From positions 1 to 38,691 of the forward strand of contig JAGWKM010000009.1 of NCBI GenBank assembly GCA_028865305.1: DNA of 38,691 nt, in the 5' to 3' direction. Origin of the DNA: Patescibacteria group bacterium (GTDB lineage Bacteria > Patescibacteriota > Minisyncoccia > UBA6257 > 2-01-FULL-56-20). Below are positions 1 through 38,691 of this stretch, one piece after another; the first letter of the stretch is position 1; every line of letters starts with the position of its first letter. A program made the position numbers and the translations under genes. The notes beneath the pieces were generated by a model. It did not search any database. It saw only the letters and a program-made list of their open reading frames with translations, and was not told where the DNA came from.

Positions 1-1494
1 GGCGTCATCATTTTCGGTCCAGGATTGGTATGCGTTTGGATATCGGCGTCGGAGGTCCTCGAGTGAATATTTCTTTTTCGCGAAATCAGGAAGTACGGTG
101 TCCGGCTTTTCGGGTTTTTGGAGGGTGCCGCCGGAAATTTTAATAAATTCTTCCTGCCGCCGGAGCAGCTCTTCGGCGGAAAGGCCAGTCAATTTTTTAA
201 GGACGGCGCGGGAAAGCGCCCGGAAGCGGGCGTCTTTCGCGGCGATATCGGGATGCACTTCGAGCGCGCGTTCATTCCAGCCGGCGAGCGTGAGGCCGCC
301 GAGCGTCCGCACGCGGGAAAGTGCCACGTAGCCCTGGCCATGCTCGAAGGCACCGCGAAGGTCGAGGTGGGCCGCATCAAGCGACATACCTTGGCTCTTA
401 TGGATGGTGATCGCCCAGGCGAGGCGGAGCGGAATTTGAGAGATGCGTGCAAGCACCCGTTCGCCGTCTTCAATGCGCCATTCGGCACGGTCGGCATAGA
501 TCCTCGCGCCGCTTTTCGTTTCAATAATGGGGCATTGGTCTTCTTCGGAAAATCCGACAACGGTCCCGAGCGTGCCGTTCACGTACTGGTGCTGGAGGTA
601 GTCGTTTTTGGTGAACATTACCGGCGCATCGATTTTCAGGAATAGCTCTGCCGGGGAAAGGCACCCTTTTTTCAGCTGTTCTATAAGAGCCTTGGGGCCG
701 TTAGTTTCCATGGTGAAGAGCCGGGCTTCGCCCGGTAATTTTTCAAGTTCAAGGGCGTTTACGCGGTCCACGTTTGCATTATGTGAAAACAACTTCGGGA
801 CAATTTCCGCGGGGCTGGCGGAAAAGCGGTCGCCGAGCAATTTGCGGTGTTCGGGCCCTACGGCGCGGTTGCGGATGGCGGCAAGGAGTTCCAGAAATTC
901 CGGATCTCCTTGCCGATGCTGTTCGTCGAGGTAGCAGATAACCGGATTGAGCGAGGTCCAGGAAGGGGAATCAAAAGCAAAGCGGGCTTGAGGCATTTCT
1001 TGGGATTCAAAAAGTTCTTCCGATGGGACGGAGAGCGGTTCATTTTCGACGGCGGTCACGACCGGCGGCAATTGGAAAAAATCACCCACTAAAATGACCT
1101 GCAGGCCGCCGAATGGCGCCGGACTTTCGCGTAATTTCTGGCAAGCGGTGTCGACGAGCCCTAAAGTCCGTGCCGAAAGCATGGAGATTTCGTCTATAAT
1201 GAGCGTTCGGGCGTCGCGGACGCGGCTCTTAAGTTTTTTATTGTCGAGCATATATTGGATGTCATGCTTGGTGAGTTCGCTTCGCACGCCGATGCCGCTC
1301 CAGGAGTGGATGGTAAAGCCGCCGATATGCGTGGCGGCGATGCCGGTTGAAGCGGTGATTGCCGGTTTGATGCCATGTTCCCTGAGCCAGGAAACAAAAG
1401 CATTCACGGTATAAGTTTTGCCGCTGCCAGGTTCGCCAGTCAAAAATACATTCGCGCCGGTTCTCATGATTGAGAGCGCCTGTTCCTGGGTCAT
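1..1494 (-). CDS. PIF1/RecD-like AAA helicase, 3' truncated at window edge
   Basis: Own minus-strand translation from ATG at 1494: MTQEQALSIMRTGANVFLTGEPGSGKTYTVNAFVSWL..., Walker A GEPGSGKT, TLIIDEISML, GDFFQLPPV, ITIHKSQGMS. Frame open to base 1, so absent from the ORF track. Confidence 0.9.
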   Translation of the reverse strand, partial: MTQEQALSIMRTGANVFLTGEPGSGKTYTVNAFVSWLREHGIKPAITASTGIAATHIGGFTIHSWSGIGVRSELTKHDIQYMLDNKKLKSRVRDARTLIIDEISMLSARTLGLVDTACQKLRESPAPFGGLQVILVGDFFQLPPVVTAVENEPLSVPSEELFESQEMPQARFAFDSPSWTSLNPVICYLDEQHRQGDPEFLELLAAIRNRAVGPEHRKLLGDRFSASPAEIVPKLFSHNANVDRVNALELEKLPGEARLFTMETNGPKALIEQLKKGCLSPAELFLKIDAPVMFTKNDYLQHQYVNGTLGTVVGFSEEDQCPIIETKSGARIYADRAEWRIEDGERVLARISQIPLRLAWAITIHKSQGMSLDAAHLDLRGAFEHGQGYVALSRVRTLGGLTLAGWNERALEVHPDIAAKDARFRALSRAVLKKLTGLSAEELLRRQEEFIKISGGTLQKPEKPDTVLPDFAKKKYSLEDLRRRYPNAYQSWTENDDA

Positions 1495-1530
1495 GGAGGT
1501 ATTATACTTTGGAATGTTAAAGAAAAATAA

Positions 1531-1560
1531 ATTGACAAATATTAGTTCGGGTGCCTATGA
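1531..1560 (+). promoter_or_regulatory. sigma70-type promoter (TTGACA-N18-TATGAT)
   Basis: ttgaca aatattagttcgggtgcc tatgat just upstream of the 1585 ORF. Confidence 0.55.
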
Positions 1561-1584
1561 TTGGAGCAGAACATGGAGGAAAGC

Positions 1585-1911
1585 ATGCAGGAATTCGAGA
1601 AAGTTGCGCTCCAGCGGATGGCTGGATTGGTGCTTATCCCGCGGGAGGATTGTGTGATTATCTGGTCCGGGATGAAAGCGTGTTTACGCAAACTGAAATA
1701 TGATCCGGAGTCGTTCCGTAAAGACCTCAACGAGAGCAACCGGCATGCCATGATGGTTGCGGGCGAAATTATTCGGCAGGGCACATTAGCGGTTGGGATG
1801 ACGGTTGAGCTTGGCCGGCATGTCGAGGAGATGTATTTTCAACGGCTTGAATTTGCCGACAAGGTCGGCGTGCGCGGCTCGCTTCTTACCAAAGAAATCA
1901 GAATTCTCTGA
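1585..1911 (+). CDS. hypothetical small protein
   Basis: RBS ggagga before ATG at 1585; followed by hairpin plus T-run (gccgtgcgcggctttctttttttt). Confidence 0.6.
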   Translation: MQEFEKVALQRMAGLVLIPREDCVIIWSGMKACLRKLKYDPESFRKDLNESNRHAMMVAGEIIRQGTLAVGMTVELGRHVEEMYFQRLEFADKVGVRGSLLTKEIRIL

Positions 1912-1971
1912 TCCAGCCAGAAAGCCGTGCGCGGCTTTCTTTTTTTTGCCCTGGAATTTATAGTAGAAGCG

Positions 1972-3873
1972 ATGCGGAAACGGAAAAAACAGGAAGAATT
2001 GGCGTTCGAGGATGCCCTTGGCGACGATTGGAGCCGCGATTTCGATATTGCGGAAGTGCCAATCGGGCATAAACCGCTCTTGGTCCTTGGCATTGTCATC
2101 TTTGCGGTCGTTTGCGCGATCGCCAGCCGGATTTTGTTCTTAAATTTATCGAATTCATATTATGAAGCCCGCGCCGCCGGCAATATGACGCAACTCGATT
2201 ATACGGCTGCGCCGCGCGGGTTGATTTATGACAGTTCCGGAACTGTTTTGGCGGATAATAAGGCTGCTTTTGCGGCGATTCTTGACGCGCAGGTGTTCTT
2301 GAAAAATCAGGCGAACCAGTCCGGTACGCTGGCCGCAATACAAAGTATTTTAGGCCTTGATTCGTCAAGCGTGTTGGCGCTTATCAGCCAGGCAAGCGCG
2401 AATGAATACGCGACGCCGATCGTCCTTGCTGAAAATTTAACGCAAAAAGAATTAGTGGACCTTCAGGCAGCTAATTCTCCAGCCATAAAAATCCAGGGTG
2501 ATTTTGAACGTACCTATCCGGACGGACCCTATTTTTCTTCGATCATTGGTTATACCGGCCGCGTTACGCCGGTTGACCTCAGGGCCGACCCATCGCTTTC
2601 CATGCAGGATTTTATCGGAAAAACCGGCCTTGAGGCATACTACGATAAATCCTTGCGCGGGATACCGGCAGTGGATATTACTTATCATACGGCGACCGGC
2701 AACGTTATCGGCGAACAGCGGCAAAATACTGCCGAAATCGGCGTACCGCTCAAGCTTACGATCGATGGCAACTTGCAGAAGTATTTTTATAATCGCCTGG
2801 CCGCCGGGCTGCAATCGCTTGGTCGCACCCGCGGCGTTGGCATTGCGCTCGATCCGCAAACCGGGAAAGTGCTTGCGCTCGTAAATATGCCAAGCTACGA
2901 CAATAACGTTTTCACCGAGCCGGGACAATCATCCGAGATTGGGAGCTTGCTCACTTCATCTGATATGCCTCTTTTCAACCGCGCAGTGAACGGGTTTTAT
3001 AATCCCGGTTCGACCATCAAGCCTCTTGACGGGGTCGCTATCTTAAAGGAAGGCGTCATGAATTCGACCCGCAACATATTTTCACCGGGCTATTTGATGG
3101 TCCCGAACCAATATAATTCTTCCACACCGACCAAATACCTGGATTGGCAATACCAGGGCACGGTGGACCTGGCTTCTGCCTTGGCGCAGTCTTCGGACGT
3201 CTATTTCTATATCGGAATCGGCGGTTCGCCTGCGATGAATGCCGGGACGCCCTTGAATGATCCGATGGATTATGGTATCCAGGGGCTTGGCATCACTAAA
3301 TTACTTAATTATTGGAAAGCATTTGGCCTCGGCAAACCGACCGGCATCGATTTGCCTGATGAGAGCGCCGGTTTTTTGCCGACGCCCCAGTGGAAGCAAT
3401 CAAAAACCGGCACGCCGTGGCTCCTTGGCGATACCTATAACGTCGCCATTGGCCAGGGATCGCTTTTGCTCACGCCTCTACAGCTCATTGATTACATTGC
3501 GGCCATTGCTAATGGTGGTATGGTTTGGCGGCCCTATTTAAATGAAAGTTCCACGCCGCAGGTAAACGAGGATTTAACGCCGCTTTTGCCGGAAATAGAG
3601 CAGGTGCAGGCCGGGATGCATGCTGCGGTTTACGCGCCGCGTGGCACGGCTTACACCATGCACGACTTGCCGTTCCAGGTTTGCGCTAAAACCGGCAGCG
3701 CTCAAGTAAAGGATAACACCCAAGAAAACGCGCTTTTCGTCGGCTACGCGCCCTGCGACCATCCCCAGGTCGCCCTTTTGATCCTTATTGAAAATTCCAA
3801 GCAGGGGAGTTTGAATGCCGTGCCGATAGCGAAGGACGTGTTGAATTGGTATTATGAGAACAGGATACAATGA
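1972..3873 (+). CDS. mrdA: penicillin-binding protein 2 (transpeptidase)
   Basis: N-terminal TM; PBP motifs YNPGSTIKPL, SSDVYFY, CAKTGSAQ; likely start ATG 1972 within ORF 1927..3873. Confidence 0.88.
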   Translation: MRKRKKQEELAFEDALGDDWSRDFDIAEVPIGHKPLLVLGIVIFAVVCAIASRILFLNLSNSYYEARAAGNMTQLDYTAAPRGLIYDSSGTVLADNKAAFAAILDAQVFLKNQANQSGTLAAIQSILGLDSSSVLALISQASANEYATPIVLAENLTQKELVDLQAANSPAIKIQGDFERTYPDGPYFSSIIGYTGRVTPVDLRADPSLSMQDFIGKTGLEAYYDKSLRGIPAVDITYHTATGNVIGEQRQNTAEIGVPLKLTIDGNLQKYFYNRLAAGLQSLGRTRGVGIALDPQTGKVLALVNMPSYDNNVFTEPGQSSEIGSLLTSSDMPLFNRAVNGFYNPGSTIKPLDGVAILKEGVMNSTRNIFSPGYLMVPNQYNSSTPTKYLDWQYQGTVDLASALAQSSDVYFYIGIGGSPAMNAGTPLNDPMDYGIQGLGITKLLNYWKAFGLGKPTGIDLPDESAGFLPTPQWKQSKTGTPWLLGDTYNVAIGQGSLLLTPLQLIDYIAAIANGGMVWRPYLNESSTPQVNEDLTPLLPEIEQVQAGMHAAVYAPRGTAYTMHDLPFQVCAKTGSAQVKDNTQENALFVGYAPCDHPQVALLILIENSKQGSLNAVPIAKDVLNWYYENRIQ

Positions 3874-4859
3874 GCGAACTCCGTAAAGATCCCATTTCCG
3901 GCGATTGGATCATTCTCGCCGTTCTCCGTGCCAAACGCCCGCAGCAGCTGGAATACCAGAAACCCGTACGCAAACCGGCGCCCAAGAGTGGCTGTCCGTT
4001 TGAAGATCTTAAGAAATCCGGCAATACGCCTATTGCCGTGTTTCCGTCGGGAAAGAACTGGCGCATTGCGGTAATTCCCAATAAATATCCGGCGCTCGAC
4101 AGGATGGCTCTTGATGCAAGGTCTGCTCCCAAACCGTCTTATCATGGAGTTTACGAAGAAAAAACCGGCGTTGGCGATCATGAGCTCATAATCACCCGCG
4201 ATCACAGCCGTTTTTTTGCAGATCTTGCTCCTGCGGAAGCCGTGAAAGTATTTGAATTATTCCAGGAGCGGTATCGATCTGCCGCAAAAGACGGCCGCGT
4301 TTCGTATGCTTTTGGTTTTTTGAATTACGGTCCTGCCGTGGGTGCTTCGATTTGGCACCCGCATTACCAGTTTCTTGCCATTCCATTCATTCCGCCGCAT
4401 GTGGCGCATTCCCTGCAAGGCGCCCGTTCTTATTTGAAACGTACCGGCCATTGTGCCCGCTGCGATATCATCAAACAGGAGCGCGCCGAAAAGAAACGGA
4501 TCATTGCCGAAAATGAGAACGCTGTTGCATTCGCGCCTTTTGTTTCCAAGCGACCGTTCGAGGCGAGTATCCTTCCAAAGAAGCACTTTGCCCAGTTCGA
4601 ACGGACGCCCCAAGCGGTTATTCGGGATATCGCCGCGCTTGCCCAGACAGTCCTCCGCCGCATGAGAAAATATGCCGGTGACCCCGACCTGAATTTTTTC
4701 ATCCATAGTGCGCCCTTTTCCGGCCGGCATTCCTTCCACCACTGGCACATGGAAATTTTTCCGCACACGACCTATCTTGGCGGATTTGAATTCGGCACGA
4801 GCGTTTATATCAATCCCGTGGACCCCGATAGAGCAGCTGCAGTTTTACGGGGAGAATAA
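3870..4859 (+). CDS. galT: galactose-1-phosphate uridylyltransferase-like (HIT superfamily)
   Basis: MSELRKDPISGDWIILA, IWHPHYQFLAIP, HHWHMEIFP; ATGA overlap with upstream gene. Confidence 0.82.
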   Translation: MSELRKDPISGDWIILAVLRAKRPQQLEYQKPVRKPAPKSGCPFEDLKKSGNTPIAVFPSGKNWRIAVIPNKYPALDRMALDARSAPKPSYHGVYEEKTGVGDHELIITRDHSRFFADLAPAEAVKVFELFQERYRSAAKDGRVSYAFGFLNYGPAVGASIWHPHYQFLAIPFIPPHVAHSLQGARSYLKRTGHCARCDIIKQERAEKKRIIAENENAVAFAPFVSKRPFEASILPKKHFAQFERTPQAVIRDIAALAQTVLRRMRKYAGDPDLNFFIHSAPFSGRHSFHHWHMEIFPHTTYLGGFEFGTSVYINPVDPDRAAAVLRGE

Positions 4860-4879
4860 TCAGTTTATCAGCGGCAACA

Positions 4880-5221
4880 ATGAGTAATTTTTTTCACCAT
4901 AAATTTACCCTTGTTTTTTCTCTTGTGTCTTTATTTTTCTCGCTCGGCGGCTTTCTTTGGGCGGTTTTGGCATTACGCGGTCTTGGCGGCGGCCCATTTG
5001 TTTTGCATTTCAATGACATGCTCGGTATTACGATGATTGGCGGCTGGGATACCATTCTCTTTATGGGTATTTTGGGTATTTTTGTAGTGGTCTTCAATAC
5101 GGCTATTGCATTCGAATTTGAATCGCGGAGCCGGTTTCTGGCCCGATTTCTCGTCGCCCTGACGTTGGTTTTGAGCGTCTTGCTTTTTATCGGGTTTGCG
5201 AGTATAATTGGGGTTAATTGA
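4880..5221 (+). CDS. small integral membrane protein
   Basis: three hydrophobic segments. Confidence 0.6.
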   Translation: MSNFFHHKFTLVFSLVSLFFSLGGFLWAVLALRGLGGGPFVLHFNDMLGITMIGGWDTILFMGILGIFVVVFNTAIAFEFESRSRFLARFLVALTLVLSVLLFIGFASIIGVN

Positions 5222-5237
5222 TTCGTGTAAACCGTTT

Positions 5238-5549
5238 ATGAAAGACTTTGCCATTATCCATACCGGCGGTAAACAGTATCGCGTTTCCGCTGGTGATAAA
5301 TTAAAGATTGAAAAGTTGGCCGCAGAAAACGGTTCGGTGGTTTTGTTTGACGAAGTCCTTCTGAGGTCAGAAAACGGTTCCGTAAAGGTTGGTACGCCGA
5401 ATGTCACGGGCGCAAAGGTGGAGGCCAGGGTTCTCCGGGGCGCTAAAGATCGGACAAAAATTGTTTTCAAATACCATTCGAAGGCCCGTTATAAGAAAAA
5501 GAAGGGCCATCGCCAGCCGTTTACGGAAATTGAGATTGTGAAGATTTGA
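5238..5549 (+). CDS. rplU: 50S ribosomal protein L21
   Basis: MKDFAIIHTGGKQYRVSAGDKLKIEKL ... KYHSKARYKKKKGHRQPFTEIEI. Confidence 0.93.
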   Translation: MKDFAIIHTGGKQYRVSAGDKLKIEKLAAENGSVVLFDEVLLRSENGSVKVGTPNVTGAKVEARVLRGAKDRTKIVFKYHSKARYKKKKGHRQPFTEIEIVKI

Positions 5550-5598
5550 TGAAAGGCCGCTTGCGTAATACCAATTTTAGTTTTACGTTGTAGGGGCT

Positions 5599-5988
5599 AT
5601 GAGAAAAATATTCGTTGGTTTGGGTTTAGGGGCTATTTCATTGGCATTATTTGTGCCAGTTAGTTTTGCGCAATTAGCCCAGCAATCATCGGTTCCGGAT
5701 TTGCTTTCCGCGGTTACCGCCTTGCAACAGGTTGAAGTTGCTCGACAGTCCATTTTAAACGAAGTGAGCCTGCAGCTTGAGCAGATTTCGAATGAGGTTG
5801 CCAATTTACCAGTATTGCCGGTCGGGGTTAATAATGAAACCGCAGCCCGAGCCGCAGAACTTTCTGCTATTACGGCGAAACTGGGCAACTTGAGTACGGT
5901 TGTCGCGACACTTAATCAGCTTGAGGCGACCGAAACATCTTTATCGATGCAGATTCAATCGCAAATGCAAAACTTGGGCATCCAGTAG
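5599..5988 (+). CDS. small secreted/coiled protein
   Basis: signal peptide MRKIFVGLGLGAISLALFVPVSFAQ. Confidence 0.6.
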   Translation: MRKIFVGLGLGAISLALFVPVSFAQLAQQSSVPDLLSAVTALQQVEVARQSILNEVSLQLEQISNEVANLPVLPVGVNNETAARAAELSAITAKLGNLSTVVATLNQLEATETSLSMQIQSQMQNLGIQ

Positions 5989-6014
5989 GGCTGTTTCATT
6001 TCGGGCTGTAAAAA

Positions 6015-6044
6015 TCGGGAACATCAAAATGTTCCCGTTTTTGT
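6015..6044 (+). terminator. intrinsic terminator
   Basis: cgggaacatcaaaatgttcccgtttttgtt. Confidence 0.75.
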
Positions 6045-6124
6045 TGCTCGAATCCCGAATTTCATTAAATTTTGTTTATTTTTAGTTTAAGAAAAGTTTA
6101 ACTCTCGTTTGGTAGTATTGGGGC

Positions 6125-7897
6125 ATGAAAAAGAAAAATGTTATTTTTGCCGCCCTGGTTATCCTTGTTGCTCTCGGGATTTTGCGAAATAACTGGGTTG
6201 TGGTCGCAGAGGCCTGGGTTGATCTTTGGAACAGTAAGGCCGATATGGCATTAGCAGCTGCGAGTTCATCCCTATTGATTGCCGCGCCGGACATTGGGAA
6301 AACGACAGAGCCGAGACCGGCTTTGGTTTCCTGTTGGCCAAATGAAAGCAGTGATTTGAAACATCTGGCTGGTCTTTTAGAAACGAGTAATGCGGAAATT
6401 GCGGCGCTTGCGGGGAAATTACCTTCTTCAAATGCGAACTGCCCAGTTATGGCCGATGCCTCGGATACTCCTTTGGATGTTTTGGCGTCGGATTCACGAG
6501 CTGTTGCCATATCATCAAAAAATATTTCATCAATCCAGCCCGATGAATCGGTCTGCGACAACCCGGACTTCGGCAATGAAGACGACCTTTCGCATGAGGT
6601 TACCTTGAACGAAATTGCCTGGATGGGATCGCTTCCTGCGGTCGGCGAGAGCTCGGCGAAGGCGGCAAACCGGGAATGGATCGAACTCAAAAACAATATG
6701 GATAAGCCAATTGACCTTAATGGTTGGCAAATTGCCGATCAGAGTGGAAAAATTCAGGTATTTTTTGGTCTCGGAGATTCGATTCCGGCCAACAATTTCT
6801 ATCTCTTGTCGCGGAGTGGCGGGGCGGTTGGCGTGACGACGGTTGACAAGCCTTATACGGGAACTCTTGCAAATTCGGGAGATGTGCTTGCAGTATTTGA
6901 TCCTGACTGCAGCGTTTCGGACTTGATTGATGCTTCTGGCGGTTGGCCGGGCGGGGATAATATCGCTAAAAAAACTTTGGAACGGAAATTCGACGGAAGT
7001 TGGCAAACGAGTGCACTGCCCGGTGGAACGCCAAAAGGGGAAAATTCAGCCGGTCTCGCGCGATATCAGGTGAGCGTGGCAATTCAGGGTGATGGTGCTG
7101 GGAAGGTGATGAGTGAACCTGCGGGCATTTCCTGCAATTCTGTTTCGCCGCCCTCTACCTGTTCGGGTGAGTATCTCGCAGGAACCGCTATCGTACTCAC
7201 GGCAACATCGGCTAAGGATGCGAAATTCGACGGATGGTCCGGTGGTTGCAGCGGTTTGGCAAATTGTTCTTTTTCGGTTGGCGGGCCGGTTTCTATTACT
7301 GCGACTTTCAGGTCTGGATTAAGCAAGGCGGCCAGTGAACTATTAAATCCGATCCTTACTGATTCATCATCGCAGATCCAAACCAGTTCTCTGAATTTCA
7401 CATCAACTTCGGATTCCATATTTTTATCCGAATCGATGCATTTGGTTATTTCCCAGATTCAGATCGCTGGTGCGGCTGCGTCGAACGATTTCGTTAAAAT
7501 ATTTAATCCGACCGGAAGCGTGATTGATGTGAGCGGTTGGAAGTTGCGCAAACGGTCGAGTTCGGGGGCGGTTTATTCGCTTCGTGCATTTCCGACCGGA
7601 ACTTCGATTGCGGCAGATGGATATTTAACTTGGGCTAATGCCTCTGATGGATTTGCCGGATCAATCAATGCAGATTTTTCAAGCTCGGAAACATTATCAA
7701 GAGATAATAGTTTGGCGTTACTGGATGCGGCGGGAAATTTGGTCGATGCCGTCGCCTGGGGAAATGGTACAAACCAATACGTCGAAGGGTTGCCGTATCC
7801 GACGAATCCTTCCGCCAGCCAAATTTTGCGGCGGACGGCAGATGAGGAAGGCAATCCCGTCGATACTAATAACAATGCTCGTGACTTTTCTTTATAA
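6125..7897 (+). CDS. secreted protein with two lamin-tail-like (LTD) domains and an InlB-type repeat
   Basis: LNEIAWMGS...REWIELKNNMDKPIDLNGWQIADQSG; second LTD ...FVKIFNPTGSVIDVSGWKLRKRSS...DAVAWGNG; CSGEYLAGTAIVLTATSAKDAKFDGWSGGCSG. Confidence 0.78.
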   Translation: MKKKNVIFAALVILVALGILRNNWVVVAEAWVDLWNSKADMALAAASSSLLIAAPDIGKTTEPRPALVSCWPNESSDLKHLAGLLETSNAEIAALAGKLPSSNANCPVMADASDTPLDVLASDSRAVAISSKNISSIQPDESVCDNPDFGNEDDLSHEVTLNEIAWMGSLPAVGESSAKAANREWIELKNNMDKPIDLNGWQIADQSGKIQVFFGLGDSIPANNFYLLSRSGGAVGVTTVDKPYTGTLANSGDVLAVFDPDCSVSDLIDASGGWPGGDNIAKKTLERKFDGSWQTSALPGGTPKGENSAGLARYQVSVAIQGDGAGKVMSEPAGISCNSVSPPSTCSGEYLAGTAIVLTATSAKDAKFDGWSGGCSGLANCSFSVGGPVSITATFRSGLSKAASELLNPILTDSSSQIQTSSLNFTSTSDSIFLSESMHLVISQIQIAGAAASNDFVKIFNPTGSVIDVSGWKLRKRSSSGAVYSLRAFPTGTSIAADGYLTWANASDGFAGSINADFSSSETLSRDNSLALLDAAGNLVDAVAWGNGTNQYVEGLPYPTNPSASQILRRTADEEGNPVDTNNNARDFSL

Positions 7898-7900
7898 TTT

Positions 7901-8485
7901 ATGCCTAAAATTCTTGTGGTTTATCTTTTATGGGCACTAGCGATAATAGTTTTTGCCATATTTCTCTTTTGGCTTCTTGGCTTGCAGGTGAAGCCGCGGC
8001 CAGTAAGAGATGATGCAGTCATAGTCACTTCGACGGCGATGGCTGCTTCCGGTAGTCGGTTGGTTGAAAATCAAGCGGGACATTATCATCTTACGGTTCC
8101 ATCCGATTGGTATATCGAATCAAGTGGTCCGACAGGGTTTATCCTCTATCCCGGATATGATCCCGCCTTTGGTCCTGAACCGGCGTGTAAAATTGAAATT
8201 TCAGTTTTGTCGAATTGGAGTAACGCGACGCTTGGCGACTGGCTCCTTAATTATCTTAGGCAGGACCCAACCGTTGATATGGCAGGAATTTCTGAAACGC
8301 CAATACAAATTTCCGGACGCGATGCTATTCTCTGGATCGGCAGCATAAATGGCGTTTCAACGACTGCTGCGTATATTTCCGGCAATAACGTGGTCTATGA
8401 GATTGTGCCGAGCGCGATGGCTGCCGTTGAAGATTGTTCAAGTAATCTGGATCCGGTGCTCAAGAATTTCTCGGTCATCAATTAA
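7901..8485 (+). CDS. membrane-anchored hypothetical protein
   Basis: N-terminal TM LWALAIIVFAIFLFWLLGL. Confidence 0.6.
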   Translation: MPKILVVYLLWALAIIVFAIFLFWLLGLQVKPRPVRDDAVIVTSTAMAASGSRLVENQAGHYHLTVPSDWYIESSGPTGFILYPGYDPAFGPEPACKIEISVLSNWSNATLGDWLLNYLRQDPTVDMAGISETPIQISGRDAILWIGSINGVSTTAAYISGNNVVYEIVPSAMAAVEDCSSNLDPVLKNFSVIN

Positions 8486-8546
8486 TAAACTGGTTTAACG
8501 GTTCAGTTCATCGAGGTCTATTCGGCTATTTATCCTCTTTCTCCTC

Positions 8547-11003
8547 ATGCGGCTTATCCATTTTATTCTTCTCGGTTCCATTCTTGCGCTTTTCTCGGCC
8601 GTTTTGGTCCCAAAAGCTCAAGCTGGAACGGAAATCAAACTGCCTTACGCGAAGGGCGAGCGATTTGTGGTTGCCGAGGGATATTTTTCCCCGCCGACGC
8701 ATGTCAAAAAAGACGATTATGCGATTGATTTTACCCAAAACGGTTGTAATGCTTATGGTAAGCCTGCGGTTGCGGCGCTCGCGGGGCGGGCATGGGTGGT
8801 GCAGGATTCCGGCTATAATGGCGGTTATGGAACGCAGCTTTTGGTTCTATCCGATGGCAATGTGGTCGGCCGCTACGCACACCTCATTCCGGGGAGTATT
8901 AAAGTGCAATCCGGTGATGCGGTTCGACGCGGCATGCCGCTTGGCGAAATTGGCAATACCGGTTTGGTCATGGGCGCAGCTTGCAGCAAACATCCTGGTA
9001 CCCATTTGCATTTTGCGTTTTACGATAAACAATCTGACGGGACTTTCATCGCGCATGACCCTGAACCAATTTCCGGTTATACGGATATAGCCGAAGGGGA
9101 TTGGTATCTTTCGGATAATGCCCCAGAGGAGGATTTGGCGGGTTCGGTTTTAGGCGTCTCGATCGGCAATGAAATGAATACGGCGGCCAGCGCGACTAAT
9201 ACCATTCAATCCTCTTCGGCGACCAGCAGTCCCGCGGCTGATGGCCTGCCGACCGTGGTAGTATTGCCGGCTGAGAATCTTGTTTCATCGGTTCCTGCCG
9301 GAACCGTTGGTGCTGGCGGCGTGAGTGCAGCGCCTCCGCCGCCAGCCCTGCAAGATACTCCCCAACGAGAAAATCAAAATCCGGATGAAGCAGTGGGGAA
9401 TACAACTTTAAGCGGCTGGTCGGATGATGCCTCTTCGAGTTCCGAAGAATTGATTGGTGTACCGACCAGTTCTGATCGGGACTTTGCGGAGCCACCGCTT
9501 TTGGCCTCTGCGACTTTCAATTCCAGTACGCTTGCAGTCGATCTGGATTGGCAATGGGCGGCTGGCATGGTCGATTCAGGAACGGTCCGATATGCGATTT
9601 TTAATGCGGCAATCAATACCTCTTCGCCGGTTGCGGCGACCTCCTCTTTATCGTTTGGGTATCCGGTTGCTCCATCTGATTTCGGCCAAAATCTTGTCTT
9701 TAGTATTCAGGCAGAGGACAGTTCCGGCAGTACTTTGGCGTTTGCTACGACTTCAATCCGGATTCCCGATTGGTTTACCATTATCCAACCCAATGACGAC
9801 ACCGGTTCCATGGGCAGTTGGTATGACGATAATTGGTATGATTTGGGCACGGGTTTTTATGGAACGATTCGATCACTGATTTTCAAAGGTGCGGTGAATA
9901 CGGATCGTTATCCGCAATTCGGAAATGATATTGCCATTGAAGAATTTTTGGATTCAGATTATTCCCGGATAAATCAAGTATTCGACCTTGGCAGTGCTCC
10001 GCTGACTGATGTGCCTGCCACGATTACGCTTCGTAATCTTAGTATTCCTCTTCAGCCGAATAAATACTATCGACTGGCTACCGTCGAACAACTTCAGAAT
10101 CACAGTGTTATCTTGGAGGGTACCGCGGCCACGGGGACTGCCATGTGGAACGAATTTGTCAATGGTACCGGCATTGTGCGGCACACATATTCGTTTTATC
10201 CCTATCTCGCGGCCGTCATGGTGCCGGAGTGGCCGCCGCTCACGCCTCCCAATCCACCCGCCAACATGTCATTTTCTTTCGACAAGTTCAACCTGAAGGT
10301 CGGGGTTTCCTGGCCGACTTCAACCGATCCGGATACGAATTGGGAATTATTGAATTACGAATTTAATTTAAGCACCTCGACCGCGCTTGACGACTCGCAG
10401 TGGGTATCGATGGATAGAAATTTATCGACGAGTACGCATGTGCAATGGGGAAATTCCTATTTATTTGGCGTCCGTGCCGTGGATGATTTCGGCCACACCT
10501 CGACACCGCTTCTTTCGGCTTGGAATTTTCCGTCGGATTTTACGTTTTACACGCTAGGAAACTGGTTGAGTTCGGCGAGTCAGGATTTTGTTCTGCAAAA
10601 GAGGGGATTATTGCATTCCATTCAGGTTTTTACCGGCGATTTCGGCTCAGGCAGCCGATATCCGGAGTATAATTGGTGTACTATGGATATTTATGACCTT
10701 GAAGCGACCTCTACCGATAATTTACCGTTGCACTTGGCTGCGAACGACGGTTTAAATCGCGCTTACGGTGGCTGCCTGGGCCAGCCGGTGACCTTCGTTT
10801 TTGATTCGGCAAATTTGGAATTGCAGCCGGGCCATCACTATCGCTGGGTTTTAAACGCAAATACCGGGAATCTGTCTACCCAGGCTTCGGTCCGATTTTA
10901 TGGAACGGCGATCGATACTGCGGGAGGCAGATTCAGCGATCCAGCGCTTGCGAATGCTGAATTCATTGTAAATGCTTCATCCGAAATTCTGTTTGCCAAT
11001 TGA
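8547..11003 (+). CDS. secreted M23-family peptidase-like protein with long C-terminal extension
   Basis: signal peptide; VKKDDYAIDFTQNGCNAYGKPAVAALAGRAW...GRYAHLIPGSIKVQSGDAVRRGMPLGEIGNTG...GTHLHFAFY. Confidence 0.82.
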   Translation: MRLIHFILLGSILALFSAVLVPKAQAGTEIKLPYAKGERFVVAEGYFSPPTHVKKDDYAIDFTQNGCNAYGKPAVAALAGRAWVVQDSGYNGGYGTQLLVLSDGNVVGRYAHLIPGSIKVQSGDAVRRGMPLGEIGNTGLVMGAACSKHPGTHLHFAFYDKQSDGTFIAHDPEPISGYTDIAEGDWYLSDNAPEEDLAGSVLGVSIGNEMNTAASATNTIQSSSATSSPAADGLPTVVVLPAENLVSSVPAGTVGAGGVSAAPPPPALQDTPQRENQNPDEAVGNTTLSGWSDDASSSSEELIGVPTSSDRDFAEPPLLASATFNSSTLAVDLDWQWAAGMVDSGTVRYAIFNAAINTSSPVAATSSLSFGYPVAPSDFGQNLVFSIQAEDSSGSTLAFATTSIRIPDWFTIIQPNDDTGSMGSWYDDNWYDLGTGFYGTIRSLIFKGAVNTDRYPQFGNDIAIEEFLDSDYSRINQVFDLGSAPLTDVPATITLRNLSIPLQPNKYYRLATVEQLQNHSVILEGTAATGTAMWNEFVNGTGIVRHTYSFYPYLAAVMVPEWPPLTPPNPPANMSFSFDKFNLKVGVSWPTSTDPDTNWELLNYEFNLSTSTALDDSQWVSMDRNLSTSTHVQWGNSYLFGVRAVDDFGHTSTPLLSAWNFPSDFTFYTLGNWLSSASQDFVLQKRGLLHSIQVFTGDFGSGSRYPEYNWCTMDIYDLEATSTDNLPLHLAANDGLNRAYGGCLGQPVTFVFDSANLELQPGHHYRWVLNANTGNLSTQASVRFYGTAIDTAGGRFSDPALANAEFIVNASSEILFAN

Positions 11004-11035
11004 TGTTTTTTGGAAATCATGGTATAATTTAAACC

Positions 11036-12043
11036 ATGGAACGGTTGATGCGGAAACTTAAAAAATACCTTATTCCACATCCGGAAAACGACCATCGCCC
11101 TCATCTCTTGCGTCGGCATACGGTCTTTTTCGTTTGCGGGTTGATGGTTGTCGCGGAAATTATTTTTTTGGCGGGGCCGTCTTATCTGATTATCCGTTCA
11201 AAGCTATTCGGCGTCATTGTAGTGAATGCCCTTATTGACGAGACCAACGAAAATCGACTGGCAAGCAAATTGCCGCCTTTGCAGGTGAGTCCGCTTTTGC
11301 AGGCGGCGGCACAGGATAAGGCAAATGATATGGCAACGAAAGGATATTTCGCGCATACGAGTCCCCAGGGACTCACGCCTTGGTATTGGTTTGGCGTTGT
11401 CGGTTATAACTTCAGTTCGGCTGGCGAAAATCTCGCAGTTAATTTTTCGGACTCGCAGGATGTGACGAATGCCTGGATGAATTCGCCGGAACATCGTGCG
11501 AATATTTTAAACGGCGATTTCACGCAGATCGGCATGGCAACGGCGCAGGGGACCTATGATGGGCGGCCGGCGATATTTGTCGTTGAATTGTTCGGGGCGC
11601 CGGCGGGGCCGGCCATTATCAGCCATCAACCGCCGACAACCGGCAAATCTGCAGTGGTTATTGCTAAATCGAAAACAAAACCGGCAGCACCGATCCGATT
11701 GGCCGTTGCGACTTCGGGTGCATTGACTTCTACGCCGAGTTTTGTGGCTGTCAAAGGCGCAGAAACGCAGAACGCGGGAACTCCAGCGGGCAATAACCGG
11801 CAGTCGGCAGTGAGCAACCAAAATAATCCGGTGCAAAATGCGGTTGCGGCGCCTCATGCTATTGCAAACGATATTTATCTTTTCATAATCGGCCTTTTTG
11901 TAATTGCGCTTGTACTGAATATTTTCATCAAGATCCGCATCCAATATCCCGGGTTGATTATGGGCGGAGTAATCGTAGTGGCGCTTGCGGCGGTATTCAT
12001 AGTTTTGAATAACCAGGCCGTTTCTCATATTCTGGTATTGTAA
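11036..12043 (+). CDS. membrane CAP/SCP-domain protein
   Basis: TM helices plus LIDETNENRLASKLPPLQVSPLLQAAAQDKANDMATKGYFAHTSPQGLTPWYW...AGENLAVNF...AWMNSPEHRANIL. Confidence 0.87.
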   Translation: MERLMRKLKKYLIPHPENDHRPHLLRRHTVFFVCGLMVVAEIIFLAGPSYLIIRSKLFGVIVVNALIDETNENRLASKLPPLQVSPLLQAAAQDKANDMATKGYFAHTSPQGLTPWYWFGVVGYNFSSAGENLAVNFSDSQDVTNAWMNSPEHRANILNGDFTQIGMATAQGTYDGRPAIFVVELFGAPAGPAIISHQPPTTGKSAVVIAKSKTKPAAPIRLAVATSGALTSTPSFVAVKGAETQNAGTPAGNNRQSAVSNQNNPVQNAVAAPHAIANDIYLFIIGLFVIALVLNIFIKIRIQYPGLIMGGVIVVALAAVFIVLNNQAVSHILVL

Positions 12044-12100
12044 TGTACGGAAATCGAATATTGTGTTATTCTAAATTTGGATTCTTGCGAGGAGGCGGAG

Positions 12101-12265
12101 ATGTATCTGTCGTTTGTGTTTACGACCATAATAATTCTTATGGTTTGCCTCGGCGCTCGGATATTGAGGCCGGAAGAATTCCGTGATTTTTTCCGGCCAA
12201 TCCGGAAGATGGCGACGTGGATCGGCGGCCGGATAATGGTCGCCCGGAAAGCCCTGGGATGGTAA
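12101..12265 (+). CDS. small single-TM protein
   Basis: RBS gcgaggaggcgg before ATG 12101; followed by GC hairpin + T8. Confidence 0.5.
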   Translation: MYLSFVFTTIIILMVCLGARILRPEEFRDFFRPIRKMATWIGGRIMVARKALGW

Positions 12266-12267
12266 GC

Positions 12268-12299
12268 ATGAGGCGCGCATTGCGTCTCTTTTTTTTTAG
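12268..12299 (+). terminator. intrinsic terminator
   Basis: gaggcgcgcattgcgtctctttttttt. Confidence 0.65.
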
Positions 12300-12314
12300 A
12301 ATTACCATAAACGC

Positions 12315-14051
12315 ATGGCTTCGGGATCGACGACGGAATTGATTAAATCCAAGCTCGACCTTGTCGAATTTTTGCGCGGCTATCTTACGCTTCAACCGGC
12401 AGGGCGGAACTTCAAGGCGCTTTGTCCGTTCCATAAGGAAAAGACGCCGTCTTTTATGGTTTCGCCCGATCGGCAGTCGTGGCATTGCTTCGGCTGCGGC
12501 ATCGGCGGCGACCTTTTTGCGTTCCTCATGCGTTACGAGAATATTGAATTCGGCGAAGCATTGCGGATGTTGGCGGAGAAGGCGGGAATTGAGCTCAAAC
12601 GGGAAAACCCGGCCGAGTATAAGTTCAGCGGTTTGCTTTACGATTTGAACGAGCAGGCGAAGAATTATTTCCGGCGGGCGTTTGCGGCGGCGCCGGTTGC
12701 CCAAGAATATCTTGCGAAGCGGGGATTGGAGCAAAAGACAATCGAGGAGTTCGAGCTTGGCTGGGCGCCGAATGAACCGGAAGGATTGTCGATGCATTTG
12801 TTGAACGCCGGCAGTTCGCCGCAGGACCTGATCCAAGCCGGGCTTTCGATCAAGACCGAGCGCGGTCTGATGCTGGATCGTTTCCGCGGGCGCATCATGT
12901 TTCCGATCCACAACCATCTTGGCAAGGTGGTCGGATTCACCGGGCGGATTTTGCCGCAACTCGATCGGGGCGATATGGGGAAATATGTGAACAGTCCCGA
13001 GACGCCGATTTTCCAAAAATCGAGGATTCTCTATGGATTTTGGAAAAGCAAGGATGCGATCCGCGAGGCGAAAACAGCGTTTTTGGTCGAGGGCCAGATG
13101 GATTATCTGATGGCGTGGCAGTCCGGCGTGAAATATGCCATTGCGAGTTCCGGGACGGCATTGACTGCAGACCATTTGCGCGCCGTGCGGCGGTTGGCGG
13201 AAAATCTTATCGTCAGTTTTGATAATGATACGGCTGGCTTGGATGCCGCCGAGCGCGCTATTGACTTGGCCGAGGCAAATGATTTCAGCGTGAAGGTGGC
13301 GACCTTCAAGGATTTCAAGGATGCCGCTGAGGCCGCAGAAGCCGATCCGGAAAATGTCCGCCGCGTGGTCGGGGGCGCCGTGCCCGCACCCGAATTTTAT
13401 TTTCGGAAGTATTTGTTGTTTGGGGACATGGGACAGGGGGCAGGGGACAGGGAAAGCGCGTTCGCCACGCGCGAAGGATTACGCAGTCTTCGCGCCGTTC
13501 TTTTGAAATTAAAAAATATCGCGAGCCCGGTCGAACGCGGCTATTGGCTGCGAGAATTATCAAAGCGCACCGGCGTCGCGGAGCGGACGTTGGAAGAAGA
13601 AGCGGAACGAGCGGGAGATTTGAGCACCCAAAAACCGGCAACCAGCAATCAGGAAAATCAGGTTTCCAAACGTATCGTCTCGCGCCACGAACTCATTTAT
13701 GAAGACCTGCTTACGGCTGCGGTCGCGAAAAATGATTTTCAAATATTGGATGGTTGCGCCGAGTTTTTAAATCCATCACAGAAGGAGATCTTCCGCATTT
13801 TGAAAAATGGCAAAAGGAAAAGCGAAGATCCGGCGCTTGATGAAATCTTGGGTATTGTTGTCTTGCGTGCGTCGAATGATTTAAGCGAATCAGAGATCAA
13901 ATCGCTCAAATCGGAGCTCGCGAAGGAATATTATAAGGAGCGTCGCAGGATTGTGACGCAGGCAATCAAGAATGCGGAGGCGAGGGGGAATGAGGAAGAA
14001 TTGAAATCGGCATTAGAAGAACTGAGAACATTGCCGGCTTCCGCCGAATAA
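12315..14051 (+). CDS. dnaG: DNA primase
   Basis: CHC2 zinc finger CPFHKEKTPSF...HCFGCGIGGD; TOPRIM VEGQMDYLMAWQSG, SFDNDTAG. Confidence 0.95.
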   Translation: MASGSTTELIKSKLDLVEFLRGYLTLQPAGRNFKALCPFHKEKTPSFMVSPDRQSWHCFGCGIGGDLFAFLMRYENIEFGEALRMLAEKAGIELKRENPAEYKFSGLLYDLNEQAKNYFRRAFAAAPVAQEYLAKRGLEQKTIEEFELGWAPNEPEGLSMHLLNAGSSPQDLIQAGLSIKTERGLMLDRFRGRIMFPIHNHLGKVVGFTGRILPQLDRGDMGKYVNSPETPIFQKSRILYGFWKSKDAIREAKTAFLVEGQMDYLMAWQSGVKYAIASSGTALTADHLRAVRRLAENLIVSFDNDTAGLDAAERAIDLAEANDFSVKVATFKDFKDAAEAAEADPENVRRVVGGAVPAPEFYFRKYLLFGDMGQGAGDRESAFATREGLRSLRAVLLKLKNIASPVERGYWLRELSKRTGVAERTLEEEAERAGDLSTQKPATSNQENQVSKRIVSRHELIYEDLLTAAVAKNDFQILDGCAEFLNPSQKEIFRILKNGKRKSEDPALDEILGIVVLRASNDLSESEIKSLKSELAKEYYKERRRIVTQAIKNAEARGNEEELKSALEELRTLPASAE

Positions 14052-14052
14052 A

Positions 14053-14073
14053 AAAGAGCCCGAGGGCTCGAAG
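14053..14073 (-). terminator. intrinsic terminator for minus-strand small gene
   Basis: minus strand: cgagccctcgggctctttttt. Confidence 0.65.
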
Positions 14074-14074
14074 A

Positions 14075-14257
14075 TTAAAGAAGGTTGCAAAAAACTGAGA
14101 GCACCGCGGCCGTAAAGCCAACAACGATTAAACTCAGTGCAAGAAAACAGTCCGCGATTGGAATCGGCGTCTTGCTGTTGGATTGTCTGGAGACCTGCCT
14201 GTAGCCCAAAAAGAATATCAGGCAACCGATTGCGAAGCTGATTATTTGCCAAACCAC
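14075..14257 (-). CDS. small two-TM membrane protein (GTG start)
   Basis: MVWQIISFAIGCLIFFLGYRQ...IVVGFTAAVLSVFCNLL; GAGGTG-like RBS upstream; terminator immediately downstream. Confidence 0.45.
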   Translation of the reverse strand: MVWQIISFAIGCLIFFLGYRQVSRQSNSKTPIPIADCFLALSLIVVGFTAAVLSVFCNLL

Positions 14258-14327
14258 GAGAGGGCACCTCGGAGCAGGATTGTACGCTTCTTGTCAAAAT
14301 ATGCAAAATAAGCAATAATTAACTTTT

Positions 14328-15512
14328 ATGCCACATAAAAAACACGGCAAAAAGGGTGCCAAGCAGCGCCTTCAAAAACGGAATAAGCCAAAAAACGCCA
14401 AGCAAAAACCGCTTTCGAAATTCGAGAAGGCGGTAAAAGCGCATGCGGCGGAGATCAACGAGCTCATTGAACGCGGCCGGCCGCGCGGTTTCGTGACGGA
14501 TAACGAGATCCTCTACTATTTTCCGAAGATCGAAGACAATGTTGAATTGCTCGATGAGATTTACGACCGGCTCGAAAAAGCGGGCATCAAAGTGATTGAA
14601 ACGAGCGCGCTCATCGATTTTTCAAAAGACAAAGATGAGGACAAGTTTGACGATACGCTGGAGTTCGAGGGCGATGTGCCGGATGCGGTGCAGATGTACC
14701 TGAAGGAGATCGGCAAGACGCCGCTTTTGAACAAAGACGAAGAGCGGGATCTTGCGAAGCGCGCGGAAAAAGGCGACGAAGAGGCCCGCCAGCGGTTGAT
14801 GAAGGCGAACCTGCGTTTGGTGGTTTCGATCGCGAAACGGTATGTGAATCGGACGCCGCATTTGAGCATTTTGGACCTGATCCAGGAGGGGAACATCGGC
14901 CTTTCGCGCGCGGTCGAAAAATTCGATTATCGCCGCGGTTTCAAATTCTCAACGTACGCAACCTGGTGGATCCGCCAGGCCATTACGCGCGCATTGGCTG
15001 ACCAGTCGCGCACGGTGCGCATTCCGGTGCACATGGTGGAGACGATTTCGAAATACACGCAAGTGCGGCGGCAGTTGATCCAGGAACTTGGCCGCGATCC
15101 GTTGGCGGAAGAAATTGCCGCCGAGATGGGGATCGACGTGGACAAAGTGCGCCATATCCAGAAAATTTCACAGGAAGTCCTTTCAATCGAGACGCCGATC
15201 GGCGACGAAGAGGATTCCACCCTTTCCGATTTCATTCAAGATGAAAAGAATCCGACGCCTGCGCAGCTTACCGCCCGTGCCATGCTCCGTGATCTGATCC
15301 GTGAGATTATGATCGACCTTTCGGAGCGCGAGCAGCAAATTTTGAAGATGCGATTCGGTTTGGAAGATGGCGTGAGTCACACACTGGAGGAAGTCGGCCG
15401 CGCGTTCGGCGTAACTCGCGAACGCATCCGCCAGATCGAATCCAAAGCTCTTGAAAAGATCCGTGAACATGGCAAGGCCGAGGCGTTGGAAGGATTCGAA
15501 AACCTCGTTTGA
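14328..15512 (+). CDS. rpoD: RNA polymerase primary sigma factor (sigma70)
   Basis: [16 protein letters not shown]-type region 1.2, [56 protein letters not shown]. Confidence 0.95.
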
Positions 15513-15515
15513 TTT

Positions 15516-16181
15516 TTAATCTTTCAGAGGATTAGATTCGACGATCGTCGAATCTAATCCATTTTCTTCGTCCCGGAGGCTGCCGAGTTTTTTTATCGCA
15601 AAACATTCGACGCACTCCGCGATTTTCAGCTCGCGGAGATCGGCTATGAATCCATCGGGGATTTTCACGCGGCCTATCCAAAGACTTTTTTGTTTCATCG
15701 AAAACCCCATTTCATGCAATGCTTCGCGAAGCCATTGGCGTTTTGAACGTTCCCGTTCGGGGATATCGAATGAAACAGCTGTCATATGGCCGGATGGCTG
15801 TTTTCCGTAATCCGGGACGGGTAAAGCTTCGGATTGTCTTTTCAGCAGTATTTTCAATCGCCGTCTTCCCTTGGAAGTAATGAGGAACGACCTCTTTGAT
15901 TTAGCGGTTCGAGTTGTAATGAGCCCATCTTTCTTCAACCACTGGACCAGGTTTTTGCAGCGCGTACGGAAGCGCAATATTTCTTCCCCGTGCATAATCT
16001 TTTCTTCCAGCCAGCGCTCGTTCGCGATGTGGTGTTTTCGCGCTTGCGCAAGCATTTTCCCAAACGAATCCGGTGTGTAATTGCTCGTGAGCACTTCCAC
16101 TAATTCTCCCAAATTGCAGGCATGTTTGCTTAAAATCCGCAGGATCCTGATCGTCCATTTTCCCTTTGCAACTTTTTTCAT
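15516..16181 (-). CDS. wHTH + Cas2-like (PaaX-type) protein
   Basis: N-terminal winged-helix-like region, C-terminal VSFDIPERERSKRQWLREALHEMGFSMKQKSLWIGRVKIPDGF resembling Cas2/PaaX ferredoxin fold; last codons (GLDSTIVESNP) come from the palindrome. Confidence 0.7.
   Translation of the reverse strand: MKKVAKGKWTIRILRILSKHACNLGELVEVLTSNYTPDSFGKMLAQARKHHIANERWLEEKIMHGEEILRFRTRCKNLVQWLKKDGLITTRTAKSKRSFLITSKGRRRLKILLKRQSEALPVPDYGKQPSGHMTAVSFDIPERERSKRQWLREALHEMGFSMKQKSLWIGRVKIPDGFIADLRELKIAECVECFAIKKLGSLRDEENGLDSTIVESNPLKD
15529..15560. repeat. perfect 32-bp palindrome, copy 1
   Basis: ggattagattcgacgatcgtcgaatctaatcc equals its own reverse complement. Confidence 0.97.
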
Positions 16182-16222
16182 GTCCCCACTATAAACTCCA
16201 GATATTAAATTTTTATTAATTG

Positions 16223-16262
16223 ATTAGGATTAGATTCGACGATCGTCGAATCTAATCCTAAT
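16223..16262. repeat. perfect 40-bp palindrome, copy 2 (same 32-bp core)
   Basis: attaggattagattcgacgatcgtcgaatctaatcctaat. Confidence 0.97.
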
Positions 16263-16297
16263 TTGAAAAGGAGAGCTGTGGGTGATAAAGTGTACGC

Positions 16298-18214
16298 ATG
16301 ACTTTGGATGAAGTGCGCGGGAAATATCTTGAATTTTTCAAGGCGCGGGGGCACGCGATCATTCCTTCGGCGCCGCTCGTTCCCGAGAATGATCCGACGA
16401 CGCTTTTTACGGGCTCGGGCATGCAGCCTTTGGTGCCTTATCTTTTGGGCCAACCGCATCCGGCGGGGAAGCGCGTGGCGGACTCGCAGAAAAGCTTCCG
16501 TGCGGAGGATATTGATGAGGTTGGCGATAATCGCCACACGACCTTTTTCGAGATGCTTGGGAACTGGTCCTTCGGCGATTATTTTAAAGCGGAACAATTG
16601 CCGTGGTTTTTTGAATTTTTGACAAAGGAGATCGGACTTGAGGCGCAAAACCTCTATGTGACCGTTTTTGCGGGCGATCGGGAAACCGGCATTCCGGCTG
16701 ACGAGGAATCGGTTGGGATCTGGAAAAAATTGTTTGCGGACGCGGGTGTTCCGGATGCGCAGTATATCGCACTTGGCTCTGAGGAGAACGGCAGCGCGGT
16801 TGGCATGCAGGGCGGACGTATTTTTTCATATGACGTGAAAAAGAACTGGTGGAGCCGCGCGGGTGTGCCGGCAAACATGCCGGCGGGGGAGCCGGGCGGT
16901 CCGGATTCGGAAGTGTTCTACGATTTCGGAACTCCTCATGATGAAAAATTCGGCAAAGAATGCCATCCGAACTGCGATTGCGGCCGGTTTTTGGAAATCG
17001 GCAATTCGGTATTCATGGAATATAAGAAAAATGAAGATGGCACGTTCTCAAAGTTGGTGCAACGCAATGTCGATTTCGGCGGTGGATTGGAGCGGATTGC
17101 GATGGCAGCAAACGGCGTTCCCGATATGTTCCTTGTAAACCATAAGGCGATCCTCGATCAAGTTGAAAAAGCGAGCGGAAAAAAATATCAAGGAGAGGAC
17201 CAGTATGCTTTCCGCGTCATCGCCGATCACATTAAAGCCGCAGTGTTCCTTTTAGGCGATGGCGTGCGTCCTGCCAATAAAGAGCGCGGCTATGTCTTGC
17301 GCCGTTTGATCCGCAAGGCCGTGTTTGAAGGGCATCGATTGGGCATGGATTCAGTGAAGTGGATGATCTCGGCTGGCGGGTCGACCATTACGTCGTATGC
17401 AGACCAGTATCAAAATCTCATCGAGCACAAATCGGAGATCGTGGCTGCACTCGAGGCGGAAGCGGCCAAATTCTTGGCGACGCTTGAAGGCGGTATGGAT
17501 ATTTTGCAGGAATTGATCCAGGCGCGGATGCATTCGCCCGTGCATGAAAAAACGATAACCGGTGAGGATGCGTTTGTGCTGTTTACAACCTATGGTTTTC
17601 CGCTCGAACTCACCCTTGAAAAGGCGAGGGAGGTTGGTTTTACGGTGGATGTAAAGACATTCCGTGAACTTTTTGAAAAACACCAGGAACTATCCCGCAC
17701 TGCTTCTGCCGGCACCTTCAAGGGTGGTCTGGCGGACCATTCGGAAAAGACGACGCGGCTGCACACGGCGCACCATCTGCTTTTGAAGGCGCTCCAGATC
17801 GTGCTCGGGCCGCAGGTGAAGCAGCGCGGTTCGAATATCACGAGCGAGCGGTTGCGGATGGATTTCAATTATGATGGCAAAATGACCGATGAGCAAAAAA
17901 AAGAAGTCGAACGGATCGTAAATGAAAAAATTGCCGAAGACCTGCCGGTCGTCCGGAGCGAAATGCCGCGCGAGGAAGCGGAGAAGCTTGGTGCCGAGCA
18001 TGAATTTGGCCAAAAGTATCCGGAACGTGTTTCGGTCTATTCCATCGGGCCGGAAGCGGCAGTGCCGGAACATCCGCAGTTTGATAAGGCGTTCTCGATC
18101 GAATTTTGCGGTGGTCCGCACGTGCGGCATACCGGCGAGATTGGTCATTTCAAACTGATGAAAGAGGAAGCTGTCGGAGCAGGAATACGTCGGGTTCGGG
18201 GAGTGGTTGAATAA
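16298..18214 (+). CDS. alaS: alanyl-tRNA synthetase, short form lacking C-terminal DHHA1/C-Ala region
   Basis: FTGSGMQPLVPYLLG, FFEMLGNWSFGDYF, editing motifs HTAHHLL and CGGPH; ends right after second additional domain. Confidence 0.93.
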   Translation: MTLDEVRGKYLEFFKARGHAIIPSAPLVPENDPTTLFTGSGMQPLVPYLLGQPHPAGKRVADSQKSFRAEDIDEVGDNRHTTFFEMLGNWSFGDYFKAEQLPWFFEFLTKEIGLEAQNLYVTVFAGDRETGIPADEESVGIWKKLFADAGVPDAQYIALGSEENGSAVGMQGGRIFSYDVKKNWWSRAGVPANMPAGEPGGPDSEVFYDFGTPHDEKFGKECHPNCDCGRFLEIGNSVFMEYKKNEDGTFSKLVQRNVDFGGGLERIAMAANGVPDMFLVNHKAILDQVEKASGKKYQGEDQYAFRVIADHIKAAVFLLGDGVRPANKERGYVLRRLIRKAVFEGHRLGMDSVKWMISAGGSTITSYADQYQNLIEHKSEIVAALEAEAAKFLATLEGGMDILQELIQARMHSPVHEKTITGEDAFVLFTTYGFPLELTLEKAREVGFTVDVKTFRELFEKHQELSRTASAGTFKGGLADHSEKTTRLHTAHHLLLKALQIVLGPQVKQRGSNITSERLRMDFNYDGKMTDEQKKEVERIVNEKIAEDLPVVRSEMPREEAEKLGAEHEFGQKYPERVSVYSIGPEAAVPEHPQFDKAFSIEFCGGPHVRHTGEIGHFKLMKEEAVGAGIRRVRGVVE

Positions 18215-18294
18215 TGTGTTTGCAAAAAGTGTCTGCTTTGCCTAAACTCAAAGCGCGTATTTAGCACATTAAATTTTAGAAATGAGGAAAAGTT

Positions 18295-18588
18295 ATGGCA
18301 GAACTTCGAAGAGGGCCGGTAATGAGTTTTAGCCCTGATCCTGACGGTTTGCATTTCCGCGACAAGGGTGCTGCCGGATTTATTGAATTGAAATTTTGGG
18401 ATGTATCAAGGCAGCAGATCGGCCGCGTGCGGATCAGCGCCAGCATCTCGATTCCGGGTCGACCGGATTCCGGATTTATCCATTTTCATCCCAATCGAGC
18501 CGAACTTGATGAAATAATCTCGCACCTTCAGCGAATTCGCGGTGACATGCCGGAGGGCGAACCTTGTGGTGACGGATTGTATTCCTGA
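18295..18588 (+). CDS. hypothetical protein
   Basis: RBS gaggaaaag, ATG 18295; terminator downstream. Confidence 0.6.
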   Translation: MAELRRGPVMSFSPDPDGLHFRDKGAAGFIELKFWDVSRQQIGRVRISASISIPGRPDSGFIHFHPNRAELDEIISHLQRIRGDMPEGEPCGDGLYS

Positions 18589-18604
18589 TCGCATTTTTAG
18601 CCTG

Positions 18605-18624
18605 CCTCGTGCGGGCTTTTTTTG
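18605..18624 (+). terminator. intrinsic terminator
   Basis: agcctgcctcgtgcgggcttttttt (18599-18624). Confidence 0.75.
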
Positions 18625-18627
18625 TTT

Positions 18628-18656
18628 GGATTCCGGGTCAAGCTCCGGGATGACGG
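18628..18656. repeat. small imperfect hairpin ggattccgggtcaagctccgggatgacgg, resembling widespread GGATTCCGG..GATGACGG interspersed elements
   Basis: imperfect inverted repeat attccggg/ctccgggat. Confidence 0.5.
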
Positions 18657-18682
18657 TATGAAATCATGATAGAATAAGATAT

Positions 18683-19912
18683 ATGAAGCTGGATTTTTTG
18701 AAGCCGAAGGAGAGATTTCTGATCCTGGAGGTTCTTCCCGGCCATGCGAATGCCTTGTTCCTCAGCGTGGATGAGGACCGGAACGTGGTGTTTGAAAACT
18801 TGAAAGAGGGCATTGATTTGAAAAAATTCCTGAAATCGCCGGTGCGGCGGATTTCACAGAAGACCTGGGAGGGCAAGCATCTGTTCGATGCGCGCCGGCG
18901 GGTAATCGTGATCGCCGATGCGGGGATCGCGACGACGATTCCGGTGCCGGTCGCGATCGAGCGGGCCGAGCAATTGAAAAAGGAGAAGATCACGGTGCTT
19001 GAACTCGAAAACCTGGTCGCGCAGGAGATGAAAAAAATTTTCGCGGGCTGCCGGAGTGAAGCGGCAAGACGGCTGGGTATCGATCCGTTGCATGCGGTGC
19101 TCGTCGGGTCGAAAATAGAAGAGGAGCGCGTGGACGGCAAGGGGGTGGCCGATGCGGTCGGCAGGATCGGTTCCAAGATTTCTTTTGCGCTGGAGCTTAC
19201 CTTTACCGGCCGCGAAATGTTCGAGGACCTGAAGCAATTTTTCAGTTCGCCGGAGGGCTTTTTCTTTGCCGAATCGCCCCAGACGCATTTGCGGTTTTTG
19301 GAGGGAGCGCGGGAGTTGCCGCTGAATCTGTTGGCAGAGCGCCGGGGGCCGAAGGCGGAAAACGGGGAACGGAATCTTTCTTTGTTTATTCTCCAGGCGC
19401 CGGGCCCGAAGAGCGGCCTGGGTTCGCATCCCGTACTTTACCGGGAAACCTTCAATTGGGGTTTTGATTCCCTGTTCAGGGATATCGAGACGGCTTTTTG
19501 CGTGAGCCGCGCGGTTGCCGAGGAACTTTATATTTCCTATGCCAAAGGAAAGATGTCCGAGAATGCGCTTAAATATTTCAAGAAAACCATCGAACCAGCT
19601 GTAGAACGGTTGCTGAAAGAAGTTGAACGGTCGAAAATTTCCGGCCATGTTTACGTTGACGCCCCTTTTGCACCGCCTTTTCCGGCGCCGTACAGACATC
19701 AGGGAGCCGTTTTCAGCTCGGCGCCCGTCGAGGAGCTTTTGAAAAAATTCGACTTTGCGGCCGATGCGGCGGCGGTGAAACCGCATGGCCGGGCAATTTT
19801 ACCGGAGCAGGTTTCGCGGTATTTAGCTCCTTTTTTCGAAGCGTATTTTGATCGCAGCCGGTCAGAGATCAATCAGCGGTTAAGGAAAAAACTGCATTGG
19901 TTGGCGGAATGA
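18683..19912 (+). CDS. FtsA/PilM-like protein (divergent actin-fold/SHS2), tentative
   Basis: overall composition, ADAGIATTIPVPV...LVAQEMKKIF region, and position upstream of membrane baseplate-J-like gene. Confidence 0.45.
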   Translation: MKLDFLKPKERFLILEVLPGHANALFLSVDEDRNVVFENLKEGIDLKKFLKSPVRRISQKTWEGKHLFDARRRVIVIADAGIATTIPVPVAIERAEQLKKEKITVLELENLVAQEMKKIFAGCRSEAARRLGIDPLHAVLVGSKIEEERVDGKGVADAVGRIGSKISFALELTFTGREMFEDLKQFFSSPEGFFFAESPQTHLRFLEGARELPLNLLAERRGPKAENGERNLSLFILQAPGPKSGLGSHPVLYRETFNWGFDSLFRDIETAFCVSRAVAEELYISYAKGKMSENALKYFKKTIEPAVERLLKEVERSKISGHVYVDAPFAPPFPAPYRHQGAVFSSAPVEELLKKFDFAADAAAVKPHGRAILPEQVSRYLAPFFEAYFDRSRSEINQRLRKKLHWLAE

Positions 19913-19930
19913 TATGCTATAATTTTGAAT

Positions 19931-21625
19931 ATGAAGAAACTTACCGCAAAGAAGGACGAAGGCCTTGCCGATCTCATAGACCGCGTTTTGGATGAACCGG
20001 AAAAAGAGATTTTGCTTTCGGTGCCGAAAGGCTCTCCGCTCGGCAAATCAGCGCGGAATTTTAATATCCTAAAGAATGAGGCGGAGCTCGGCGGCAAGAA
20101 AATAATGGTGGAATCTTCGGACGAGGGGATCGAGGCGCTTGCGCGGGAAGCCGGTTTGGCTGCGGAACCGGTCCATGGGCGTCCGGTCGGCATGTCAGAT
20201 ATCATTCCCGCGTCGGGGCGGGAACCGAAACCGCGGGCTGCCGGTAAAAAAATTTCCGAGCCGAAGGTTTTGAAGTTGAACGTGACCTCATCCGAAGAAA
20301 CCGAGGTGGAAGTCGAAGAAGAGGAAGTGAAACCGGATCCGAAACCGTCAACTGCAGTCGAACGGGATCTGGAAGAAGAAACCGAAGACGAGGAGCGTTC
20401 ATTTTTCCGGACCGCCGAACGGTTTTTCACGCCGCGGAAAATGGAAGATATCGAGGATGAACCGGAAAGCGGTTCGGGCAGGCGGGGCGGAAAGCGCTGG
20501 GCGATCGTTATCGGGGTGGTCGTTGTTGTTGCCGTGGCTATTTACGGCTTTACGGTTCTCTTTGGCCATGCGGACATAGTCATTAATTTTAAGAAAACCC
20601 CTTGGCAATATCAGGGCAATTTTACCGCTGATAAGGCGGCCACGGCCATCAGCGCATCCTCGGGCATAATTCCGGCCCAGATATTCAGCATTCCGAAAAA
20701 TGCTACGCAGCTTTTCCCCGCTTCAGCGAAGCAAACCGTTTCCCTGAAGGCGCAGGGGACGTTGACCATTTATAATGCCTATAGCGCCGCGCCGCAGGAA
20801 TTGATTGCGACCACTCGGTTTGTGACGCCGGACGGGAAGGTTTTCCGCTTGGTACAGGGCGTTACGGTGCCGGGTGCCGTGGCGTCGAATGGCCAAATCA
20901 CGCCTTCTTCGATCACGGCCGCGGTGGTGGCCGATAAGTCCGGACCGGATTATAACGTCGGCCCGGTAAGCAAGTTATCGATTCCGGGGTTCCAGGGTAC
21001 GGCGAAGTATGATGGTTTTTACGGTGCGCTGCCGAATGGGACGAATGGCGGTTTTGTCGGCCAAAAGGCGGTGCCGACTGCGGCGGATATCGCGGCCGCC
21101 AAGACCAAAATGACTTCGGTCTTGCAATCGTCCCTGCAAACCGGACTTGCAAATGCCTATCCGAGTAATTTCAAGATCCTTGATGGCGCGACGAATGTCG
21201 CCGTTACGAAGCTTTCGGTGAATACTTCCACGGACCAGAACGGCAATTTCAGCGTTTTTGGCGAGGCAACCATGCAGGCCGTCGGTTTTGACCAGGTGGC
21301 ATTCGAAGCGTATTTGCTCTCACTCGCGCAAGCAACCGAGTCGAGTTCAACATGGGCTGCGGGTTCGCCTGTATTGAATTACAGCAATATTAAAGCCGAT
21401 TTCAAGAACGGCAGGATTTCGTTCTCGGTTTCCGCACAGGGATCGCTCGAACCGGCTTTTTCGCCGGATGATTTCAAGGCGAGCATTGAAGGCATGAATG
21501 TGAACGGGGCCCGGACGGCGATAGCTGCCTTGCCGCAATTACAGGATGGTACGATATCGGTTTGGCCGGCATGGCTGTGGAGCATTCCGGGGAATTCGGG
21601 GAAAATCAATATTACTTCGAATTAA
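19931..21625 (+). CDS. single-TM protein with baseplate-J-like region
   Basis: acidic N-terminus, TM WAIVIGVVVVVAVAIYGFTVLFG, GTLTIYNAYSAAPQELIATTRFVTPDGKVFRLVQGVTVPGA. Confidence 0.55.
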   Translation: MKKLTAKKDEGLADLIDRVLDEPEKEILLSVPKGSPLGKSARNFNILKNEAELGGKKIMVESSDEGIEALAREAGLAAEPVHGRPVGMSDIIPASGREPKPRAAGKKISEPKVLKLNVTSSEETEVEVEEEEVKPDPKPSTAVERDLEEETEDEERSFFRTAERFFTPRKMEDIEDEPESGSGRRGGKRWAIVIGVVVVVAVAIYGFTVLFGHADIVINFKKTPWQYQGNFTADKAATAISASSGIIPAQIFSIPKNATQLFPASAKQTVSLKAQGTLTIYNAYSAAPQELIATTRFVTPDGKVFRLVQGVTVPGAVASNGQITPSSITAAVVADKSGPDYNVGPVSKLSIPGFQGTAKYDGFYGALPNGTNGGFVGQKAVPTAADIAAAKTKMTSVLQSSLQTGLANAYPSNFKILDGATNVAVTKLSVNTSTDQNGNFSVFGEATMQAVGFDQVAFEAYLLSLAQATESSSTWAAGSPVLNYSNIKADFKNGRISFSVSAQGSLEPAFSPDDFKASIEGMNVNGARTAIAALPQLQDGTISVWPAWLWSIPGNSGKINITSN

Positions 21626-21627
21626 GC

Positions 21628-21697
21628 AAACAAAACGGCCGGCGCGTCTGGGAGCAGGTTGTGTTGACTGCTTCCAAACGCGCCGGCCGTTTTGTTT
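21628..21697. terminator. long hairpin between convergent genes (probable bidirectional terminator)
   Basis: aaacaaaacggccggcgcgt ... acgcgccggccgttttgttt, inner tgggagcag/ctgcttcca. Confidence 0.7.
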
Positions 21698-21703
21698 ATT
21701 TCT

Positions 21704-22147
21704 TTACTTTTCCGCTATCACGGGCGAACTGGTGCCGAGTACCACGACGTTCGCATAATTCACACCAAAGAATAATGCTTTCGCCTTGCTCGTCATCCAG
21801 ATATCGATCGTATGCTTGAACCGTTTGGCCATCCGATCCTCGACGGTGAATATTTTATTCCCGAAAATCGCGGGAATCATGATCTTCGTGCCGAAGGGCA
21901 GGAAGTTTGATGCCACGACGCCGTCATAGACATGCGTCCCGTTCGCGGTATAAAACGGGTTGTAATCCGTTTCGTCCGGTGAACTCGAATAAGCAGTCAG
22001 GCGAAGATACAGGGTTTTTGCCGTATGGTTGGCAGGCGCGAGGGTGGTGACCACCGGATCGGCTCCTGCCCGGGCGATGAAAACCGGGATGGCATAGGCC
22101 GTAAAAAGAGCGATAACTGCGAAAACTATGCTAAAGATTCGTTTCAT
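21704..22147 (-). CDS. secreted 3D-domain protein
   Basis: signal peptide MKRIFSIVFAVIALFTAYAIPVFIARAGAD; LRLTAYSSSPDETDYNPF..., DRMAKRFKHTIDIWM. Confidence 0.7.
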   Translation of the reverse strand: MKRIFSIVFAVIALFTAYAIPVFIARAGADPVVTTLAPANHTAKTLYLRLTAYSSSPDETDYNPFYTANGTHVYDGVVASNFLPFGTKIMIPAIFGNKIFTVEDRMAKRFKHTIDIWMTSKAKALFFGVNYANVVVLGTSSPVIAEK

Positions 22148-22412
22148 GGGTAGCCTGGCACAGCGGGCGTATGGGCGGAAACAGGAAGGAGGTTTGACCG
22201 GCTTCTCCGTTTCCCGCACGCTGGCAGGCAGTTGCTTTCAACAAAAAACGCCCTCTCGGGCAATTTATAATTTCTATTTTCGACTACACGGATAGTATAG
22301 CCGAGGGTGCCCGGAAAGTCAAATAATATTGTGCGACAGGTAATTTAGCCATTAAAATGCTTGGAATTTTGAAACGTTTTTCTATTTGGCTCGTTTAAAT
22401 TAATATAAGCTT

Positions 22413-23606
22413 ATGCGCCGCTCTTTTTTTGCCATTTTCGCCTTTTTTGCCATTTGCCTTTTGTCTTTTTCGCCTTTTATTTTCCATTCTTCGGCTTCGG
22501 CGGTTGCCGCCACTCTCAAACCTAAATTCTATTACGGCGCTTGGCTTCCATTTTGGCAAGCGCAAAACGGTGCCGCGGATGTGGCTGTCAATCTTAATAA
22601 ATTGCAGGAAGTAAGCCCGTTTTCATACGAAATCAGCCCATCAGGGCAGCTTATTGATGACCTTAATATCGGGAATGGCAGCTGGGATGGCTGGTTTTCG
22701 GCTGCACGCGCAGCCGGGGTGAAGATTATTCCGACGATTGCCTGGTTCAACGGTTCGGCAATGCTGAACCTGATGCAGAATACGAAAAAGCGCATTGCGC
22801 ATGAGAATATGATCGCCGCGCTTGCGAAATCGGAGAATTTTGACGGTATTGATATCGATTACGAAAGTAAGCCGGCCGCTATCAGGCCGTATTTTTCGAC
22901 TTTCATTTATGGGCTTGCGATTCGCCTTCATGCGATGCATAAGACCCTGACCTGCACCGTGGAATCGCGCACCCCGCCGTCGGATGGTACGGTAATTACG
23001 CCGGACGAGCGCGCCAACAATTATACGGTCATGAACCAATATTGCGACGAAGTGCGGGTGATGGCGTATGACCAGGGATTGGTTTACCGGAAACTTGATA
23101 ATGCGATGGGGTCGAGCACGCTTTACGCGCCGGTCGCGGATCCGCAATGGGTGAATGTGGTGCTTGAACAGACGCTCAAGTACATCAAACCCGGCAAAAT
23201 CATGCTCGGCATTCCGACCTATGGCTACGAGTGGCAGGTGACTTGGAATAACGGTGAAACGACATACCAACGGGTGCGGAGCTTCACGTATACCCAAGCG
23301 ATGGACCGGGCGGACGAAGTTGGCATTGCGCCGGTCAGGACGGCATCGGGCGAGTTGAGTTTGACCTTTAATTCAACGACGGTCGTCGGCCCGAATCCGG
23401 GGCTTACCTGGACGGTTTCTTCAACTTTGCCTTTGGCGCTTACGGACCCTCCGGCGAATGCTTCGAATACTTTTTATATCACCTTCAGCGACGCGCAATC
23501 GATGGCGGACAAGATCAGCCTGGCGAAGAAGCTCAAGCTGCGGGGCGTGATGTTCTTTAAGGCGGACGGCATGATGGATCCGGCGATTTGGGATCAAATA
23601 CAATAA
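22413..23606 (+). CDS. secreted glycoside hydrolase family 18 (YaaH-like)
   Basis: signal peptide; catalytic DGIDIDYE; YDQGLVYR, GIPTYGYEW. Confidence 0.85.
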   Translation: MRRSFFAIFAFFAICLLSFSPFIFHSSASAVAATLKPKFYYGAWLPFWQAQNGAADVAVNLNKLQEVSPFSYEISPSGQLIDDLNIGNGSWDGWFSAARAAGVKIIPTIAWFNGSAMLNLMQNTKKRIAHENMIAALAKSENFDGIDIDYESKPAAIRPYFSTFIYGLAIRLHAMHKTLTCTVESRTPPSDGTVITPDERANNYTVMNQYCDEVRVMAYDQGLVYRKLDNAMGSSTLYAPVADPQWVNVVLEQTLKYIKPGKIMLGIPTYGYEWQVTWNNGETTYQRVRSFTYTQAMDRADEVGIAPVRTASGELSLTFNSTTVVGPNPGLTWTVSSTLPLALTDPPANASNTFYITFSDAQSMADKISLAKKLKLRGVMFFKADGMMDPAIWDQIQ

Positions 23607-23640
23607 AAATACTTGCGCAAGCGGCGCAATCCGGGCCTGC

Positions 23641-24363
23641 CTATTTGAAAAATTCGCGGCGGACCTGAAGCACTTCGTGCGCGAAAGCGGCTTCGTTTTC
23701 GCGCCTCGGGCGGGGAAGGTTTATTTTGAATTCTTTTTCAATGGTGTAGTTCTTGATCAAGAGAATGCGGTCCGCCAGGGAAACGGCTTCTTCGATCAGG
23801 TGTGAAACCATAACGATGGTCTTTTTGGTTTCTTGCCAGATGCGGATAAGGTCTTGATGGAGCTCTTCGGTGGTCTTGGGATCGAGTGCGGAGAACGGTT
23901 CATCGAGGAGCAGGACGGTCGGATTTACGGCGAGCGCCCGCGCGATGCCGACCCGCTGCCGTTCGCCGCCGGAAAGGTCCCGCGGGAATTTCCGCTCGGA
24001 TCCCTTGAGCCCGACCATATCGATAAACGGCCGGACGATGGCGCCACGGTCCGGCGTTTGGTGTCCGCCGGGCGCCGGATGCCGGGCCGCGAGCCCGAGC
24101 TCCGCATTTTTTTCGACATCGAGCCACGGCAGCAGCGCTCCCGATTGGAACACCATGGAGATATTCTCCGGCTTCGTGACGTTGCCGCTCGTCTCTTTTT
24201 CGAGTCCCGCGATGATTTTCAGGATGGTTGACTTGCCGCCGCCGGACGGCCCGATGATGCAGCAGAATTCTCCTTCGGCGATTTCGAAGCTTGCGTCCTT
24301 CAGGGCGATGTCTTTGCCGTTTTCGAAGGATTTGGAGACATTTTTGAACTGGATGATGGGCAT
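23641..24363 (-). CDS. ABC transporter ATPase (NitT/TauT/SsuB-like)
   Basis: GPSGGGKST, LSGGERQRVGIARAL, VLLLDEPFSALD. Confidence 0.9.
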   Translation of the reverse strand: MPIIQFKNVSKSFENGKDIALKDASFEIAEGEFCCIIGPSGGGKSTILKIIAGLEKETSGNVTKPENISMVFQSGALLPWLDVEKNAELGLAARHPAPGGHQTPDRGAIVRPFIDMVGLKGSERKFPRDLSGGERQRVGIARALAVNPTVLLLDEPFSALDPKTTEELHQDLIRIWQETKKTIVMVSHLIEEAVSLADRILLIKNYTIEKEFKINLPRPRRENEAAFAHEVLQVRREFFK

Positions 24364-24372
24364 GGAGTTATA

Positions 24373-24475
24373 ATGACGCAATGTTGCAATGACGCAATGA
24401 CCAATGACGCAATGAACGATGAAACGACCAATGAACGAGCGGACTCATTGCGTCATTGGCTCATTTCATCATTCA
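24373..24475. repeat. 7-8-nt word-repeat foldback (ATGACGCA-type)
   Basis: atgacgcaatgttgcaatgacgcaatgaccaatgacgcaatgaacg ... cattgcgtcattggctcatttcatcattca. Confidence 0.8.
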
Positions 24476-25287
24476 AACTTGAACCTTTCCGCGAATCGCA
24501 GCAGTTTTTGCCAGACGAAGAAATTCAACAATGCTATTGCGCCGACCATGATGAGGATCGCGGCGATAAATGCTGTGTTCGAGCCGGATGATGCCGCGTT
24601 CACCATGATGCTGCCGATGCCAAACACATCCTGTGCCGCGGTGCCGCCCGGGATATAGGTATGGAGCACCTCGGCGACGATGATGATATTCCAGCCCTGG
24701 GCCCAGGCGAGGAGCGAACCGGTGACGAGGTAGGGGACGGTTGCCGGAATCAGGATGCGTCCTAAAAAATCCTTGCCGCGGATGCCGAATACCCGTGCGG
24801 CGTCTTTGATGTCCGTCGGGATCACCTTCAGGCCGCCGACCAGGCTGAAGACGATATTCCAGAGCATGCTCAAGAAAATAATGAACACCGCAGCGCCCTG
24901 GATTTCGCCGAAACGGATAAAGAAGGCGATAACCACCGGAAAAAATGCCAATACCGGAATGGATTGCGCGATATCATAAACCGGAAGCAAAACCCGTTCC
25001 ATGAGCGGGCTTTTGTTCACGAGAAGCGCGAGCGGCACGGCGCAGACGAGTGCCAAAAGATAGGCGATGATCAGCCGGAAGAGCGTCGCAAAGAGCGCCT
25101 GGCCGATCGTGCCGAAGGACACTTGGCCGGGTACGATCGGGAAAATCGAAAGCAGCCGCAGGACGATGAAGAGCAGGATGACGGCGAAGAGCGGTGCGAA
25201 GGCGGCGTGCGCGCGCTGCCAGGGCGAAGTCGGATAACTGAAGCCGAAATGCCGCGCGGTGTGGTGGATGTGCCTGCGGTTGTCCAT
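24469..25287 (-). CDS. ABC transporter permease (BPD_transp_1, SsuC/TauC-like)
   Basis: multiple TM; EAA-like region DAARVFGIRGKDFLGRILIPATVPYLVTG. Confidence 0.85.
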   Translation of the reverse strand: MDNRRHIHHTARHFGFSYPTSPWQRAHAAFAPLFAVILLFIVLRLLSIFPIVPGQVSFGTIGQALFATLFRLIIAYLLALVCAVPLALLVNKSPLMERVLLPVYDIAQSIPVLAFFPVVIAFFIRFGEIQGAAVFIIFLSMLWNIVFSLVGGLKVIPTDIKDAARVFGIRGKDFLGRILIPATVPYLVTGSLLAWAQGWNIIIVAEVLHTYIPGGTAAQDVFGIGSIMVNAASSGSNTAFIAAILIMVGAIALLNFFVWQKLLRFAERFKFE

Positions 25288-25359
25288 GAGTTCATTATAC
25301 CGCAATGTTTTTGCCGAGATAGCTGTAGCAGGGGGACAGCCGCCGGATTCAACGATAAA

Positions 25360-25388
25360 TTGAAAAAAATATTCTCCTCAATTATACT
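25360..25388 (+). promoter_or_regulatory. promoter TTGAAA-N17-TATACT ahead of tRNA locus
   Basis: ttgaaa aaaatattctcctcaat tatact. Confidence 0.65.
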
Positions 25389-25397
25389 CCCCTATGA

Positions 25398-25420
25398 GCA
25401 CGCATAGCTCAGTTGGTTCA
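25398..25420 (+). pseudogene. tRNA 5' fragment (acceptor strand + D-arm start)
   Basis: GCACGCA TA GCTC AGTTGGTTCA directly downstream of promoter. Confidence 0.5.
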
Positions 25421-25677
25421 GACCTATATATCTGGCTGCGTTGCGAACGACTTTGCCCGAGCGTTAGGCAGGACAAGGAGACAATAGCAGACTATGGCTC
25501 CAAAATTCCAGCAATGCGATCGGGTAGAATCGTCGCAATCCTTTGGACTCTGGCTAAATTCGACAATAGCTGCGTTACAAGTGATTCGCGGTGCGTCCAA
25601 CACAGCGAATCACTTGTGCTTGGCTCTTGTCGAATTTGGCCGAGAGCGCGGTCGGATATATTATGGAAAGGAGGTCA
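25418..25677. repeat. large imperfect foldback inside tRNA-like locus
   Basis: cagacctatatatctggctgcg / cgcggtcggatatat...aggtc; inner aaattcgacaa/ttgtcgaattt and caagtgattcgc/gcgaatcacttg perfect stems. Confidence 0.7.
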
Positions 25678-25704
25678 GGCGCCGCATTCACATTGCAAAA
25701 CAAG

Positions 25705-25776
25705 GCGCGTTTAGCTCAGTGGTAGAGCGTCGCATTCACATTGCGAAGGCCGCTGGTCCGATCCCAGCAACGCGCA
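25705..25776 (+). tRNA. tRNA-Val(CAC)
   Basis: GCGCGTT/AACGCGC acceptor, GCTC..GAGC D-stem, TCGCA TTCACAT TGCGA anticodon arm, GCTGG TCCGATC CCAGC T-arm. Confidence 0.88.
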
Positions 25777-25809
25777 CATCGTCTCAGGTTCGAATCCTGA
25801 TGCACGCAC
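25777..25809 (+). pseudogene. tRNA 3' fragment (T-arm + acceptor strand)
   Basis: TCAGG TTCGAAT CCTGA TGCACGC A. Confidence 0.5.
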
Positions 25810-25816
25810 AATATAT

Positions 25817-25844
25817 AAAAACGCCGCAGCTTGGAAGCCGCGGC
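25817..25844 (-). terminator. intrinsic terminator of SET gene
   Basis: minus: gccgcggcttccaagctgcggcgttttt. Confidence 0.7.
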
Positions 25845-25855
25845 AGTATGCGGAT

Positions 25856-26272
25856 TTAGAATCCGAGGTCGTCGTTATAAGTGCCATAGTCGACAGTTAA
25901 TTCTTCGCCCGCTTTCACCTCGCGGGTCGTGGTGAAGTCATCATCTTCTCCGTACGCCAGGTTGGGCGTTGTGGAATGGTTGAAGAAGAAGTCGAGGTGG
26001 ATGCCGTTGATGCCGCAAGCCGGGAGCCAGATGTGGCCGTTTTCCACGACGCACATGTCTTCGACATAGCGTTTCACGGTGCTCGGGATCAGCGGATCGT
26101 TTCTGATCTCATCGAGCGGAATGTTTACGAATTCCATTTTATATTCACCAAACGGCTTCACGCCGGCGGGAATATCCCGGATAGCGAAAACGCCAATTCC
26201 CTCAATGGGCGACGGCATCAGGCGTGCATATACCTTATGCCGTAAGTTCTCAATGAGCTCTTGCTTTTTCAC
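25856..26272 (-). CDS. SET-domain protein 1
   Basis: SPIEGIGVFAIRDIPAGV ... DFFFNHSTTPNLAYG...REVKAGEELTVDYGTY. Confidence 0.85.
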   Translation of the reverse strand: MKKQELIENLRHKVYARLMPSPIEGIGVFAIRDIPAGVKPFGEYKMEFVNIPLDEIRNDPLIPSTVKRYVEDMCVVENGHIWLPACGINGIHLDFFFNHSTTPNLAYGEDDDFTTTREVKAGEELTVDYGTYNDDLGF

Positions 26273-26373
26273 AATTCCTCCATGGCGATTATTGCATATT
26301 TTTGCGGTGGGTCAAAGAACTTGACAAATTAGCGAAGTATTTTCTAAAATAGAAGTAGAAAGGGTTTATAACA

Positions 26374-26866
26374 ATGAGCGAAAAGTTGATGGTTTCTGCC
26401 GCACTCATTCCCGAAGACATTCCGGGATTACGGGCAGTGGATGCGGCGTGTTATTATGCCGCAGACTTATTCGATCCGAAGGATTGGAACTTCTATGCGA
26501 AGAAGTTTCAATATTATTGCGCTTATATAAATGGCGAATGCGTCGGGACAATCGCTCTTGGCCTTAACCGGGACGCTTGGCTCGATGGCGATTTGCCACC
26601 GATCCGGCGTGGCTCGCTTTACTTGGCCGGTGTTGCGGTTTTGCCTCAGTTTCAGGGCAAGGGCTATGGAAAGGCCGCTTTGCGGTGGCTTCTCCGGTAT
26701 GCGAGGCGCAACAAAGTCCGGAAGATCGTTCTGATTTGCCGCAGCCGCCAACTCGCCGCGGTCAGTATGTATCAGGACGCGGGTTTCGTCATTACGAAGG
26801 CCATTCATTCCGGATTTCTGGGAAGGGCCGGTGGACACCTGCCTCATCATGGAACGCAAACTGTGA
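26374..26866 (+). CDS. GNAT acetyltransferase with apparent frameshift near its 3' end
   Basis: YLAGVAVLPQFQGKGYGKAALRWLLRYARRNKVRKIVLICRSRQLAAVSMYQDAGF; +1 frame gives PDFWEGPVDTCLIMERKL* immediately before a terminator. Confidence 0.7.
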
Positions 26867-26872
26867 AATTTC

Positions 26873-26910
26873 TGCGGCGTTGCCTTCTGGGTGGCGCCGC
26901 TTTTTATTTT
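26873..26910 (+). terminator. intrinsic terminator after GNAT gene
   Basis: gcggcgttgccttctgggtggcgccgctttttatttt. Confidence 0.75.
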
Positions 26911-27644
26911 ATTACGAGCGCCATACCTTTTTCGATGCCGAATACTGTCAGGCCTAATTTGGGGAATGCAAGGCGCTGGCCGGTTTCGCGGATCCTTTTC
27001 CGTAATTCACTGATGGGAGGTAGCTGTGTATCGCTTTGTTTCAACGATGGTTTTGTTTCGGAAGCGTACAGATCGTAAATATTCGGATAGTCTTTTCCGA
27101 TGCTTCGAGGATAGTCAGCAAGCGGCAATAGTTTGGTCTGGTACGGTCCGATGTTTTTTTGGTACCAAACGCCAAAATTTTTTTTCCAAAGCGTTTCAAG
27201 CGGATCGAACTGCGCGATGGCATGATGCATCGTGCCGGTACAATTTCGTGCTTCGCAGTGGCATACGTGCATGTTGCAGGTCGTTGCTTCTTCGCCGGGA
27301 GCATAAAGCCAATAATTCACGGTTATTTCTTCGCCTTGGAATATTTTTCTCGAGGCGAAATAGAGGACGTGTCCTTGATAGGGATAAAGATCACAATTGT
27401 TGGCGCACGAATGGTTGATGAGATGGATGCCTTCGGTATCTGGATTCCCTAAAATGTCGTAGGTCGTTCCGCCTACCATGGTATATAGGCCATCGCGGGC
27501 CTCGTTTTCTTTTTTGGGGTCCATAATGGTGCCGAGGTAATCGCCAATAACGGTTCCGGCGACAATATCATGTCGGGCAAAGACGCCGCGCCCCCGATTC
27601 GTTGTTTTTTTTATCTGATACCAGTCGGATGGAATGAGAAACAT
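26904..27644 (-). CDS. SET-domain protein 2 with post-SET-like Cys cluster
   Basis: NRGRGVFARHDIVAGTVIGDYLG...HLINHSCANNCDLYPYQGHVLYFASRKIFQGEEITVNYW...CNMHVCHCEARNCTG. Confidence 0.88.
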   Translation of the reverse strand: MFLIPSDWYQIKKTTNRGRGVFARHDIVAGTVIGDYLGTIMDPKKENEARDGLYTMVGGTTYDILGNPDTEGIHLINHSCANNCDLYPYQGHVLYFASRKIFQGEEITVNYWLYAPGEEATTCNMHVCHCEARNCTGTMHHAIAQFDPLETLWKKNFGVWYQKNIGPYQTKLLPLADYPRSIGKDYPNIYDLYASETKPSLKQSDTQLPPISELRKRIRETGQRLAFPKLGLTVFGIEKGMALVIK

Positions 27645-27702
27645 AGGGATATCATATCATATCTTGCTTGCGAGGGAGAATGTTCGATGATATATTTTTG
27701 AT

Positions 27703-28140
27703 ATGGACGATCATATTCAGGCTCTCATTAAAGATTTGGAGGAAAATGTGTATTGCCGTCTGCGGCCTTCGTCGGTTTCTGGTGTCGGCGTATTTGCGAT
27801 CAGAGATATTCCCAAGGGTATCAACCCGTTCAAAAATTTTTTATCGTTTCATTTCAGCGATCTCGATCCAGAGCTGGTTTTTAACAATGACAGGATTGAC
27901 CCCGCGGTAAAAGAATTGGTGAATGATATGTATGGCATCGGCGATGGCCGGTTGAATTTGTGGCAGGGCGGGCTGAACGGTATTGATATCAGCTTTTTCA
28001 TGAACCATTCCGAAAAAAATCCCAATATGCTTTCCAAAGAAAGCGGCGAGTATTTTATAACCGCACGGGAGATCAAAAAAGGTGAAGAGTTATTTGCGGA
28101 TTACGGGGTATACGCAGAAAACCAGGATGAAATTTCTTGA
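27703..28140 (+). CDS. SET-domain protein 3
   Basis: SSVSGVGVFAIRDIPKGINPF ... SFFMNHSEKNPN...AREIKKGEELFADYGVY. Confidence 0.85.
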   Translation: MDDHIQALIKDLEENVYCRLRPSSVSGVGVFAIRDIPKGINPFKNFLSFHFSDLDPELVFNNDRIDPAVKELVNDMYGIGDGRLNLWQGGLNGIDISFFMNHSEKNPNMLSKESGEYFITAREIKKGEELFADYGVYAENQDEIS

Positions 28141-29077
28141 AGATATCGTTGCAGCACGGCCGACCATTGAGGCAGCAATCCAAAAATGGGGCTATGCGGC
28201 GGAACATAATTTTTTCTGGTTCCAGTGCTACGTGGATCCGGGATGGCGGAATATTTTCATCGAATCGGAGCATGGTGCGCTGTTTACTTCCTATAATCCA
28301 AAGAAGCAGGTTTATGCAGTGGTGTTCGATCCATTAGCGGCACCCGAGCAGCGGATCCCTCTTTTATTGGAGTACACGGATTGGATTTTTAAACATACTC
28401 AGGCGAAGAAGATTTGGTTTCAGCTTGAAACGCCGGTTCAGCAACGGTTGTGGCAAGAGCTGCCCGTTGAGTATCACGCAAACAAGGTTTATTTTTCTTT
28501 AGTTTGGCCCATTTACGACATGCGGGATTTTGATACTGCGTTGCCAGGGGGACATTTCAAAAGCATACGCAAAGAGATGCATCGATTCTATCGCGACCAT
28601 GCGGTTACCGTGCGGGATGCGCATGCCTATCCTGATGCAGCGGCATTGCATGCGGTGGTGGACCATTGGCGGGAGCGGCGTCCAAATCCTGAGAAAGCTC
28701 TGGATGGCGCTTATCATCAAGTCATCGATAATAATTTTAAAGGCATGGACGAAGCCCGGATTTTTGAAGTTGACGGTAAACCCGTCGGATTCAACGCGGG
28801 TTGGAATGTGCCGAATAGCGATCGATTTTATGGCGCTATCGGCCTTCATGATTATTCTATCGACGGTTTGGGTACGATGCTTTATTTGGAGGATTTGTTT
28901 TATCTCAAGGGACATGGCTATGGTGAAGTAGATATGGCGGGAAGCGAAAAACCATTGTTGTGGTTTAAAAATAAATTTTGTCTTCCCAAAAGAACTTATC
29001 GTACATCTCATTTTTCCATTACGAGGGCGCAAAAGCCTCTTGCATTGCATTTGTCAGAGGCCTTACAATCAAATTGA
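28127..29077 (+). CDS. GNAT-fold DUF2156/FemX-like protein
   Basis: translation FKSIRKEMHRFYRDHAVTV...ARIFEVDGKPVGFNAGWNVPNSDRFYGAIGLHDYSIDGLGTMLYLEDL; overlaps SET3 by 14 nt. Confidence 0.6.
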   Translation: MKFLEDIVAARPTIEAAIQKWGYAAEHNFFWFQCYVDPGWRNIFIESEHGALFTSYNPKKQVYAVVFDPLAAPEQRIPLLLEYTDWIFKHTQAKKIWFQLETPVQQRLWQELPVEYHANKVYFSLVWPIYDMRDFDTALPGGHFKSIRKEMHRFYRDHAVTVRDAHAYPDAAALHAVVDHWRERRPNPEKALDGAYHQVIDNNFKGMDEARIFEVDGKPVGFNAGWNVPNSDRFYGAIGLHDYSIDGLGTMLYLEDLFYLKGHGYGEVDMAGSEKPLLWFKNKFCLPKRTYRTSHFSITRAQKPLALHLSEALQSN

Positions 29078-29078
29078 T

Positions 29079-30479
29079 ATGGCGGACGTTGAAATAAAAA
29101 ATGGCGCGGTTGCCGAATCGAATGGGCAGATATCGGATGTCCAGAGGACATCCAATATTGAGGGTTATCCGGCGGAGGAAAAATTCTCCAAAAAATTCCT
29201 GTTCGTTTCGGATTCCGCGGCGGCGGTGGATTTGGCTTGGAAAATAAAATCGGAAGGGAACGAAGTGCGGATGTACATCGGCAACGAAGAGGACCAGGAT
29301 GTGGGCGACGGGTTCATCGATAAAGTGGACGATTGGCTGGGACAGGTTGATTGGGCGGACGTGGTGGTCTTTGATGACGTCGTTTCGGGGCCGAATGGCT
29401 TCGGCAAGGTTGCCGATGAACTGCGCGCCAAAGGCAAACTGGTCGTCGGCGGCAGCGAATATACGGACAAACTGGAGATCGACCGCGAATTCGGCCAGCA
29501 GGAGATGAAGTCGGCGGGCATGTTGGTGCTGCCGCAGTGGATGTTCGACAACTTCGGCGCGGCGATCGATTTCCTGAAAGACAATCCGGGGCGATACGTT
29601 TTCAAGCCGGCGGAAGGCGATTTCGATTGGCATGTGCGCAACCTGCTTTTCATCGGACAGGAAGAAGACGGCAAGGATCTGCTTGAAATGCTGGAGCATA
29701 ACCGCAAGAGCTGGGCGCGGAAAATCAAACGGTTCCAGCTGCAGAAAGTGGTGAGCGGCGCGGAGATCGCCTGCGGGGCGTTCTTCAACGGCCATGATTT
29801 CGTGACGCCCATCAATATTAATTTCGAGCACCAAAAATTGTTCCCGGGCGACATCGGGCCGCGTACGGGCGAGATGGGCACGCTGATGTTCTGGTCCGAG
29901 CCGAACGGCTTCTTCAATGCGACGCTCGGCAAGATGCTCGAGAAGCTCCGGGAAAGCAAATACGTCGGCTACATCGATATCAACTGCATCGCGAACGGCA
30001 AAGGCATTTATCCGCTCGAATTCACGGCGCGTTTCGGATATCCCACGATCAGCATCCAGCAAGAGGGGATCACGAGCCCCATGGGTGAATTCCTGTACGC
30101 ACTCGCAAAAGGGGAGCAATATCCGCTCCGCACCGATAAAGGATTCCAGGTCGGCATCGTGATCGCCGCGCCGCCCTTCCCATACCGCGATGAAAAAATG
30201 CTGCAGGTTTATAAAGATATCTCTATTTTGTTCAAGAAGCCGAATTTCGACGGCATCCATCTGGGCGACGTGAAGCTTGTCGAGAATGACTGGAAGCTCG
30301 CCGGCAAAAGCGGCTACGCGCTTATCATCACCGGTTCAAATTCAACCGTTGCCGAGGCGAGGCGGCAGGCCTATCGGCGCATCGAAAACGTCATGCTGCA
30401 GAACATGTTTTACAGGACGGATATCGGGGCTAAGTGGTTTGAAGAAAGCGACGAATTGCAGACCTGGGGCGTGTTGTAG
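29079..30479 (+). CDS. ATP-grasp (GARS/PurD-like) protein
   Basis: FVSDSAAAVDLAWKIKSEGNEVRMY...YVFKPAEGDFDWHV...FFNGHDFVTPININFEHQKLFPGDIGPRTGEMGT...IDINCIANGKGIYPLEFTARFGYP. Confidence 0.75.
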   Translation: MADVEIKNGAVAESNGQISDVQRTSNIEGYPAEEKFSKKFLFVSDSAAAVDLAWKIKSEGNEVRMYIGNEEDQDVGDGFIDKVDDWLGQVDWADVVVFDDVVSGPNGFGKVADELRAKGKLVVGGSEYTDKLEIDREFGQQEMKSAGMLVLPQWMFDNFGAAIDFLKDNPGRYVFKPAEGDFDWHVRNLLFIGQEEDGKDLLEMLEHNRKSWARKIKRFQLQKVVSGAEIACGAFFNGHDFVTPININFEHQKLFPGDIGPRTGEMGTLMFWSEPNGFFNATLGKMLEKLRESKYVGYIDINCIANGKGIYPLEFTARFGYPTISIQQEGITSPMGEFLYALAKGEQYPLRTDKGFQVGIVIAAPPFPYRDEKMLQVYKDISILFKKPNFDGIHLGDVKLVENDWKLAGKSGYALIITGSNSTVAEARRQAYRRIENVMLQNMFYRTDIGAKWFEESDELQTWGVL

Positions 30480-30487
30480 GCCCGGGA

Positions 30488-30528
30488 TAAAAAGGGGCGG
30501 CTCTCTTTCGGGAGCCGTCCTTTTTTTG
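30488..30528 (+). terminator. intrinsic terminator
   Basis: ggggcggctctctttcgggagccgtccttttttt. Confidence 0.8.
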
Positions 30529-30553
30529 CTTTACCCAAACCGTTTGTTTTTTT

Positions 30554-32827
30554 TTATTGGCCGATCTTCGTTTGGATCGTGAAGTTCATGATATTCGACA
30601 TTACGGGTACGGCGTTCGCGCCAGGCGTAAACGGCGTTTCGCTTACCTTAACCGTGTGGTTGCCGACGGTAAGGCCGCTTAACGGTACGTTGATTTGGTT
30701 CGAACTTTGATAGCTTGATTGCACTGCGGCGTTATCGATATAGACGGTATTGCCGGCATTCGCGAAACTGCCCCAAACGATCAGGTAGGTGTTCTGGAGC
30801 GCAATAGCCGGGGTGGAAGATTCGGTTGATGTGTATACGCCGGTCGAAGGATCATAACCCTGCGCGGCGGTGATATACGGCATGATTTGCGCAAAACAAG
30901 CAACGGAACTTCCGCCGCCATTCGCTCCCGAACAGTCCCATGCGTATCCCGGCTCCGTGCCGCCCGCGCTCAAGGTCGGGGTCGACGCCGTTCCCAATGA
31001 GCAAAGGCCGGCGGTCGGCGGATTATTCGGGGTCACTGTTACGCCATTCGCGCTGCCGCAGGCGCCCGAACCGATGGAGACCGTGAATGTTTTCTTGGCG
31101 AGCGTACCTTTTAAGTCGGGGGTTCCCACGGCCACTTCCAGTTGATAGGAGCCGGGCTGGGTATAGCCGCACTTGGTCGGGACTTTGACGACTGGTGATG
31201 ATCCATAGGTTCCGTTGTCTTGCCAGTCAGGCCCAAGGGAGTCATTTGGCTGCCCGGTCTGGGGACACCAAACCTCGTAAGCAAAATTTCCGCCGGTTGT
31301 ATTGTTGAATTTAAACCGGAGCGAGATGCTTGGCAGAATGCCCTGGCTTACGATTGAATTGCCCCAGCCCGATCCGCCGGAGCTGAGGGCAACTCCGCCC
31401 TGTATGGATATGTCGACCGATGGTGCGGGCGCCGCGTTTACCGTGAAGGTAATGGGATTCGAAGTGGCGTTGTTCAGGTTGGGGAATCTGAGCCATTCGG
31501 TCCACTGGCCGACGGTCGAACTGCCAAACGTGCCCGTGAGCTTCCAGTTGCCGCTTGCGTCGGTCCAGGGAAGATTGACGCCGTTCAGAGCCGACGAGCA
31601 ATCCTGGACTCCATTCGGATGGATGGCGCAGATTTCCACCGGCGCGTTCGAATATTGGTGCGCGGTGAGGTTCAGGGTCCAGTTTTGGCCGACCGAGAAA
31701 TTACCGGTGGTTGCGCCATTAATTGAAAATCCGGATGGTGGAGTGGTTGTTGCGGTAGTCGCGGGCGTGGTTGCCGGTTTTGCTCCTGCGGCTATGGATT
31801 GGAGGAGCTGTGCCACGATCGAAAGGAAGTTCATGATACTCGAGAGGACTGCTGGCGGCATCGTGGCCGAGCTTGAAAGCGAACTTTCGATATTCTGCAG
31901 GGTCTGGGCCAGGGAAGAGAGTGAGCCCAAAGAGGTTTGCGTTTGGTTGTTGCCGGTTGATCCGGTTGTCTGGCTTTTTGCGCCGCTCAAGTCGCCCCAT
32001 ACCACCGTGCCTCCGATTGCCGATGCGGTTTGCCCGGGGCAGCCGGCAGCTTCGTAATAATAATTCGTGCCATCCGGTCGGATATTGGTACCGGTATCTA
32101 TGCGCACGACTCCGGTACAGCCCTCGGTTTGCGCCATTTGCTGCGCCGCAGCTTCCGTTCGGGGGGAACCGATGCCCCGCGCCAGGTCGTTCATATTATC
32201 CGTGCAGCCGCCGTTCAGGGCGCAAGGGCGGATCGTTACGGTGTTTTGCCCTGATTGCCCCTTATTATAGGTTACCGTGCAGGTGCCGGCCGTAGTATTG
32301 ATTGACCCGGGATCGCAATTGGATGTCGAATTTGCATTGGCGGCAGCAACGGTACCCGTGCCGCCGCTTGATGATCCGGAATTATTGCTTGACGAATTCG
32401 TGCCGCTGCAGGCGCTGCAATCGCCATTGCCCCCATAAACGAACGTGCAAGCACCGTTCACGCAGGCGTAACCGCCGCAGAGCACATCGGAAGCGGTGTT
32501 CGAGGTGCAGTAGGGTGTGGTTCCCGGGGCAGCCGCCCGGCCGCCGGCGTTGCCGACGATTGCACAGGCAGTACCTACGCAGGTGGTGCCGGACGGATAG
32601 TTAGTACCCGTTTGCGATTGTGTTCCGGTTCCGGTACTGCCGCTGCCACTCGTACCGCCGTTCGATGGTTGGGCCGGGCAATATTCCGGACCGGGTGAAG
32701 GCGAACCATTCCAGCAGGTATATGTCAATGCCTGCGCCGAAGCCGTCTGGACCTTGATTGAAATAAACGTAAATGCGCCGACTATTATTGCGCCCGCGAG
32801 TATCCCGAGCGCCAGAGCTCTTTTCAT
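30554..32827 (-). CDS. large secreted surface protein, Cys-rich N-terminal part, Ig/IPT-like C-terminus
   Basis: signal peptide MKRALALGILAGAIIVGAFTFISIKVQTASAQA; Cys-rich segments; low-complexity linkers. Confidence 0.65.
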   Translation of the reverse strand: MKRALALGILAGAIIVGAFTFISIKVQTASAQALTYTCWNGSPSPGPEYCPAQPSNGGTSGSGSTGTGTQSQTGTNYPSGTTCVGTACAIVGNAGGRAAAPGTTPYCTSNTASDVLCGGYACVNGACTFVYGGNGDCSACSGTNSSSNNSGSSSGGTGTVAAANANSTSNCDPGSINTTAGTCTVTYNKGQSGQNTVTIRPCALNGGCTDNMNDLARGIGSPRTEAAAQQMAQTEGCTGVVRIDTGTNIRPDGTNYYYEAAGCPGQTASAIGGTVVWGDLSGAKSQTTGSTGNNQTQTSLGSLSSLAQTLQNIESSLSSSATMPPAVLSSIMNFLSIVAQLLQSIAAGAKPATTPATTATTTPPSGFSINGATTGNFSVGQNWTLNLTAHQYSNAPVEICAIHPNGVQDCSSALNGVNLPWTDASGNWKLTGTFGSSTVGQWTEWLRFPNLNNATSNPITFTVNAAPAPSVDISIQGGVALSSGGSGWGNSIVSQGILPSISLRFKFNNTTGGNFAYEVWCPQTGQPNDSLGPDWQDNGTYGSSPVVKVPTKCGYTQPGSYQLEVAVGTPDLKGTLAKKTFTVSIGSGACGSANGVTVTPNNPPTAGLCSLGTASTPTLSAGGTEPGYAWDCSGANGGGSSVACFAQIMPYITAAQGYDPSTGVYTSTESSTPAIALQNTYLIVWGSFANAGNTVYIDNAAVQSSYQSSNQINVPLSGLTVGNHTVKVSETPFTPGANAVPVMSNIMNFTIQTKIGQ

Positions 32828-32936
32828 ATATTTATTTTTATAATTTAAATTCGGCTTTTCCTTCATTATACAGGGTAAAAATAGCTTGCCCGGTGGATAA
32901 CTTTTTTGGTATAATTGGTTATATTTTATATAACTT

Positions 32937-34982
32937 ATGGCTGAAAAAAACGCTGAAAAACCAAAAGATTCCACGAAAGGCAGCGCTTCTTACGGCGCGA
33001 AGGATATTTATGTCCTTGAAGGTTTGGAACCGGTCCGCAAGCGGCCGGGCATGTATATCGGCTCGACCGGCGTCGCTGGTTTGCATCACCTTATCTGGGA
33101 AGTGGTTGACAACTCGACTGACGAGGCGATGGCCGGCTTCGCGAAAAACGTCACCGTGGAGCTCCTGGCGGACAATAAAGTGAGCGTCATCGATGATGGC
33201 CGCGGCATTCCGGTTGACGTGCATAAGCAGACGAAAAAATCGGCGCTCGATACGGTCATGACGACGCTCCACGCGGGCGGCAAGTTTGGCGGCGAATCGT
33301 ATAAAGTGTCCGGCGGTTTGCATGGCGTTGGCGTTTCCGTCGTGAACGCACTTTCGGAGTGGCTCAAGGTGGAAGTTGAACGCGACGGCGGAATGTACGT
33401 GCAGGAATATGTCCGCGGCGTGCCGAAATATAAAGTGAAAAAAATCGGTGCTTCGAAGAAACACGGAACGCGCGTTACCTTCATGCCGGATCCGCAGATT
33501 TTTCCGGAGATCGCGTTTAACGATAAGACCATTTTGGATTTTCTCCGCCAGCGCGCTTATCTTTCAAAGGGTATCCGCATAAATTTTTGGGATCGGCGGC
33601 CCAAGGTGCCGATATTTTACGGTTTCGGGTTTGAGGGTGGACTGCTTTCGTTCGTGAAATACGCCGCGCGGGGCAAAAATCGCCTGCACGAGGATATTTT
33701 TTATGTCGATAAAGAGCAGGAAAATATGCAGATTGAATGCGCATTCCTTTATGTGGATGATACAAAGGTCCAGGAGATGAGTTTTGCGAATAACATCAAT
33801 ACGCCCGAAGGCGGCATGCATTTGACCGGCTTCCGTTCGGCTTTGACGCGGTCGCTCAATAATTTCGCCCGCGCAGAAGGGTACCTGAAGGAGAAAGAAG
33901 AGAATCTCACGGCGGATGACGTGCGCGAGGGCTTAATCGTCGTCCTGTCCGTAAAGCTCCGCGAGCCGCAGTTCGAAGGCCAGACGAAGGCGAAGCTCGG
34001 GAATCCGGAGGCGCGCACGGCGACCGAAGCGGTCATCGGCGACGCGCTTAAGGAATTTTTGGAAAAGCATCCGCAGGAAGCGAAGGCGATCATCAGCAAA
34101 GTGATCCTCACGGCGAAGGCGCGTTTGGCAGCCCGCGCGGCGCGCGATACAGTTTTGCGCAAAGGGGCGTTCGAAGGATTGACCCTGCCCGGCAAACTCG
34201 CCGATTGCATTTCAAAGAACGCGGCGGATTCGGAACTCTTTATCGTTGAGGGTGACAGCGCCGGCGGCACGGCAAAGCAGGGACGCAACCGGCAGACGCA
34301 GGCGATTTTGCCGCTGCGGGGAAAAATTTTGAACGTTGAGCGCGCCCGGCTTGATCGTATGCTTGCGAATGCCGAGGTGCGGGCGCTTGTCGTCGCGATC
34401 GGTACGGCGATCGGCGAGGAATTCAATATGGAAAAACTGCGTTACCACAAGATTGTCATCATGACCGACGCGGATGTCGACGGTGCGCACATCCGCACGT
34501 TGCTGCTCACATTGTTCTACCGTTATTTCAAATCGGTTGTCGAAGGCGGTTACGTATACATTGCCCAGCCGCCGCTTTATAAAGTGCAGCTTGGCAAGGC
34601 GATCCAGTATGCTTATTCCGATGATGAAAAAGATAAGATCATGAAGGAGATGCAGAAGGCGGCGCCGGCGAAAGCGGCGGCGAAGAAAAAAACGGCAGAG
34701 GCGGAAACGCCGGTTGAAGGTGAAGAGGAGGGCGCCGAGGAAACCGCGAAGACGCGCATGCCGGACGTGCAGCGCTATAAGGGTCTTGGCGAGATGAGCG
34801 ACAAGCAGCTGTGGGAAACGACGATGAATCCGGAGAACCGTTTGATGAAGCAGGTGACGATCGAAGACGCAGAAAAAGCGGATAAGTTGTTTGATATCCT
34901 GATGGGAGATGCGGTGGAGCCGCGCAAGAACTTTATTCAGGCGCACGCAGCGACGGTGAAGAATATCGACTTAGTAGCATAA
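32937..34982 (+). CDS. gyrB: DNA gyrase subunit B
   Basis: YVLEGLEPVRKRPGMYIGSTG, EVVDNSTDEAMAG, LHGVGVSVVNALS, VEGDSAGGTAKQGRNRQTQAILPLRGKILNVE, RYKGLGEM. Confidence 0.95.
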   Translation: MAEKNAEKPKDSTKGSASYGAKDIYVLEGLEPVRKRPGMYIGSTGVAGLHHLIWEVVDNSTDEAMAGFAKNVTVELLADNKVSVIDDGRGIPVDVHKQTKKSALDTVMTTLHAGGKFGGESYKVSGGLHGVGVSVVNALSEWLKVEVERDGGMYVQEYVRGVPKYKVKKIGASKKHGTRVTFMPDPQIFPEIAFNDKTILDFLRQRAYLSKGIRINFWDRRPKVPIFYGFGFEGGLLSFVKYAARGKNRLHEDIFYVDKEQENMQIECAFLYVDDTKVQEMSFANNINTPEGGMHLTGFRSALTRSLNNFARAEGYLKEKEENLTADDVREGLIVVLSVKLREPQFEGQTKAKLGNPEARTATEAVIGDALKEFLEKHPQEAKAIISKVILTAKARLAARAARDTVLRKGAFEGLTLPGKLADCISKNAADSELFIVEGDSAGGTAKQGRNRQTQAILPLRGKILNVERARLDRMLANAEVRALVVAIGTAIGEEFNMEKLRYHKIVIMTDADVDGAHIRTLLLTLFYRYFKSVVEGGYVYIAQPPLYKVQLGKAIQYAYSDDEKDKIMKEMQKAAPAKAAAKKKTAEAETPVEGEEEGAEETAKTRMPDVQRYKGLGEMSDKQLWETTMNPENRLMKQVTIEDAEKADKLFDILMGDAVEPRKNFIQAHAATVKNIDLVA

Positions 34983-34988
34983 AACTCT

Positions 34989-35368
34989 AAGCGCAAATCG
35001 AATAAGGAATCGCCCAGAAATGGAAGCGCCATTTTGCAGCCAGAGCTGCCATCCGCACGCAAATCATGGTCGCCGCGCCGGGTAATCCGGCTGAAAAAAG
35101 CCACAGCTGACCGTTTACCCCGCCAAAACCGAGGCAGGATACGAAGGCCGTCTTCCCCGCGATTACACTCCAGACGATATCAGTCTCAATCCTGGTGTTA
35201 GAGAAGGCAGCCTTCGTATCCTGCCTCGGTTTTGGCAAGGGTTTTCCGGCTATGGCTGTTTTTCTAGCCGGATTCCTCCGGCGCTTCTCCCTGATTTGCA
35301 GTGCGTCCGCAGATGGCTGCAAAATGCCATTCCCATTTCTGGGCGTCAATAATTCAATTTGCGCGTGA
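34989..35368. repeat. giant imperfect foldback (~380 nt), 27-bp perfect core
   Basis: gccaaaaccgaggcaggatacgaaggc (35122-35148) / gccttcgtatcctgcctcggttttggc (35210-35236); outer cgcccagaaatgg..attttgcagcca / tggctgcaaaatg..ccatttctgggcg. Confidence 0.9.
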
Positions 35369-35416
35369 TTCCTTACTATATACAAGTTATTTTTAAGGAG
35401 GTAAGATTTTGGCAAT

Positions 35417-36091
35417 ATGAGCCAAGTATTTGAATACGATAAAACTAAGGACAAAAATTTTAAATTGCCTTGCGGAAACTGCGATTCGCGAACCAACCAC
35501 AAAGTTTTATCTTCGGTTGAATATGATTGGTATATTGACGGACCAGAAATAAGTGGAAATGATAGTTTTGAAATAATCGTTTGTTTAGGTTGTGATGCTT
35601 TATCTTTTCGACATGTATCTTCGGATTCAGATAGTGTAGATATGGACGAATATGGGAATTTGAATGCAATTGAGCGCGAAATTTTGTATCCGAGCCGGAT
35701 TACTGGTCGAAGGCAAATTGAAAATACGCATCTGCTTCCATTAAATATTCGAAAAATTTATGAGGAGACGCATGGAGCGCTTTGTTCGAGGTTCGCCATA
35801 CTTGCTGGAATTGGGATTAGAACATTAGCTGAATCTATTTGTAAAGAGAAGGATACAGTTGGAATAAATTTAGAGAAAAAGATTGACGATTTAGTTATAA
35901 AAGGAATTTTGACAAGAAATAATGCTGAAGTTCTTCATAAAACTAGATTGTTAGGAAATAGATCAGCACATGAATTTGTAGAGCCAAAAGAGCAGGAATT
36001 AGATATTGCCATGGATATCATCGAAAACTTATTGGAAAATGTTTACATAATTCCTGAGCGTGCAAAAAGATTAAAAATTGACGTCGCGTAA
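35417..36091 (+). CDS. DUF4145-like protein
   Basis: CGNCDSRTNHKVLSSVEYDW...ICLGCDALSFRHV-type CxxC pairs, GALCSRFAILAGIGIRTLAESIC, LLGNRSAHEFVEP. Confidence 0.6.
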   Translation: MSQVFEYDKTKDKNFKLPCGNCDSRTNHKVLSSVEYDWYIDGPEISGNDSFEIIVCLGCDALSFRHVSSDSDSVDMDEYGNLNAIEREILYPSRITGRRQIENTHLLPLNIRKIYEETHGALCSRFAILAGIGIRTLAESICKEKDTVGINLEKKIDDLVIKGILTRNNAEVLHKTRLLGNRSAHEFVEPKEQELDIAMDIIENLLENVYIIPERAKRLKIDVA

Positions 36092-36098
36092 AAATAAT

Positions 36099-36284
36099 AA
36101 TCACGATGGCGCGGCGATGCTGAAATGGCACATGCCTTTCGGGGGCTCTCGGAAGCGGTTTGGCACGGTCCGGCCGTTCCTATACGGCCGGCAAACCGCT
36201 GAGAGCGATTGCGCGCCGTCGCTGGACGGCGCGACAATGTACCCCGAAAGGCATGTGCCGTTTCGGCATCGCTTTTGCATGATT
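36099..36284. repeat. T-shaped palindrome: long outer stem with two internal hairpins
   Basis: gcgatgctgaaatggcacatgcctttcgggg (36114-36144) / ccccgaaaggcatgtgccgtttcggcatcgc (36242-36272); arms 36145-36206 and 36209-36237. Confidence 0.88.
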
Positions 36285-36295
36285 TTCCCGCGCTA

Positions 36296-36323
36296 TTGAC
36301 AACTCTTAGGGCTCGGCTATAAT
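36296..36323 (+). promoter_or_regulatory. consensus sigma70 promoter TTGACA-N16-TATAAT
   Basis: ttgaca actcttagggctcggc tataat. Confidence 0.75.
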
Positions 36324-36399
36324 GTACTCCATACGAATGTTCACGAATTTAAATCCTCTCACACTTTGCGGCTAGACCGTGCTTTTTCTGCACAGCCCG

Positions 36400-36427
36400 A
36401 GCCGCCTTGTGCGGCCGATTTTTTTCC
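36400..36427 (+). terminator. intrinsic terminator/attenuator
   Basis: gccgccttgtgcggccgattttttt. Confidence 0.6.
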
Positions 36428-36611
36428 TGAGGTTCGTATAAACTCGTTTTTTTTAAATAATTCGGATTCACATATTCGAACCCTCGAATTGTAGAGTCGA
36501 GGAGATTTATATCAGAAGCTTTGCATCGTGATTTACGCTGATAAAGCAGCGGATACACTTCGCATTTATGTGTATTACCAATTTCTAACGATCGGCAAAG
36601 CAAAAAAGAAC

Positions 36612-36722
36612 CTATCTCGAAAATAAGACGTGTAGATATCGCGAGGGCCAAAAAAACAAAATCGACGAGATGAAAATTGTCGCAACTGCGAGAGCTACGT
36701 GTATTATTTTCGAGATAGGTTC
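36612..36722. repeat. foldback with ~20-bp perfect terminal stem
   Basis: gaacctatctcgaaaataa / ttattttcgagataggttc. Confidence 0.85.
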
Positions 36723-36724
36723 CA

Positions 36725-37120
36725 TATCGAGACTGAAAGAAGGATTTAGCACATTTAAATTTCCGGTTGGAAAAAGTTGAAGCGCTTTCGGGGCTACGGC
36801 GGCGTTTCCTGTCCGCGTCCTAGCGTTCAGACGTTTGCCTCCGACGGCGCGGAAATTTTTTGCGGCGGGCATTGCCCGTCTGTTGAGTGAAGTCGGAACG
36901 TCAAGCCAAGCCGTTTCCGATACTCACCAACCTTTTTTGTTTCATGGGTCGATGTAGCTCAGTTGGGAGAGCGTGGCGATGGTCTCGCCAAGGTCGCAGG
37001 TTCGAACCCTGCCATCGACTCCAGCAACTCTGCGGTTTGGGTTCGGGGGTGCCGTTGGGGTTGCGCCATCCAGCGCTGCGAACGTGACGCAGCGCTGGAA
37101 TCCTTCTTTCAGTCTCGATA
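36725..37120. repeat. 22-bp perfect inverted repeats enclosing a tRNA
   Basis: tatcgagactgaaagaaggatt (36725-36746) / aatccttctttcagtctcgata (37099-37120). Confidence 0.92.
36948..37023 (+). tRNA. tRNA, anticodon reads GGT (Thr) if standard numbering holds; CCA encoded
   Basis: GTCGATG/CATCGAC acceptor, GCTC..GAGC, TGGCG ATGGTCT CGCCA, GCAGG TTCGAAC CCTGC, T73 CCA. Confidence 0.75.
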
Positions 37121-37124
37121 AAAA

Positions 37125-37195
37125 TGAGAGGTGGGAGATGAGTGGTGGGTAGTGGGAATTTTTCTCACTTCTCACTTCTCACCTCTCACTTCTCA
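37125..37195. repeat. heptad-repeat hairpin 1
   Basis: gagaggtgggagatgagtggtgggtagtggga / tctcacttctcacttctcacctctcacttctca, 7-nt period. Confidence 0.88.
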
Positions 37196-37228
37196 AATGT
37201 AAGTCAGCATTGGGATGGTTGGCAAAAT

Positions 37229-37296
37229 GGGAGGTGAGACATGAGATGTGAGACGTGGGAATTTCCCACTTCTCATTTCCCACGTCTCACCTCTCA
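37229..37296. repeat. heptad-repeat hairpin 2, abutting 23S 5' end
   Basis: gggaggtgagacatgagatgtgagacgtgggaa / tttcccacttctcatttcccacgtctcacctctca. Confidence 0.88.
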
Positions 37297-37605
37297 ACTA
37301 AGGGCGAATGGTGGATGCCTAGACTCTAAAAGGCGATGAAGGACGCGGCGTAGCGGCGATACGCCTCGGGGAGGTGCGTAGCAACCTGTGATCCGGGGAT
37401 TTCCGAATGGGGCAACCTTATTGAGCAAACCTCAATAGCTCAACGCAAGTTGAGAGCGAACCAGGCGAAGTAAAACATTTCAGTAGCCTGAGGAATAAAG
37501 AACAAAAGTTTATCCCCCTAGTATCGGCGAGAGAAAAGGGGAGAGCCCAGACTGAGATTAAATTTATTTAATTTCAGAGTTATAAGTTTAAAGGCGGCGT
37601 TTGCG

Positions 37606-37661
37606 CAGCTTACAGCTCCCAGCATCCAGCTAAAAACTGGAGGCCGGCAGCTGGTAGCAGC
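37606..37661. repeat. heptad-repeat hairpin inside 23S domain I
   Basis: CAGCTTA CAGCTCC CAGCATC CAGCTAA AAACTGG AGGCCGG CAGCTGG TAGCAGC. Confidence 0.8.
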
Positions 37662-37847
37662 GTAAGCGGAGAAGTTACAAAATCATCGGTTAGCCAAAGC
37701 CGACTGGAAAGCGGCGCCAGAGCGGGTGATAGCCCCCTAGGCGAAAACAGATGATCTTCTTAGTCTTTTTTCTTGAGTACTTCGGAGTAAAACAGTTCCG
37801 GAGGAATTCGCCAGTACTATCTGGCAAGGCTAAATACTTTTAGAGAT

Positions 37848-37884
<37 letters not shown>

Positions 37885-37941
37885 CAGGCCGGTGAGGCCG
37901 TTGAAATAGAACCTGAAACCATTTGTCTACAAGGAAAAGAA

Positions 37942-38011
37942 GTGGGAAGTGGGAGGTGGGATGTGGGAAGCGAGATTTCTCACTCCTCACATCTCACCCC
38001 TCACCCCACAA
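37942..38011. repeat. heptad-repeat hairpin inside 23S at the helix-25 position
   Basis: GTGGGAA GTGGGAG GTGGGAT GTGGGAA GCGAGAT TTCTCAC TCCTCAC ATCTCAC CCCTCAC CCC. Confidence 0.9.
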
Positions 38012-38649
38012 CTTTGTGCCTATTGAAGAATGAGCCAACGACTTATTTTGTATTGCAGTCTAAGCACCATTGGTGCGAAGGCGTAGGGAAACCGAGTGTT
38101 AAAAGCGCGCAATATATGCAGTACGATATAGACCCGAAGCCAGATGAGCTTGCCCTGGGCAGGTTGAAGTTTCCCGAAAGGGAGATGGAGGACCGAACTG
38201 GTGAGTTGTTCAACACTCTCGGATGACCTGGGGTAAGGAGTGAAAAGCTAATCGAATCTGGTAATAGCTGGTTCTCTCCGAAATAGTTTTAGGACTAGCG
38301 GTATCGATAAACTGTGTGGGGGTAGAGCACTGGATGGTTCGTACAGTCCGAAAGGGCGGCGCACCAATCAAACTCCGAATACCATGCAAGGCACCGATAC
38401 TAGTCAGACTGCGGGGGCTAAGCTCCGTGGTCGCGAGGGGAAGAGCCCAGATCGCAAGTTAAGGTCCCCAAATCTACGCTCAGTGCGAAAGGCAGTCGCA
38501 GACCATAGACAGGTAGGAGGTTGGCTTAGAGGTAGCCATCCTTTAAAGAGTGTGTAACAACTCACTACTCGATGGTTTGCGGCGCCGAAAATGTACCGGG
38601 ACTCAAGCGTAGTACCGAAACTGCGGGTGGGATGCAGATGCGAGGGATT

Positions 38650-38681
38650 CTTGAAGACGGTCTTTAAAGACGGTCTTCAAG
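38650..38681. repeat. near-perfect 32-bp palindrome near helix 45 of 23S
   Basis: cttgaagacggtctttaaagacggtcttcaag. Confidence 0.8.
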
Positions 38682-38691
38682 TTCGGATTCC

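Follow-up and report, generated by a model that had tools for sequence, protein, structure and literature searches.

The locus described here raises the question of why one gene, lying between rpoD and alaS, should be bracketed by two identical perfect palindromes, and of what the gene and its palindromes could do together. The window (the whole stretch of DNA that was analysed, 38,691 nucleotides) contains the 32-bp perfect palindrome GGATTAGATTCGACGATCGTCGAATCTAATCC in two exact copies, at 15529-15560 and 16227-16258, against a chance expectation of zero in 100 dinucleotide shuffles. Copy 2 widens into a perfect 40-bp palindrome at 16223-16262. The pair flanks a minus-strand open reading frame (15516-16181, 221 residues), which we call cas2L. 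Copy 1 starts 16 nt past the rpoD stop codon, and the 32-bp core of copy 2 ends 39 nt ahead of the alaS start codon. The C-terminal cas2L residues LDSTIVESN are encoded by copy 1; because the homologous proteins of relatives stop just short of the palindrome (...GSLRH), this tail is the palindrome translated. The sequence-only reading had described identical palindromes at both ends of one gene, the first supplying its last codons and the second enlarged to 40 bp in the gap before alaS, and each of these points was borne out. The features of the locus are as follows.

14328-15512, plus strand: rpoD, open reading frame, left neighbour outside the unit; its homologs adjoin alaS in relatives.
15516-16181, minus strand: cas2L, 221 residues, N-terminal winged-helix region and Cas2-fold (PaaX_M) domain.
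15529-15560, no strand: palindrome copy 1, 32 bp, lying within the last codons of cas2L at its 3' end; placed by exact match and by the boundary against relatives.
16204-16219, no strand: AT-rich motif ATTAAATTTTTATTAA, between palindrome copy 2 and the cas2L start.
16223-16262, no strand: palindrome copy 2, 40 bp (32-bp core 16227-16258), upstream of cas2L.
15529-16258, minus strand: the whole unit as proposed, 730 bp from one palindrome to the other; the rpoD-alaS junction is empty in relatives.
16298-18214, plus strand: alaS, open reading frame, right neighbour outside the unit.

Analysis of the protein upheld the initial description of cas2L as a Cas2-like/PaaX-type gene. It matches PaaX_M (PF20803) with an E value of 6.4e-12 and Cas2 (TIGR01573) marginally, at 25.5 bits for a cut-off of 24.5, while its score against the full-length PaaX equivalog TIGR02277 is 13.4 bits for a cut-off of 264.55. 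PaaX_M was found in all 28 family members searched, with no match in these 28 to the PaaX N- or C-terminal Pfam domains or to a Y1 domain, and the cas2L profile did not match E. coli RayT. In the predicted structure (mean pLDDT 84) the N-terminal part is a helical/winged-helix region, and a ferredoxin-like domain is also present. The top Foldseek matches of the model were E. coli PaaX, Cas2 and PadR-type proteins, none of them with an E value below 0.001, and the fold assignment therefore leans mainly on the sequence profiles. The closest solved structure is E. coli PaaX (PDB 8a39), with which cas2L shares a winged helix and a central Cas2-like domain. Differences from PaaX are the length of cas2L (about 200 residues rather than about 300), the missing terminal domains, and palindromes that flank the gene and occur inside other genes. 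The Cas2-type aspartate, proposed earlier as a check, is present on the first strand as D139 and is invariant in 42 homologs. PaaX-type repressors also keep the corresponding aspartate, so D139 is no proof of catalysis. The Cas2 fold, the conserved aspartate and the marginal TIGR01573 match recall CRISPR Cas2, from which cas2L differs in its extra winged-helix domain. No CRISPR array is present at the cas2L locus and Cas1 was found in 0 of 41 genomes, the same search being positive in 9 of 14 control genomes; on this ground cas2L is not regarded as part of a CRISPR system.

The palindrome is dispersed. At three mismatches or fewer, the bin to which the window belongs (1.99 Mb, 8% contamination) holds 13 copies, four of them exact, with two at the locus and 11 elsewhere, and the contigs that hold them match the window in composition. 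The possibility that the palindrome is unique to this locus was thereby removed. These solo copies are intergenic, lie at stop codons, or run in frame within murD (L017). The AT-rich motif ATTAAATTTTTATTAA stands exactly beside four of them (L008, L009, L015 and L018) and as a variant beside a fifth (L013), on one side only, as it does beside the upstream copy at cas2L. The other cas2L homolog of this genome (L019) has a different perfect palindrome at its end and a decayed copy upstream, with one further solo copy of that palindrome in the genome; its layout is that of the window's cas2L with another palindrome sequence.

To evaluate the arrangement across the family, homologs were chosen by protein similarity alone. 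Of 41 relatives 23 were positive, and GTDB species genomes contributed 80 loci (among others from Liptonbacteria, Wolfebacteria, Sungbacteria, Giovannonibacteria, Jorgensenbacteria and Harrisonbacteria). There were 103 unique loci with full flanks; 147 other open reading frames from the same loci served as controls. Using search windows set after viewing the first locus set, a palindrome was detected at one or both gene ends in 83 of the 103 cas2L loci, and the GTDB set, which in part overlaps the first, gave the same picture when taken alone. Palindromes were present at the gene start in 61/103 cas2L loci versus 6/147 controls, at the gene end in 72/103 versus 21/147, and at both ends in 50/103 versus 2/147. 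Matching pairs occurred at 46 of the 103 loci and at none of the 147 controls, and palindromes with a CG[AG][CT]CG centre at 73 cas2L loci and no controls. A gene-end palindrome is absent at about a fifth of the homologs in these 103 loci. A scan of four stretches from relatives, each over its full length, gave 27 palindromes with this centre, of which 15 lay within 150 bp of a cas2L gene, although such surroundings make up 0.5-1.6% of the sequence. In these stretches palindromes with this kind of centre thus concentrate at the cas2L family, which answers the question of whether they bracket such genes in relatives, and conservation of the gene with unrelated flanks is not what was found.

PF20803 is present in 123 of 381 genomes of the phylum, with up to 11 copies per genome, and its best matches are bracketed less frequently: of 30, 10 have palindromes at both ends and six have matching ones. 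Four longer PaaX-like proteins of Patescibacteria (L204, L205, L215 and L220; 236-249 residues) have no gene-end palindromes and are probably ordinary regulators; bracketing is therefore not general to PaaX_M proteins. Three cas2L homologs (L145, L155 and L184), two of which (L155 and L184) have a gene-end palindrome, come from a bin titled Nanoarchaeota archaeon and represent either spread to archaea or mis-binned contigs. At seven further loci (L109, L111, L117, L120, L127, L135 and L150) cas2L occupies one conserved neighbourhood with differing palindromes, either because the site is a hotspot or because the gene is inherited vertically while its palindromes turn over fast; some of these loci share a conserved stretch of about 85 bp downstream of cas2L that may be a tRNA gene.

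Comparison of the palindromes themselves revealed a common logic. The centre is CG(A/G)(C/T)CG in 127 of 142, the palindromes are essentially loopless, and the arms are gene-specific, being common mainly to proteins above about 50% identity. Protein and arm similarity are correlated (Mantel r 0.14, reached by 0 of 2000 permutations). Among the differences between the paired palindromes of a gene, 35 are complementary changes affecting both arms, against 4.8 expected, and this excess indicates that symmetry is retained while the sequence drifts. Stem mismatches on the sense strand (25 GT and 39 AC) show no G-U excess, which argues that double-stranded DNA is the constrained form. At the level of sequence, bracketing across the family, gene-specific arms, retained palindromicity and co-variation of protein with palindrome are thus documented.

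The same data bear on whether the palindromes act in RNA, as transcription terminators (the earlier suggestion for the downstream copy) or as hairpins of another kind. The fold is very stable (z -7.3) and copy 1 scores as terminator-like on the plus strand, but terminator-like sites are as numerous as shuffled sequence leads one to expect, the stems have no loop, their centre is fixed and their arms differ from gene to gene, and one copy lies ahead of the cas2L start codon. Terminator identity was rejected for the lack of any excess over shuffles, and RNA-hairpin constraint for the missing G-U bias. Searches against known RNA families returned two chance-level miRNA matches only, far under the cut-off. 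We find the RNA reading scarcely credible, and the terminator suggestion falls with it.

Loopless palindromes of other kinds were also observed. Contigs C8 and C12 of one relative, G026 (L071-L107), hold several dispersed families with different centres, for example TATGTTACAGYGTACTAGTACRCTGTAACATA in about ten copies and another around CTTATTCGCGCGAATAAG, and no cas2L homolog was found near these families on the two contigs.

Relatives, examined in sequence stretches, were then compared at corresponding sites. The search for empty alaS-rpoD junctions was successful: in many relatives rpoD and alaS adjoin, separated by 8-227 nt that contain no cas2L, and longer gaps in G021 (584 nt), G010 (568 nt) and G023 (822 nt) likewise lack it. 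Subtracting the palindrome-to-palindrome unit from the rpoD-alaS gap of the window leaves about 55 nt. The junctions without cas2L therefore indicate that the unit (15529-16258) occupies an ancestral junction. A second unit, in G066, is missing where its flanking genes meet in G102 of the same genus; the G066 interval also carries further unrelated sequence, so that the difference exceeds the bare unit. Conversely, G066 lacks a solo that stands directly behind a stop codon in G102. The units of L124 and L126 are 89% identical over 796 bp, compared with 76% for syntenic DNA of the two genomes, and their upstream DNA is unrelated; the shared stretch continues about 50 bp beyond the upstream palindrome; on the downstream side each of the two contigs comes to its end.

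Solos within genes take the form of in-frame insertions of 10-11 residues. A methyltransferase gene of G422 contains a palindrome in frame, in a stretch (net 30 nt, residues GQVSHDREIL) that is absent from the orthologs of G420 and G421; compared with a solved MurD, the MurD of the window's own genome carries 11 inserted residues at the palindrome. Solo numbers are low, with 0-3 per family in the relatives examined and 11 in the own genome. One solo in the recG/glutaredoxin spacer (L326/L327, position 1501) is identical over about 41 nt between G420 and G421, while the spacer around it has diverged and aligns poorly. In one genome, two solos (L189:1499-1609 and L194:1499-1609) share 111 bp at 94% from the palindrome on; the last 53 bp or so of this stretch also form a separate repeat elsewhere in both genomes, and the empty-site comparison for L194 is cut off by the end of the contig. 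Solos, their in-frame insertion, and the presence or absence of units and solos at syntenic sites can all be read directly from the sequences, which in this sense show mobility both of the palindrome alone and of the whole unit. Neither 50,697 phage records nor 72,556 plasmid records yielded a cas2L homolog, and PHROG contains no cas2L match; a phage or plasmid origin of cas2L was rejected on these absences.

These site comparisons bear on an account in which cas2L would act as a PaaX-like transcription factor, with the palindromes for operators and the solos for a regulon, the upstream copy autoregulating the gene, the downstream copy serving looping or a roadblock, and the sites spreading via ordinary mutation and gene transfer. 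PaaX-type repressors and PaaX-like proteins bind palindromic operators, and PaaX is the nearest solved structure. In 28 of 44 spacers, a count that has no background estimate, the upstream copy is followed by a promoter-like hexamer, and the conservation of the recG/glutaredoxin solo at orthologous sites would also fit a functional binding site. A regulon does not, however, predict solos in frame inside coding genes and directly behind stop codons. Because palindrome pairs flank both sides of cas2L and units and solos vary at syntenic sites, autoregulation alone accounts neither for bracketing nor for presence and absence, and we consider this account unlikely. The promoter-like hexamers mean that autoregulation may coexist with mobility. 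The suggested autoregulatory operator may therefore be one role of the upstream copy.

Movement of the palindrome alone is also compatible with an unrelated enzyme, either a RAYT encoded elsewhere or host replication and repair acting on hairpins, moving palindromes that cas2L merely carries or binds. Host repair or replication could spread palindromes without cas2L, the complementary double changes would also follow from hairpin-templated correction, and G026 has its other loopless families away from any cas2L. Against this stand the close gene-specific pairing of cas2L with its own palindrome, which such an enzyme leaves unexplained, and the result of a RAYT search in G066, G102 and G026, where a single E. 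coli RayT query, which a divergent RAYT could escape, matched nothing at E 10 in 1.9 Mb. We regard an unrelated enzyme as highly unlikely.

The explanation that we favour, and judge likely from the sequence evidence, is a two-part, REP-like mobile unit consisting of the gene for a DNA-binding protein, cas2L, and a cognate palindrome that both flanks the gene and exists as solos. The first part would encode a protein with a winged helix and a Cas2 fold; the second would be the loopless palindrome with the CG(A/G)(C/T)CG centre. Recognition of the palindrome by its own protein, probably as a dimer, is well supported by the sequence evidence. More tentatively, the Cas2 fold might nick or otherwise process the palindrome when extruded as a cruciform or hairpin, which would lead to copies at new sites, and the upstream copy might also autoregulate the gene. 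The low solo numbers, the perfectly conserved solo of G420 and G421 and the fifth of homologs that have no gene-end palindrome count against this explanation. The sequence-only reading had envisaged a self-propagating or domesticated palindrome element using a Cas2-fold enzyme; dispersal, bracketing and the empty junction agree with it, and catalysis of the spread by cas2L is the part that we infer.

Comparison with known systems places this unit close to the REPtron, in which REP palindromes accompany a TnpA-REP/RAYT gene (PMC8266576, PMC2817692). Both have one gene flanked by short palindromes that are also dispersed genome-wide and mostly intergenic, a palindrome particular to each gene, and a physical association of gene and repeats. 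In contrast to the REPtron, cas2L has a winged helix and a Cas2 fold without an HUH/Y1 tyrosine transposase domain, its palindromes are loopless with a CG..CG centre and low in copy number, and the flanks read for the 13 window-family copies showed no GTAG tetranucleotide adjoining the palindrome. The cas2L unit works like a REPtron, yet is not one. Rickettsia palindromic elements, of about 150 bp (review PMC10969869), likewise sit in frame within unrelated protein genes of a reduced genome, whereas the cas2L repeat measures 30-50 bp and brackets a partner gene. Short dispersed palindromes are also known as CGTC-tagged REPs, which have no known dedicated transposase gene (PMC3733652); as compared by description, their CGTC is a tag at one end, whereas CG(A/G)(C/T)CG is a centre.

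The family is large in the ultra-small Patescibacteria and apparently undescribed; no published description of such units was found in the literature searched, which covers subscription papers incompletely. That it represents a class of mobile palindromes, widespread in Patescibacteria and propagated by a winged-helix/Cas2-fold protein without Cas1 or HUH/Y1, is a proposal to which we give slightly less than an even chance. If true, it would give the REPtron a Cas2-based counterpart and the Cas2 fold a new role outside CRISPR, and the element would be of a new kind if the Cas2-fold protein were shown to move the palindrome. A dispersed palindrome family of Patescibacteria is now assigned a partner gene, and a non-HUH protein is placed in a REPtron-like role. 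Stand-alone 'Cas2' genes of Patescibacteria match CRISPR models though the examined genomes lack Cas1. The testable claim that follows for the Cas2 fold outside CRISPR is that it recognises perfect palindromes and may also process them. With its many pairs of protein and palindrome, the family would constitute a natural recognition code that is open to in vitro testing.
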